A stretch of DNA of 64,000 nucleotides from Alphaproteobacteria bacterium 46_93_T64 (GTDB lineage Bacteria; Pseudomonadota; Alphaproteobacteria; Sneathiellales; Sneathiellaceae), in NCBI GenBank assembly GCA_002163135.1, contig MAAN01000011.1, positions 186,001-250,000 on the forward strand, given 5' to 3'. Positions 1 to 64,000 of this stretch are shown in pieces. A model generated the notes under the pieces. It was not told the origin of the DNA and did not search any database. It saw only the letters and a list, made by a program, of their open reading frames with translations. Within the stretch, counting starts at the first letter, position 1. Each line of letters opens with the position of its first letter. Position numbers and translations under genes: made by a program.

Positions 1-57
1 CACAAATGATGACAAGAAAGGTACTCTTTTTCAAATAAATAAAAAGGAGAGACAAAA

Positions 58-876
58 ATGTCCGAAATGCCAGTCTGCGAAACATTGCTATTGGAACGTA
101 CTGAAGGTCGCCTTAATTTAAGCTTTAATCGGCCCGAAAGACGCAACGCTATAAATTCGGTTATGGGCGCTGAATTTGCCTCTGTCATCGAGTGGCTTAA
201 AGAAACACCGGCAGTTCGGGTTGTAGTCTTGCGAGGTGTTGGCGGGCATTTTTGTGCCGGCGGCGATATCAAAGAGCGCAAAAATATGGCTGATGAGGAG
301 CTTGACGGCTCTGAAGATCCCATTAAGGCACGTAACAAGAAAGCCGGATTAGCGTTTCAAGCATTCGAACATCTCCCCCAAACGACCATCTCAGTTGTAG
401 AAGGCTCAGCATTCGGCGGCGGTATGGGGTATGCCTGTCTGACTGACATTACTATTTTGACGAAGGGCGCTCGCATGGGGATGCCCGAAACGACTTTGGG
501 CGTGGCGCCAGCACAAATCGCGCCTTACGTGGTTAAGCGGATTGGCCTTACCCGCGCCCGACAGTTGGCGCTAACTGCAGAAAGATTTGATGGGCAAGCC
601 GCTTATAATTATGGAATAGGCCAGTATCTTTGTGAAGATCATGAAGTCAATCAGGTGACGGAAGATGTTGTGGCCAAGGTCCTGAATTGTGGTCCACTCG
701 CAAATGCTGCGACTAAAGAAATAATGCTCAAAGTCGGTAAGTTAAGTGATGAAGATCTGATCGCATTTTCTGCATCAAAATTCGCGACTCTAAATCGCGG
801 AGATGAAGGCAAAGAAGGACAAACGGCTTTTGCTGAAAAACGCAAACCTTCATGGCAGGTGATCGGCGATGAGTAA
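58..876 (+). CDS. enoyl-CoA hydratase/isomerase family protein
   Basis: Crotonase-type motifs in translation (LNLSFNRPERRNAI, GHFCAGGDIKE, AFGGGMGYACLTDI); RBS aaggagag upstream. Confidence 0.9.
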   Translation: MSEMPVCETLLLERTEGRLNLSFNRPERRNAINSVMGAEFASVIEWLKETPAVRVVVLRGVGGHFCAGGDIKERKNMADEELDGSEDPIKARNKKAGLAFQAFEHLPQTTISVVEGSAFGGGMGYACLTDITILTKGARMGMPETTLGVAPAQIAPYVVKRIGLTRARQLALTAERFDGQAAYNYGIGQYLCEDHEVNQVTEDVVAKVLNCGPLANAATKEIMLKVGKLSDEDLIAFSASKFATLNRGDEGKEGQTAFAEKRKPSWQVIGDE

Positions 877-2674
877 GAACCGCGAGACTAAAGTGATCCG
901 TATTGGCGGGGCTTCCGGATATTGGGGCGATAGTCAGGACGCACCAAGACAGCTGGTGATGCACGGTGATGTGGACTATCTGGTTTTCGATTATTTGGCT
1001 GAAGTGACCATGTCAATTTTGGTTCGCGCCAAGGAAAAATCGCCTGATCTTGGATATGCCAGAGATTTTGTCGATTTGGTAATGAAGCCGCTAATTCACG
1101 ATATCAAATCCAAAGGCATACGAGTTGTTGTAAACGCAGGGGGCGTAAATGTTCCAGCTTGTGCCGCGGCTTTACAAAAAGTAGCGGACGAGGCTGGTGT
1201 CAGTTTGAAGATCGGAACGGTTGAGGGGGACAATCTTCTGGATCAATTGGACGAATTGCAAGAGAACGGCATCAATGAAATGTTCTCTGGCGCCCCATTG
1301 CCAGAAAAAGTTATTAGCGCAAATGCTTATCTGGGAGCCTTTCCAATTGCGGCTGCGCTGAATGCAGGCGCGGATGTTGTGATCACGGGCCGCTGTGTGG
1401 ATAGTGCTGTCACGCTTGGACCGCTTATTCACGAGTTTGGATGGCGTGAGGATGATTTTGATAAACTCGCATCTGGAACGTTGGCAGGCCATATCATCGA
1501 ATGTGGGGCGCAGGCAACCGGTGGTAATTTCACAGATTGGCGCGATACTGTGGATGGTTGGGACAATATGGGGTACCCAATCGCCGTTTGTCGGAATGAC
1601 GGTAATTTCGCTATCACTAAACCTGCAGATACGGGTGGTATTGTCTCACGGCTCTCTGTCGGGGAGCAAATTTTATACGAAATTGGCGATCCTGCAGCCT
1701 ACATCATGCCGGATGTGGTTTGCGATTTCACTGAGGTTCAATTGAAAGAAACTCAAGCAGACTGGCTTGAAGTCTCAGGCGTCAAAGGATTGCCTCCCAC
1801 ACCAACCTACAAGGTTTCTGCTACATATCGGGATGGCTACCGTGCTACAGCGTCGACAATTATTACGGGGTTTGAAGCAGTTGAGAAGGGACAAGCTTAT
1901 TCGGATGCCTTGATCAAGCGGACCCGGCGGTTGTTTGCTGAACGAAATTTTGGCGACTATCGCGGCGTTGCCACACATATTGTCGGCGCGGACACTCTGT
2001 GGGGTGATAATGCAACAAGTCAGGCATTAGCGACTAGGGAAGTTACCGCAAGGATTGATGTACGTCATGATGAAAAGGCGGCCCTTGAATTATTCTCCAA
2101 GGAGACAACCGGTGTCGGGTTGTCCATGACAACAGGACGATGTTCTGCAGGTGCTGCGGGGCGGCCAAAGGTAACGCCGGTTGTTGCCATGTTCTCATTT
2201 CTCGTGGACAAAGAAAAAGTGTCCGCGAAGGTTTGTATCAATGGGGCAGAAATCTCTTATAATTCGCCTACTGTAAAAATCGACTCCAAGAAAAATCTAA
2301 CCGCACTGGTACCGGAAAGTGTGGTTCCTGTTCAAATTGAGAATGCGATCTCCATTCCATTGATCAAGCTTGCGGTGGCAAGAAGCGGTGATAAAGGGAA
2401 TAATGCAAACATCGGAGTAATGGCCCGAAAATCAGAATATCTTGATTATATTCGTGCCTCAATTACCGAAGACAGCGTGGCAAACTGGTTCAGCCATACT
2501 TTGCAAGGGGACGTTACCCGTTTCGAAGTTCCAGGAATGCAGGCGTTGAATTTTCTGATGACTGATTGTCTTGATGGCGGAGCAACATCGTCATTGCATC
2601 TGGATAACATGGGTAAAACCTATGCTCAGCAAATTCTGGCAATGCCTGTTTTGATACCGGAAGGTCTTATATAG
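869..2674 (+). CDS. acyclic terpene utilization AtuA family protein (DUF1446)
   Basis: IRIGGASGYWGDS N-terminus and VITGRCVDSAVTLGPLIHEFGW motif; C-terminal LAVARSGDKGNNANIGV AtuA-like domain; 8-nt overlap with upstream gene. Confidence 0.88.
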   Translation: MSKNRETKVIRIGGASGYWGDSQDAPRQLVMHGDVDYLVFDYLAEVTMSILVRAKEKSPDLGYARDFVDLVMKPLIHDIKSKGIRVVVNAGGVNVPACAAALQKVADEAGVSLKIGTVEGDNLLDQLDELQENGINEMFSGAPLPEKVISANAYLGAFPIAAALNAGADVVITGRCVDSAVTLGPLIHEFGWREDDFDKLASGTLAGHIIECGAQATGGNFTDWRDTVDGWDNMGYPIAVCRNDGNFAITKPADTGGIVSRLSVGEQILYEIGDPAAYIMPDVVCDFTEVQLKETQADWLEVSGVKGLPPTPTYKVSATYRDGYRATASTIITGFEAVEKGQAYSDALIKRTRRLFAERNFGDYRGVATHIVGADTLWGDNATSQALATREVTARIDVRHDEKAALELFSKETTGVGLSMTTGRCSAGAAGRPKVTPVVAMFSFLVDKEKVSAKVCINGAEISYNSPTVKIDSKKNLTALVPESVVPVQIENAISIPLIKLAVARSGDKGNNANIGVMARKSEYLDYIRASITEDSVANWFSHTLQGDVTRFEVPGMQALNFLMTDCLDGGATSSLHLDNMGKTYAQQILAMPVLIPEGLI

Positions 2675-3347
2675 GGAAATGGGCTTGGAATTGGGTAGAC
2701 CCTTTTGGAGTGAAGGTAACAATGCGGCTGCCTTCATCCCGTTTCGCCCAACCTAAAGAATAGAAACGATTTAGCAATTCGGTTCCCAATGTTCCCGCTA
2801 AATGGCTGCGTCGGGCACTCCAGTCGAGACAGGACTTACAGACGGGACGCCTTGGTTTCTTAAGGGCTTCTGGATCTATGCCGAGTAGCTCGACAAATGA
2901 GATACCCTGATCCGATAGGGTGAGTTCTGTATCAACTCCTATAATGTGTTCATAGCGGATCAGGCTGTCTAACATCTGAACTCCCATTTCACCGGCTAAG
3001 TGATTGTAGCAAACTCTCGCATTTCTAAGGGCTGGATCTTTGGGACCAGTTCGCACCCGCGTGTGGCCTTTTTTCGCGGCAAAACCCAACATGCTTTCAA
3101 GAAGGCTCCCGACATCATCATCAGCCAAAGTGAAATATTTGTGTCTTCCTTGTTTCCTTCGATGGAGAAGGCCGCCAGCTTCAAGTTTTTTCAAATGTGA
3201 GCTGGTTGTCTGCAACGTCACGCTGGCTTCTGCTGCAAGTTCGGTCGCAGTAAGCGCCTTACCGCTTAGGAGCGCCATAAGTATGTTGGCGCGTGCTGGG
3301 TCTCCAATTAGTGAGCCGAGCAAGGCAATATCTGGACCTTCTTTCAT
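2667..3347 (-). CDS. ArsR-type winged-helix transcriptional regulator
   Basis: LIGDPARANILMALLSGKALTATELAAEASVTLQTTSSHLKKLEAGGLL typical ArsR HTH. Confidence 0.88.
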   Translation of the reverse strand: MKEGPDIALLGSLIGDPARANILMALLSGKALTATELAAEASVTLQTTSSHLKKLEAGGLLHRRKQGRHKYFTLADDDVGSLLESMLGFAAKKGHTRVRTGPKDPALRNARVCYNHLAGEMGVQMLDSLIRYEHIIGVDTELTLSDQGISFVELLGIDPEALKKPRRPVCKSCLDWSARRSHLAGTLGTELLNRFYSLGWAKRDEGSRIVTFTPKGSTQFQAHFPI

Positions 3348-3348
3348 A

Positions 3349-3366
3349 CTTCGATCCTAATCGAAG
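3349..3366. promoter_or_regulatory. perfect inverted repeat CTTCGAT-CCTA-ATCGAAG, candidate operator
   Basis: 7-bp arms with 4-nt spacer directly upstream of the ArsR start codon, in the divergent intergenic region. Confidence 0.5.
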
Positions 3367-3420
3367 CATTAATGAATGGCAATCCGTAAAATGGGCGTAC
3401 ATTTATTATGGAGACCAAAC

Positions 3421-3747
3421 ATGATTACCTGTTTTATTCGCTATCACATTGATCCCACAAAGAAAGAACAATTTGTTCAGTATGCTCAAAATTGGGGGCA
3501 AGCAATCCCGCGTTGCGGGGCCGATCTAGTTGGATATTATGCACCCCATGAAGGATCGAGTACATTAGCCTATGGCGTCTATAACATTGAAAATTTAGCA
3601 GAATATGAAGCCTACCGCGCGCGACTTTCAGCGGATCCTCTAGGTCGCGAGAATTATGAGTTCGCTCAAAAAGAAAAGTTTTTACTTCGGGAGGATCGCA
3701 CGTTTCTTAAGCTGGTATCTGAACCCCATGGACGAAAGGTGATTTGA
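3421..3747 (+). CDS. NIPSNAP family protein
   Basis: MITCFIRYHIDPTKKEQFVQYAQNWGQAIPRCGADLVGYYAPHEGSS resembles NIPSNAP proteins. Confidence 0.8.
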   Translation: MITCFIRYHIDPTKKEQFVQYAQNWGQAIPRCGADLVGYYAPHEGSSTLAYGVYNIENLAEYEAYRARLSADPLGRENYEFAQKEKFLLREDRTFLKLVSEPHGRKVI

Positions 3748-4094
3748 TGATAGCTGTAATCTTTGAAGTGATCCCCCACAAAGAAACAAAGCAACAATAT
3801 CTGGACATTGCGGCCTCGCTTGCACCGAGGCTGAAGGAAATTGATGGATTTATTTCGGTAGAGCGGTTCCAGAGTTTAACCAATGAAAATAAAATCCTGT
3901 CGCTTTCTTTCTTCCGCGATGAAGAAGCAGTTACACAATGGCGTAATTTGGAGAAGCATCGTTCGGCGCAAAGCGCAGGCCGAGGCGGCGTTTTTGAAGA
4001 TTATCATTTACGTATTGCGCATGTTGTACGGGATTATGGTATGTTTGATCGCAACCAAGCGCCAAAAGATAGCAAAGAGCTACATAATGAATAA
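3744..4094 (+). CDS. antibiotic biosynthesis monooxygenase (ABM) family protein
   Basis: MIAVIFEVIPHKETKQQYLDIAASLAPRLKEIDGFISVERFQSLTN.. ABM-like; ATGA-type overlap with upstream gene. Confidence 0.8.
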   Translation: MMIAVIFEVIPHKETKQQYLDIAASLAPRLKEIDGFISVERFQSLTNENKILSLSFFRDEEAVTQWRNLEKHRSAQSAGRGGVFEDYHLRIAHVVRDYGMFDRNQAPKDSKELHNE

Positions 4095-4995
4095 TAAAAA
4101 CAAGGCTCCGGTTGGCGAGCTTGCTCTGTTGGGCATGCTCGCACTTCTTTGGGGATCGTCTTACTATTTGACGAAAATTGCAGTTGGGACTATTCCGCCA
4201 GTTACTCTAATTGCCGTTCGCGTAAGTATAGCGGCAATTTTTCTGGTGATCGTTGTTTTCGTTAAGGGAGACGTTTTTCCAAAAGATAAAAAAACATGGA
4301 GAATGTTGCTTTTGCAATCCTTCTTCAACAGCATTGGTGGCTGGACATTGTTGGCCTGGGGGCAGCAGTATGTAGACAGCGCGCTGGCGAGTGTATTGAA
4401 TTCGACATCTCCGATTTTTGTCTTCTTTTTTACAGTGCTTGTGACACGTCATGAAAAAATGTCGTCTCTGAAACTGGTCGGCGCTTGTCTCGGGGTGTTT
4501 GGGGTTGCGCTCATTGTTGGGGCGGATGCGCTTCAAGGCATAGGCCAACAGGTGATGGCTCAAATTGCTGTTTTAGGGGGTGCGGCTCTGTATGCCTGTG
4601 CGGCTATTTATGGAAAGCGATTTTCGCATTTGCCCCCGACGATTACAGCAGCTGGGACGATGCTTTGCGCGAGCATTTGCCTTATACCGTTAAGCTTTGT
4701 TTTTGAAAACCCAATGGCAGTACGTCCTGCAACTGAAGCAGTGTTAGCTATCGTGTTCCTTGGTGTCGTCTCAACAGGAATTGCACTTTTGGTGTATTTT
4801 CGTCTGGTTCAGACTTTGGGATCGATGGGAGTTGCAAGCCAAAGCTATTTGCGGGCAGGGGTCGGTGTAATATTGGGTGTTGTCCTGCTCGGAGAGCATA
4901 TAACACCGGTTATGGGATTGGGGCTTGCAGCAGCTATACTCGGTGTTGCCGCAATCAATACCCCAACACGAACTAAAGAACTTGCTACTGAGTAA
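4087..4995 (+). CDS. DMT family transporter (EamA domain)
   Basis: Ten-TM-like hydrophobic protein, LLWGSSYYLTKIAVGTIPPVTLIAVR, duplicated EamA. Confidence 0.88.
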   Translation: MNNKNKAPVGELALLGMLALLWGSSYYLTKIAVGTIPPVTLIAVRVSIAAIFLVIVVFVKGDVFPKDKKTWRMLLLQSFFNSIGGWTLLAWGQQYVDSALASVLNSTSPIFVFFFTVLVTRHEKMSSLKLVGACLGVFGVALIVGADALQGIGQQVMAQIAVLGGAALYACAAIYGKRFSHLPPTITAAGTMLCASICLIPLSFVFENPMAVRPATEAVLAIVFLGVVSTGIALLVYFRLVQTLGSMGVASQSYLRAGVGVILGVVLLGEHITPVMGLGLAAAILGVAAINTPTRTKELATE

Positions 4996-5920
4996 AAAAG
5001 GAAACCAGTTCTTTTGAGACTTCATCCGGCATACTGTAGGTAATCGCATGAGTACCTTCTTTTAGGAATTTTAAGGAAGCAGACGGTATCGCGGTTTTTA
5101 GAAGTTCAGCATTTGACGGTGGAACGACTGTGTCTTCGGTTCCCCATATTGCCAGAACTGGAAGATCTGTCCGGCCTACATCAATATATTCCGTTTGCAT
5201 GTCGCTCATGGGGAAATGCCTTAGCGTTGACAACAATGCGGGCAGATATCCTGCATATGCCATTTGCGCGTCATAGCGTGCAACGATATCAGGAATAGCT
5301 TTTCCTTGATTGGCAGGCTTTTGCATTTCTTCCAGCATTGATTTGCGGCCCACGACATCCATCAGCCAATCTCCCATGATCGGGAGTTTGATAATTTGTG
5401 CCATAGTGCCTTCGTTTACGGGAAAGCCAGCAGGCGCAATCAACGCGAGATTTTTGACCTTGTCAGGGTGGTTCGCTGCGAAAAAGGTAGAAACAGCTCC
5501 GCCCATAGAATAGCCAACCATATTAACCGGACGTTTGATATTCATTTGTTCGAGTAAACGCAGAAGTTGCGTGTCGTAGAATTTCGCATCGTATACAGTA
5601 TTTGGGCGATCACTCCACCCACGCCCAAAGTGATCGTATGTTAAAACACGTAATCCAGCATTGGTTAGATTAACTAGAAGGCCTTTCCAGACAAAACTGG
5701 GCGTGGAAAATCCGTGAACTAAAACAGTAACGTCACCATTTTCTGGTCCATGCCATTGGTAATGAACTTTTCCATTTTCGAGGTTAGCAAAATTACCTGG
5801 GGCTTCTGCTCGTGCTGTTTCATCAAGGAGTTTAAGTTCGTTTACGATTGTGGACCGATAATACTCGGCAGCTCCCACTAGGACTGCGACTATCCCGATA
5901 AGCCAATATAATTTTTTCAT
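4985..5920 (-). CDS. alpha/beta hydrolase
   Basis: VLVHGFSTPSFVWKGL, MVGYSMGGAVS nucleophile elbow, GTEDTVVPPSNAELL. Confidence 0.9.
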   Translation of the reverse strand: MKKLYWLIGIVAVLVGAAEYYRSTIVNELKLLDETARAEAPGNFANLENGKVHYQWHGPENGDVTVLVHGFSTPSFVWKGLLVNLTNAGLRVLTYDHFGRGWSDRPNTVYDAKFYDTQLLRLLEQMNIKRPVNMVGYSMGGAVSTFFAANHPDKVKNLALIAPAGFPVNEGTMAQIIKLPIMGDWLMDVVGRKSMLEEMQKPANQGKAIPDIVARYDAQMAYAGYLPALLSTLRHFPMSDMQTEYIDVGRTDLPVLAIWGTEDTVVPPSNAELLKTAIPSASLKFLKEGTHAITYSMPDEVSKELVSFFTQ

Positions 5921-6059
5921 TCAGATACCTCCCCTTTAACTTCTTTTCTAGAAGAGTAATTAAAATTAGGGATTTCTGAAACAAAATTAATCCCTCATGT
6001 GTGAGGGAATAATGTTTAAAGGCTATCAACAAAATCAATAATGGGGCTCGGCATATTTT

Positions 6060-7106
6060 TTAGTAAGCGCGCTCAATAGCGAAATCTACAGCATCAATTA
6101 ATGCTGATTTGACGTCACTATCTTCAAAGGTATTTAGCGCTTCTTTTGCTAAGGCACCATATTTCCGTGCAGAAGCAAATGTGTCTTCAATTGTGCCATG
6201 TTTTTCAATCAATTCCAGTGCATGTTCCAGATCACCATCCTTCTGGTTATCTTCAATAACACGTGCCCAGAATTTCGTCTCTTCCGGCGTAGCTTTACGA
6301 ATGGCGAGTAGAACCGGAAGGGTCACTTTACCTTCACGGAAATCATCACCGATAGCTTTACCCAGAGACTGTTGTTCGGATGAGTAATCAAGCGCGTCAT
6401 CAATTAGCTGAAAAGCGATGCCGAGGTTGGTGCCGTAATCACCAAGTGCTTCAATCTCTTTCTTGCTACGATCCGCGACAACCGCGCCAACTTCGCAGGC
6501 AGCGGTAAACAGGGCCGCTGTTTTAGCTGCAATAACTTTGAAATAGCTTTCTTCGGTTAATGTAATGTCGCCGACATTCATCAACTGCAAAACTTCGCCT
6601 TCTGCAATGACCGCTGATGCACCAGATAGAATGCGTAAAACTTCGAGTGATCCGTCTTCCACCATCAACTGGAAAGAGCGGCTGAAAAGGAAGTCGCCGA
6701 CAAGAACACTTGCCTGGTTGCCCCAAAGCGCGTTCGCGGTTTGATTGCCGCGGCGAAGATTACTTTCGTCGACAACATCATCATGAAGTAATGTCGCTGT
6801 ATGAATGAACTCAACACACGCTGCCAGCTTTTTAGCGCGATCTCCCTCGTATCCACAAAGTTTGGCGGCGCCTAATGTGAGTACCGGACGAAGTCTTTTT
6901 CCACCTGCTGCAATCAAATGACGGGCAAGTGTTGGGATCAACTCTACATCGCTGTGCATTCTATCCAGAATTATCTGATTAGTATCATCAAGGTCTGATT
7001 TGACGATGTTCATAAGCGGCTGCAAAGACGCCTTTTGTTGCGCTGGAGCAATGTTTTTTAATTCAGTTGGTGCTGACAAAGTAACTTCTTTCACTGTCGC
7101 CGCCAT
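6060..7106 (-). CDS. ispB: polyprenyl diphosphate synthase
   Basis: LLHDDVVDESNLRRG and FQLIDDALDYS Asp-rich motifs. Confidence 0.88.
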   Translation of the reverse strand: MAATVKEVTLSAPTELKNIAPAQQKASLQPLMNIVKSDLDDTNQIILDRMHSDVELIPTLARHLIAAGGKRLRPVLTLGAAKLCGYEGDRAKKLAACVEFIHTATLLHDDVVDESNLRRGNQTANALWGNQASVLVGDFLFSRSFQLMVEDGSLEVLRILSGASAVIAEGEVLQLMNVGDITLTEESYFKVIAAKTAALFTAACEVGAVVADRSKKEIEALGDYGTNLGIAFQLIDDALDYSSEQQSLGKAIGDDFREGKVTLPVLLAIRKATPEETKFWARVIEDNQKDGDLEHALELIEKHGTIEDTFASARKYGALAKEALNTFEDSDVKSALIDAVDFAIERAY

Positions 7107-7224
7107 TTGGCGAAATTTGTGCAGAGCATAGTCTAAGATAATTTGCGGTCAAGTTACAGTACAAAGCCTTGGTTTCTTTGTGAATAGCGATTAATGTTGA
7201 ACAAAAGAGGGGAGTACAAAATTC

Positions 7225-7443
7225 GTGGTTGAACTTATTCGAACAAATGATCTTGTATTGATTTCATATCTTGTATCTGTTTTGGAAGATGAAGATATCG
7301 GTGCTGTTGTTCTAGATGAACACACTTCTATTTTGGAAGGCAGTATTGGTGCTATTCAAAAGCGTATTGTCGTTCGGGAAACAGATCTTTGGGCGGCGAA
7401 ACAGATCATAAGAGATCTCGCTCCTGGTGAGTTGAAAGAATAA
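7225..7443 (+). CDS. DUF2007-type small protein
   Basis: VELIRTNDLVLISYLVSVLEDEDIGAVVLDEHTSILEGSIGAIQKRIVV; GTG start. Confidence 0.75.
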   Translation: MVELIRTNDLVLISYLVSVLEDEDIGAVVLDEHTSILEGSIGAIQKRIVVRETDLWAAKQIIRDLAPGELKE

Positions 7444-7449
7444 ACCCTG

Positions 7450-8223
7450 ATGCAATGGACAACTGACGGATTTTTAGGCGGTAAGTTGAGAATTAAACAA
7501 CCTGAGAAAGGTTTCCGCGCAGGCTCTGACGCTGTACTTCTTGCTGCTAGTGTCGACATATCCGAAGATCAAAGTTTGCTCGATGTCGGGTGCGGTGTTG
7601 GAACTGCAGCACTCTGTGTTAAATGGCGTGAGCCTTATTGCAATGTGTTTGGTTTGGAATTCCAATCAGAACTTGCGGGCGCAGCCAGAGAGAATGCGGT
7701 GCTGAATGAACTGGATCATAAATTTGAAATTCTAGATGCGAATATTGCCGATCGCCAGCAATTCAAGAGTCTATTTGGTCCCAATGGTCGAGAGTTTTTA
7801 GCAGATGCATTCGATCACGTAATCACCAACCCACCTTTTTATGAAGAGGGGAAAGCCCAACGCTCTCCCAGTGAAATTCGGACAAAAGCGCATATCGAAG
7901 GAGAGGCCGATCTAGAATTCTGGATTAGGTTTTGTGTCGCCAGATTGAAGCCGAAAGGAAGTCTGACAGTTATTCACAGAGCTGATCGCCTCGATGATTT
8001 GCTAGCGCATATGGGCGAAGGTTGTGGAAGTTTGAAAATTATCCCGCTTTGGCCAAATAGCACGACACCTGCAAAACGCGTACTGGTGCAGGGAATCAAG
8101 ACTGGAAAAGGACCGCTGAAATTGCTTTCGGGCGTAGTTTTGCATGAAATGGACGGTAAACCGACAGAAAATGCTGAAAAACTCCTCCGAAGTGGGGCCC
8201 CTTTGTCTCAAATTGGGAATTAG
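7450..8223 (+). CDS. tRNA1(Val) (adenine-N6)-methyltransferase-like SAM methyltransferase
   Basis: GFRAGSDAVLLAASV, LDVGCGVGTAALC, VITNPPFYEEG (NPPF). Confidence 0.85.
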   Translation: MQWTTDGFLGGKLRIKQPEKGFRAGSDAVLLAASVDISEDQSLLDVGCGVGTAALCVKWREPYCNVFGLEFQSELAGAARENAVLNELDHKFEILDANIADRQQFKSLFGPNGREFLADAFDHVITNPPFYEEGKAQRSPSEIRTKAHIEGEADLEFWIRFCVARLKPKGSLTVIHRADRLDDLLAHMGEGCGSLKIIPLWPNSTTPAKRVLVQGIKTGKGPLKLLSGVVLHEMDGKPTENAEKLLRSGAPLSQIGN

Positions 8224-8243
8224 TACTTGCGCCTTTTAATTGC

Positions 8244-9125
8244 GTGATTACGTTAGTTGCTATGAAAATAAAGTCACTGATAGAAAAAACACCGCTGAAA
8301 CGTTGGTTGAAAAAAGATCCTGTTGTGGCGGTTATTCCGCTTCATGGTGTCATCGCTTCTGGCGGAGGTAAGCTTCGCGGGGAAAACCTGAACCTTATGG
8401 CATTGGCGCAAGTCATTAACGATGCTTTCGAAACCAAAGGGCTTGTGGCCGTCGCGCTATCAGTAAATTCGCCGGGGGGATCTCCCGTGCAGTCAGCTTT
8501 AATCGCGACACGTATTCGTCAACTAGCAGACGAAAAAGAGATCCCGGTTTATGCCTTCGCCGAAGATGTTATGGCTTCTGGAGGATATTGGTTGGGACTT
8601 TGTGCCGACGAAATTTATGCTGATAAAAACTCAATCGTTGGCTCGATTGGTGTGATTTCGGCAGGGTTCGGCTTTACTGGTTTGATGGATAAGCTGGGTG
8701 TGGACAGACGTACCTACTCGGCGGGCGAGAATAAAGCCAAACTGGACCCGTTTAGTCCGGAACAAGAAAAAGATGTTGAGTGGCTGAAATCGCTGCAAGT
8801 GGAAATACATGACAATTTCAAAAACTTTGTCAAAGAACGCCGCGGTGATCGTTTGAAGAAACGTAAAGATAAAGAATTGTTTTCCGGAGATGTTTGGACG
8901 GGAAGCAAGGCTGTAGAGCTTGGTCTGATCGATGGGATTTCTGATCTACGCGGTTTTATGCGCGAAAAATATGGCAAGAAAGTCAAATTCGAACTTCTTG
9001 AAGGACGCCGTAGCTGGATTCAAAAAACACTTGGACTTGGGTCGCAGTCACTCGCATCTGAGGCCGTCAGTTCTGTCGTGGATGCAGCTAAGAATGAAGC
9101 CGCCTGGAATAAATATAGTCTTTGA
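8244..9125 (+). CDS. S49 family peptidase (SohB/SppA-like)
   Basis: IPLHGVIASGG, SVNSPGGSPVQSALI, EDVMASGGYWLGLCADEIYADKNSIVGSIGVI. Confidence 0.9.
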   Translation: MITLVAMKIKSLIEKTPLKRWLKKDPVVAVIPLHGVIASGGGKLRGENLNLMALAQVINDAFETKGLVAVALSVNSPGGSPVQSALIATRIRQLADEKEIPVYAFAEDVMASGGYWLGLCADEIYADKNSIVGSIGVISAGFGFTGLMDKLGVDRRTYSAGENKAKLDPFSPEQEKDVEWLKSLQVEIHDNFKNFVKERRGDRLKKRKDKELFSGDVWTGSKAVELGLIDGISDLRGFMREKYGKKVKFELLEGRRSWIQKTLGLGSQSLASEAVSSVVDAAKNEAAWNKYSL

Positions 9126-9157
9126 TTCGCAAGTCGTCACAAATTTGAAAGTTTAAT

Positions 9158-9376
9158 ATGCTGTCGCCGATAAAAATCATTTTGCTCCTTTTGGTAATAG
9201 TCGGGGTTTTTACGATTTCAAAAATCGTCCGCAAAACTATCGCTGGACGGGCTGAGAATGATGAGATTTCGGAGGGAGAAAGCCGCAAACCCTCAAAATC
9301 CTCAACAGATCTAGTCCAATGCCCCGACTGCGGAACCTTTGTTGCGTCTCTGGAAGAGCACAACTGCGATACTTGA
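9158..9376 (+). CDS. small membrane-anchored protein with C-terminal Cys pair (PP0621-like)
   Basis: N-terminal TM, C-terminal LVQCPDCGTFVASLEEHNC. Confidence 0.6.
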   Translation: MLSPIKIILLLLVIVGVFTISKIVRKTIAGRAENDEISEGESRKPSKSSTDLVQCPDCGTFVASLEEHNCDT

Positions 9377-9453
9377 TGGCATTTTAGAGGCATCGCTTTA
9401 TTGACCCCGACAAATGGGGGCTCTATGTTGCACCGCACCTATTATTAACAAGA

Positions 9454-10362
9454 ATGTGGTCAGATTACATGTCGGCTAATGCAGCTTCGGCGCCTACTTC
9501 CTCGTTTCAGGACCTAATCCTGACGTTACAACATTTCTGGGCAGAGCAAGGATGTATCATCCTGCAGCCATACGATATGGAGGTTGGGGCAGGGACATTT
9601 CATCCGGCAACAACTTTGCGTGCGCTCGGCCCTGAACCATGGAAGGCCGCATATGTTCAGCCTTCACGCCGTCCAGCTGATGGCCGATATGGTGAGAACC
9701 CAAACCGTGGCCAGCATTATTATCAGTTCCAGGTAATCTTGAAGCCGTCCCCTGAAAATATTCAGGAACTCTATTTACAAAGTCTTTATGCCCTTGGCAT
9801 AGATCCTAAAAATCATGACATTCGGTTTGTTGAAGATGATTGGGAAAGCCCGACACTGGGCGCTTGGGGACTTGGCTGGGAAGTTTGGTGTGACGGCATG
9901 GAAGTAAGCCAGTTCACTTATTTCCAACAAGTTGGTGGCTTCGACTGCAATCCTGTAGCGGGTGAACTTACCTATGGATTAGAGCGTTTGGCCATGTATG
10001 TGCAGGGCGTAGACAGTATGTATGACCTTAAGTGGAACAATGATGGGGTCACATACGGCGACGTTTTCTTGCAAAATGAGCAAGAGATGTCTGCCTATAA
10101 TTTTGAGCATTCTGACCCTGATATTCTATTCCGCCAATTTGAAGATGCTGAGAAGCAATGTAGTCAGATTTTGGCTGCAGGTCTCGCGTTACCAGCCTAT
10201 GACCAATGCATGAAAGCCAGTCACGTATTTAACTTGCTCGATGCGCGCGGCGTTATCAGTGTCACCGAAAGGGCCGCCTACATTGGCCGAGTTCGGACAT
10301 TGGCAAAAGGCTGTGCGGAACAATGGCTTAGAAATCGTGGCCATCTGGATGGGGAAGCGTAA
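9454..10362 (+). CDS. glyQ: glycine--tRNA ligase subunit alpha
   Basis: [57 protein letters not shown]. Confidence 0.97.
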
Positions 10363-10364
10363 AT

Positions 10365-12422
10365 ATGAGTGAATTGCTGCTGGAGTTATTCTCCGAAGAA
10401 ATCCCTGCGCGTATGCAAACAAAAGCTGCCGGTGACTTAGCGCGTCTTGTGACCGCTGGTCTGAAAGAGGCTGGCCTTGAATATGCTGCGGTTACGTCAT
10501 ATTCAACTCCCCGCAGGTTGACACTTGTGCTTGCGGGCCTGCCGACGGCGCAACCTGATAAATCGGAAGAACGCCGTGGTCCGCGTGTCGGTGCCCCTGA
10601 TAAGGCGCTTGAAGGGTTTTTGAGATCCACTGGCCTTACCAAAGAACAGCTTGAAGAGCGAGAAACTCCAAAGGGCGCTTTTTATTACGCTGTGATCGAG
10701 ACGAAAGGGGGGCAGACCGCTGATGTTCTTATGACGGTTCTACCTACCGCTCTTTCCGCATTGCCGTGGGCAAAGCCGATGAAGTGGGGAGATTATAAGG
10801 CACGTTGGGTTCGACCTCTTCATAATATTTTATGCCTGTTTGACGGAAAATCTCTTCCGATTAAGTGGGAGCATCTCACTGCTAATGATCAAACCTTTGG
10901 TCATCGGTTCATGGCACCAGAAGCAATAACTGTTTCAAGTTCCGCTGACTACGAAGCAAAACTGAAATCCGCTTTTGTTGTGATTGAAGACAGTGAACGA
11001 CGTACAATTATTTCCAAGGACGCACATAGACTAGCCAAAGAAGAAAGCTTATCGCTGATTGAAGATGATGGATTGCTTGCAGAAGTTGCTGGACTTGTCG
11101 AGTGGCCAGAAGCTCTTATTGGGGCCATCGATCCTCAGTTTATGGACGTCCCCCACGAAGCTTTAATTTCAGCAATGCGCAGTCATCAGAAATATTTCTC
11201 TCTCTCTGATCAAAATGGCAATATGGCTCCACGCTTTATTACTGTTGCTAATTTGCGTGCAGAAGATGGCGGTAAGAAGATTACGGCTGGTAACGAGCGC
11301 GTATTAAGCGCGCGTCTCGCTGATGCGAAATTCTTCTGGGATCTGGATAAGAAAAATACTCTTGAGAGCCGGGTTGAGGCTTTGGAAAAAGTTGTTTTTC
11401 ATGCCCGTCTTGGAACCGTTCGTGAGAAGGTTGAACGTATTATCAAACTATCAGCTTATATTGCACCGTACGTAAGCGGAGCAGATGTTGCTGATTGTGA
11501 ACGGGCTGCACTTCTATGTAAAGCCGATCTCAGTACCCAAATGGTTGGCGAGTTTGCGGATCTGCAAGGCCTGATGGGACGCTACTATGCAGAGCATGAC
11601 GGTGAGAAACAAAGCGTCGCAACTGCAGTACAGGAACATTATTCACCGCTTGGTCCTGCGGACGTTTGCCCTTCAAATCCAGTGAGTGTTGTCGTTTCGC
11701 TCGCCGATAAAATTGACACGCTTGTCGGCTTTTTCGCGATGAACGAAAAACCGACGGGTTCCAAAGATCCTTATGCACTTCGCCGTGCAGCGCTTGGTGT
11801 TATCAGGTTGATCCTTGAAAACGGACTACGCATGCCACTTGTCAAAGTGTTTGAAGCCGCAGGAGAGCTCCAAAGTGTAGATGGAGCACTCGATGCAGGT
11901 GAATTATTAGCCTTCTTCGCTGATCGGTTAAAAGTTCATCTGAAAGCGCAAAATGTGCGTCACGACTATGTGGCAGCAGTGTTTGCTCTTGGCGGTACAA
12001 GTGATCTTGTGAGGCTCATGGCGCAGGTAAATGCGCTGGCGAGTTTCCTTGGTACTGATGATGGTGCCAATCTTCTTGTGGCATATCGACGGGCGGCAAA
12101 CATCCTTCGCATTGAAGAAAAGAAGGATGGTGTTTCTTACAATCAATTGCCAGATAGCAGCTTGATTAGTGAAGAGGCTGAAAAGACCCTTTTTGACAGA
12201 ATTGAAGAAGTGTCTGGCTTGCTTTCTACGGCTCTTGGAGCAGATGAGTTTGAAGTGGCTGGAAAAGCCGCGGCAACACTCCGCAAGCCTGTCGATGTTT
12301 TTTTTGATGATGTGATTGTAAATGCGGATGACGCAAGTGTACGTGCCAATCGCCTTCGGCTGCTCGCAGCCATTCGAAATTCTCTGGACCAACTGGCTGA
12401 TTTTTCAAAAATTGAAGGTTAG
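10365..12422 (+). CDS. glyS: glycine--tRNA ligase subunit beta
   Basis: SELLLELFSEEIPARMQ start and long beta-subunit sequence directly after glyQ. Confidence 0.97.
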   Translation: MSELLLELFSEEIPARMQTKAAGDLARLVTAGLKEAGLEYAAVTSYSTPRRLTLVLAGLPTAQPDKSEERRGPRVGAPDKALEGFLRSTGLTKEQLEERETPKGAFYYAVIETKGGQTADVLMTVLPTALSALPWAKPMKWGDYKARWVRPLHNILCLFDGKSLPIKWEHLTANDQTFGHRFMAPEAITVSSSADYEAKLKSAFVVIEDSERRTIISKDAHRLAKEESLSLIEDDGLLAEVAGLVEWPEALIGAIDPQFMDVPHEALISAMRSHQKYFSLSDQNGNMAPRFITVANLRAEDGGKKITAGNERVLSARLADAKFFWDLDKKNTLESRVEALEKVVFHARLGTVREKVERIIKLSAYIAPYVSGADVADCERAALLCKADLSTQMVGEFADLQGLMGRYYAEHDGEKQSVATAVQEHYSPLGPADVCPSNPVSVVVSLADKIDTLVGFFAMNEKPTGSKDPYALRRAALGVIRLILENGLRMPLVKVFEAAGELQSVDGALDAGELLAFFADRLKVHLKAQNVRHDYVAAVFALGGTSDLVRLMAQVNALASFLGTDDGANLLVAYRRAANILRIEEKKDGVSYNQLPDSSLISEEAEKTLFDRIEEVSGLLSTALGADEFEVAGKAAATLRKPVDVFFDDVIVNADDASVRANRLRLLAAIRNSLDQLADFSKIEG

Positions 12423-12447
12423 CCTAAAGTAAACAGCATAGCGAAAA

Positions 12448-15138
12448 GTGGACAAAAAGATGACAAAGTGGGTTTATTCCTTTGGTGACGGAACAGCTGA
12501 CGGAACAGCTGAAATGCGGAACCTCTTGGGAGGAAAAGGCGCCAATCTTGCAGAAATGAGCAACCTCGGCTTACCAGTCCCCTCTGGATTTACTCTTTCC
12601 ACAGAAGTTTGTACTGCCTACTACGATAACGAAGAAAAATACCCAGAAGAACTTAGCGCGCAAGTCGATGCAGCGATTGAACAAATCGAAAACTCAGTGG
12701 GTGTTCAATTCGGGGACAAAAAGCAGCCGCTTCTCGTCTCTGTTCGCTCCGGCGCTCGGGCTTCCATGCCGGGCATGATGGATACGGTTCTTAATCTTGG
12801 CCTTAATGATGAAACTGTCGAGGGGCTGGCAGAGCAGTCTGGGGATAGACGTTTTGCATATGACAGCTATCGCCGGTTTATCCAGATGTATTCTGATGTT
12901 GTTTTGGAAGTAGATCATCATCATTTTGAAGACCTGCTGGAAATCCTGAAAGAAGAAAAAGGATATTTCCTCGACACGGATCTGGCTGCTGAAGACTGGG
13001 AAAATCTAGTTGGGCAGTTTAAGGCAAAAGTTGAAGAGGAGCTGGGACGCCCTTTCCCACAAAACGTTCAAGATCAACTTTGGGGCGCTATTACAGCTGT
13101 GTTCGGTTCATGGATGAACCAGCGGGCGATTACCTATCGCCGCTTGCACGATATTCCTGCAGCATGGGGAACGGCCGTAAATGTCCAAGCCATGGTATTT
13201 GGTAATATGGGCGATGATAGTGCAACTGGTGTTGCCTTTACACGGGATCCGTCAACAGGTGCAAAACTGTTTTATGGTGAGTTTCTTGTAAATGCTCAGG
13301 GTGAAGATGTCGTTGCCGGTATCCGGACGCCGCAGAACTTGACGAAACAGTCACGGATCGACGCAGAATCTGACGCACCTTCCATGGAAGAGCTATTCCC
13401 AGAAGTTTTCGCGGAACTGGTTGTTGTTTATAAAAATCTGGAAGCTCATTACCGCGATATGCAGGATATTGAGTTTACAGTCCAGCAGGGTAAGCTTTGG
13501 ATGCTGCAGACCCGTTCAGGGAAACGTACAGCGAAAGCTGCATTGCAAATTGCTATCGATATGGTTGAAGAAGATCTGATCACAAAAGAAGAAGCGATCA
13601 AACGAATTGAGCCTTCTTCTTTGGATCAATTGCTTCACCCAACCCTCGATCCGTCGGCTGATAGAAACATCATCGCACGAGGCTTGCCAGCAAGTCCTGG
13701 CGCGGCATCTGGCCAAATCGTGTTCAATAGCGATGAAGCCGAAGCAATGGCGAACGAAGGCAAGTCAGTTATTCTGGTTCGTATTGAAACGAGCCCTGAA
13801 GATATTCATGGAATGCATGCTGCCAAGGGCATTTTAACTAGCCGCGGTGGGATGACCTCTCATGCAGCTGTAGTTGCACGCGGAATGGGCCGTGCTTGTG
13901 TGTCAGGCGCTGGATCTTTGAATATCGATTACCGTGAACAAACCTTGAATGTACTTGGGCAGACTTTTAATAAGGGCGACATTATTACGATTGACGGGGG
14001 AACCGGCGAAGTGATGCTGGGATCCGTTGATATGATCTTACCTGAAATGTCAGGAACGTTTGGCACACTGATGGTTTGGGCCGACGAAATTCGCCGCATG
14101 AAAGTCAGAACCAACGCTGAAACGCCGCTAGACGCAGAAACAGCGCGCAAATTTGGTGCAGAAGGCATTGGTCTTTGCCGGACTGAACATATGTTCTTTG
14201 ATGCCGATCGGATTGTGGCTGTTCGCCAGATGATTTTGGCCGAAGATCTTGCTGAACGTGAAAATGCACTCGCAAAATTGTTGCCAGTGCAACGTGCAGA
14301 TTTTGTCGAACTTTTCCGCATCATGGCTGGCCTACCAGTGACAGTGCGCTTGCTTGATCCACCACTTCATGAGTTCCTGCCAAAAACAAACGAAGAAATT
14401 GATGACTTGGCCGTTGCGCTAGGCGCTGATGCTAAAAAACTTCGTCATCGCGCCCTACAACTCCATGAATTTAATCCTATGCTAGGTCATCGCGGGTGCC
14501 GCCTTGGTATTTCATATCCTGAGATCTACGAGATGCAAGCACGGGCAATTTTGGAAGCAGCTGCTACGGTCAGTAAAGAACTGGGCGAGACAGTTATTCC
14601 TGAGATCATGATCCCGTTGGTTGCGACAGATCGTGAACTTGAAATTCTAAAAGACAAAATTGCGGCAGTTGCGAAAACAATTTCCGAAGAAACAGGCACA
14701 GAAGTAGATTATTTGATCGGGACAATGATTGAATTGCCACGTGCTGCACTGCAAGCCGGAAAAATTGCGAAAGAAGCAGAATTTTTCTCATTCGGTACGA
14801 ACGATCTTACCCAAACCACATATGGCATTAGCCGGGATGATTCAGGTTCGTTCCTTGACGAATATGTTCGGCAGGGAATTTACGAGATCGATCCATTCGT
14901 CTCATTGGATATTGACGGTGTCGGCGAGTTGGTCAAAATCGCGGCTGAACGGGGCCGTGCAACCCGCAAAGATATCAAGCTAGGCATCTGCGGGGAGCAT
15001 GGTGGTGATCCTGCGAGTATCGATTTCTGCGAAGAAATTGGGTTGGATTACATTTCCTGTTCTCCGTATCGTGTACCGATCGCCCGACTTGCCGCAGCGC
15101 AGGCTGCACTTGGTTTGAAGCGGGTCTCAGAAGCATAA
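12448..15138 (+). CDS. ppdK: pyruvate, phosphate dikinase
   Basis: LLGGKGANLAEMSNLGLPVPSGFTLSTE, GGMTSHAAVVARGMGRACVSG. Confidence 0.96.
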   Translation: MDKKMTKWVYSFGDGTADGTAEMRNLLGGKGANLAEMSNLGLPVPSGFTLSTEVCTAYYDNEEKYPEELSAQVDAAIEQIENSVGVQFGDKKQPLLVSVRSGARASMPGMMDTVLNLGLNDETVEGLAEQSGDRRFAYDSYRRFIQMYSDVVLEVDHHHFEDLLEILKEEKGYFLDTDLAAEDWENLVGQFKAKVEEELGRPFPQNVQDQLWGAITAVFGSWMNQRAITYRRLHDIPAAWGTAVNVQAMVFGNMGDDSATGVAFTRDPSTGAKLFYGEFLVNAQGEDVVAGIRTPQNLTKQSRIDAESDAPSMEELFPEVFAELVVVYKNLEAHYRDMQDIEFTVQQGKLWMLQTRSGKRTAKAALQIAIDMVEEDLITKEEAIKRIEPSSLDQLLHPTLDPSADRNIIARGLPASPGAASGQIVFNSDEAEAMANEGKSVILVRIETSPEDIHGMHAAKGILTSRGGMTSHAAVVARGMGRACVSGAGSLNIDYREQTLNVLGQTFNKGDIITIDGGTGEVMLGSVDMILPEMSGTFGTLMVWADEIRRMKVRTNAETPLDAETARKFGAEGIGLCRTEHMFFDADRIVAVRQMILAEDLAERENALAKLLPVQRADFVELFRIMAGLPVTVRLLDPPLHEFLPKTNEEIDDLAVALGADAKKLRHRALQLHEFNPMLGHRGCRLGISYPEIYEMQARAILEAAATVSKELGETVIPEIMIPLVATDRELEILKDKIAAVAKTISEETGTEVDYLIGTMIELPRAALQAGKIAKEAEFFSFGTNDLTQTTYGISRDDSGSFLDEYVRQGIYEIDPFVSLDIDGVGELVKIAAERGRATRKDIKLGICGEHGGDPASIDFCEEIGLDYISCSPYRVPIARLAAAQAALGLKRVSEA

Positions 15139-15157
15139 TCAAAGTCTGATTAAGTAA

Positions 15158-15194
15158 AAAAAGGGCTGGTAGAGTGATCTACCAGCCCTTTTTT
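15158..15194. terminator. bidirectional Rho-independent terminator
   Basis: aaaaaagGGCTGGTAGAgtgaTCTACCAGCCctttttt between convergent ppdK and mrp. Confidence 0.9.
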
Positions 15195-15207
15195 AATTTG
15201 TGCTTTG

Positions 15208-16311
15208 TTATTCCACAACGAAAGTAGGGCTTGTATCGGCAAGGCTCGCTTCGATTTTCTCCTGAACCTTGACGGCAATCGCTTTGTAAATTTCGGCGTG
15301 CACACTATCAGGTTCTGTAGCTGTAATTGGTGTGCCAGCATCGGACGTTTTACGAATGTCCATGTGCAAGGGAATTTCGCCCATGAAATCAAGGCCAAGT
15401 TCTGTGGCTGTATCACGTGCACCGCCATGGCCAAAGATATCACTGCGATCTCCGCACGAAGGACACAGGAAATAGCTCATATTTTCAATGATGCCGAATA
15501 CTGGAACATCTACTTTTTTGAACATATTGAGGCCCTTGCGAGCATCCAACAGGGCAATATCTTGCGGCGTGGATACAATAACAGCGCCTGTGAGAGGCAC
15601 ACGCTGCGCCATGGTGAGTTGAGCATCACCAGTTCCAGGAGGCATATCAACAACAAGAACATCCAGCTCGCCCCATTCTACGTCAAATACCATTTGCTGC
15701 AGGGCGCTCATTACCATTGGGCCGCGCCAAATCATGGGGGTATCTTCTTCCACAAGGAAGCCCATAGACATAACTTTAAGGCCCCATTTTTCCATCGGCT
15801 TAAGTTTTTTACCATCAGCCGAACTTGGTTTTCCTGATAATCCCAGCATACGGGGAAGAGACGGTCCATAGATATCAGCGTCCAGCATGCCAACACTTAA
15901 GCCTTGCGCCGCGAGACCGAGTGCAAGATTAACAGCACACGTAGATTTACCAACGCCGCCTTTACCTGATGCCACGGCGACGATGGATGCAACGCCGGGC
16001 ACTTCAGGCTTTTGCGCAGGTTGCTTCGGCGCAGGTTTTTGCGGTGCGGCTGACTGAGAAGATTTTTCTGCTGTTAGAACAACGCTTACAGACTTAACGC
16101 CATTCATGCCGTAAACGGCTTGCTCAGCTTCTTTTCTAAGAACTTCCATCTCACCGGCGTCTGCTGGATCGATTTCCAGTGCAAAGCCGACATTGCCATC
16201 CTTGACCACTAAACCGTTTACCATTCCCAAAGAAACGATGTCTTTACCGCTTTTTTTCTCGATAATTCGGCCTAAATGAGTAAGAATTTCTTGTTCTGTT
16301 ATGTTAGCCAT
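15208..16311 (-). CDS. mrp: Mrp/NBP35 family Fe-S carrier ATPase
   Basis: VASGKGGVGKSTCAVNLALGLA, IENMSYFLCPSCG; start placed at MANITEQEIL rather than the longer ORF. Confidence 0.93.
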   Translation of the reverse strand: MANITEQEILTHLGRIIEKKSGKDIVSLGMVNGLVVKDGNVGFALEIDPADAGEMEVLRKEAEQAVYGMNGVKSVSVVLTAEKSSQSAAPQKPAPKQPAQKPEVPGVASIVAVASGKGGVGKSTCAVNLALGLAAQGLSVGMLDADIYGPSLPRMLGLSGKPSSADGKKLKPMEKWGLKVMSMGFLVEEDTPMIWRGPMVMSALQQMVFDVEWGELDVLVVDMPPGTGDAQLTMAQRVPLTGAVIVSTPQDIALLDARKGLNMFKKVDVPVFGIIENMSYFLCPSCGDRSDIFGHGGARDTATELGLDFMGEIPLHMDIRKTSDAGTPITATEPDSVHAEIYKAIAVKVQEKIEASLADTSPTFVVE

Positions 16312-16447
16312 ACTTGAAAACTCCAGCTTTGCTACAAAATGGGTATACAACGCAATGCAGGTACATTGCAGAATTGTTCTGGGTGTCATATAACCCTTGT
16401 TACAATGTTAAGCAATTTTGCTGATTAGATAGAGGAGAGATTATCCC

Positions 16448-17539
16448 ATGCCTTGGAGCAATCAAGGTGGTAATGGCGGTGGTTGGCAAGGCGGCGGCGG
16501 TGGAAATCGCGGCCCATGGGGTCAAGGTCCCAGCGGTCAACAGCCCCCTAACCTGGAAGACATTATCAAAAAAGGTCAAGAAAAACTGAAGGACTCTCTT
16601 CCCGGTGGTGGCGGTGGAAAACTTGGTTTCTTCGTTATTATTATGGTTGCGCTTGTTGGCTGGCTCGCCAGTGGTTTCTACAAAGTTGAAACCAATCAGC
16701 AGGGTGTGGTTCTTCGCTTCGGTGAAAAAGTAGCGATTACACAACCTGGTCTGAACTATCATTTGCCATTTCCGATCGAAACAGTGCTGACGCCTAATGT
16801 TACCAAGGTGAACAGTATTGAAATCGGATTTCGCCAAACACGTTCTGGAGCACAAACTCCATTTACTGCTGAAAGCTTGATGCTGACAGGTGATGAAAAC
16901 ATCATCAATATTGGCTTTACAGTTCTTTGGCGTATTCGGGATGCTAGCGACTTCTTGTTTAACGTTGCGGATCAAGAAACGACCATTCGTGCAGCTGCTG
17001 AAAGTGCGATGCGTGAAGTTGTGGGCCGAACTGAACTCACAATTGCTATCACTGAAGGGCGTCTCGCCATTGAAAATGATGTGCAAGCAAAACTGCAAAA
17101 AGTAGTGGATGTATATGGCCTTGGTGTTGAAATTTCTGAAGTGAAATTGCAAGATTCTGAGCCGCCTGCGCAAGTAATCGACGCTTTCCGTGATGTTCAA
17201 GCGGCCGTAGCCGATAAAGAACGCGCACAAAACGAAGCACTCTCTTATGCCAACGACATTGTGCCTCGTGCACGTGGTCAGGCGGAGATGATGCGTCAGG
17301 AAGCTGAAGGTTATAAGCAACGTGTTATTGCTGAAGCTGAAGGTGAAGCATCCCGCTTTGTATCCATTTATGATGAATATAAAAAGGCACCAGGTGTGAC
17401 ACGCCAACGCATTTATCTTGAAACCATGCAAGAGGTGCTCAAAGGCAAAAATAAAGTGATCATTGATAGTAATGGTACAGGCCAAGGCGTGGTTCCGTAT
17501 TTGCCCCTTAATGAGCTGAATAAAAAGGGAGCGAAATAA
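16448..17539 (+). CDS. hflK: FtsH protease activity modulator HflK
   Basis: Gly-rich N-terminus, TM, SPFH domain, paired with hflC. Confidence 0.95.
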   Translation: MPWSNQGGNGGGWQGGGGGNRGPWGQGPSGQQPPNLEDIIKKGQEKLKDSLPGGGGGKLGFFVIIMVALVGWLASGFYKVETNQQGVVLRFGEKVAITQPGLNYHLPFPIETVLTPNVTKVNSIEIGFRQTRSGAQTPFTAESLMLTGDENIINIGFTVLWRIRDASDFLFNVADQETTIRAAAESAMREVVGRTELTIAITEGRLAIENDVQAKLQKVVDVYGLGVEISEVKLQDSEPPAQVIDAFRDVQAAVADKERAQNEALSYANDIVPRARGQAEMMRQEAEGYKQRVIAEAEGEASRFVSIYDEYKKAPGVTRQRIYLETMQEVLKGKNKVIIDSNGTGQGVVPYLPLNELNKKGAK

Positions 17540-18417
17540 TGGGTAAGACAATTTCTATTGTTGTCGCAATCATCGTTGTTCTCGGCGGTATTGTTGCCTC
17601 TAGCACCATGTTCACTGTCACTGAAACGCAACAAGCAATGGTTATGCAGTTCGGTAAAGTTGGCACTGTTATCACAAAGCCAGGTTTGCAGTTCAAAGTC
17701 CCGTTTGTGCAAGATGTGATATTTGTTGAAAAGCGTGTAATGGCCGTTAATACGCGCCGAAGTGAAGTTGTTACACGAGACCAAAAACGTTTAATGGTTG
17801 ATAGTTTTGCACGTTTCAGAATTGTTGATCCACTGCTCTATTTCCAATCTTTTGGGAATTTGAACGTGGCGTTTGTTCGTATGGAAACTCTTCTCAGCTC
17901 ACAAGTGAAACAAATTTTGGGCCGTGAAATTCTGACGAGCATCGTATCCGGTGAACGCGCTAACCTGATGAACCAAATCAAAACTCAGGTAAATGCCGAA
18001 ACGGAAAGCCGTGGTCTTGAGGTGTTGGATGTTCGTATTGTTCGTGCTGATCTACCTCAAGCCAACAGTGAGAAAGTTTACGAGCGTATGCGGACGCAAC
18101 GTGAACAGGAAGCACGCGAAATTCGGGCGGAAGGTGCGGAAATTGCGCAGCGTATTCGTGCGAATGCAGATCGTGAAAAGACGGTTATTGTCGCTCAAGC
18201 CAAGAAAGATTCAGAAATCTTGCGTGGTAATGGCGATGGTGAGAAAAACCGTATTTTTGCTGAAGCCTTCGGGCGGGATGAAGATTTCTTCGGATTCTAT
18301 CGTTCCATGCAAGCTTATCGTGAAGCAATTTCAGATGACGACACAACATTAGTTCTGTCACCAAATTCTGACTTCTTCCAGTATTTTGGCTCGCAAGCAA
18401 GAAAATCTGCTGACTAA
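17539..18417 (+). CDS. hflC: protease modulator HflC
   Basis: SPFH domain, VTETQQAMVMQFGKV; overlaps hflK stop. Confidence 0.95.
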   Translation: MGKTISIVVAIIVVLGGIVASSTMFTVTETQQAMVMQFGKVGTVITKPGLQFKVPFVQDVIFVEKRVMAVNTRRSEVVTRDQKRLMVDSFARFRIVDPLLYFQSFGNLNVAFVRMETLLSSQVKQILGREILTSIVSGERANLMNQIKTQVNAETESRGLEVLDVRIVRADLPQANSEKVYERMRTQREQEAREIRAEGAEIAQRIRANADREKTVIVAQAKKDSEILRGNGDGEKNRIFAEAFGRDEDFFGFYRSMQAYREAISDDDTTLVLSPNSDFFQYFGSQARKSAD

Positions 18418-18436
18418 TTGAGCAAATTTTAAAGAC

Positions 18437-18468
18437 AAGCCTGCAGAGGAATACTCTGCAGGCTTTTT
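18437..18468 (+). terminator. Rho-independent terminator after hflC
   Basis: AAGCCTGCAGAGgaataCTCTGCAGGCTTtttt. Confidence 0.85.
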
Positions 18469-18482
18469 TATTGGAGGTTCTG

Positions 18483-18668
18483 TTGTTAGAAACTGTCCTG
18501 CTAGCAGGTGCGTTAGTTTTGTTTTTTGAAGGTGCGCTCTATGCGCTGTTCCCGGATGGTATGAAGCGGATGATGATATCCGTTCTACAAACATCAAGTT
18601 TAAACTTGCGTATATTTGGCCTGCTTTCAGCGATTTTTGGTGTTGTTTGTGTGTGGTTACTCAAATGA
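18483..18668 (+). CDS. DUF2065 family small membrane protein
   Basis: LETVLLAGALVLFFEGALYALFPDGMKRMMISVLQTSSLNLRIFGLLSAIFGVV; GGAGG at 18473 before a TTG start. Confidence 0.75.
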   Translation: MLETVLLAGALVLFFEGALYALFPDGMKRMMISVLQTSSLNLRIFGLLSAIFGVVCVWLLK

Positions 18669-18909
18669 CTTTAATTTTGTTGAAATAAATAAATCAAATT
18701 TTAAAAGAAATTCGGCAAAAATGGCTGAATACACAATTATGCCATAATTAGCTTCCAGTTAATGATAGATCAGTATCGCGCATGTCGTGGATGGCAATTC
18801 CGTGGATACTGTAAGTTTTGTGTCAAAGAGTAGATACCAGAACGGGACGTTGAAAATATGTTTCAGGATTTTGGGATCTGCATAAGGAATAGATAGAAGG
18901 ACCGTCAAG

Positions 18910-20421
18910 TTGTACACACCCTATCACACTTCAGAAATTCGAAGGTCAGCGCCCGTCAGACAAGACCAGGCTAAAGTGAAAGCTCAGAGTCAGTCAGGCA
19001 ATCAGCTTATTTTGGCAGTGACTGTTTTTGTTGCCGTTTCTTTGTTTGCCTTTAGTGCCTTGGCAAAGGCCGCGCCCGACAGTTTTGCAGATCTTGCAGA
19101 AAAATTGTCACCGGCAGTTGTGAATATTTCTACGACGCAAATCGTTAAAAGCGAGCGTAGTGGTGTGTTGCCGCAATTCCCACCGGGTCATCCCTTTGAA
19201 GATTTCTTTAAGGATTTTGGCGACAAAGGTAAAAAAGGGAACAGGGAGCGCAAAGCAACCTCGCTAGGGTCCGGGTTCGTTATTGACGAAGAGGGTCTGG
19301 TGATTACCAACAATCATGTGATTGATGGAGCGGACGAGATTTTTGTGATTTTCCAAGACGGCGAAAAAGTTTCCGCTGAGCTTGTTGGTAAAGATCCAAA
19401 AACAGACGTTGCAGTATTACGGATTGACCCAGGTGACAAAAAACTTGTTTCTGTCGAATGGGGCAACAGCGATAAATCTCGTGTTGGGGATTGGGTGCTG
19501 GCAATCGGCAATCCATTTGGTCTTGGCGGAACAGTAACTGCGGGCATTATCTCTGCACGTGGCCGCGATATTCGCTCGGGTCCATATGATGATTACATCC
19601 AAACTGATGCCTCCATTAATAAAGGAAATTCAGGCGGCCCGTTGTTCAATATGAAGGGGCAAGTGATCGGAATTAATACAGCGATTTTCTCCCAATCTGG
19701 CGGCAGCATCGGTATTGGATTTTCTGTGCCATCGCAATTGGCAAAGAAAGTTGTGCAACAGCTTGTTGAATTTGGCCAAACCCGTCGTGGCTGGCTTGGC
19801 GTGGTTATCCAAAATGTAACAGACGAGCTTGCTGAAGGCCTTGGCCTTGGTAATACAGACGGTGTTTTAGTTGCCGGTGTTCCAGAAGATGGACCAGCGT
19901 TTAAAGCCGGCATCAAAGCGGGTGACGTTATCTTGAGATTTAACAAAAAACGGGTACGTGAAACCCGTGAACTGTCCCGAGCGGTTGCCGAGACTGATGT
20001 GGGATCAAAAGTTAAAGTTCAACTGTGGCGCAACGGTAAGAAAATTTCGAAAACAGTTCGCTTGGGAGAGCTTGAAAAAGCTGAAACAAAATTTGCTGAA
20101 AGAAACGGCTCCAAAACGGCGACTGCGTCTGTCTTGGGTATGGAGCTTGCTACAGTTTCCGCCAAATTTCGGGAGCAGTTTAAACTAAGCGATGATGTCG
20201 AAGGTGTGATTGTCATCGACGTTGAAGAAGGAAGTGAAGCGGCAGAGAAAGATATACGTCCCGGCGATCAAATTCTTGAAGTGCAGCTGAAGCCTGTGTC
20301 GACAGTGGCAGATGTTAAAGCCAGCATGAAAGACATTGAGGAATCGGATCGTAAATCAGTTCTTATGCTTACTCGCAGAGGTTTAGGATCACGATTTGTT
20401 GCTTTAAGCATGGATAAATAA
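18910..20421 (+). CDS. degP: Do family serine endopeptidase (DegP/DegQ)
   Basis: NNHVIDGADEI, DVAVLRI, INKGNSGGPLFN triad plus two PDZ domains. Confidence 0.93.
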   Translation: MYTPYHTSEIRRSAPVRQDQAKVKAQSQSGNQLILAVTVFVAVSLFAFSALAKAAPDSFADLAEKLSPAVVNISTTQIVKSERSGVLPQFPPGHPFEDFFKDFGDKGKKGNRERKATSLGSGFVIDEEGLVITNNHVIDGADEIFVIFQDGEKVSAELVGKDPKTDVAVLRIDPGDKKLVSVEWGNSDKSRVGDWVLAIGNPFGLGGTVTAGIISARGRDIRSGPYDDYIQTDASINKGNSGGPLFNMKGQVIGINTAIFSQSGGSIGIGFSVPSQLAKKVVQQLVEFGQTRRGWLGVVIQNVTDELAEGLGLGNTDGVLVAGVPEDGPAFKAGIKAGDVILRFNKKRVRETRELSRAVAETDVGSKVKVQLWRNGKKISKTVRLGELEKAETKFAERNGSKTATASVLGMELATVSAKFREQFKLSDDVEGVIVIDVEEGSEAAEKDIRPGDQILEVQLKPVSTVADVKASMKDIEESDRKSVLMLTRRGLGSRFVALSMDK

Positions 20422-20451
20422 ACCGATTTAATCTTCGGATTAAGCCTAATA

Positions 20452-20479
20452 AAAAGCCCCGCAAATGCGGGGCTTTTTT
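20452..20479. terminator. Rho-independent terminator between convergent degP and serB
   Basis: AAAAGCCCCGCAaaTGCGGGGCTTTTTT. Confidence 0.9.
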
Positions 20480-20488
20480 GGTGTCACA

Positions 20489-21376
20489 CTAGTCGGTCAC
20501 GAACTCATTTTCAGAGTAGCCTTGGAAATAAAGTAATACCGTTAGATCACCGTATCGTATCGACGCATCGGCGGTAGCTTCCGCCGCTGGTTTTGCATGG
20601 AAAGAGACCCCGAGCCCCGCAGCTTCAATCATCGGAATATCATTCGCCCCATCTCCAATCGCAACACTTTGGATACGTTTCAGTCCTTTTTCTTCCAAAA
20701 GACGGTTCAGATTTTTCAGCTTGGCTTGTGAATTCAATATAGGTTCAGCAGCAAGCCCTGTGAGGGCGCCATCTTCAAACAGAAGCTCGTTTGCTTCCTG
20801 CATGTCAAATCCCACCAAGTCGCAAACGCGGCTAGTGAAATACGTAAAGCCACCTGAAACCAAGGCCGTATAGGCACCGTTTGCTTTTATGGTTTGAATG
20901 AGTGTTCGAGCGCCGCCGGTTAGCTTTACGCGTTCTTCAAAAGCGGTGTTGAGGACGTTTTCCTTAAGCCCTTTTAACATGGCTACGCGGGAGCGAAAAG
21001 CCTCGTCAAAATCCAGCTCACCGCGCATGGCGCGTTCGGTGATCTCAGATACCGCGTCCTTGATATCCGCAAAACCAGCCAATTCATCAATGCATTCAAC
21101 AGTGATTATCGTACTGTCCATATCTGCGAGGAGCAGCATCTTCTTTCTATTTTCGGCGGATTGAAGGCAGTAATCGGCAGCGCGAATTGTTTTATCCAAA
21201 TCCTCGCTCGTCACCGTACCTTCAAAAGCTAGATCAACAGCGTGATCTTTTTTAAGCCACTTCATTTTTAAATTTGTCGCGCCTAGTTCGCAAAGTCTAG
21301 CCTCAGCGGCGTTGACTATGCTAGAGAATGAACTGAGATCGGAAGGATCCGCAACGAGCGTCAATACAGTCGTCAT
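20489..21376 (-). CDS. serB: phosphoserine phosphatase
   Basis: LLLADMDSTIITVECIDELA, VSGGFTYFT, AIGDGANDIPMIEAAGLGVSFHAKP. Confidence 0.95.
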   Translation of the reverse strand: MTTVLTLVADPSDLSSFSSIVNAAEARLCELGATNLKMKWLKKDHAVDLAFEGTVTSEDLDKTIRAADYCLQSAENRKKMLLLADMDSTIITVECIDELAGFADIKDAVSEITERAMRGELDFDEAFRSRVAMLKGLKENVLNTAFEERVKLTGGARTLIQTIKANGAYTALVSGGFTYFTSRVCDLVGFDMQEANELLFEDGALTGLAAEPILNSQAKLKNLNRLLEEKGLKRIQSVAIGDGANDIPMIEAAGLGVSFHAKPAAEATADASIRYGDLTVLLYFQGYSENEFVTD

Positions 21377-21399
21377 GATTTTTTACCGGTAATCCAAAT

Positions 21400-22374
21400 A
21401 TGGTCAAAACAGATATCAATGCCCGAAACGAACAAGGTTGTGTTCTTTTAGCAGGCCCGACGGCCAGCGGCAAATCCGCGTTGGCAATTTCCATTGCTAA
21501 CGAGTTTGACGGTGTTGTTATCAACGCAGATTCCATGCAGGTCTATTCCGGCCTTTCCGTAATCACTGCGCGTCCCGATGCTGAAGAAGAAGCGTCCGCT
21601 CCCCATCGTTTGTATGGAGCGTTGGCGCCTGATGATTTTTGTTCGGCGGCCCGTTGGCGCGATATGGCGCTGTCGGAAATCGCAAAATGCCATGAAGATC
21701 GTAAACTCCCCATCCTTGTTGGCGGTACAGGAATGTATTTCGAAATCCTGGCCAAAGGGATAGCACAAATCCCAAAGATCAGTGATGACGTACGAGAGGG
21801 TTTGCGATCTTTGCAAAAAGAGCAAGGTAATCAGGTAATCTATGATCGCTTAGTTGAAAAAGATCCTGAAATGGCGACCAAACTTAATCTCGGCGATACG
21901 CAACGTTTATTAAGAGCCTTGGAAATTGTTGAGGAAACAGGAACGTCTATGACGGAATGGCACCGCAAAAGCCCCGAAGGCCCAATATTGGAATGCCCGC
22001 ATCTTTGGTTGGCACTGACACCAGAACGGCAATGGCTTTATGAGCGATGTGATCGCCGTCTTGACTGGATGATGGGCGACGGTGGTGCTGTTGAAGAAGT
22101 AAAATTGTTGCTTGAACAGAATCTGGATCCGTCTCTTCCCGCAATGAAAGCGCTTGGAGTTCCCGAAATAGCTGAATTTTTGGCTGGGGAATTGACGAAG
22201 GATGAAGCTAGCGAGCGCATTAAAATGCTGACCCGGCGTTACGCAAAGCGTCAGATGACATGGGTTCGGAATAAAATGGAGACGGCGGAAAAGTCAACCG
22301 CGCAAGATTTGGAAAGTTTGAAAGCAAATTTCTTTCCATTTATTCGCCATTTTTTGTTGACCCTTGAAGATTGA
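21400..22374 (+). CDS. miaA: tRNA dimethylallyltransferase
   Basis: LLAGPTASGKSALAISIA, NADSMQVYSGL, RRYAKRQMTWVRN. Confidence 0.95.
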   Translation: MVKTDINARNEQGCVLLAGPTASGKSALAISIANEFDGVVINADSMQVYSGLSVITARPDAEEEASAPHRLYGALAPDDFCSAARWRDMALSEIAKCHEDRKLPILVGGTGMYFEILAKGIAQIPKISDDVREGLRSLQKEQGNQVIYDRLVEKDPEMATKLNLGDTQRLLRALEIVEETGTSMTEWHRKSPEGPILECPHLWLALTPERQWLYERCDRRLDWMMGDGGAVEEVKLLLEQNLDPSLPAMKALGVPEIAEFLAGELTKDEASERIKMLTRRYAKRQMTWVRNKMETAEKSTAQDLESLKANFFPFIRHFLLTLED

Positions 22375-22525
22375 AAGTCTAGTTTCCGTTTTGCTGACGA
22401 AGGGAAAGTCTTTATATTTCCCGATTTATCAGCCGGAGTTTCGCTCGGATTTGAATTCCGGGCGCTTTTTTCGTTTAATCAATTTTTTAGTGGTTACCTT
22501 ACTTAATAGAAATTAGAGGCTTCCA

Positions 22526-24289
22526 ATGGCAAACCAGGAAATGACTGGCGCAGAAATCGTAATCAAGGCACTTGTTGATCAAGGTGTCGAAGTGATTTTC
22601 GGATATCCCGGCGGCGCTGTCCTTCCCCTATATGACGAATTGTTCAAACAAAATAGCATCCGTCATATTCTGGTCCGTCAAGAAGGCGGCGCACTTCATG
22701 CGGCGGAAGGGTATGCACGTTCTACCGGTAAGCCCGGTGTGGTGCTTGTGACATCCGGCCCTGGTGCGACCAACGCGGTAACAGGCCTTGCCGATGCTTT
22801 GCTCGACAGTATTCCTATTATTTGTCTGACAGGTCAGGTAGCAACGCATTTGATCGGTAATGACGCCTTTCAAGAAGCTGATACCGTTGGTATTACCCGC
22901 CCAGTGACTAAGCATAACTATCTTGTGAAATCTGCAAATGATTTGGCAAAAACCATGCATGAAGCATTTCATGTGGCAACGAGTGGCCGTCCGGGCCCGG
23001 TTGTGATCGATTTGCCAAAAGATGTTCAGTTTGAAAAGGGTACCTATATTCCTAAAACACTTGTGCAGCACAAAAGCTATAAGCCGCAAGTTAAGGGCGA
23101 TCTGAAAAAGATCAAAGAAGCCGTGAAAATGATTGCGGGCGCCAAAAAGCCGATTTTCTATTCAGGTGGCGGCGTTATCAACTCTGGCCCGAAGGCATCG
23201 AAAATTTTAACTCAACTGGTTCGGATGACAGGTTATCCGATTACCAGCACCTTAATGGGTCTTGGCGCCTATCCGGCATCGGATGAGCAGTTTCTTGGTA
23301 TGCTTGGTATGCACGGAACGTTCGAGGCCAACAATGCCATGCATGACTGTGATGTTATGATATGTGTGGGCGCGCGCTTTGATGATCGGATTACAGGTCG
23401 TTTGGACGCGTTCTCACCAAACTCCAAGAAAATTCATATCGATATTGATCCATCGTCGATTAATAAAAACATTCAAGTGGAGCTGCCCATTGTTGGTGAT
23501 ATCGCTCATGTTCTGGAAGATATGGTCAAGGTTTGGAAATCCGAAGTTTGCAAGCCGGATGCAGCGGCACTTACTGAATGGTGGAAAGAAATTGCCGCTT
23601 GGCGATCTCGTGACTGCCTGAAGTTCAAGCAAGAAAGCACAGTAATCAAGCCGCAGTACGCTCTATCGCGCTTGCAAGAACTGACAAAAGATATGGATCG
23701 CTATATCACAACCGAAGTGGGCCAGCATCAGATGTGGGCCGCGCAGTATCTTACATTTGAAGAGCCAAATCGCTGGATGACTTCTGGTGGCCTTGGTACT
23801 ATGGGTTATGGTCTGCCAGCAGCAGTGGGTGTTCAGATAGCACATCCTGATGCGTTGGTTGTGGATGTGGCGGGTGAAGCCTCCACCATGATGAATATTC
23901 AGGAAATGTCGACAATCCTTCAATATCGTCTGCCTGTGAAGATTTTCATTCTGAATAACCAGTATATGGGTATGGTTCGTCAGTGGCAGGAACTGATGCA
24001 CGGTAGCCGCTACTCTGAAAGCTATATGGAAAGCTTGCCTGATTTTGTGAAACTGGCGGAAGCGTTTGGCGCAACAGGTCTTCGTTGTGATCACGTAGAC
24101 AATGTGGATGATTGCATCAAGGAAATGATTGAAACACCGGGAGCGGTTCTTGTGGACATGCTGGTGGATCAAGTGGAAAATGTGTACCCAATGGTCCCAT
24201 CGGGTGCGGCGCATAATCAAATGCTGCTTGCGGACGATAAGGCCGGCGTGAGCCCAGAAGTTGCTGAAAAAGGCCGGGCGCTAGTTTAA
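22526..24289 (+). CDS. ilvB: acetolactate synthase large subunit
   Basis: TPP enzyme; VIFGYPGGAVLPLYDELF, QEGGALHAAEGYARSTGKPGVVLVTSGPGATN. Confidence 0.96.
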   Translation: MANQEMTGAEIVIKALVDQGVEVIFGYPGGAVLPLYDELFKQNSIRHILVRQEGGALHAAEGYARSTGKPGVVLVTSGPGATNAVTGLADALLDSIPIICLTGQVATHLIGNDAFQEADTVGITRPVTKHNYLVKSANDLAKTMHEAFHVATSGRPGPVVIDLPKDVQFEKGTYIPKTLVQHKSYKPQVKGDLKKIKEAVKMIAGAKKPIFYSGGGVINSGPKASKILTQLVRMTGYPITSTLMGLGAYPASDEQFLGMLGMHGTFEANNAMHDCDVMICVGARFDDRITGRLDAFSPNSKKIHIDIDPSSINKNIQVELPIVGDIAHVLEDMVKVWKSEVCKPDAAALTEWWKEIAAWRSRDCLKFKQESTVIKPQYALSRLQELTKDMDRYITTEVGQHQMWAAQYLTFEEPNRWMTSGGLGTMGYGLPAAVGVQIAHPDALVVDVAGEASTMMNIQEMSTILQYRLPVKIFILNNQYMGMVRQWQELMHGSRYSESYMESLPDFVKLAEAFGATGLRCDHVDNVDDCIKEMIETPGAVLVDMLVDQVENVYPMVPSGAAHNQMLLADDKAGVSPEVAEKGRALV

Positions 24290-24373
24290 TAGCGCTATTA
24301 ATGGGGACAATCTCTCCGATTTGTTATATTAGATTGGGCATGTAAAAAGGCCCTTGGAAATACTTGGACAAAG

Positions 24374-24883
24374 ATGGACGCAAATAAAATTCACCGGCAT
24401 ACAATTGCTGTACTGGTTGACAACGAATTTGGCGTATTGGCGCGCGTTGTTGGCCTGTTCTCCGGTCGTGGTTATAATATTGAAAGCCTGACAGTTGCGA
24501 AGGTTGACGATATGGAAAACTGGTCACGTATTACCATCGTGACCACAGGTACTATGATGGTCATTCAACAGATCAAGGCTCAGTTAGAACGTCTTGTCCC
24601 TGTCCATAAAATTGCAGATCTAACCATTGACGGCCCCAGTGTAGAGCGGGAAATGGCTTTGGTGAAAGTAGAATGCAAAGGCGAGAAGCGGGTTGAAGCA
24701 TTACGCATGGCGGATATTTTCCGTGCACGTGCAGTGGACACAACCGAGACTTCCTTTGTCTTTGAAGTAACAGGCGTTCGCGACAAGGTAAAAGCCTTTG
24801 TCAATCTGATGGAACCGCTTGGAAGAATAGAAGTTTGCCGCACAGGTGTTGTGGCCGTGAGACGAGGCAATAAAACCATTTAG
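24374..24883 (+). CDS. ilvN: acetolactate synthase small subunit
   Basis: HTIAVLVDNEFGVLARVVGLFSGRGYNIESLTVA ACT domain. Confidence 0.96.
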   Translation: MDANKIHRHTIAVLVDNEFGVLARVVGLFSGRGYNIESLTVAKVDDMENWSRITIVTTGTMMVIQQIKAQLERLVPVHKIADLTIDGPSVEREMALVKVECKGEKRVEALRMADIFRARAVDTTETSFVFEVTGVRDKVKAFVNLMEPLGRIEVCRTGVVAVRRGNKTI

Positions 24884-24909
24884 CAGGTTGTTGCCAATTC
24901 AAAAATTAA

Positions 24910-25959
<1,050 letters not shown>

Positions 25960-25989
25960 GTGCTTTGCACTTTTTGAGTGGAATGCTGA

Positions 25990-26021
25990 AAAGCCGATGC
26001 AGAAATGCATCGGCTTTTTTT
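25990..26021 (+). terminator. Rho-independent terminator after ilvC
   Basis: AAGCCGATGCagaaatGCATCGGCTTtttttt. Confidence 0.88.
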
Positions 26022-26364
26022 ATCACTGCCATAATTTTCGCTCAGTTAATGTCCGTAACAGCGGTTCTGAAATTCTAGGGCAGAAAAATCGGCTGTCGGA
26101 CCGATTTGTTTGATAAATCGGTTGCGGGAAGGGCGGGAATGGGCGTAAAAGTGGAACATAACGCTTGGAAAATATTAGCCGCCTTCTGCCATATCCGTTG
26201 ACGTGAAGGTAAATGCTGGTGTTTTGGTGTGTTTTATGATTCAGTGGTAGCGCTGATGGCCGAAAACACCAGATTTTGTAGGTCGTTTTATCGTTTGGTC
26301 CATTGGACTATTTGGGATTTAGATTAAAGGGCAGGGGGGACTTGCTCTTTCTATAAGTGAGTGA

Positions 26365-27414
<1,050 letters not shown>

Positions 27415-27473
27415 GAAAAGCGGATTGATCTAACGGCAGTTTTGCTTTTGGATCGTGTGTCGGGATTAGTAAA

Positions 27474-28364
27474 ATGGCTTTGGAACAGAAAACAACATGG
27501 AAATTAGCATTTCCGTTGAGAGTGTTTTTTCAACGCTTTGCTTTTCTGTCCCTAATTAGTTTATCCATAGTCCTACTTGTTCTTGGAAAAGCGGATCTTG
27601 TGTTGATGGAGCGTATCCGCACCATCAGCACCGATGCGATCTCTCCTGTTCTTGGGGCGTTGTCTCAGCCTGTAAATGCTTTTAATAAAGGAATAGAGCG
27701 GGTTCGTGAACTTGCTTCTCTTGTTGAAGAAAACGAACGCCTACGTCGTGAAAACGAACGTCTTTTGCGCTGGCAATCGGTGAGCCGTACCCTCGATAAA
27801 GAAAATGACTATTACCGTCAGCTCCTAAATGCGCTGACCGATCCACTTGTTCTACCTATTACCGCGCGGGTTATTGGGGATTCTGGTGGACCGTTTGTTC
27901 GCACGTTGCTTTTGGGTGCGGGACAGCTGGATGGCGTACGTGTGGGGCAGGCTGCTGTTGGACCGTTAGGGGTTATCGGCCGCGTTGTGGAAGTTGGGCA
28001 TCTGTCCGCCCGCGTTCTTCTGCTAACAGACTTGAACTCTCGCGTGCCGGTGAAACTTGAAAAATCTCGTTATAAAGGCATTCTGGTGGGGGATAACTCA
28101 ACGTCACCGAAACTTGAATTTTTGCCAACCAATGCGCAAATCTCAGCGGGAGACCGTGTGGTCACATCTGGGGATGGGGGCATGTTGCCCGCGGGCTGGC
28201 CAATTGGAATTGTTTCCTCCGTTACAGAGGGGCAGGTGCGTGTTCAAGCTTATGCTGACTGGACCCGCCTCGAATATATCAGTGTATTACGCTACGATTT
28301 GCCGGGGTTGACAGACAGGGCAACAAATCCGGGTGATCTTGGTGAAAGCAAGTTGGGCAACTAG
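27474..28364 (+). CDS. mreC: rod shape-determining protein MreC
   Basis: Position after mreB, N-terminal TM, coiled coil, MreC beta domain. Confidence 0.93.
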   Translation: MALEQKTTWKLAFPLRVFFQRFAFLSLISLSIVLLVLGKADLVLMERIRTISTDAISPVLGALSQPVNAFNKGIERVRELASLVEENERLRRENERLLRWQSVSRTLDKENDYYRQLLNALTDPLVLPITARVIGDSGGPFVRTLLLGAGQLDGVRVGQAAVGPLGVIGRVVEVGHLSARVLLLTDLNSRVPVKLEKSRYKGILVGDNSTSPKLEFLPTNAQISAGDRVVTSGDGGMLPAGWPIGIVSSVTEGQVRVQAYADWTRLEYISVLRYDLPGLTDRATNPGDLGESKLGN

Positions 28365-28379
28365 CGAAGTGTATTTCCC

Positions 28380-28895
28380 GTGACACCGACTTTTTCGTAT
28401 CAGATAAACCGCCTTTTACGCGGTAGTATCCCCTTTTGGCTCTCGCTTTTTTTAGTGTTGTTGAGCGTTGTTCCTCTACGCATAAATGGTTTCGCCTCAG
28501 TAACGCCGTCTTTCCTCTCTATTGCTGTCTTTTACTGGAGCTTGCATCGTCCATATCTGATGCCGGCGCCGTTGGTTTTCATCCTCGGTTTGATCTTTGA
28601 TATTCTGACCGGTGCCCCAATGGGATTATCTTCGCTGATGCTTTTGCTTGTTCACGGAATAGCCGTATCGCAGCGGCAGGTTTTTGTTGGAAAAGCCTTC
28701 CTGGTGACGTGGTGGGGTTATTTGCTGTTGGGCACTGTGATAGCGGTTTTATCATGGGGATTTGCCAGTCTTCTCTCCCTCACCTTAATTCCAATATTAC
28801 CGCTTTTTGTACAGCTGTTGCTGACCGTACTGGTTTTCCCGTTACTCGCGTGGATTTTCGGATTGGTTCAAAGCAATCTGTTGAGGCATATTTGA
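28380..28895 (+). CDS. mreD: rod shape-determining protein MreD
   Basis: Hydrophobic protein between mreC and PBP2 gene. Confidence 0.9.
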   Translation: MTPTFSYQINRLLRGSIPFWLSLFLVLLSVVPLRINGFASVTPSFLSIAVFYWSLHRPYLMPAPLVFILGLIFDILTGAPMGLSSLMLLLVHGIAVSQRQVFVGKAFLVTWWGYLLLGTVIAVLSWGFASLLSLTLIPILPLFVQLLLTVLVFPLLAWIFGLVQSNLLRHI

Positions 28896-28896
28896 C

Positions 28897-30765
28897 ATGT
28901 CCACAGCCCGCGAAAAAGAGAAAGCCAGACTTTTCACAAGACGTTCCCTGATCATGGCAGGCGGGCAAGCGGCGCTTATGTCTGTACTTGCCGGCAGGCT
29001 TTATTACCTGCAAGTTCTGCAATCTGATGAATATACAATGATGGCCAACGAAAACCGGATGAATATTCGGCTTTTGGCACCGCTTCGTGGGCGCATATTG
29101 GACCGCGGCGGCGTAGAAATTGCCAGCAATCGGCAAAATTATCGAGTTGTTCTAATTCGGGAACAAACGAAAGATGTTTCAAGAACATTGGATCGTTTGT
29201 CTGATTTGGTGCCGGTTTCCGACTCTGATCGAGCACGTGTTTTGAAAGAGACTAAACGTAAACGCGGATTTGTTCCTATACCGGTGATGGAGAATCTAAC
29301 GTGGGAGGAATTCTCACGCATTAATGTACACAGCCCGGAGCTTCCAGGCATTCAGTTGGATGTCGGTGAGACGCGCCATTACCCATACCGGAATTTGTTT
29401 GCACATATTGTTGGATATGTCGGATCTGTATCTGAAAAGGATTTACGTAATCTTGAACCAGATCCTTTACTGGAATTGCCTGGCTTTCGAATTGGCAAAA
29501 ACGGCATTGAAAAATATTACGATCTTTCTCTACGGGGAACAGCCGGGACCAGTCGTGTTGAGGCAAACGCCTATGGCCGTGTCATTCGGGAATTAAACCG
29601 GCAAGAGGGAAGTGCTGGCGATGATCTTGAATTGACCATCGACGTTAATTTGCAAAATTATGCGGTTGAGCGAATGGGCGAAGAAAGCGCTGCCGCTGTT
29701 ATTTTGGACATTCATACGGGCGATGTCTTGTCTATGGTCTCTGTCCCGAGTTTTGATCCAAACAGTTTCACCACAGGCATCGGAATTAAGGAATGGCGCG
29801 GATTGCAATCCAATCCCAAACATCCTTTAAGCAACAAAGCTATCGCAGGCCAATATCCTCCAGGCTCAACCTTCAAGATGGTGGTGGCACTGGCAGCGTT
29901 AGAAGCCGGCGTCATTACACCGGAGCATCGCGTGTATTGCGTGGGTCACACCAAGCTCGGTCGTCATAAGTTCCATTGCTGGAAACGTGGTGGTCATGGG
30001 AAGCTTCATTTGCGTGAAGCGATTGAGCAATCATGTGATGTTTATTTCTATGATATTGCCAAAAAAGTAGGGGTGGATAAGATTGCCGAAATGGCGAACA
30101 GATTTGGATTAGGTGAGAAACTGGATCTTGATCTTTTTGGTGAAAAATCAGGATTGATACCTACAAAATCATGGAAACAAGCTGTGCGCGGGGAACGATG
30201 GCAGGTTGGTGATAGTTTTAACGTCGGTATTGGTCAAGGCTATGTTCTGACAACTCCGTTGCAATTGGCTGTAATGACGGCCCGGCTTGCAAATGGTGGT
30301 AAAGCTGTCAGCCCTCGGTTGGTTAAAGAAAGTAAGGAAAGTGCGCCCGATGATGTTCAACTTGACGAAAAATCTTTGGATATGGGACTCAGCAAAGCAG
30401 CACTTCAAAGTGTTCTAGGTGGTATGTTCGATGTGGTCAACGGTGTCAAAGGCACCGCGAGAGGCGCAAAGATAAAGACTGAAGGTTGGGAAATGGCAGG
30501 AAAGTCAGGAACAGCACAAGTTCGCCGTATTTCCAAAAAAGAACGTTTGAGCGGTGTGCTGAAATCCAGTGAACGACCTTGGAAAGATCGCGACCACGCC
30601 TTGTTTGTGGCTTATGCACCTTTCAATAATCCACGCTACGCGGTGGCGGTGATTGTAGAGCATGGCGGCAGTGCCTCTAAAGTAGCAGCCCCCATCGCTC
30701 GTGATTTGTTGGAAGAAGCTCTCCGTATCGATCCTGTTCGAAAGAAGGCGCGCGATGATGCTTAG
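28897..30765 (+). CDS. mrdA: penicillin-binding protein 2
   Basis: APLRGRILDRGGVEIASNRQNYRVVL; YPPGSTFKMV SxxK motif; KSGTAQV. Confidence 0.95.
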   Translation: MSTAREKEKARLFTRRSLIMAGGQAALMSVLAGRLYYLQVLQSDEYTMMANENRMNIRLLAPLRGRILDRGGVEIASNRQNYRVVLIREQTKDVSRTLDRLSDLVPVSDSDRARVLKETKRKRGFVPIPVMENLTWEEFSRINVHSPELPGIQLDVGETRHYPYRNLFAHIVGYVGSVSEKDLRNLEPDPLLELPGFRIGKNGIEKYYDLSLRGTAGTSRVEANAYGRVIRELNRQEGSAGDDLELTIDVNLQNYAVERMGEESAAAVILDIHTGDVLSMVSVPSFDPNSFTTGIGIKEWRGLQSNPKHPLSNKAIAGQYPPGSTFKMVVALAALEAGVITPEHRVYCVGHTKLGRHKFHCWKRGGHGKLHLREAIEQSCDVYFYDIAKKVGVDKIAEMANRFGLGEKLDLDLFGEKSGLIPTKSWKQAVRGERWQVGDSFNVGIGQGYVLTTPLQLAVMTARLANGGKAVSPRLVKESKESAPDDVQLDEKSLDMGLSKAALQSVLGGMFDVVNGVKGTARGAKIKTEGWEMAGKSGTAQVRRISKKERLSGVLKSSERPWKDRDHALFVAYAPFNNPRYAVAVIVEHGGSASKVAAPIARDLLEEALRIDPVRKKARDDA

Positions 30766-31897
30766 AGAGTTAGGGGGGGCCGACAAAACTATTCCGCTAT
30801 CCCGCAAAATTTGGGATTTGAATTGGGGATTGGTTCTTCTGATTTGTGCCACAGCATCGGTGGGATTTCTGATGCTGTATTCAGCAGCTGAAGGAAATTT
30901 GGAGCCATGGGCATCGCGACAAATGATCCGCTTCGCCGCAGGACTTTGCATCATGTTTGTTGTCGCCCTTACTGACATTCGAATTTGGTTGCGGCTCTCT
31001 TATCCTTTCTATGCAATTGCCCTGTTAATGCTGGGAGCGGTTGAAGTGATGGGGGTTATTGGTATGGGTGCCCGAAGGTGGGTGGAAATTGGTCCCATTC
31101 AAGTGCAACCTTCTGAAATTATGAAGATTACATTGGTAATGGCGATTGCCCGTTATTTCCATGATATCTCATTGGAGGATGTCAGACGACTTCGTTGGCT
31201 GATCCCGCCGCTTATTCTTGTTGCTCTGCCAGCGGCACTGGTTCTAAGGCAGCCTGACCTTGGAACAACGCTATTGTTGGTCGCTGGTGCTGGGATTGTC
31301 TTTTTTGTTGCTGGTGTTCAGTGGTGGAAATTTGCATTGGTAATCGGGACTGCTATTCCGTCAGGCTTCTTTGCTTATCAATTTTTGCATGAATACCAGA
31401 AGAAACGAATACTGATTTTCCTTAATCCGGAATCCGACCCACTGGGGGCTGGGTATCATATTATGCAGTCCAAAATTGCGCTTGGTTCTGGAGGTGTTTT
31501 TGGAAAAGGATTTGTTCAGGGAACGCAAAGTCACTTGAATTATCTCCCTGAAATGCGAACGGATTTTATATTTAGTATGTTGGCGGAAGAATTTGGCATG
31601 ATCGGCGGCCTCATTCTTTTTGCACTGTATATTCTGTTGTTGGCCTATGGGTATGCCATTGCGTTTAGATCACAAAATCACTTTGGTCGTTTGCTGGCTC
31701 TCGGACTCACGGGCGTGTTTTTTCTGTATATCTTCATCAATATTGCGATGGTAATGGGGCTGGTTCCGGTCGTTGGTGTTCCGCTTCCGCTTATCTCATA
31801 CGGTGGCACTTCAATGTTGACGTTGCTTATCAGCTTTGGACTGATCATGAGCGTTTACGTTCATCGTGATATAGAAATGCAACGTAAACAATATTAA
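30755..31897 (+). CDS. rodA: rod shape-determining protein RodA
   Basis: SEDS family; GARRWVEIGPIQVQPSEIMKI, PLISYGGTSMLTLLISFGL; start overlaps mrdA. Confidence 0.94.
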   Translation: MMLRELGGADKTIPLSRKIWDLNWGLVLLICATASVGFLMLYSAAEGNLEPWASRQMIRFAAGLCIMFVVALTDIRIWLRLSYPFYAIALLMLGAVEVMGVIGMGARRWVEIGPIQVQPSEIMKITLVMAIARYFHDISLEDVRRLRWLIPPLILVALPAALVLRQPDLGTTLLLVAGAGIVFFVAGVQWWKFALVIGTAIPSGFFAYQFLHEYQKKRILIFLNPESDPLGAGYHIMQSKIALGSGGVFGKGFVQGTQSHLNYLPEMRTDFIFSMLAEEFGMIGGLILFALYILLLAYGYAIAFRSQNHFGRLLALGLTGVFFLYIFINIAMVMGLVPVVGVPLPLISYGGTSMLTLLISFGLIMSVYVHRDIEMQRKQY

Positions 31898-31965
31898 TCA
31901 TTTCATTGTGACTTTGGCTGTTTTCTATCTGTGTTATGTAAAGACGAACACGGGAGCTTAAGTCT

Positions 31966-32439
31966 ATGAGAGAAATCGCGTCTATAATTGTCTTTGTTTG
32001 CCTTCTTGTTCCCTCGGCCTTTGCAGAGGGGATGAAAGGCACCGCCACTGTTCTAGATGCTGTGACCCTCCAAATTGGGGCGGCGAAGTTTCGCCTGCAG
32101 GGTATTGGTGCACCTAAGCCCGGTCAAATTTGCAAAAACAGAATTGGCAAGAACTATGATTGTGGGGCGATTGCCGCGACCGGCCTTATGGATCTAACCG
32201 CAGGCGCAGTGGTTGACTGCCGATATCTCGATAAAAACCTCACGCAGAAAAGTTGGGCACGCTGCTTTGCAGATGGCTATGATCTGTCAAAAGGCATGGT
32301 GTATACAGGATGGGCTCTTCCCTTGATTAAAGATGATCCTGCTTTTGCTTCAGTCTTGAACACGGCCAAAACCAAGAAGCACGGTCTTTGGGCAGGTACT
32401 TTTTCTTCACCCGTAAGCTGGTCTCACAACGCTCAATAG
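31966..32439 (+). CDS. secreted thermonuclease-like (SNase-fold) protein
   Basis: Signal peptide; GTATVLDAVTLQIGAAKFRLQGIGAPKPGQIC SNase-like start. Confidence 0.65.
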   Translation: MREIASIIVFVCLLVPSAFAEGMKGTATVLDAVTLQIGAAKFRLQGIGAPKPGQICKNRIGKNYDCGAIAATGLMDLTAGAVVDCRYLDKNLTQKSWARCFADGYDLSKGMVYTGWALPLIKDDPAFASVLNTAKTKKHGLWAGTFSSPVSWSHNAQ

Positions 32440-32525
32440 GATGCTCGCGGCAAATTGAACTGCATGTGAGCACAACTCTCTCTACATTCGGAATAAGAGC
32501 TTTTACGCTAAGACCGAGGAACTAA

Positions 32526-33704
32526 ATGAGAGTGAGCATATATACATCGGCAAGGTTCCCAGAATATAGAACCCTTATAGTGGTCGCAGTGTTGATCTCG
32601 ATTATCGGATCTCTCTTGTTGTCAAACATGAACATGGCTTGGATGTTTACAATTGCGCTTTTCATGGGCGTTTCTCTTTATCATGCTGCATTTGGTTTTA
32701 GCGCGGCTTATCGTCAGCTGTTCTTGCATAGACACGTCAAGGGAGCACAAAGCCATCTTATTCTAATTGGTATAACGACACTCCTGTTTGCCCCGTTTCT
32801 GGCGGAAGGATCTGCTTTTGGAAATCCAGTTGGCGGTGCAATCGCACCTGTGGGGATTGGAATGGCGTTCGGTGCCTTCATCTTTGGTGTTGGTATGCAA
32901 CTAGCTAATGCGTGCGCATCTGGGACGTTATATACAGCCGGGGGTGGGAACCCGAGAATGCTGATTGTACTGATTTTTTTCTGTGCGGGTGCATTCTGGG
33001 GAAGTCTTGACTTAAGCTGGTGGCAAGACCTTCCTGGATTTGGCGCCGTGTCGCTTGGTGAAAAATTCGGGTGGACAACAGCAGTATCACTCCAACTAAT
33101 ATTCTTGGCTGTCATTTTTGTGTTGTTGAGAGTGTTTAGCCAAAACGAAAAGATCGAAACAGATACTGATACGGATCAAACGCTAATGTCAAAACTGTTT
33201 CGCGGTCCCTGGCCGTTGGTTTGGGCGGTTCTCTCACTTGCTTTTTTAAATTGGTTAACGCTGATAAGCGCGGGGCACCCATGGTCAATTACATGGGGAT
33301 TTACACTTTGGGCTGGGAAATCCGCACTCCTTTTAGGCTGGGATCCAGCAACGAGCAGTTTTTGGTCCAGTGGTTTTCAACTAAACGCGCTCAGAGGTTC
33401 AATATTGGCAGATACAACATCTGTTATGAATATTGGAATTTTGGCTGGGGCTGCTCTTGCCTCTCTTGCTGTAAAACGTAAAACGGCAAGTTGGAGCGGG
33501 CGGAAATGGCGTTCAATGTTAGCAGCGATTATAGGCGGGCTATTGCTAGGGTACGGTGCACGGTTAGCTTATGGATGTAACATTGGCGCTTTTGTGAGTG
33601 GTGTGGCTTCCACAAGTTTACATGGATGGGTTTGGATAGTGTGCGCGCTTCCGGGAAACTGGATCGGCGTGAAACTAAGGCCATACTTTCATCTAACGAA
33701 TTAG
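32526..33704 (+). CDS. YeeE/YedE (TsuA-type) thiosulfate/sulfur transporter family protein
   Basis: Duplicated motifs ANACASGTLYTAGGGNPRMLIVLIFFCAGAFWGS and YGCNIGAFVSGVASTSLHGWVW; multi-TM. Confidence 0.85.
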   Translation: MRVSIYTSARFPEYRTLIVVAVLISIIGSLLLSNMNMAWMFTIALFMGVSLYHAAFGFSAAYRQLFLHRHVKGAQSHLILIGITTLLFAPFLAEGSAFGNPVGGAIAPVGIGMAFGAFIFGVGMQLANACASGTLYTAGGGNPRMLIVLIFFCAGAFWGSLDLSWWQDLPGFGAVSLGEKFGWTTAVSLQLIFLAVIFVLLRVFSQNEKIETDTDTDQTLMSKLFRGPWPLVWAVLSLAFLNWLTLISAGHPWSITWGFTLWAGKSALLLGWDPATSSFWSSGFQLNALRGSILADTTSVMNIGILAGAALASLAVKRKTASWSGRKWRSMLAAIIGGLLLGYGARLAYGCNIGAFVSGVASTSLHGWVWIVCALPGNWIGVKLRPYFHLTN

Positions 33705-33736
33705 ATATTAGTAAAACAACGAAACAGGAGAGACCA

Positions 33737-34231
33737 ATGCGTAGTCAGTTAAAAATATCAAAGGCCCAGTATCTTTTAATTGCTGGTGGTGTGCTGGTCT
33801 CTAATCTATTAGGCAGTCAAGCTATAGCCGCGCCGACAATAATTGAGCTGGTTCAGGTGCCGTGCCAGTTTCTGGGAATAGAACAGGATCACGGATTTAC
33901 TTCACAGAAAAAGGCCGATTGTGAAGCGATAAACGAGAAAACAGCGGCTGAACGGCTTGAAAAATCAAAGGTGATGATGTTGAAGCCCGGCGAGTATATT
34001 TTTCGTGTGAGCAATAAAAACGTCCCTTATGAGCTTGGGTTTTGGCTTCGAGAAAAAGATTATAACTGGGCGAATCCAGTACACAAGCTGACAAAAACTA
34101 GTATTTCTGGCGGCGGAATGCATATGGGAAAAACAATAGAATATGAGGTAACGCTTAAACCTGGTGAGTATCTCTTTTCGTGCCCATTGAATACGACACC
34201 GGATTATAACCTTATCGTGTCTGATAGTTGA
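33737..34231 (+). CDS. secreted cupredoxin-fold-like protein
   Basis: Signal peptide; GGGMHMGKTIEYEVTLKPGEYLFSCPLNTTPDYNLIV resembles a cupredoxin C-terminal strand/Cys loop. Confidence 0.5.
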   Translation: MRSQLKISKAQYLLIAGGVLVSNLLGSQAIAAPTIIELVQVPCQFLGIEQDHGFTSQKKADCEAINEKTAAERLEKSKVMMLKPGEYIFRVSNKNVPYELGFWLREKDYNWANPVHKLTKTSISGGGMHMGKTIEYEVTLKPGEYLFSCPLNTTPDYNLIVSDS

Positions 34232-34239
34232 GCTTTGGG

Positions 34240-35115
34240 TTAATCTTCTCGAACGAGACGAAAACCGATTAGAATGTGTTTGAGGGCAGCAGGGCGACTG
34301 TGACGTGCCGCTGCCCGGCAAACACCGCATCCTTTGTCATCCCAAGAGCCCCCCTTTACAATGACACGGTCATTGCCTGCTACATTACGGGTCCATTCGA
34401 AAACCTGTCCCGCCGCATCCATCATCCCGTATGGGCTTTTGCCATTTGGAAAACCACCAACCGGCGTTGTGTCAAACGGACCAGCATCATGGCTATTGAG
34501 CTTCATTGCATCAAAACCGTTACCCCATGGAAAATACCGACCGTCAACACCTCGCGCTGCCTTTTCCCATTGTCTTTCAGTGGGGAGTAGCCACTGATTT
34601 CCAGTTCGCTTTGAAAGCCAATTCGCATAGGCTTTCGCATCAGTCTGCGATATCAGGACAACCGGATGATCCTTTCTACCTGCGGGTAGTGATCCTTTTT
34701 CCCAGAAAAATCTTTGAGTTCTTTCAAACGGATGTACAAGTCCATAGCTATGCCATGTTTCTGCCGTCACATAAGGTGCTACGTGGGCAGTCTCGCGAAT
34801 GAAAGCCGCATACTGATTATTGGTGACCAGATTTTCAGTAATGGAGAATGACGGCTCAAAAATTGTACGTCTTGGTATTTCGTTTTCATACCACCCACCA
34901 ACTCTTGTGCGATTATGGCCATAGGATTTTTCATCTAAACGATAACCATATTCGCGTTCAGTTTTATCCGAGCCTTGAATGAATTCTCCCGCAGGAATTT
35001 GGAGCAGTTTCGGGATTTCGTCGATTTTATCATCCGCATTAGCAATAGGTGCATACGCAATTAAGGCAATGATGAGTGTTGCGCTGATATTCGTCACTGA
35101 AATTTCCTTTTTCAA
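34240..35115 (-). CDS. formylglycine-generating-enzyme (SUMF1/NirV-like) family protein, secreted
   Basis: IPAGEFIQGSDKTEREYGY, WLLPTERQWEKAARG, KGGSWDDKGCGVCRAAARHSRP, IGFRLVRED. Confidence 0.88.
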   Translation of the reverse strand: MKKEISVTNISATLIIALIAYAPIANADDKIDEIPKLLQIPAGEFIQGSDKTEREYGYRLDEKSYGHNRTRVGGWYENEIPRRTIFEPSFSITENLVTNNQYAAFIRETAHVAPYVTAETWHSYGLVHPFERTQRFFWEKGSLPAGRKDHPVVLISQTDAKAYANWLSKRTGNQWLLPTERQWEKAARGVDGRYFPWGNGFDAMKLNSHDAGPFDTTPVGGFPNGKSPYGMMDAAGQVFEWTRNVAGNDRVIVKGGSWDDKGCGVCRAAARHSRPAALKHILIGFRLVRED

Positions 35116-35232
35116 GGCGTCACAATTATTTGAAGCATCGTTATTAGAGAGTAGGGACTTGCTCTGCCATATTCAATTCAAGGGAACACGAAATCAAATG
35201 GAAAAACCATTTACTAGCAGGAGTCATTTAAA

Positions 35233-36453
35233 ATGCGTGCGTTTCGTCTTAAGCTCAAATACTCTACATTTATTCCAGTATTGTTTGGGGCAGGGATAGT
35301 TGTCGTCGGAAGTGCTGTCGCAGCAAACCAACCCAGCACACATCAAAATCTGACCCAGACAATTAATCCATCTGCTGTTTCAAAAACGAACCGAGTATCA
35401 GCGACTTTGGAGATTGTAGTTGCTGCAAACCCTTGCAATCCGTGTGCTGCGAAAAATCCATGCGCGGCAAAGAACCCTTGTAATCCATGCGCTGCTAAAA
35501 ACCCTTGTGCCGCAAAAAATCCATGTAATCCATGTGCCGCGAAAGCGGGAATTTCTTCAAAAAAATGCTTTATTCCACGTCTTCATGCTTCGATGAGCCG
35601 ATGTAACCCATGTGCAGCCAAAAACCCATGCGCTGCGAAGAATGCATGTAACCCATGCGCAGCTAAAAACCCATGCGCTGCGAAGAATGCATGTAACCCA
35701 TGCGCAGCTAAAAACCCATGCGCTGCGAAGAATGCATGTAACCCATGCGCAGCTAAAAACCCATGCGCTGCGAAGAATGCATGTAACCCATGTGCAGCTA
35801 AAAACCCGTGCGCTGCGAAGAATGCATGTAACCCATGTGCAGCTAAAAACCCATGCGTCGCAAAGAACCCATGTAATCCATGCGCCGTCAAGAACCCTTG
35901 TGCTGCCGCAAATCCGTGTAACCCCTGTAATCCGTGTGCTGCTGGTGAAGTTCCCGAACTCACTGCTGCTGAAGCGAGTGCTGCATATGATTGTTTGAAA
36001 GACAGCATGGCTGCTGGATATGCAAAGTCAGGTGTCTCTGAAATGGCGGATTATACAAGTTGGGTCAACGTAGCAACTAGCCCTTATCAGGCAGGTACCC
36101 ATGGTGACCGTTATGTAAATAATTGGATCAACGAAATTGGACTGGCGCGGTACCAGAAGTATGAAGAACTCGGCACGATGCCGGTAGGATCTGTCGTTGC
36201 AAAAGATAGTTTTTCTGTGAATAGCAAAGGCCAAACGTCTGCCGGACCAATGTTCTTGATGGAAAAAATGCGAGACGGTTTTGCTCCTGCGACAGGAAAC
36301 TGGCGCTATACAATGGTGATGCCGAATGGATCGGTATTCGGCCGTACGAATGGCAAGAATTCGGCTGCAATGGTATTTTGCTCGGACTGCCATCAAGCCG
36401 TTGCAGAAGATCAGGATCACTTGATGCTTCTACCTGATGAGAACCGTAAATAA
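35233..36453 (+). CDS. secreted Cys-rich CNPCAAKNPC-repeat protein with C-terminal cytochrome P460-like domain
   Basis: Signal peptide, about 12 CNPC motifs, C-terminal domain with heme motif VFCSDCHQAV (CxxCH) and P460-like MFLMEKMRDGFAPATGNWRYTMVMPNGSVFG. Confidence 0.75.
   Translation: MRAFRLKLKYSTFIPVLFGAGIVVVGSAVAANQPSTHQNLTQTINPSAVSKTNRVSATLEIVVAANPCNPCAAKNPCAAKNPCNPCAAKNPCAAKNPCNPCAAKAGISSKKCFIPRLHASMSRCNPCAAKNPCAAKNACNPCAAKNPCAAKNACNPCAAKNPCAAKNACNPCAAKNPCAAKNACNPCAAKNPCAAKNACNPCAAKNPCVAKNPCNPCAVKNPCAAANPCNPCNPCAAGEVPELTAAEASAAYDCLKDSMAAGYAKSGVSEMADYTSWVNVATSPYQAGTHGDRYVNNWINEIGLARYQKYEELGTMPVGSVVAKDSFSVNSKGQTSAGPMFLMEKMRDGFAPATGNWRYTMVMPNGSVFGRTNGKNSAAMVFCSDCHQAVAEDQDHLMLLPDENRK
35602..35871 (+). 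repeat. 45-bp tandem coding minisatellite (about 6 near-identical units)
   Basis: Unit TGTAACCCATGCGCAGCTAAAAACCCATGCGCTGCGAAGAATGCA beginning at 35602, 35647, 35692, 35737, 35782, 35827 (last diverging). Confidence 0.95.
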
Positions 36454-36547
36454 CGGCTCTTCTTGGACTTGGGAGCTCGGTTGAGTGCTCTCAAATCCTT
36501 CAATTTTCGACCCCAAATTTGAATAAATTACAACTAGGGAATATATT

Positions 36548-36838
36548 ATGCTTAAAAAATCACTTACAGCTACTGCTTTCGGTCTAACAATTCTATCCGC
36601 CGCAGCAATTGCTGCGGTTCCAGCGGCTCAGGCAGAACAAAGAGATGGGCAAATTGTAGTTGCTGCAGCTTGTAACCCTTGTGCAGCTAAGAAAAATGCC
36701 TGCAATCCTTGCAACCCATGTGCCGCAAAGAAAAAGAACGCATGTAATCCATGTGCTGCAAAGAACCCTTGTAATCCATGCGCTGCGAAGAACCCTTGCA
36801 ACCCATGTGCTGCAAAGAATCCATGTAAAGCCAGCTAA
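36548..36838 (+). CDS. secreted small Cys-rich CNPCAAK-repeat protein
   Basis: Signal peptide MLKKSLTATAFGLTILSAAAIAAVPAAQA then CNPCAAKKNACNPCNPCAAKKKNACNPCAAKNPC... Confidence 0.75.
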   Translation: MLKKSLTATAFGLTILSAAAIAAVPAAQAEQRDGQIVVAAACNPCAAKKNACNPCNPCAAKKKNACNPCAAKNPCNPCAAKNPCNPCAAKNPCKAS

Positions 36839-36900
36839 TATCCAAGCTGGAAGAGAGCGCCTTTCTATGGTTTCATATGAAGGTGTTCCTTTGAATATGC

Positions 36901-36938
36901 GTCACGCGTAGTCTTTGGATTACACGTGACGTTTGTTT
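36901..36938 (+). terminator. possible Rho-independent terminator
   Basis: cGTCACGCGTAgtctttggatTACACGTGACgtttgtttt, one mismatch in stem. Confidence 0.5.
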
Positions 36939-36949
36939 TGACATAAGGA

Positions 36950-37669
36950 ATGAGGCGACTAATGCTGGATTGGGACAAGCTTTCACGGGAAGAAATGGAA
37001 GCAATGGCAGAAGCTGGGCATCAAGTGCTGAATTGCTACCGGGTTCTTACCAAGTCTGGGGATAATATTATCGGTGAAGTGCTTAAGGGACAGGGCACAT
37101 TTTACGAGATGGACCATTATCCACCCGGCGATATCTATGACCCGGAAAGCCATAGTCAGTATTACTATCACGCCCACCGAGGCGGAGAACACGGGCATTT
37201 TCACACGTTCCTTCGCTCTGAGGGCATGGAAGCGGAAATTAATCCTATCAAAGATCAGTCTGATCAAGATTACATGCAAGAGCGGGAAGATCAGATCTGC
37301 CATCTTGTCGCTATATCTATGGACAGCAAAGGGTTTCCGACAAGTCTCTTCACAACAAATCGCTGGGTTACTGCAGAAAACTGGTATAGCGCTGAAGGCG
37401 CAATAAAATGCCTTGATAGGTTCGAGATTGACCTTGTCCCACCTTCTTGGCCTGTAAATATCTGGCTTACGTCCATAATTCGTCTTTATCGCCCTATCAT
37501 CAAAAATCTCATTTTGGAGAGAGATTTAAAAATTGCGAGTTGGCAAACGAAATACCCTGACCGCGATGTGTTTGAGGATCGAGATCTCGAAGTTACTTCG
37601 GAAATTGCACTCTCTGTGGAAGAATACCTAAAGGAAATCGAAAGTCATCTGTTGAAAAAGAGAGCTTGA
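36950..37669 (+). CDS. hypothetical protein (DUF6969-like)
   Basis: Long ORF; YYYHAHRGGEHGHFHTFLR His-rich motif. Confidence 0.6.
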   Translation: MRRLMLDWDKLSREEMEAMAEAGHQVLNCYRVLTKSGDNIIGEVLKGQGTFYEMDHYPPGDIYDPESHSQYYYHAHRGGEHGHFHTFLRSEGMEAEINPIKDQSDQDYMQEREDQICHLVAISMDSKGFPTSLFTTNRWVTAENWYSAEGAIKCLDRFEIDLVPPSWPVNIWLTSIIRLYRPIIKNLILERDLKIASWQTKYPDRDVFEDRDLEVTSEIALSVEEYLKEIESHLLKKRA

Positions 37670-38126
37670 AAGGCCACGCGATGCTTGCGCTAAGTCTTGC
37701 TTTAGTAGCATCTACGCAATACCGATTTTCTCGATGTTTCGAAATTTTCAAAAGCATCCTTCCAAAGCCCTAAGGCAGGGCTACCGGATAATGGTAAGGC
37801 AATTTTGCACAGAGAATTTTGGTTGAAGGGTATTACGAAACTGATCTCGTTTGAGGTGCCTCCTGGCGGGGACGGAAAATACTTCTGGGGCGATTACCGT
37901 CAAGGTTTTGAGGGCAGACGCAACTTTCAATCGCGGACTATCGTATGTTGAAGTTGGGTCCCGCATCGGCCGCCATCGAAATTTGCATAGTAATATTTCA
38001 CCCTCCTTGGATGAGCGCCCGGGGATGTTCCTGTAATGCTGTATTGTATTATGTACATGAATAAGTGGTATTTTCACATCGACTAATTCTAAAAATGGAT
38101 GCTATATTAAGGTATTGGAATATTTA

Positions 38127-38202
<76 letters not shown>

Positions 38203-38771
38203 TTAAAATGATAGTAATTTAAGTACTTTACTGTATTCTTCATCTTTACATTGTGGTATTGTGGAACCCTGAAATCCTTGTGGGGTTCCTTAGGGGTTCC
38301 TAGCGGACGCGTTTCAATGTATAATCAGAGGCAAGGAAATTTCGAAGTAGATCCTCAAAAATGCTCACCCTAACTAGATACACGACTAGCCCTTATCTAG
38401 GGATCATGCAGCAGTGCCGAATGAGGGAATGTCTGAGAGCTAAGTAAGCTAAGGTAAGCGTTTATCAATACGGCACGGAGCGAATGTGCTGGTATTGTTA
38501 TTAAGCGGTTTAGCGTTAGCCCGAAGGAGTGAGTGAGGGAAAGTACGGATGCATGATCCCGGCCTAAAATTCCTTTTAAGCAATCTTTTCCTTATTGCAG
38601 TACGCTTTAATCAGGATGAGATGTCGCTGAACAATAAAAGCGGATATCAAACTTTTGCTGCTCCTCTCAAAGCAGACATTATTCGAGGCCGCTACTATAG
38701 TCTGTTCAGTGCCAATAACCTGTTGAAACGGCATCTCTATGACCTATGGTGCAATCGACCGGTTCGGAATT

Positions 38772-38921
38772 CTATTGATCGCCATGCAGCTTATTTATGA
38801 TGCGACGGAGAACCCGCCCAGCGGCCCGAGCCTTGTCTTTCTCGCGGGCGATATGCCTGGCCTCGTCGACAACGCCCCGCGCGACCTTGGCCGCATTTTC
38901 CCTCGCCCGGGGGCTCGGAGG
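38772..38921 (-). pseudogene. high-GC coding remnant of unknown family
   Basis: Open frame PPSPRARENAAKVARGVVDEARHIAREKDKARAAGRVLRRIINKLHGDQ* without start codon, GC-rich against AT-rich surroundings. Confidence 0.3.
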
Positions 38922-39478
38922 CTAGTTTTTGTGCCGAATAACGGGGGATATAGCGCAGGAGGAAAGACATGGCGACACATTAGCAAATCGGCTCGAGTGC
39001 CGCAAGGCCGGAGGTTAGCACGCCAGCATCACGAATGTCAGCAAAGGGTTGGAAGGAGGTGTTCCCCAGCCTTGCCCGGATGGGAGTAAAGAGAACGAGC
39101 TGGCTACATGGTCGGAGAGTCCGCTTGGTGCCAGAAGCAGAATGGCCATCCTTCGAACATTCTTTGTTCGCCCTCCATTACTTAAAGTGTAACGATGAAC
39201 CAATAATCCTCTCCTGCGCAAATTCAATATTCTTTCTCATGAATCCTGACGGGAAACACCGTTAATTTGCTCCATAGGCGCTGATGTCAGGCAGCGCTGA
39301 TCAAAGAAAACTTCCAATATACTACCATCTTGGTAGATTGTATATTTTACGCCAAGAATTCCATTTGGGATCTCATGTTTCTAAGTTTTTTGGAAAATCT
39401 CATAATCTGTTACCACTTGGTGTCGGGCACCTCAGTTAGAAAAGTCCTGTAACTAGATTCTATAGCAAGGAAATTACA

Positions 39479-39604
39479 ATGCCAAAAAAAACAACCAGCA
39501 CACCTAAACCAACAAAAATCCCAAAAGGCAAAGGAGGATGGCCTTCGAAAAAGCCAGGCCAACCATCTGGTGGTGGGCGTGACGACAATCCTGCAAGAAA
39601 ATAG
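39479..39604 (+). CDS. small basic Pro/Gly-rich protein (41 aa), not in ORF track
   Basis: MPKKTTSTPKPTKIPKGKGGWPSKKPGQPSGGGRDDNPARK*; upstream aaggaa RBS, perfect terminator just downstream. Confidence 0.6.
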   Translation: MPKKTTSTPKPTKIPKGKGGWPSKKPGQPSGGGRDDNPARK

Positions 39605-39611
39605 TGATGAG

Positions 39612-39638
39612 AAAGGGCAGCAACCGCTGCCCTTTTTT
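39612..39638 (+). terminator. Rho-independent terminator
   Basis: AAAGGGCAGCaaccGCTGCCCTTTTTT. Confidence 0.9.
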
Positions 39639-39682
39639 AAACGCTCTACGTCATTCAACAAGGAAGCCAAGAATATGACTAG

Positions 39683-40957
39683 TCAAGCTGAGAAAGTTCT
39701 CTTTTCTCCAGCTACGACTTTTACTGCATGTTGATACGCTGGTTCATAGATTTTTAGAAAACTACTTATGCCATCTGGAAATACAGAATTTTTTTGATCT
39801 TCCGCCATGACTTCATACTCAAACCACACTCTATGAAAAGATCTGGCTGCAATGAAAACCAACCAGTACAAATCATATCGATAGTCCTCCCGAAAGGCCT
39901 TCCGATCATCCTCACTGTCAAACTCGTCATCGAATTTTTTTAATCTGATCTCTTTTAAGAAGAAGTCCGCTTTTTCGACAGTGTATTTGTTAAAGACCCT
40001 TTCATCATCGGAGTTCACCTTAGCGGTCGCTAAATCCCTTTTAAAGCTGGATTTCCATGAATTTGTGTATTTTCCTTCTATAGATTCTTCTGAGGCTTTT
40101 GCAGTTTTTTCATCATCAATATAACAGCTTATTAATGCCTCAAGATCCTCCTGACATTTAACTTCATCTGTTTTAAAATCATGCTCCAGTTTCGCAAACC
40201 CAATTTCTCTTCCGATGTTGTTTATTGATAATAACTCTTCATTTTCTTTGGAAGAGAATTGAGAAAAAAACCTCTGCATTGGTTTACAGTTGTCATCGCA
40301 GTATGGAGCATTCAAAAGAACTTCAGATATCAATGATCCAGGTATCTGATCTTCCTCTGAAAGCCAGAATGCTTCAAATAAAGCCAGAAGATACAGACAC
40401 CCTCTGAAATATAGTTTCTTTTTTAAGATGCCCGGATCAGGGGTATCCCATCCTTCCCAGTACTCAGGAAAAAGCTCTATCTTCAGAACAATCTCTGCAA
40501 TAGCTTTAGTATTTTCTTTTTTGACGGCCTCACTAAACTGGGAAGAAAGCTCAAACAGATCCTCTATATGGTCAAACAACCTGTTTTTTGCTTCAATAAA
40601 GTTCTGAGAAACCTCAATACCTTCAAGAGCCAAGTCACAATGCTTCTTCCAAGTCTCCAGCAATGTTTTATTAGCATCCAATAATGAGGGGCGTTTTCCA
40701 TCTTCGTAAAAACCGTTTAATAGTTCCACACGGCTTCGATGCAAATCGTAAAGTTGTCTGGCTTTTGTGTTGTTCTCTAAAAGTTTTTTTTCAGTACTCC
40801 CATTTATCGGTATCTCTGCTTTCCTAACCTTTTCTTTTGTCGTTCTATTTAATTCTAAAAAGTCTTTAGATGTAATGCTGGCGAAAATCTCATCAGACTC
40901 TCCGTTTTCAAGAGAAAGAAATTCAATTTGAAATTCTGCTAGGGAAGGGTAAAACAT
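39683..40957 (-). CDS. hypothetical acidic protein, 424 aa
   Basis: Long intact ORF, no recognised domain. Confidence 0.7.
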   Translation of the reverse strand: MFYPSLAEFQIEFLSLENGESDEIFASITSKDFLELNRTTKEKVRKAEIPINGSTEKKLLENNTKARQLYDLHRSRVELLNGFYEDGKRPSLLDANKTLLETWKKHCDLALEGIEVSQNFIEAKNRLFDHIEDLFELSSQFSEAVKKENTKAIAEIVLKIELFPEYWEGWDTPDPGILKKKLYFRGCLYLLALFEAFWLSEEDQIPGSLISEVLLNAPYCDDNCKPMQRFFSQFSSKENEELLSINNIGREIGFAKLEHDFKTDEVKCQEDLEALISCYIDDEKTAKASEESIEGKYTNSWKSSFKRDLATAKVNSDDERVFNKYTVEKADFFLKEIRLKKFDDEFDSEDDRKAFREDYRYDLYWLVFIAARSFHRVWFEYEVMAEDQKNSVFPDGISSFLKIYEPAYQHAVKVVAGEKRTFSA

Positions 40958-41022
40958 AGGTTTCTAGCCGTGTTGAGTTGTATGTGAATTCACTTGATGA
41001 CGGACAGTTCTGTTTCACCTGA

Positions 41023-41328
41023 CTACAATTTCTTGCGAGCTTCAAGAAAATCCTTTGACCAGCGGTAATTGGGGGTCCGCATGCTGCCCTTCTGGCGGCA
41101 GAGTTCTGCAATACCGTATTCACCACGTAGGCGTTCGAGCACCATGCGGACCTTTTCTTCTGCTGAATACTGTTTGTGTGTTGCCCGGCGTATGTCTTTG
41201 ATTGCCTTCGTGGCACCCGTCTGTATTGTCTGCGATTTCAGTTTTATCTGGATTTCTTGAAAGGTCTGCCTTGGGTCAACAACAGTTGTTTTCGATAGTC
41301 TAAAAACACTTCTGCTTTGCCCCCTCAT
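41023..41328 (-). pseudogene. IS3-family transposase OrfA remnant
   Basis: KQYSAEEKVRMVLERLRGEYGIAELCRQKGSMRTPNYRWSKDFLEARKKL resembles OrfA HTH; OrfB absent. Confidence 0.75.
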
Positions 41329-41802
41329 AGCGGGCGTTAGAAAAACACTAAGTTGTTTGCTCTTAGTATATTGAGCTCAAGTTTCCTAAATATTTAAGGT
41401 CAAACTATGTTTGGCCTTCGGCCCTTTGGCGAGAATGGGGTTAGCAAACGGAATTGAAATAGAGCGGAGCCGGGTTGTGCGGTGAGCTAGGCTAACAGCC
41501 TTGCGAGTCAGCGACCCTGCTGTGCTGTAGATTGCAATTCAGAGCGCGAGGGGCAACGCCCCTTAGCCTTCTGACCATGAGCTTATAGAGACTTTATGTT
41601 ATAATGCTGGGATCGTTTAGCTAGCAGATCCTGTGAAGTCATTTAAAGCCCCCAGAGAGTTTTGTGTTGGGAGGCTACTGGATTTTGTAGCTAAGGAGTC
41701 TGTCGCCTGCTCTGAGGCGGTTACTTAAGGGGTTGTTTTGTTTTGTGTTAGTTCACGGGGCTTATGTGTATTTATCTAAAAGAACCTTTTAGTCGGCAAT
41801 AC

Positions 41803-42234
41803 TCAGAATGGGATATCGTCGTCATCGAACGAGTATGAACTTTCTAGCTGCGTTGTATTAAATACTTCAGGAGCAGAGGTTGGGATGTATTCTGCCTCAG
41901 CACCAGCCCGTTTAACTTGCCATGCTTTTACATCAGTATACTAACGACCGTTATATTCTCGGCTTTCTATGTCTACTGAGATAACAAGGTTTTCTCCCTC
42001 CTTGATGGCGAATTCGTCTATTTTATCACCCCAGACCATGAAGCAGATCTTCTTAGGGTATTGGCCCTCAGTTTCTAGAATATACTCTTGCTTACGCCAT
42101 GTGTCATTTGATGATTGTCCGGATTTCTCTTCCAGGAGTTCAATGATCTTACCGTTTATTTCCATGGTGGGTATCCCGTTGAGTGGGGAAGTAAGTTTCT
42201 CTGATGGCATAGCTACACAGTAATCCTGCAACAT
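41803..42234 (-). pseudogene. DUF3127 (SSB-like OB-fold) protein interrupted by one in-frame TAG
   Basis: MEINGKIIELLEEKSGQSSNDTWRKQEYILETEGQYPKKICFMVWGDKIDEFAIKEGENLVISVDIESREYNGR*YTDVKAWQVKRAGAEAEYIPTSAPEVFNTTQLESSYSFDDDDIPF*; TAG at 41943-41941 where the family has Trp. Confidence 0.75.
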
Positions 42235-42486
42235 TCGATAAGAGTTGTCCGCTGAGTGATGCTGTCAGCTGTTCTGTGTAAGATGTAGTTATCCAGTACC
42301 ATTGCTTGTGTATAGCCCTGTAGGGCTATCTGTAGGCTCTCTGGCACCTGATGAAGTCGATCTAAATGTATTCAGGCCACCATTAGCTTTGAACTAAATA
42401 TAAATGGTCCTTCTGGGCACCGTCTTACTGTGTGATGTGTAAAAATGGACTAGGAGCCCGAAGGCCCTTAGAGGTTGGAGTGCAGC

Positions 42487-42693
42487 TTACATCTTAGTTA
42501 TGCCTAGTTCTGTCAGACCGGATGCTTGCTCAAGTTTCTTGAGATCGTTGAGAGACTCCAGTGCCTGCTCCTGACGAGCTGAGTGGCAGACGTCCTTGTA
42601 CATTAAGGACAGCTCGTTAGTACCATCAGTGAAGTTATCTAGTACTGAGAGTAGATTGGTTATTGATTTGGATATAGCTTTCCAGAGTTTCAT
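42487..42693 (-). CDS. hypothetical small protein
   Basis: 68-aa ORF with plausible codon usage. Confidence 0.45.
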   Translation of the reverse strand: MKLWKAISKSITNLLSVLDNFTDGTNELSLMYKDVCHSARQEQALESLNDLKKLEQASGLTELGITKM

Positions 42694-42808
42694 GATAATC
42701 CCCTAGGTTGGTGGAATATTCCCGCGTGACGAAGTCACATGTGTAAAAAGATAGTTAGTGAAAATAGGCCGGGGGGGGGATAGCTTGACCCAAATGCAAT
42801 CAGTTAGT

Positions 42809-42838
42809 TTACTGCCTCCATACCTAATTTAATAATTT
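42809..42838. repeat. dispersed repeat copy A (TACTGCCTCCATACCTAATTTAATAA)
   Basis: Shares TACTGYCKCCATRYYTAATTTRATAA with 45130 and 45762. Confidence 0.5.
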
Positions 42839-43124
42839 TTTTTAGATGTTTTCGTTTGGTTTTCGGTGACAGCTGTAAGTTGCACTATGTAAAACCAGTT
42901 TCTATTCATGCCGAGATCTGTGGAAATTGTGTCTAAAAAATATAAAAATGCTATCAATAATTGCCCATTACCCTCAAATCAAAGTCTGTACATTACCGAA
43001 TTGCAATCTACTATTAGTGTATAAAAATATTGCGCTAATCACCTAAAGGTGGATATTATTGTTTCAAATTACCGTATCAAACTTAGCTAATAATTATGAA
43101 TACATCTCTTAAGGAAATTTCCAA

Positions 43125-43928
43125 ATGAACCGTCCAACAAAATATTGTTCGATCATAATCTTGTTGGTAGCCACTGTTTTTAGTGAGGGAAATATGGCAA
43201 ATGCGCAAGAATTGGAATTAGGTGATGGTGGAAAAATAAACGCATCCGAGTTACCCTTTTTGTTCAAACGGTCAAAAATATTAGATTTTGTTAGAAATGC
43301 AGAGACAAATTCATTTGCCCTTGCAGTAGGTGCGGCACCTTGCTCTTCTTATTCTTATTCGTCTTGGGGAGGCACATCTCCTAAAAAAAGATCAGTAGAG
43401 CAATGTAATGCATTTCTAGAGACTTGGTTGATCGATTATCCGCAAAGTGTTGTAAAAAACTGCTCGTGTAATATTGCTATCTTGAACAAAAAAATCATAG
43501 ACAAACCTCGTCTCAATAACGATCAATATTACTCTATTCTCAAATTGTATATCTCTGATGCTTCTGGGAAAGTAAATATTCATCGTGGTTTTTTGGGATA
43601 CGAAGTGGAGGAATTAGTCAACCAAGAAGCTCACATTTACAATCAAAATTTTGATGAGATATGCAAAGGTAACCTAGACCCTTCGTTAGGAACCGGTGGA
43701 TTTAAATTGGAATGTTTTGGCGCTTCCATGAAAGCGGAAGGTGTAATGACCATGAAGGTAGGATTGTTTTCAAAGACGCATTCAGTCGGCAATGCGGTTC
43801 TGGATACTGGTGAAAAATTCGGGTTCATTACTGGACTAAACGATGAAGATATTAAGGAGCTATACCCAAGTTTTCCAGATCCTGAGCCAGAGTCAAACTC
43901 ACCCAAACAAGCTAATGAAAGCCCTTAA
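43125..43928 (+). CDS. secreted hypothetical protein
   Basis: N-terminal signal peptide (SIIILLVATVFSEGNMANAQ); overlaps following protease gene. Confidence 0.7.
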   Translation: MNRPTKYCSIIILLVATVFSEGNMANAQELELGDGGKINASELPFLFKRSKILDFVRNAETNSFALAVGAAPCSSYSYSSWGGTSPKKRSVEQCNAFLETWLIDYPQSVVKNCSCNIAILNKKIIDKPRLNNDQYYSILKLYISDASGKVNIHRGFLGYEVEELVNQEAHIYNQNFDEICKGNLDPSLGTGGFKLECFGASMKAEGVMTMKVGLFSKTHSVGNAVLDTGEKFGFITGLNDEDIKELYPSFPDPEPESNSPKQANESP

Positions 43929-44886
43929 AATGCTCGCTCATAGAGTATGGTTAGTTTCAACCGTATCTTTTCTTCTTGTTGCAGTTCAACTGAGTCTTGT
44001 GGGCGCGGAAGAAAATAGCTCTTTCAATCAATGTTTTAGTGATCCAAAAACTTGCTTTAAAGACGGGAACCTTTGGCACAAAAAATCAGGTCAAGTTGAA
44101 CGCGACCGTAAAGAGAGAGACAGAAAGGCAGCTGAAGAAGTAGAAAGGAACCGGAAGGCCGCAAAGCTAGAGCAACAACGTAAGGCACAGGACGAAAAAA
44201 CAGCAGAGGCAGCGCGAAGAGCAGAAAAAGCTCGAAAACCAGTGTTTGCTTCTTCAGGAACAGGGTTCGCCGTTTCCAAGCTTGGTCATATTGTGACAAA
44301 TCGCCACGTTATCGATGGATGTAGCGAGATTAATATTCATGATGGCACCGATATTGTTAGAGCGCGAGTAGTCTCAGAGGATATCCGAAATGATTTGGCG
44401 CTTTTAAAGGGAAATTTTGAGCCTTCGACAATTTTTCCATTGAGTAGAAAAAATCCCGAATTGATGCAAGAAATTTATGTCGCAGGCTATCCATTTGGAA
44501 AAGAAATTAGCTCTTTATTAAAAATTACAAGTGGTATCGTAAGCTCTCTCTCGGGCGTAGGAAACGACTTTTCTAATGTTCAAATTGATGCCGCTATTCA
44601 ACCAGGCAACAGTGGTGGTCCGATATTTACCGTATATGGGAACGTCATCGGTGTAGTAGTCTCAAGATTGAGCTCCAAAGTAATAAGTGAAATATGGGGA
44701 GTCGCTCCAGAGAACACAAATTTTGGAATAAAGTCGACTATACTTATTAATCTCTTGGAAAGTAATAATGTTCGTCTTGCTCGGGAACATACTAAAATAG
44801 TATCCAAATCAGAGTTAGGTGCGATGATCGCAGGCGCGACTTACTATCTTTCTTGTTGGAAAATTAGATCTCAGATCAAAAAATGA
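43915..44886 (+). CDS. secreted trypsin-like serine protease with N-terminal charged coiled coil
   Basis: GTGFAVSKLGHIVTNRHVIDG (His), DIRNDLALLK (Asp), AAIQPGNSGGPIF (Ser). Confidence 0.85.
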   Translation: MKALKMLAHRVWLVSTVSFLLVAVQLSLVGAEENSSFNQCFSDPKTCFKDGNLWHKKSGQVERDRKERDRKAAEEVERNRKAAKLEQQRKAQDEKTAEAARRAEKARKPVFASSGTGFAVSKLGHIVTNRHVIDGCSEINIHDGTDIVRARVVSEDIRNDLALLKGNFEPSTIFPLSRKNPELMQEIYVAGYPFGKEISSLLKITSGIVSSLSGVGNDFSNVQIDAAIQPGNSGGPIFTVYGNVIGVVVSRLSSKVISEIWGVAPENTNFGIKSTILINLLESNNVRLAREHTKIVSKSELGAMIAGATYYLSCWKIRSQIKK

Positions 44887-45035
44887 AGTCATCAAAAGAT
44901 GATGTTCGAAGAGGTTCAGGAAAAATAGGGCTGTCAGATGAATGCGAACTGGTCTCAGTTAAGCATGGTATCGCAGCTATTAAGCGCCACCAAATTGTCG
45001 CCACTCAGCAAGAGCTGCGTCACGTAGAACTTTAA
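44883..45035 (+). CDS. small ORF (50 aa) with ATGA overlap to the protease gene
   Basis: MKSSKDDVRRGSGKIGLSDECELVSVKHGIAAIKRHQIVATQQELRHVEL*; start codon overlaps upstream stop (ATGA). Confidence 0.4.
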   Translation: MKSSKDDVRRGSGKIGLSDECELVSVKHGIAAIKRHQIVATQQELRHVEL

Positions 45036-45050
45036 GTGTGTCTCAAGAAT

Positions 45051-45260
45051 TTAGATGACGTTCCTTGTTGAATTGGTTGGAAATTGAAGAATGAATTTCG
45101 AGCCTGTCCCAAGTTTTGTGTAAGTGTGTTTACTGTCGCCATGTTTAATTTGATAAAATTCGTTATGGGCTTCTGGAAACTTCATTTCACTTAGGTCAAT
45201 TCGGTCAAGGTAGCAGATAACCGTTTGATTGCGGCCTTCGAACTTTGGTGGCGATGCCTC
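45051..45260 (-). pseudogene. C-terminal gene remnant of unknown family
   Basis: Open frame without start EASPPKFEGRNQTVICYLDRIDLSEMKFPEAHNEFYQIKHGDSKHTYTKLGTGSKFILQFPTNSTRNVI*. Confidence 0.4.
45130..45160. repeat. dispersed repeat copy B
   Basis: TTACTGTCGCCATGTTTAATTTGATAAAATT; see 42809 and 45762. Confidence 0.55.
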
Positions 45261-45761
45261 TTATGTGAGGAGCTGTTTATTTGGGTAATAGTACAGTAAT
45301 TCAGTAGTCAAAACAGAACTCAACATTCTTAGTACCAATTAACTAGACGCAAATTAATCACGCTGCTAGTCTGGCCCCTATGACGAGTTTTTGATCCTTA
45401 TCAGAACTCCTTAAGGGAGAAGCTTAATGTCGCAATAGATCAACTGTGATGCTACGGGAGAGATCGAGTAACTATAGAATAATTGTAGGAGTTGGACCAC
45501 CATATCAAAAAGGGGATCGGGATTATTTGTCGGTGGTGCAGGCTTAGAACTTGTTGACGAGGAAAAAGGTAAAAAAGATATGAGCGCTCTAAATATGTCA
45601 ACTAAAGGTATATGCAGTAAATAAATGAGGCATTATTAGAGGTATCTCTAATTGACTCTAAATCGTAAACAGATATCCGGCTCCTGCGCTGTCGCTGTGG
45701 CTAGGAACGGGGTATAGGTGTATTTAGATAATTGAATAGACCATTAGAATGTTTGGGCCTC

Positions 45762-45790
45762 TACTGCCGCCATACTTAATTTGATAAATA
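45762..45790. repeat. dispersed repeat copy C
   Basis: TACTGCCGCCATACTTAATTTGATAAATA; see 42809 and 45130. Confidence 0.55.
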
Positions 45791-45868
45791 TCGATATCGG
45801 CATGAAGGCATCTCCAAAAATGTTATGAATTTTTAAAAATCAAATAACTAGAGAGAGTAGAATAGAAA

Positions 45869-46081
45869 ATGCAAATAATATTAAAGATAGTTTTTACTGT
45901 CGGTGTTCTATTTGTTGCTTTGGTTTTGTTGGGATTGACTAATATACCAGGGTATGGCGGTGCATTGCCGATGATGATCATCGGGTTAGCTACGTTTGCT
46001 GGAATACGTGCTGTTTGGAAATATAAATCAAAAGAAAAAGAAGTCTCTTCCAATATGCCTAAACTTGATAAAGGTGCTTAG
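45869..46081 (+). CDS. small membrane protein
   Basis: 70 aa, two hydrophobic segments, directly upstream of J-domain gene. Confidence 0.6.
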   Translation: MQIILKIVFTVGVLFVALVLLGLTNIPGYGGALPMMIIGLATFAGIRAVWKYKSKEKEVSSNMPKLDKGA

Positions 46082-46087
46082 CACTTA

Positions 46088-46531
46088 GTGTTCATTGATT
46101 ATTATTCAATTCTGAATGTAGACCATAAAGTTAATTCAGAAGTCATAAAAAAAGCCTACAGAAGCCAAGCTATTAAATGGCATCCTGATAAGAATTCAGG
46201 GAAGAATACAACTAGAGAGATGGAGCAAGTAAACGAGGCTTACTTGATCTTGGGCGATCCTGATGCGCGAAAAAGATATGACAAAGAATATACGCTATTT
46301 ATACAAAGAATTGCGGACAATAAAAGTACTGATTCAAATTATGATATTCAGGATGATGTCTTAAAGGAATGGATAAATAAGGCGAGACGGCAATCTATTG
46401 ATTTAGCAAAACAAACGATACAAGATATTTCTGGATTGACTAAAGAAAGCGCTAGTGCAGCATTTACTAGAGTGAAGTATCTAGTTATTTTGTATATTTT
46501 AATTCAAATTGCATGGGTTCTGGTTACTTAA
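46088..46531 (+). CDS. J-domain protein with C-terminal TM
   Basis: DYYSILNVDHKVNSEVIKKAYRSQAIKWHPDKNSGK (HPD), C-terminal hydrophobic segment; GTG start. Confidence 0.85.
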   Translation: MFIDYYSILNVDHKVNSEVIKKAYRSQAIKWHPDKNSGKNTTREMEQVNEAYLILGDPDARKRYDKEYTLFIQRIADNKSTDSNYDIQDDVLKEWINKARRQSIDLAKQTIQDISGLTKESASAAFTRVKYLVILYILIQIAWVLVT

Positions 46532-46745
46532 AAATTTCATTTGTCATGCCTTAAGTTTTATGAATTAGCAGACAAGACAGATGGCTCCAGCCAAGGCGAT
46601 CGATGATATCCATCGGGCAACGAGTGAACGCTATTTATAAACTCTTTGTAAGATGGAGAAGTCAAGAAATTGACTGTATCGCCCTTCATTCCTATACCTG
46701 TTTCAATGCCCTTGCGAAGGGTGTGAACAGGCTCCTCCCTGAAAT

Positions 46746-47429
46746 CTACACCTCAATGATGGCATGCCTTGGTTCACTACTCCAATTCCCCCAACCAGGG
46801 TTTACTAGATTAACCCCATTTACCTTATCAGTATTCGAAACAGGAATATGTATATGTCCGGACAACAAGTAAGTAGGTTTTAACAAACCCGTTTGTAATG
46901 ATCTCCGAAGTTTCGGGCATCCGTAATCACCAAACTGACCAATTGATACTTTGGTTTTTGCTGGAGGAACATGACATAATAAGACGTCACATTCCTGAAA
47001 CTTGTAATGGTCTTCCCCTTGATAAGGCATGCAGCCTATTTTCACACCATCCAAATCAACTATGGCACCGTCAGTATAAACTCCGGGCAAACCAATTTTT
47101 GACAGCCACGTTTCCTCCTGTGGCATTTCAGGCTGCGAAGAAAATTCCATATATTCTTCATCCTCTACAAAAAGCGCCTCAAGAGCTCCCATACTCAGAT
47201 CGGGCTCCAAGACATCATGATTGCCCGAGCACATGAACACTGGTTTCGGCAAATCTTCCAGCCAAGATAACATCCTTGCAATTTGTTTTTCTGGCGACCC
47301 TTCGTTTTCACCTGCCTCGCTCATAAAGTCACCGGTCAAACAAACAGCGTCGAAGTCACCAGCTCGTTTCGATATCCAGTTGAAAATTGACTTGTCGAAA
47401 TGAATATCTGTTACATGCAGAAATTGCAT
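46746..47429 (-). CDS. metallophosphoesterase
   Basis: MQFLHVTDIHFD, CLTGDFM, CSGNHD, LLCHVPP, LLSGHIHIP motifs. Confidence 0.9.
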   Translation of the reverse strand: MQFLHVTDIHFDKSIFNWISKRAGDFDAVCLTGDFMSEAGENEGSPEKQIARMLSWLEDLPKPVFMCSGNHDVLEPDLSMGALEALFVEDEEYMEFSSQPEMPQEETWLSKIGLPGVYTDGAIVDLDGVKIGCMPYQGEDHYKFQECDVLLCHVPPAKTKVSIGQFGDYGCPKLRRSLQTGLLKPTYLLSGHIHIPVSNTDKVNGVNLVNPGWGNWSSEPRHAIIEV

Positions 47430-47460
47430 AGCCCCTCCTCACAAAAAAATTCAAGAGGCC

Positions 47461-47895
47461 TTAGCCTTGTTTGAATATTACGTCCTCAAGCGGTACTCGA
47501 AATTCACTTAGAATTTTTTCTTTTAAGTCAGGGTATTCAACAAAATACTCATTACGTGTGAACACATAATACTTTTGATTTTCTTTAGCGAAATCGATAT
47601 AGCCTCTTGGGAAATCGGTAAATTCACGGTCCCTAATTTCAGGAATATCCTTCCTTAATCCCTCCCAATATCGGGATTGAGCGCTTTCTGTTTTTTGACC
47701 ATCTACAAATCCCTCACCTTCCCGAACTGGCATAGAGTTTACTAGAAGATTACCGCTTGGAAGCAACCACCAAACCCCTACCTCGGGGCTTCCAACCGCT
47801 ATTTGCGTTTTAATTCTCTCTTGCCGTTCCACGATAGGCTTAATGGGGATATTTCTCTGTGACTTCATGCCAGAAATCCTTTGCTCTAAGTTCAA
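47461..47895 (-). CDS. hypothetical protein
   Basis: 144-aa ORF in operon-like run. Confidence 0.6.
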   Translation of the reverse strand: MNLEQRISGMKSQRNIPIKPIVERQERIKTQIAVGSPEVGVWWLLPSGNLLVNSMPVREGEGFVDGQKTESAQSRYWEGLRKDIPEIRDREFTDFPRGYIDFAKENQKYYVFTRNEYFVEYPDLKEKILSEFRVPLEDVIFKQG

Positions 47896-47943
47896 CGCGC
47901 CAGCATTTTAAAAGAATGAGAGGGAAAGTGAAGTTAGGTGACT

Positions 47944-48897
47944 TTACGGCATATTCCATGAGGCGGCCTCACAAAGAAGCGAGCCAAAACCAGAGCTAAC
48001 CTCATTGCTACTCTCTGAAAAATGAAATCGCCCATCGACACATAGCGTACTGCTTTTTGTCCATATTTTATTCTTCCCATTCAATTCATTCAGTGCAGGC
48101 TGAAGCCAAATATCTCCATTTTTTGTTGACTTTTGATTATCCATAGGCATATCACCTGGATCATCAACTATAAGAAGGGCAACAGGCCTCACCACCCCCT
48201 CAGGCATCGGGATTTGAGTGTCAAATAGCTCGTTTACTAGAGAAATTGAATTCTTGTATGCCTTAACTATTTGGTTTTCTCTACACTTCAGTTGAGCATT
48301 ATATTTTCCAACTTGACTAATTACTTCTGGCTTTCCAATTGCGCTTCTCACACGACTATCCCGTCGGCGTTTAACTTCGACAAAAAACAATTTTTTGTTC
48401 GGCATCAGAAAGACGAGATCTATGCGATCACTTCTTCTTCCTTCTTCGTGATCGAGTGAATAGAAAGTTGCCTCAACATCGATGAGAAGAGGTTTTTTCC
48501 CATCGAATTTGTTAGCGATGGCTGAAAAATTCCTAAACAATTTAGAGATTTGAAAATTTTCTCTTGATGCTTTCCCTTTCAACTGACATCTCTGCTTAAT
48601 TGCAATGAAATTTCGATCTATGTCATCAGCAGGCACTAAAATTTCACCACTTTTTGGTGAAGCCTCACCTTTAGAAGGAAAATAAGCATCATTCATTCGA
48701 TAACTCTTCGAGTTTCTACTGAAAGGCCGTGATCCAGCAAAATAGAAGTCGAGTTTATTTTCTCTGAAAGCCGCAAAAAACTCTCCACCTCGAGTGGCTG
48801 GTTTCAAGTTTTTCCGAAAAAAAATGCAATCCTTCATATTATCGAGAGAAGCAAACTTTCTTAAAAACTCTCTTTTTATTCCAATTCCATTTGTCAT
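47944..48897 (-). CDS. hypothetical protein with PD-(D/E)XK nuclease-like core
   Basis: RSDRIDLVFLMPNKKLFFVEVKRRRDSR ... GKPEVISQVGKYNAQ matches D-x(n)-ExK-Q arrangement. Confidence 0.6.
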   Translation of the reverse strand: MTNGIGIKREFLRKFASLDNMKDCIFFRKNLKPATRGGEFFAAFRENKLDFYFAGSRPFSRNSKSYRMNDAYFPSKGEASPKSGEILVPADDIDRNFIAIKQRCQLKGKASRENFQISKLFRNFSAIANKFDGKKPLLIDVEATFYSLDHEEGRRSDRIDLVFLMPNKKLFFVEVKRRRDSRVRSAIGKPEVISQVGKYNAQLKCRENQIVKAYKNSISLVNELFDTQIPMPEGVVRPVALLIVDDPGDMPMDNQKSTKNGDIWLQPALNELNGKNKIWTKSSTLCVDGRFHFSESSNEVSSGFGSLLCEAASWNMP

Positions 48898-48964
48898 GAG
48901 TATATACTCCTAAATTCAGCTACTTAGACGGTATTGATTAATCTGAATTTGCTACTCGCAAGTG

Positions 48965-50215
48965 CTAAACAACCCACCATTCCACATCGCTTTTTTGTTT
49001 TACATTGTCGAAAAACTCTTCAAATCGATCCGTTTCAAAAGAGTGGATCGGTACAAGTTTTTTAGGCGCTAAAGCTTCTGAAAGACGCTTTAGGTCTTTG
49101 ACAGGAGCATGACCGGATGTGTGTATCTTTGACATAGGGATGCCCTTTTTCTTCAGCCATTTTTGAAACTTGATCATACGCTCTTCTTGCAGATATCCGC
49201 TCCACATTGAATAGGCGAAACGTGCGCCGTTTAGGCAGTCAGCAAACTCCAAATCCCTATACATCCAGGGACGCATGAGCATCACATATTTATCTGGGTT
49301 ACTTGAAAGATCTTCAGGATAGATGCGGTCAATATTGTGTCGCTTTAAATCTCCAAATAACTCGTTCTTTTTGATCTGAAGTCGTTGTGCATGGGGTGTA
49401 AATAAATTCACCCCTTCCCATGATGTTTGCGGAATTGTGTCGGCGCCTGTGGCCTCCAGAATGACGGCGGTATAGAGATCAATGACCAAATTTCGCCCTG
49501 TTCTTTTCGCCGCCCTATAAGTGGTCACAACTCGATCAATATTTTGGGCGCTGGTATAGATCAGATACAAACCTTCTGTTTGTTTGATATCTGCGACAAA
49601 CTTCTCTTCAAGATCACTTTCTGTTGGAAAACCAAGTTCCGTATTGGTTCGGCCAATTGTTGTTCCCTCCATCAACAACAGATCTATATCTTTGGGAGGA
49701 TTGCGTACCAATCGTTCAAACAATTGTTGTTTACGTCCGTGGGCCCTAAAATCACCAGAATAAAACAGCCTCTTTCCATTTGCTTCAATAAGAAGTGAGT
49801 ATGCATCAAAAGCGGAGTGATCGACCAAATAGGGCGTGATCTTGAAAGGACCAATTTCAAATGATTTTTGGTTTTCAAAATGAACAGTGTTGTCGAAGTA
49901 CTTTCCGTTCGGGACATACTTGCTCGCTGCCTTGAGAATGTTGTTGGCACTCTCCCCAATATAGACAGGAACATCATTGGGTAGAAGATGGGCGAGGCCG
50001 AAATGATCTTGGTGAGGGTGAGAGATAACGACCCCCAGCAGATCTTCATCCGGTTCTCTAAATCCTTTGACTTCAGGCAAGAGATCTAGCTCGCTCGTGC
50101 TATCGTCAGCATCCAATGGCAATCCAACATCGAGAGCAATTCGTTTGCCTTCTGCTTCTAGTTCGATACAAGTTCCGCCAATTTGCTTGGTACCACGGTG
50201 AATATTAACGCGCAT
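48965..50215 (-). CDS. MBL-fold metallo-hydrolase (RNase J/beta-CASP-like)
   Basis: GTKQIGGTCIELEAEGKRIALDVG, VISHPHQDHFG, LIYTSAQNIDR, HTSGHAPVKDLKRL. Confidence 0.85.
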   Translation of the reverse strand: MRVNIHRGTKQIGGTCIELEAEGKRIALDVGLPLDADDSTSELDLLPEVKGFREPDEDLLGVVISHPHQDHFGLAHLLPNDVPVYIGESANNILKAASKYVPNGKYFDNTVHFENQKSFEIGPFKITPYLVDHSAFDAYSLLIEANGKRLFYSGDFRAHGRKQQLFERLVRNPPKDIDLLLMEGTTIGRTNTELGFPTESDLEEKFVADIKQTEGLYLIYTSAQNIDRVVTTYRAAKRTGRNLVIDLYTAVILEATGADTIPQTSWEGVNLFTPHAQRLQIKKNELFGDLKRHNIDRIYPEDLSSNPDKYVMLMRPWMYRDLEFADCLNGARFAYSMWSGYLQEERMIKFQKWLKKKGIPMSKIHTSGHAPVKDLKRLSEALAPKKLVPIHSFETDRFEEFFDNVKQKSDVEWWVV

Positions 50216-50861
50216 TCGATCCCCCCTATAAGATGAATAAAATGTAACCCCAAATTTATAGAACACACAACCTATCAAGTTGAATTAAAGAAACTACAAA
50301 TACATCCCCATGGCGATCTGCATTTCTGAACTTCAATATTTTTCTAATTCTGGATAGTCATAATGAAGGCTATCCAGCTCCTCTACTTCTGAAATTTATT
50401 CTGGAATTTTCTCACGCTTTATCGATTTTTCATAATGCTCGCCGGCCACCAAGCGGGTACATTTGCGTTCAAGAAAAAGTTTCGCCAACACCGCCCGTAC
50501 TGATGCTTGGTCACGTAGAAAATATGCAGATGCGCATGGAATAAATCCTTTATTCGTTATGCCGATCACACTGCCCCGTTGGACATCAGGATAGTCTTTG
50601 TTCCAAAATCATTGTTGGAGTTCTGACTATTGGGCCATGCATCAACATGGCAATGAGGACCATTATAAAACCCTTCAATCTTCTCAGCTTCAGAAAGAGG
50701 AACAGAAAAATCGTAAACGACATCTTTCCAGTACCACCAGTTTCCAATTCTTGGTTCAATATCTGTCAATTTCTCTCCATTGAGAATTACCTATTTTCTG
50801 TAAATACTAAACTGCTCTGAGATGTGAGAAACCTCACTCCTACAATAGAAGACAGATTGGA

Positions 50862-50878
50862 GTGTCAATTTCTGACAC
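50862..50878. promoter_or_regulatory. inverted repeat GTGTCA-ATTTC-TGACAC, candidate operator
   Basis: 6-bp perfect arms 61 nt upstream of WYL regulator start. Confidence 0.4.
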
Positions 50879-50939
50879 ACACTTTAAAATAAATGAAATT
50901 GATGCATTTAATTAAACTGTAGGTCGCACGGGGACACTA

Positions 50940-51935
50940 ATGCCAATAGAGAAAACCAAGGGTATATTAAAACTCACGCACCACTTACACACATTAAAAG
51001 TGGGGGCTTCCGTTGATGAAATTTCTGAAGAATACGGTATCAGCCGCCGAACCGCGTATCGCTGGTTAAATGAAATAAGAAACTCTGGTCTTTGGGAAGT
51101 AGAAACTGTTGAATATTCTGGTGAAAGTGGTGTTGTTCGATACAAAATTGTTTCGGCTAAAATGCCAACGTCACTAAATATCGGGCCCGATGAATTAGCT
51201 GATCTGGAAGTTGCTGTATCCAAATTCAAACAAGATAACCTTTTACCGCAAGCAAAACGTTTACAAGGATTACTAAATAAGGTGCAGGCGCTTATGGATG
51301 CTCCCACATTAACGAAGTCCACAGCTGACCTAGAAACACTTACCGAAGCAGAAGGGTTGGTAATGCGGGTTGGGCCACGGCCAAACATCAAGCCCTTGAT
51401 TATGGATGCATTGAGGAAAGCAATAAAAGCCTCTTCTGAAATCACAATCCGCTATCACAACAGAACACGAGGAACAACGAAAGACAGGCTCGTTAGGCCA
51501 TATGGTTTTATCCATGGTCATCGACATTACCTTGTTGGATTCCACATTCATGAAAAAGCCAACTGCGTCACCATGTTCAGAATACCGGATATCAAATCAG
51601 TAAAGCTGACAGATCGTATTTTTGTAAAGCCATCTGATTTCAATCTTCAAGAATTTACTGAAAGGTCGTTTGGCACATATCAGGAGGAGCCCTTCGATGT
51701 TGTGTGGAAGTTCTCTCACGAAGCCGCGGAGGCAGCAAAAGACTTTCAATTCCACCCCTCCCAAACATTGGACGAACAAATAGACGGCACTCTCGTCGTA
51801 AAATTTCGAGCAGGAGGCCTGTTGGAGATGGCATGGCACTTGTTCATGTGGGGAGATAAAGTTGAGGTTATTGAACCGTTAAAACTACGCGATATGATGG
51901 AAAACCATCGGCCAAACTGGGACGCGCTTCCATGA
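50940..51935 (+). CDS. HTH/WYL-domain transcriptional regulator
   Basis: ASVDEISEEYGISRRTAYRWLNEIRNSG HTH; ITIRYHNRTRGTTKDRLVRPYGFIHGHRHYLVGF WYL domain. Confidence 0.88.
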   Translation: MPIEKTKGILKLTHHLHTLKVGASVDEISEEYGISRRTAYRWLNEIRNSGLWEVETVEYSGESGVVRYKIVSAKMPTSLNIGPDELADLEVAVSKFKQDNLLPQAKRLQGLLNKVQALMDAPTLTKSTADLETLTEAEGLVMRVGPRPNIKPLIMDALRKAIKASSEITIRYHNRTRGTTKDRLVRPYGFIHGHRHYLVGFHIHEKANCVTMFRIPDIKSVKLTDRIFVKPSDFNLQEFTERSFGTYQEEPFDVVWKFSHEAAEAAKDFQFHPSQTLDEQIDGTLVVKFRAGGLLEMAWHLFMWGDKVEVIEPLKLRDMMENHRPNWDALP

Positions 51936-52637
51936 ATTTGAGTGAATTTAATATTCTCGATTGGTGTGCATAATTCCGTTAGAGTAACAGCTATCAATGA
52001 GACAACATCCTCAAATTCGATATCGATAGGTATTACCAAAGGTTCGCTGGTAATATTAAATGGAACAAATAATTTAAATAGGTGTTCTCGGACGGAAGCT
52101 AGTCAAAGAGTGGATCTAAAAAAAGAAGGTATGGTTTCCACGTGAAGTTCCATCTGAGTGTATGTTCTTGGTAGTCAAAAACACGCTAAATTATTGAAAA
52201 CATTATAGTATCTGACGTGATCCAAACTTAAAAACTCTGCTTTCGGAGGGTGCCAGATAACGAGTTTCTGTAGTTTGCCAAAAATGCCATGACAATTGCT
52301 ATTGCAAACTAAACCATTGTAAAATAACCCAAACTTGTGGTCGATGGGCTTACTGAAAATTTGTTGCGTGTATCTTTAACGATGTGTTCGGGGTTGTTCG
52401 TGCCTTCCTAATGGACCGATTTATTCTTCCAGATAACGAGAGTAATATTCACGAACTTGAACTGAGTGACAAATCTTTCTGCGTCAAGGTGAGTTGCAAG
52501 GGCAAATTTAATATGCTGTTTTCTACTTTTTCTGAAAGAGTCGGCGTTCTTGTATGAAACTATTTGATGGGATGTAAAGGTAAATGTTACACTTTTAAAT
52601 TGTTCAATAATTCTGTTTATCTTGTGGGAGAGGAAAA

Positions 52638-53309
52638 ATGGAAACTCAAACAATGGAACTCAAATTTTCGGGCCTTAAAGCTAAACAGCGTGGAATTCGG
52701 GATACCTTTCCAACTGATCATGGCCTGCGTATTCACCGAGCTTTAAGTTGGCTAAATCGCGCCGAGCTCGCCGGTGAAGATTATGATGCCTCTTTTATTT
52801 TTTACTGGATCTCTTTCAACTCGGCCTATGCAGAAGATGCCGTTGGAGCCGTGAGCGGATCAGAACGCAGTGCGTTTGACGGCTATTTCCAAAAGATTAT
52901 TTCGTTAGACAATGATCAGCTCATCTATAGTGCTATATGGCAGAAATTTTCTGCTTCCATTAGACTGTTGCTTAACAACAAATACGTTTTTCAGCCATTT
53001 TGGAACCATCACAATCAGTTGGATGGGTATAGTGATTGGGAAGCACGTTTTGAAAAGAGTAAATACAAAACGAAAATTGCAATGCAGGAGAGAGACACAA
53101 AAATTATTCTAACTACATTGTTTGACAGGCTTTATGTTCTTAGAAATCAATTGGTGCATGGCGGTGCAACTTGGAATAGTTCGGTAAACCGTGATCAAGT
53201 TCGCGATGGCTCTCGGATACTTGGATTTCTTATCCCGCTATTTGTTGATCTAATGATGGACAATTCAAAGCTAAATTGGGGTGCTCCATATTATCCGGTT
53301 GTGGAATAG
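52638..53309 (+). CDS. HEPN-domain protein (ApeA-like HEPN)
   Basis: LYVLRNQLVHGGATWNSSVNR: Rx4H-type motif RNQLVH, typical HEPN C-terminal context. Confidence 0.7.
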   Translation: METQTMELKFSGLKAKQRGIRDTFPTDHGLRIHRALSWLNRAELAGEDYDASFIFYWISFNSAYAEDAVGAVSGSERSAFDGYFQKIISLDNDQLIYSAIWQKFSASIRLLLNNKYVFQPFWNHHNQLDGYSDWEARFEKSKYKTKIAMQERDTKIILTTLFDRLYVLRNQLVHGGATWNSSVNRDQVRDGSRILGFLIPLFVDLMMDNSKLNWGAPYYPVVE

Positions 53310-53404
53310 CCCGGCTAAATAGATACGCTCAAACTGTTGAAACAAACCGAACGACTTCTGTGCTTTGCTATAATCAATACAATCATTTGAATATGAAAAA
53401 AATA

Positions 53405-53842
53405 TCATAGATCCCTATATTGTGATGTTTTATGTGCTTCAGCAATTCTAGCGCGAAGGACTGGAAGGTTCGTTAGATTCCCATTATTGAGATCGGTTAA
53501 GTTTTCAACCGAATAATTGTTTGTTGTTTTAGTCGATCCATGTGTGTCAGTTTTATTGATGATTTCAAAAACCACGTTTTCAAAGAAAATTTCGTTCCAT
53601 TTTCCTACGCCCGTTCGACTTAATGTTCGATAGAAGTAGCCGGGGTATCCACGTATTTGTTTTTTTGAATCTGTTAGTTTGTTCTCTAGTAAGGTTATCA
53701 GTTGCCTAAAAAAAGCTTCTGCTTCCTCTAGTTCATATTTATCAGATAACTTTATGGCATGTTTTTTAGCATGTTCTATTCCAATCTCTATTTCGTTAGC
53801 AGATTTATTTTTCCAACTTTCAAGTAATTTTTGATAATTCAT
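53405..53842 (-). CDS. hypothetical protein
   Basis: 145-aa ORF. Confidence 0.55.
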   Translation of the reverse strand: MNYQKLLESWKNKSANEIEIGIEHAKKHAIKLSDKYELEEAEAFFRQLITLLENKLTDSKKQIRGYPGYFYRTLSRTGVGKWNEIFFENVVFEIINKTDTHGSTKTTNNYSVENLTDLNNGNLTNLPVLRARIAEAHKTSQYRDL

Positions 53843-54006
53843 TTATATCACCTCTTCGTATCCAGTAAGAGCGAGAGATTCATATCACCCGATCAAATTT
53901 TTATTATATAAATTGCCATTTTTTGTTGTTGTTGCACTTGGATCCAATTTAATTCGTGAGGGCGGAGCACTATCCGGTCGTAATATTTAAGTAAAACTTA
54001 GGATAA

Positions 54007-54648
54007 TCATCTGGAGCCAGCATCTGCAGTTGCAATTTTCGTGAGAAGTTCTTGCAAAACATTTAGAAATTTCTCATTAGGAGAAATTGTTCGTTTAATG
54101 ATATCTCCTCGCTGTTTTTCATAAGCATACCAGATTTCGACAATAACCTTTTCAATGGGCCACTCAATAGTCGATATTTCGTTTCTATTTTCTATTAGGC
54201 GGCAACCCTCAATAATTGCTTCTTTTCGTCTTTTCGTGTCGGATTTATGCCAGCTATCGATCGTTAGATCAGCTAAGGGGATATAGCTATTATCCAAGCC
54301 ATAATTTGCCTGTTTTTCTTTGTTGTCTTTAATAATGATAAAAGCAGCGATTCCCCCAGATATAAAGGAGGTTGCCATCAAAATAGAGGTAATTAATCCT
54401 GGAAATATATCGCTGAAAAACACCGCCAAAGTAAAACAGAAGATCGAAAGGAAAATTAGTCCGGAGCTGCCGGCTTCACCAATGTTTCTAAAAATCTTGA
54501 ATAAAATTATTAATCCAATAGTTCCGAAAACAAGTGCGATAATCAGACCAGTGCTTTCCCCGCCCCAGAACAAAGCAACCATTAGCCATAATATAGCCAG
54601 CCAGAATATTCCTAATGCCCAATTGGGTTTAAATGGTTCGTTGGACAT
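54007..54648 (-). CDS. membrane protein, 4 predicted TM segments, unknown function
   Basis: Hydrophobic N-terminal half, soluble C-terminal half. Confidence 0.6.
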   Translation of the reverse strand: MSNEPFKPNWALGIFWLAILWLMVALFWGGESTGLIIALVFGTIGLIILFKIFRNIGEAGSSGLIFLSIFCFTLAVFFSDIFPGLITSILMATSFISGGIAAFIIIKDNKEKQANYGLDNSYIPLADLTIDSWHKSDTKRRKEAIIEGCRLIENRNEISTIEWPIEKVIVEIWYAYEKQRGDIIKRTISPNEKFLNVLQELLTKIATADAGSR

Positions 54649-54723
54649 TATTGCTCTCCCATCTAAGCTGGTGAAACAAGGGTTGTATTGCTACTGCTAC
54701 TAAAGCCTCTTAATTTTAGATGG

Positions 54724-54960
54724 CTATACCTCTTCGTTGAGATCTGTAATCATTTTTGGCCATGATTTGATCAGATCGAGATTTTCCCAAAACCAGTGTT
54801 TGAGCTCGTTTGCGAGCCGAATACCTTCGAGTATTTGGTCTAATTGTTCATTCGCCGATTTTTTGTTATCGATAGGAGGAGACTTCATATAGAGCGTCAG
54901 TCCGGAATTTCCTCCTTTGCGTGGATTTACTGTCGTAGCAAGATTGATAGGCGTTTCCAA
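54724..54960 (-). CDS. hypothetical small protein
   Basis: 78-aa ORF. Confidence 0.4.
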   Translation of the reverse strand: METPINLATTVNPRKGGNSGLTLYMKSPPIDNKKSANEQLDQILEGIRLANELKHWFWENLDLIKSWPKMITDLNEEV

Positions 54961-55142
54961 AAGGTTTGTTGTGAATTTTTCAGTGGTCTTCTCATAATTA
55001 TTTCCCAGGAACCTAGGTTGATGCTCACACTAAGCTTGGCTGCTTTGGAGTGTATGACACACTTCGCAAAGACTATTGAATTCGTTTCGATAGTAGATAA
55101 TTTATTCTCGCTGTTGGGTAGGTTATTGGAAGCAGAAGAAAA

Positions 55143-56645
55143 TTATCTAAAATCCATGTCGCGCACAAGCATCAATAGGCGTTTGAACTCTTCATTGTCT
55201 GTGTCACTTTTCCAAAAATTGATGAACCGGCACACGATCTGAAGATTGTCTTCCTCATAATGCCCATTGCTGTCAATTCGGTCGGGCGACGGTAGAAGGT
55301 TTTTGTCATCATTGGTAGCGTCTTTACTAAATTTTAGGCCAGTAAGTGCGCAACGACCTTCCTGAAGGTGATACAAGGAAGTCATTAATTTTTCTAACTG
55401 CGCCGATGTCATCCTCAGTTCTTTGTTTTTCGATGTCCGTTCAACAGTCTGTCCGTTGGAATTGCGAACAGTATTCTCGATCGAAAGGCACATAGCGACT
55501 ATGGTTTTCTCGCTCCCCCCCAGGATGCGACCTTGGTCATTTCCACCTTTCGAATTTTCGAGTGCGCCAGTAGTTTCCTGCTTCAACAGCGTTGAGAATA
55601 TCCAGCAGAAGGAATGGGCGTCTATAAGACGTACGTTTTCTAAATCGGCGGCGACTGCGATCTGTGGCCGCAGGTTCTCCAGGGTCTGATTATACATGAC
55701 ATAGTTTTCCCAACTACACTGTCGCAATGTAGTGAAATCGATGCCAAGCTCGCAGAAGGCGCGGTCAAATCCTGTAGGCTGAATTGGCATAAACTGATCC
55801 ATATCCTTGAGAAAATAGAAATAGGCGAGCAGCGGATACTTACCACCCGTAAGCTCACTCAGGCGATCGAATGCCACCCCATCTTCCAAATCACCCCGAT
55901 ACAACCCGAATAGTAGATCTTCAATTTCATGTTTCAGTTTAGGATCTGCTACTGCTTCCAGAAGCACCTTATGATCTCTGTTCGCATGTCCGAAGCGGTT
56001 CTGCCAGAAAACAAGATTGTTATCGAGGGTGCTGCTGCTTTCCTGAATCTCAATCGCCGCGATCATGTGGTTCAGAATTACACCTGATCCGATGTCACCC
56101 TCCGACCAATTAGGGGTGTTTAAGAGCTCAAGCGCACGCTCGCGTAGTCGTGGTTTATAGTTTTCCCAAACGGCCGCGAGCCCTTCGTTGAAGTCTTTGA
56201 AGGGATGTCCAGATTTTTCCTCAACCAGATCCTGAAAGTGTTGATATGCAGAGCTGAAAACAAATTTAGTGTGAGGGGCGATGCCAAGCGGACTTTCTGA
56301 AACTGATTTGTCACCCAGATACCAATCGAGAAAGCGAACTAAAGCCTCGGAGCTCTCCACCTCAACCCTTAGCGTCGTTGATGCCGTTAATGGAAGCAGC
56401 TGACCAACTAAATTGGAGTTTCCGTTGGATGGACTATCCATCAGTCTTACGCCTTCAATTGTTGGCGGGGCTGGGGGTTCGAACCAAATACGCGTTTCAG
56501 CAGCCTCCCGGTGAACGGCCAAAACCTTCCCAATTGGGGTAGTGAAGCCAATTACTTTGTCTGTGGGTGTTTTAGTCGGTTGCCCGAGTTTTGATTGAAG
56601 GATCTTCTCAGATTCTTGAATTGATAAAGTCATGATGTGCCCCAA
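55143..56645 (-). CDS. HNH endonuclease domain protein
   Basis: C-terminal QEGRCALTGLKF...LLPSPDRIDSNGHYEEDNLQIVCRFINFWKSD. Confidence 0.75.
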   Translation of the reverse strand: MGHIMTLSIQESEKILQSKLGQPTKTPTDKVIGFTTPIGKVLAVHREAAETRIWFEPPAPPTIEGVRLMDSPSNGNSNLVGQLLPLTASTTLRVEVESSEALVRFLDWYLGDKSVSESPLGIAPHTKFVFSSAYQHFQDLVEEKSGHPFKDFNEGLAAVWENYKPRLRERALELLNTPNWSEGDIGSGVILNHMIAAIEIQESSSTLDNNLVFWQNRFGHANRDHKVLLEAVADPKLKHEIEDLLFGLYRGDLEDGVAFDRLSELTGGKYPLLAYFYFLKDMDQFMPIQPTGFDRAFCELGIDFTTLRQCSWENYVMYNQTLENLRPQIAVAADLENVRLIDAHSFCWIFSTLLKQETTGALENSKGGNDQGRILGGSEKTIVAMCLSIENTVRNSNGQTVERTSKNKELRMTSAQLEKLMTSLYHLQEGRCALTGLKFSKDATNDDKNLLPSPDRIDSNGHYEEDNLQIVCRFINFWKSDTDNEEFKRLLMLVRDMDFR

Positions 56646-56864
56646 AAACTAAGTTGTGCTTTAAAAAAGTAAAATATATTTCAAGAGAATTCTCGGTTAT
56701 ATGTCAGGATTTTTCTCAATGGTTCGTGCCACCGAATGAGACTGGCTTCCTTGTTAGTTCGGAAGTTTTCAATCTATGCATTTGGTTCTCTTGGTGACCT
56801 ATATTGATGTTCTGAGAATTGATCCTTTTGCAATAAACAATCGAAGTGACAAAGATTCTATAAT

Positions 56865-59800
56865 TCAAACCAATTGAACCAGTCCTCCTGTCACCGCGAA
56901 ATGAATCCATTTACTGATCACTGGTTTCCCTGTGGCTTTACTGATGCCTTTTGCATAAGCTTCAAGTTGCCCCGAATAACTGAGGGCAATTTTCTCCCAT
57001 TCTGATTTCGCGCGTGGGGAAGCCTTGTGGTCAATGAGAATAAAACCTTCGTCTGTCTCCAGTAACAGATCTATCCAACCGGCTATGCGTTGGCCTGTTT
57101 CGAGTTCGTATTGAATGGGATATTCTGAGTAATACCGGATAGGTTTAAAGTTGTCAGAAACGGCACTCAGAAAACGGTTAACGGATTCCTCAGCAGCTTC
57201 CTTTGAAATGGTATTCTGCATTTCGTGGTCTATAAGTATGCGTTTGGTAGCATCCTGTCCCAATATTGTCGTGGCGATTACTGCATGTAATGCTGATCCG
57301 AGCGTCGCCGGGTCATAGTGACCACTAACTTCAATGCGATCGCCTAGTGGAATTATTTCTCCAACGCTTGCCGTTTCAATAGGCTCGGCGCTGGAAGGAC
57401 TTACTTTCAGGGGTAGAAACTCTTCTTTGTGAGTAGCTGTTAGAGGCCAGATTGGTTTGAATTCTTCGGTGGAAGTTATTGACTCTCCAGCACTCAATTC
57501 ACGGACCCGGCTGGGTATTGAGGTACCATCGGGTAAAGCAAGCATATCACCGCCAGGAAGCATCCAGTCCGCATCCAATGTACCCATCCACGGGCCTGTA
57601 TCCGTCTGGTTAGGCATTGTAATGATCAGGGCGTCGCGGGGACGAGTGAGAGATACGTATAACAATCGTTTTACTTCGGCGATCTCCTGCTTCGAGGCGA
57701 CAACTCCCTCTGGGCTTGCTTCTATTTCCTCGATTAGTGCAACATTCTGGCCCTGTAAGCCAAAGAACAATGGCCAATAGCGAAGAGTACGACCTGCAAG
57801 TGGATTTTCCAATGTTATTGGTTCCGGAGACGGCAAAACTGAAAGTCCCCAAATTCGTGGTTTCAACTTCGATTCAAGATCGATAGCAATCACAATAGGC
57901 CATTCCAAACCTTTGGCCCCGTGATGTGTGATGAGCTGGATCGCATCTTCACTTTCTCCCCCTGCCTGAGTGTCTTTCTCCGCTTCTTTCAAGGCGTATA
58001 GCCAAAGGATCAGGCCTGCAGATGTTGCCGGTTCATTTTGAGCTTCACACTGACCGATATAGTCGTCTGCATGCCGCAGAAGAGCTGAAAGATTATTCAT
58101 GCGATGCTGGCTTTGATGTGCACTGGGGCCCCATCGAAAGGCACATTTTTGAACATCTCCAGCATCCATTGCCACACGGAGAGCTTCAACTGGAGTCAGA
58201 AACGGAAGGCGACTTCGCGCTGCTTTCAATGCCGCCAGTGGGCCATCTTTTATATCTTCCAGCCAGGCGTTTGATCGGACATCTGGATCTTTTAAGTAGT
58301 CTATGCGTTTACCAATCCAATTTTCCGGATTTTCGCAAGTCGTCAGGCTGTGGATTTCTGCCGTGGCCAGGGTGTCTAGAGGATCAATGAGGCGGCGGAA
58401 GCATGCCATTGCCAAGCTAGCCTCGGGAGTATTCAGAAGGCCAGCCCGATTATAACGGATCGGTAGGTTGGCTTCAGCCAGTGCGGTCGCTATTTCTTCC
58501 AAATTAACGTTTGTGCGGCAGAGGATAGCAATATCGCTGAATGTTGCTTTGCGCTGTTCATCTGTTTCTTTATCAACGATTGTTTTCCCATTCCCAAATA
58601 ATGAGAGAATTCCTTCCGCAAGGGCTTGGCTTCTCAGTTTTTTATTTTTCCCTGCGAGGCGCCAAAGCTCAACAGCGGGCTCGCCTAAAACAGGTTTTCG
58701 CGCGGCTTCAAGGGTCACCTGTTCAGCAGACAAGGTGTCTGAAAATGCGGGTGCAAAAAGATTATTGGCATATGCCACGAGGTCTGGGGTGGATCGCCAT
58801 GATTTTCCGAGTATCTCGAGAGACTGACCATCTTCAATAATGCGGTCAACCACGGCAGTCATGAGAGAGGGGTCAGATCCACGAAACCCGTATATGGACT
58901 GCTTCACATCCCCAACCCAGATCACCTGATCCGCAAGCTGCGAGAGTTTGAGAAAGAGGGCTAACTGTATTGGGCTGGTGTCCTGGAATTCATCCACCAT
59001 GAGAAGTTGGAGTTCTTCCTTCAGGGTTTGTTTTACCAACGGATTCTCCAGCAGCTTGTACAGGCGTTGCTCCTGGTCAACGAAATCGATAAGACCCTTT
59101 TGGGTTTTTACCTGCTGATAGGCATCGAGTGTATCAGCAGCAATTTCAAAGGCTTTCTCAGCAAAATTTCTGATGTCCTCTTGAAGCCGCGAGTGTTTTC
59201 CAAAGTCGATTGCAATATCGGCAATTAGCTCGGCGTAAGATTTAGATTTGGCGCCTGGCCAATTTTTTTCTTTAGTTAGAGCAATCCATTCAGCCCAGGT
59301 CGCTCTTCTATTTTGTAGAGCAGTTCTGAGGCCCTGGATCCGGGAGAGGTATTCGCGTGTTTTTTTCGTTCCGTCTAAATCCGTATCAATGCTCGAGATC
59401 GCAGCAGTTAAAGAGCCAACCAAGGCTTCATCTAAATTGCGACCCGTTGGCGCGGGGAAATGCGATAACAGTTGATCCGCACTGGACCGGCCCAGATGTC
59501 TGATATCATCAGCTGACTGGTTGTTGGCACGCGCCGCATCAACAATCGACTTTATTTCCGCGCGCCATTTCATCTGATTGTTTTTATCGTTGATCTGAAG
59601 ACGGTGGCAAAGATCGTTCATTTGTTTTAAGGGAGCTGTATCTTTCTCAAATACTTGCTCCATCGCCCGATAGAAAACGATTTCACTCTGAACCTCATCT
59701 AGCACCTGCTGGTCAGGCGGCATGCCGGCTTCGAAGGTGAAACGCCGAAGGATTTCTCCGCAAATGCTGTTGACAGTACCAATCAGAGATTGTTCCATCT

Positions 59801-60008
59801 GATTTGCTACGTCGAGCCTGCCAGACAGTATCAGTTTGCTGCGAACACGCTCTTTGAGTTCGCCAGCGGCCAGCTTGGTAAATGTTGTTGCAATGACACC
59901 AGCAGGTTCAACTCTTCCTGAAGAGAGCATTTCTTCCATTTTTTCAGTAAGTGTATAGGTTTTACCGCTGCCAGCACCGGCACTGATGAAATTAATGTTT
60001 ATGTTCAT
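56865..60008 (-). CDS. UvrD/AddA-like helicase-nuclease
   Basis: FISAGAGSGKTYTL Walker A, LMVDEFQDTSPIQ, WVGDVKQSIYGFRG, LLYVSLTRPRDALI; C-terminal GWIDLLLETDEGFILIDHKAS...QLEAYAKG nuclease. Confidence 0.92.
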   Translation of the reverse strand: MNININFISAGAGSGKTYTLTEKMEEMLSSGRVEPAGVIATTFTKLAAGELKERVRSKLILSGRLDVANQMEQSLIGTVNSICGEILRRFTFEAGMPPDQQVLDEVQSEIVFYRAMEQVFEKDTAPLKQMNDLCHRLQINDKNNQMKWRAEIKSIVDAARANNQSADDIRHLGRSSADQLLSHFPAPTGRNLDEALVGSLTAAISSIDTDLDGTKKTREYLSRIQGLRTALQNRRATWAEWIALTKEKNWPGAKSKSYAELIADIAIDFGKHSRLQEDIRNFAEKAFEIAADTLDAYQQVKTQKGLIDFVDQEQRLYKLLENPLVKQTLKEELQLLMVDEFQDTSPIQLALFLKLSQLADQVIWVGDVKQSIYGFRGSDPSLMTAVVDRIIEDGQSLEILGKSWRSTPDLVAYANNLFAPAFSDTLSAEQVTLEAARKPVLGEPAVELWRLAGKNKKLRSQALAEGILSLFGNGKTIVDKETDEQRKATFSDIAILCRTNVNLEEIATALAEANLPIRYNRAGLLNTPEASLAMACFRRLIDPLDTLATAEIHSLTTCENPENWIGKRIDYLKDPDVRSNAWLEDIKDGPLAALKAARSRLPFLTPVEALRVAMDAGDVQKCAFRWGPSAHQSQHRMNNLSALLRHADDYIGQCEAQNEPATSAGLILWLYALKEAEKDTQAGGESEDAIQLITHHGAKGLEWPIVIAIDLESKLKPRIWGLSVLPSPEPITLENPLAGRTLRYWPLFFGLQGQNVALIEEIEASPEGVVASKQEIAEVKRLLYVSLTRPRDALIITMPNQTDTGPWMGTLDADWMLPGGDMLALPDGTSIPSRVRELSAGESITSTEEFKPIWPLTATHKEEFLPLKVSPSSAEPIETASVGEIIPLGDRIEVSGHYDPATLGSALHAVIATTILGQDATKRILIDHEMQNTISKEAAEESVNRFLSAVSDNFKPIRYYSEYPIQYELETGQRIAGWIDLLLETDEGFILIDHKASPRAKSEWEKIALSYSGQLEAYAKGISKATGKPVISKWIHFAVTGGLVQLV

Positions 60009-62707
60009 CCGTTTGTCCTCCAGCCGGTAATGGCAGAATAATCATTAAAACTGTCACTCGTTTTGGGTATTTCCAGACCATCCTCATCAGCCTTAGACTC
60101 GTCGGTAGGCTCGGTACCAGATACGGTCACTTCGATAAGACCTTGATCAAATTGTTCCTTGCGCCACCGCCAGGTATGTTCAAATCGCTGCCAGTATTGC
60201 GGCCAGTTTTCCTGATTTTCCGGAATAATGCGTTCAGCACCTGGAAACCAATCATGATCCAGGCTGAGCATTTGAGCGTCATTCACGATGAAAAAGCTGA
60301 GGGCAGGAGAATGAGCAGGATTTATGCCAAAACGCATATGGGCGTATGTCGCTAACTGAAGATAGTTACTGGATAGCAAGGACTTGCGTCTATATGTTCG
60401 CCCGCCCCATTTTATATCAATTATGGCTTCTTTACCGTCATTGCGGGTCGCTAACAGGTCGATCGAGCCTGTCAAGTTGCCACCTATAAAAGTACCATTT
60501 TGCCCGAGCTCCATCTGGACACTGACTATTTTTGCCTGCTGCAACTGACCAATCAGGAAAGAGAGTGAATCCTGTAAAATACGAATAAGTTGCTGACACT
60601 CGGCCTGGCGCCCAAGTTCGAGCAAATTGGCCCCTTCCTGCTGAAATAGCGTTCGGGCGTGTTTCTCCACCCAATCAGGAATAAGCGAAATATCAATCGC
60701 CTGTATGTCCGTGTGGTTATTCAGAAAAATCTCGTAGAGGCGATGCGCTAGACTACCTTTCAGCAGGTTGCCGTCCTTCACCTTGGCAAGTGATCCAGCC
60801 TTTATTCTGGCAGCATACCGCAACAACCATTGGTAGGGGCTGTGAATATAGGCGTCGAGGCTTGAATATGATTCAAATTCTCTGGGAGATAATTCTACAT
60901 TTTCAGGTAATTTCCACCATCTGGCCCGGGCAGGGAGAGCTTGAATTTCAAGCTCGGATTGAGAAATTCCCAGAGATGAAAGGACACCATCATCTCCGAG
61001 TGAGAATACTGGCAAGCCTTCCGTTAGACTGGATATTTGATCCCACACAGGGTGGTGGCGATCGACATCGCTGTGAAGAACAATAACGCATTTCTCAACG
61101 GTGTTCAGGATGGGTCTTAGCCATGCCTTGCCGAGCCATTTCAGTTGCGCATCTTCCGTCTGCAATTGAACACCATTATCTGCAAGTGCTTTTCTCTCAG
61201 CCTTGGACCAAGGCCAGCGGTGGATATGGTCAGTTGCCTGACAGTCCCACCAGACTACTGAGTTTACGGGATCGTAAAATGCACCAGCATGTTCTGCCCG
61301 AAGGGCTTTCGGCAGCCCTGCACAAGTTTCTGCCTGTCGGTCTGCGACTGGAGCGCCTGTTCCTCTCACGTCTTCGATGAGGCGCTGTACATTGTCTCTT
61401 GTTAGCGTATCGAGACCGTGAGCCTTAAGGCGTTCGATGGCGTGCACAAATTCATTGGTTTGATTTTGCGCAATGTAATACAGAGATTTCAGGGTTGGAT
61501 TTTCGGTTGCTTCCGTTGCCTCTATCAACCAATTGGCGATCCTCTGTGCACGCTCAGTAAGTGTTGCGCTATCCACTCCACTCGTTGGTGAAAATCGAGG
61601 AGATTCCAGCCAGTAACGGATATTTTTCAGCTGGCGCTCTTTGGATTTCCCGTCTTCATCAGCCAAGCAGTGTTCAATCGCTTTTTCCCATTCAGCACTG
61701 CCTATACCTGGAACATCTGCGACAACTCGCGCCAACTGTTCGCGATGACGAGCTGGAATTGGTCCTAAGGAATGGGACAAAAACTGAAATAGTGCAGTTG
61801 TATTCAGAGGTTTCCATAGGAGGTCGCAGGCCAATGGCAACACTTGAAAAATGGGCCGCCAGGGTGATAATGCGCTATAGCCCAGGCGGGGATTGTTTGT
61901 TGCCTCAAGCATTTCGTCAAGCAGGTCACCCCGTTTTTCCGCCAGGATAGCGTGAGATTTGTCTGGGAACTCTGTAAGCCGTTTTTGAGTGAGAAGCGAG
62001 GTCATCAGGAGACTGTCATGCACAGAACTTGCGCGTAACACAACGATCGAGCCATCACCACTAAGGCCGACTTTTTCATTGGACGACCGAAGGAGGTGCT
62101 GTTGCAGATTGTATATATCACTTCCTGCTGCGCCTTGAGGAGGTATGTCTTCAGCCTCGGTGACTGAAGTGCCGACAGCTTCAATCAGCCGTTGCCACAG
62201 ATACGGAAAATCCACCAGTTGATCCAGCAGATGTATAGACGCAATAGCGACCGGGTTATTGGCAAGTAACTCAATCACCTTCTGTATGCGCTGGCCGAGT
62301 CCTGGTTCTACCGCGCCCGCTGCAATTTTCTCAATAGCCGCCATATCGACAAGTTTGGGTGGGACGGCTTTGTCAAACCGGCTATTCCATCCTGCGAGAT
62401 ACCAGTGATCCCGCCACTGCAAGAGTGTTTTAGCCACTGAAAATGGGTCGGCATCATAGGAAGCATGATAAAAAGCATTCTTATGATTGGTTTGTTCAAC
62501 GCAAGCCAGATATTGAATCATGCGGGCTGTGAAAGAAACATCGGAAGTCGGAATGCCTAGTTGGGTTTCTAGCAGGTTCAAGAAACCGTTGGGGCCAACA
62601 GTGATTGTCCCGAGCGCATCAGAAGGGGCAGCGGGCAGGGCGCCATCGGCTTTGAGGCCGAGAGAGACGTGAATTTTACTCGATACAATTTCTAAATCGG
62701 CAGCCAT
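60005..62707 (-). CDS. AddB-like protein with C-terminal PD-(D/E)XK nuclease
   Basis: GNLTGSIDLLATRNDGKEAIIDIKWGG...YLQLATYAHM nuclease; 4-nt overlap with the AddA-like gene. Confidence 0.85.
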   Translation of the reverse strand: MAADLEIVSSKIHVSLGLKADGALPAAPSDALGTITVGPNGFLNLLETQLGIPTSDVSFTARMIQYLACVEQTNHKNAFYHASYDADPFSVAKTLLQWRDHWYLAGWNSRFDKAVPPKLVDMAAIEKIAAGAVEPGLGQRIQKVIELLANNPVAIASIHLLDQLVDFPYLWQRLIEAVGTSVTEAEDIPPQGAAGSDIYNLQQHLLRSSNEKVGLSGDGSIVVLRASSVHDSLLMTSLLTQKRLTEFPDKSHAILAEKRGDLLDEMLEATNNPRLGYSALSPWRPIFQVLPLACDLLWKPLNTTALFQFLSHSLGPIPARHREQLARVVADVPGIGSAEWEKAIEHCLADEDGKSKERQLKNIRYWLESPRFSPTSGVDSATLTERAQRIANWLIEATEATENPTLKSLYYIAQNQTNEFVHAIERLKAHGLDTLTRDNVQRLIEDVRGTGAPVADRQAETCAGLPKALRAEHAGAFYDPVNSVVWWDCQATDHIHRWPWSKAERKALADNGVQLQTEDAQLKWLGKAWLRPILNTVEKCVIVLHSDVDRHHPVWDQISSLTEGLPVFSLGDDGVLSSLGISQSELEIQALPARARWWKLPENVELSPREFESYSSLDAYIHSPYQWLLRYAARIKAGSLAKVKDGNLLKGSLAHRLYEIFLNNHTDIQAIDISLIPDWVEKHARTLFQQEGANLLELGRQAECQQLIRILQDSLSFLIGQLQQAKIVSVQMELGQNGTFIGGNLTGSIDLLATRNDGKEAIIDIKWGGRTYRRKSLLSSNYLQLATYAHMRFGINPAHSPALSFFIVNDAQMLSLDHDWFPGAERIIPENQENWPQYWQRFEHTWRWRKEQFDQGLIEVTVSGTEPTDESKADEDGLEIPKTSDSFNDYSAITGWRTNG

Positions 62708-62811
62708 GGTGCAAAATCCGTTTTCTTGTAAGGCAATAAGGGCATTTGTATAGTTTGTGTTTCGGGTGCTTCTCTAAGATCAGCCAATAATTGGCGTTGG
62801 TTCGTTGTTGA

Positions 62812-63642
62812 CTATTTTTTTGGTTCCGTGGGCGCTCTTGCCGGTATGGAATCTGGAATATATTCGGTTTTTACTTTGACCAGACGTGAATAGGTTTCAT
62901 TCAAGCCCCAACGTCTGTCCGTATAATGTTCCAGTGCTTTGCGGGTTTCCACTATCAGAGTTTCATTTTCAAAGGCAAATTCCCTTCGCACGGCGCTCTT
63001 TTGTTCCGCTGACAGGGAATCCTTGGGAGCAAGGGTAAAGCGGGCGATCGTGTGCCAGTCAGTGTCTACCGGTAAGGGCTCAATCAGTTGTTCAGTTCTG
63101 AAGCTACTGTCCGGGTTGATCCTTACTGGGACATAATCTCGAAAATCATTGTTGTTGAAGCTGTAGGCCCGTAAATGCAGTCGCATGCCGTCGGAAGCAA
63201 AATTCACTGGTGCAATCCACTGCTCTGCCGGGTCCCCTGTTGTCATTGACGTATATTGCAGCAAAATCTTTTCTTTGTTTTCGAGAGCCCGGTTCAACCT
63301 GGCCAGTATTCTCGGGTCACAGTTGCGTGTGAGTGCAGGCAATTCGCAGAAACTCTCTCCCTTGATCTCCCGTAACTCACTTTCCCAGTTGTTTAGAGCT
63401 CCGCTTTGAAACAGGGCCACCGGAGTTGGTTGCGCGACATATCGTTTTTTTACAGTGTCATATTCTGGAGAATTCTCTCTTGAGAGTGACAAATATTTTT
63501 TAAAATCGAGAGCGGCCTGAGCCATTGAAATGCCAAAACGATCAACAAGGTCCCGGCGGTTGGCTTGGCCCCGCCAATAGAACAGCTTGTCCAGAAACGC
63601 GATACGTTCACGCTGTGCATGTTTTAGGTCGTTTACATTCAT
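62812..63642 (-). CDS. WYL-domain regulator of BrxR/CapW type
   Basis: RERIAFLDKLFYWRGQANRRDLVDRFGISMAQAALDFKKYLSL...YDTVKKRYVA wHTH; KEKILLQYTSMTTGDPAEQWIAPVNFASDGMRLHLRAYSF WYL-like. Confidence 0.8.
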   Translation of the reverse strand: MNVNDLKHAQRERIAFLDKLFYWRGQANRRDLVDRFGISMAQAALDFKKYLSLSRENSPEYDTVKKRYVAQPTPVALFQSGALNNWESELREIKGESFCELPALTRNCDPRILARLNRALENKEKILLQYTSMTTGDPAEQWIAPVNFASDGMRLHLRAYSFNNNDFRDYVPVRINPDSSFRTEQLIEPLPVDTDWHTIARFTLAPKDSLSAEQKSAVRREFAFENETLIVETRKALEHYTDRRWGLNETYSRLVKVKTEYIPDSIPARAPTEPKK

Positions 63643-63685
63643 TCAACATAAATAACTTGACTCTAATGTTTTGTCCATATAAAAA

Positions 63686-63697
63686 TTATACGTATAA
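63686..63697. promoter_or_regulatory. 12-bp perfect palindrome TTATACGTATAA, candidate operator
   Basis: In the 74-bp divergent gap between the WYL regulator and sbcD. Confidence 0.45.
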
Positions 63698-63716
63698 ATA
63701 ATAGTCGGATAAAATA

Positions 63717-64000
63717 ATGAAAATATTGCATACTAGCGACTGGCATTTAGGGCGCCAATTTCATGGTCAGTCTCTCGAAGAGGATCATGCAGTTATTCTC
63801 GCTCAGGTTTTGATCAATGTCAGAGAGCATGATCCAGACGTCTTGATCATTGCGGGTGATATTTTCGACCGCGCGTCTCCTCCGGCGAGCGCAGTTAAGC
63901 AATTTAACGAATTTCTAAATAGTGTGGCTCAGAAAAGTCAGGCGGCCATCGTAATTATTGCGGGTAATCATGATTCCGGCGATCGAATAGCGACTATGGC
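63717..64000 (+). CDS. sbcD: exonuclease SbcD-like, truncated by window end
   Basis: MKILHTSDWHLGRQFHGQSLEEDHAVILAQVLINVREHDPDVLIIAGDIFDRASPPASAV...IIAGNHDSGDRIATMA. Confidence 0.9.
   Translation, partial: MKILHTSDWHLGRQFHGQSLEEDHAVILAQVLINVREHDPDVLIIAGDIFDRASPPASAVKQFNEFLNSVAQKSQAAIVIIAGNHDSGDRIATM

Follow-up and report, generated by a model that had tools for sequence, protein, structure and literature searches.

A cysteine-repeat protein fused to a P460-type cytochrome, its association with DUF6969 and a possible role as periplasmic thiol carrier

What would a bacterium do with dozens of exported cysteines tethered to a P460-type heme? The question is raised by a gene in the window analyzed here (a stretch of 64,000 nucleotides taken as a whole) that encodes CNPC repeats followed by a heme domain. 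A sequence-only reading had proposed metal binding or redox buffering by the repeats next to an enzyme acting on hydroxylamine or NO, had called the combination unusual, and knew of no assigned function. None was found in the literature searched either: papers on CNPC motifs, cysteine-rich P460 and Sneathiella P460 yielded nothing relevant.

The fusion gene and its cysteine array

The gene (35233..36453, + strand), supported by its open reading frame and its homologues, encodes a 406-aa NPC/CNPC-repeat protein fused to a P460-type cytochrome; it starts with ATG, and AGGAGT is found 5' of the start. The N-terminus carries a Sec-type signal-like segment (MRAFRLKLKYSTFIPVLFGAGIVVVGSAVAA) followed by a short linker, as judged by eye; the signal peptides of all proteins described here were assigned in this way from the translations. 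The whole protein contains 36 Cys and 26 NPC motifs. The earlier description of a secreted, thiol-dense repeat with about 12 CNPC motifs was borne out: 33 Cys and all 12 CNPC fall in a 172-residue repeat region (aa 67-238; 35431..35946, + strand), and the count of CNPC is exactly 12 as compared to two or fewer in 5000 shuffles of the protein. TRF detected the tandem array at 35427-35906 with a 45-bp unit. The region is arranged in two blocks, in which three CNPC units are followed by a 19-residue divider, six near-identical 15-residue units (CNPCAAKNPCAAKNA type) and a degenerate tail. When the six clean 45-bp units were compared we observed 29 synonymous and 10 nonsynonymous codon differences, all ten of the latter involving the last unit. 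The differences are thus mostly synonymous, which indicates that the protein sequence is kept and not the DNA alone. The divider between the blocks (AGISSKKCFIPRLHASMSR; 35545..35601, + strand) has the core KKCFIPRL, and a motif of the C-x-x-P-R-L type, with V/F and V/I at the two variable positions, was found in 63 of the 72 homologues whose left end is complete. An interpretation of this 19-residue interruption as an insertion or frameshift was rejected, as it is a conserved divider across the homologues. Long antisense ORFs over the repeats (for example 35583-36008, - strand), which recur as neighborhood "clusters", were rejected as shadows of the repeat. The two-block array with its divider was absent from the sequence-only reading, and so was a free-standing CNPC protein encoded at 36548-36838.

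A domain-profile scan of 85,462 species genomes found 364 relatives, and the best 80 of these were taken as the homologue set. The best 80 of 364 belong to Alphaproteobacteria wherever a lineage is named (some are given as "Proteobacteria" only) and include Sneathiella, Pelagibius, Kiloniella, Aestuariispira, and Rhodospirillales MAGs. The search for the same fusion had been suggested, and Cys repeats were seen in almost every one of the 80 best among the 364 relatives. The combination, earlier called unusual, is conserved in hundreds of relatives and is not a singular oddity. Transfer by plasmid was rejected, as a search of a plasmid collection gave no match. Among the 72 left-complete homologues only four, all from Kiloniella, have no Cys repeats; these close P460 relatives are followed, on the other strand, by a gene for a PAS histidine kinase. 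Ten Pelagibius and Kiloniellaceae loci have a second, repeat-free copy of the P460 domain just upstream of the CNPC-P460 gene.

The number of xPC motifs in the left-complete homologues (n = 72) has a median of 21 and ranges from 0 to 57. Such wide variation is seen in structural repeats, and together with the many evenly spaced CxxC pairs it would fit a rigid disulfide or surface polymer (an envelope layer), in which the heme catalyzes disulfide formation or is a passenger. We consider this very improbable, since it does not predict the requirement for DUF6969, the YeeE link or the short free-standing repeat protein described below, and since single-Cys NPCAA units are found in many lineages (for example at loci L200, L224, and L242).

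The P460-type heme domain and its replacement in other lineages

The Pfam/NCBIfam scan of the full-length fusion protein returned no P460 match; the probable cause is that the composition filter is triggered by the repeats. When the C-terminal 169 residues were scanned alone, PF16694 (Cytochrome_P460) was matched with 33.9 bits (E 4.7e-8; curated cut-off 27). The domain (aa 272-395; 36046..36417, + strand) was modeled with a pLDDT of 94. All 12 Foldseek matches with E<=0.001 were P460/c'-beta proteins (top matches 7ead, 7s5o, and 2je2), and these were also the only significant matches of the model in the PDB; the best one, 7ead (E 4e-7), belongs with 7s5o to the cytochrome c'-beta group. The heme c attachment motif CSDCH (C383-H387; 36379..36393, + strand) is of the CxxCH type that is invariant in 81 of 81 sequences. 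The earlier assignment of the C-terminal domain as P460-type with CxxCH thus stands. A gasdermin likeness in a single-sequence PDB search was dismissed as chance matches; the profile and Foldseek searches gave P460.

Besides the heme motif, two positions bear on the hydroxylamine/NO reading. K324 (36202..36204, + strand), invariant in 81/81, aligns with the heme-cross-linking lysine of cytochromes P460 (Lys70/78/106) in a multiple alignment with NsP460, and again when profiles were compared separately with classical P460s from related genomes (E 6e-6). Judged from these alignments, the lysine at the P460 cross-link position is kept. In the profile comparison, the distal carboxylate position, which is Asp/Glu in catalytic P460 (the proton acceptor Glu96/Asp102 of active members), aligns with F341 (36253..36255, + strand), a Phe that is invariant in the CNPC-P460 family. 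The comparison used was that of A1 versus A4; one of A2 versus A4 was set aside because three members of A4 are also in A2, which makes it circular. E344, three residues past F341, is nearly invariant, and the role of the distal carboxylate may have been shifted or rearranged onto it. It has been reviewed that active P460s have both the distal carboxylate and the lysine, and that NsP460, which has the lysine without the distal carboxylate, does not oxidize hydroxylamine (PMC11928373). With the lysine and no carboxylate at the usual position, the CNPC-P460 domain looks like a "halfway house" protein in the sense of that review. The missing carboxylate bears on activity and not on family membership, because NsP460 lacks it too and is still called a P460.

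Compared to the cytochromes P460 (CytL; NeP460, McP460, and NsP460), the fusion shares PF16694, the CxxCH near the C-terminus, the P460/c'-beta fold, and the position of the cross-link lysine. It differs in its long N-terminal Cys repeats with the divider, an extra N-terminal helix, the Phe at the distal carboxylate position, and the sulfur-type and FGE-like neighbors of its cassette. The cytochromes c'-beta (CytS; McCP-beta, TtCP-beta, and NeCP-beta) include the best structural match and have a hydrophobic distal residue like that of the fusion, but the fusion keeps the P460-defining lysine and is in this respect a "halfway house" like NsP460. Other Sneathiella genomes (L010, L012, L013, and others) encode a separate classical P460 which, unlike the CNPC type, has Asp/Glu at the distal carboxylate position. 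We know of no sulfur chemistry reported for P460 domains.

In other lineages the repeats are joined to a different heme. At loci L237, L241, and L244 they are fused to a SoxA/TsdA-type cytochrome c (PF21342; 39.7, 30.6, and 33.5 bits, respectively; cut-off 27) beside DUF6969, in genomes G426, G660, and G646, two of which are outside Alphaproteobacteria; a fourth fusion of this type, L239 in G643, was recognized by alignment. All four share one invariant Cys 39-41 residues after CxxCH, which, going by its spacing alone, may be equivalent to the SoxA heme ligand; the PDB alignment with a solved SoxA did not reach it. In L237 the heme domain is flanked by repeats on either side, and DUF3179 genes adjoin the L237 and L244 fusions. 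With P460 replaced by a SoxA/TsdA-type heme, the constant parts are the repeat and DUF6969, and the heme domain is interchangeable. This weakens the proposal of a hydroxylamine/NO enzyme, in which the P460 domain does the work and the Cys repeat is a redox buffer or a disulfide-bonded stalk protecting it. The family, the fold, and the invariant K324 are what that proposal expects. The Phe at the carboxylate position, the inactivity of NsP460 on NH2OH (PMC11928373), the exchange for an unrelated cytochrome c while repeats and DUF6969 stay, and the Sneathiella genomes that keep DUF6969 and CNPC codons without a P460 match make it improbable.

DUF6969 and the NPC arrays

The DUF6969 protein (PF22308; 36950..37669, + strand) is encoded downstream of the repeat genes. 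No signal is apparent in it, so it is presumed to be cytosolic and to act upstream of the Sec export of the repeats. Its model is confident (pLDDT 91.3, pTM 0.91) and shows no known fold, with no match in the PDB better than E 0.8. The invariant residues of DUF6969, which is found in families across Pseudomonadota, include H56, D61, D64, H74, H76, H83, H85, and H118, and this His/Asp set looks like a metal site. A literature search for DUF6969 returned nothing relevant.

We observed a close association between DUF6969 and the arrays, a CNPC array being defined as three or more pattern matches (G282 was excluded because its three matches lie on three contigs). All 35 of the 339 genomes of the class Alphaproteobacteria with CNPC arrays are DUF6969-positive, as compared to 87/339 (26%) overall (Fisher 4e-24), all 24 array-bearing genera are positive (p 8e-17), and tandem NPC repeats by a looser pattern (NPCAA) occur in 22 of 67 further DUF6969-positive genomes (a few of the 22 with a single match only) and in 0 of 80 negative ones (p 3e-9); these p-values ignore relatedness and therefore overstate the evidence, co-occurrence across related genomes not being independent evidence per genome, and the genus-level and between-class checks address this only in part. 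The link holds where the genes are unlinked, for example in four genomes (G001, G019, G022, and G023) in which the small CNPC gene is distant from DUF6969 and is flanked by genes for an FAD oxidoreductase and a histidine kinase. The few cases detected outside the class (G426, G643, G660, and G708) also follow the rule. Within Sneathiella, three DUF6969-negative genomes that are at least 98% complete (G006, G012, and G015) have no CNPC array, and six others, some incomplete, show no P460 match yet retain DUF6969 along with a short stretch of CNPC codons (G004, G005, G014, G017, G020, and G024).

About half of the DUF6969-positive genomes have no array by the patterns used, and DUF6969 may thus have other partners. 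As arrays were counted by DNA patterns, repeats that have diverged are undercounted, among them those of the CGACGG type next to DUF6969 in L164, L198, and L222. At these three DUF6969 loci (L164:5687-6073 in the first case) there are no NPC repeats; other exported Cys-rich repeats of the CGGSHAGDC and CGACGGC types are found, and the non-NPC repeat of L198 is fused to P460. On the patterns searched, NPC-repeat arrays are found only in DUF6969-positive genomes within the genomes surveyed, and the repeats probably depend on DUF6969. It is conceivable, at a lower level of confidence, that NPC repeats are substrates of a new maturation class: DUF6969, a putative cytosolic metalloenzyme with an unseen fold, would modify or load the cysteines before Sec export, and the result would be a periplasmic thiol polymer carried on interchangeable c-type hemes (P460 in Alphaproteobacteria, SoxA/TsdA-type mostly elsewhere).

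The cassette and its candidate cargo

Next, we examined the neighboring genes. The gene order in the window is SNase-like, YeeE/YedE, cupredoxin-like, FGE-like (divergent), CNPC-P460, small CNPC protein, and DUF6969. The SNase-like secreted protein (31966..32439, + strand) scores below the Pfam cut-off and occurs in 6 homologous loci. It is followed by a homologue of YeeE/YedE-family sulfur transporters (PF04143 family match; 32526..33704, + strand) and a cupredoxin-like secreted protein (33740..34231, + strand) with conserved Cys (CQFLx..., SCPLNxTP) and no obvious His/Met copper ligands. The small secreted CNPC-repeat protein (36548..36838, + strand; 96 aa) has 12 Cys and 6 CNPC. Near the fusion in the 81 loci, many of whose contigs end early, we counted DUF6969 in 31, the small CNPC protein in 29, FGE in 28, YeeE in 17, and the cupredoxin-like protein in 12. 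The secreted FGE/SUMF-family protein (34240..35115, - strand) is encoded divergently, 118 bp from the fusion gene, and this arrangement is kept in most of the 28 loci. It is a genuine SUMF-family protein (PF03781, E 2.6e-40; PDB matches to ToxD, CalU17, SUMF2, OvsA, and FGE). As a clear member it resembles FGE, SUMF2, CalU17, and OvsA, and it differs from them in being secreted and, by eye, in having a conserved GCGxC segment rather than the usual FGE active-site pair. At seven loci, including L060 and L062, the strand opposite the fusion carries, some 1.7-1.9 kb upstream of it, a gene that was named by eye as an MsrB-like methionine sulfoxide reductase. PADLOC found nothing, and promoter and terminator scans performed no better than shuffles.

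The neighbors and the alternative heme partner point to sulfur chemistry at least as much as to metal. YeeE genes are also found beside divergent DUF6969 genes (L165, L224, L225, L228, and L247). The SoxA/TsdA cytochromes with the SoxYZ carrier offer the nearest parallel on this side: the alternative heme fusions match PF21342, and a Cys carrier, a heme, and a YeeE-type transporter follow the same logic. The protein in the window differs in carrying P460, and its carrier is a repeat, not a SoxY arm. Taking these together, we tentatively favor a periplasmic thiol carrier with a tethered heme redox partner, a DUF6969-dependent repeat precursor, and a sulfur-leaning cargo. In the cytosol, DUF6969 would modify, load or hold the cysteines of the repeat precursors ahead of their export by Sec. 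Once in the periplasm, the Cys array would function as a multivalent ligand or carrier, with sulfane or thiosulfate-derived sulfur as the most likely cargo, while the tethered heme would carry electrons for making or breaking bonds on the thiols, YeeE/YedE would move sulfur species across the membrane, and the free-standing CNPC protein would serve as a shuttle or reservoir. As cargo, sulfur is weakly preferred over metal because YeeE/YedE recur, because sulfur is carried in Alphaproteobacteria by SoxT proteins, which are related to YeeE (PMC11582611), and because hemes of the SoxA family form Cys-S-thiosulfonate by joining thiosulfate to a cysteine (PMC4423706).

A soft metal comes close behind, given the bufferin-like gene layout and the metal-type genes at one locus. 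The corresponding alternative is a metal buffer, an exported sponge for Cu(I), Hg(II) or Zn like bufferins or metallothioneins, in which DUF6969 takes over the maturation done elsewhere by MNIO, as a new maturase, and the heme keeps metal or thiols reduced or senses NO. It draws on the thiol density and on the bufferin-like order of a Sec-type signal, a Cys-rich core (by inspection of the translations), and an adjoining gene for a presumed cytosolic partner (PMC12452194), with a thiol-rich product that is predicted to be exported as for MNIO-modified peptides. The flanks of the L244 cassette (MerR, HMA-domain, and flavoprotein reductase genes) also fit metal cargo, as do the genes for a VTT-domain protein and a MerA-like flavoprotein that flank the small CNPC gene in other loci. 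The reading as a canonical MNIO bufferin was discarded, since PF05114 has no match in the whole of the organism's own genome (two control genomes were positive). The partner here is DUF6969 with an unmatched fold, and the repeats are NPC/CNPC and often heme-fused. No known copper-export gene was recognized among the recurrent neighbors, the cupredoxin-like protein has no standard copper ligands, and the YeeE and SoxA/TsdA-type associations are left unexplained, so that we rate the metal buffer as somewhat unlikely.

If the favored thiol-carrier reading is correct, a periplasmic thiol system not described before would be at work in hundreds of mostly marine bacteria, and its components would include a protein without a known fold as well as a heme domain so far associated with nitrogen chemistry. 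This would provide the first functional handle on DUF6969 and a third kind of job for the P460/c'-beta superfamily, and Sec-exported modified peptides could extend beyond MNIO enzymes.

The small CNPC gene also occurs in a second type of locus (L149-L152, L156, L158, L162, and L167), where the order is mostly a VTT-domain (TVP38-like) protein, a MerA-like flavoprotein, the small CNPC protein, and then a sensor histidine kinase; in L162 the SCPLN cupredoxin-like protein is also present before the kinase. In the window, the only Rfam element near the cassette is a tRNA-Lys at 38127-38202. The stretch that follows (38.5-64 kb) is poor in recognizable housekeeping genes and is possibly an island inserted at the tRNA; it contains a transposase-like 101-aa ORF (41023-41328), a WYL regulator at 50940, and large genes at 56865-62707.
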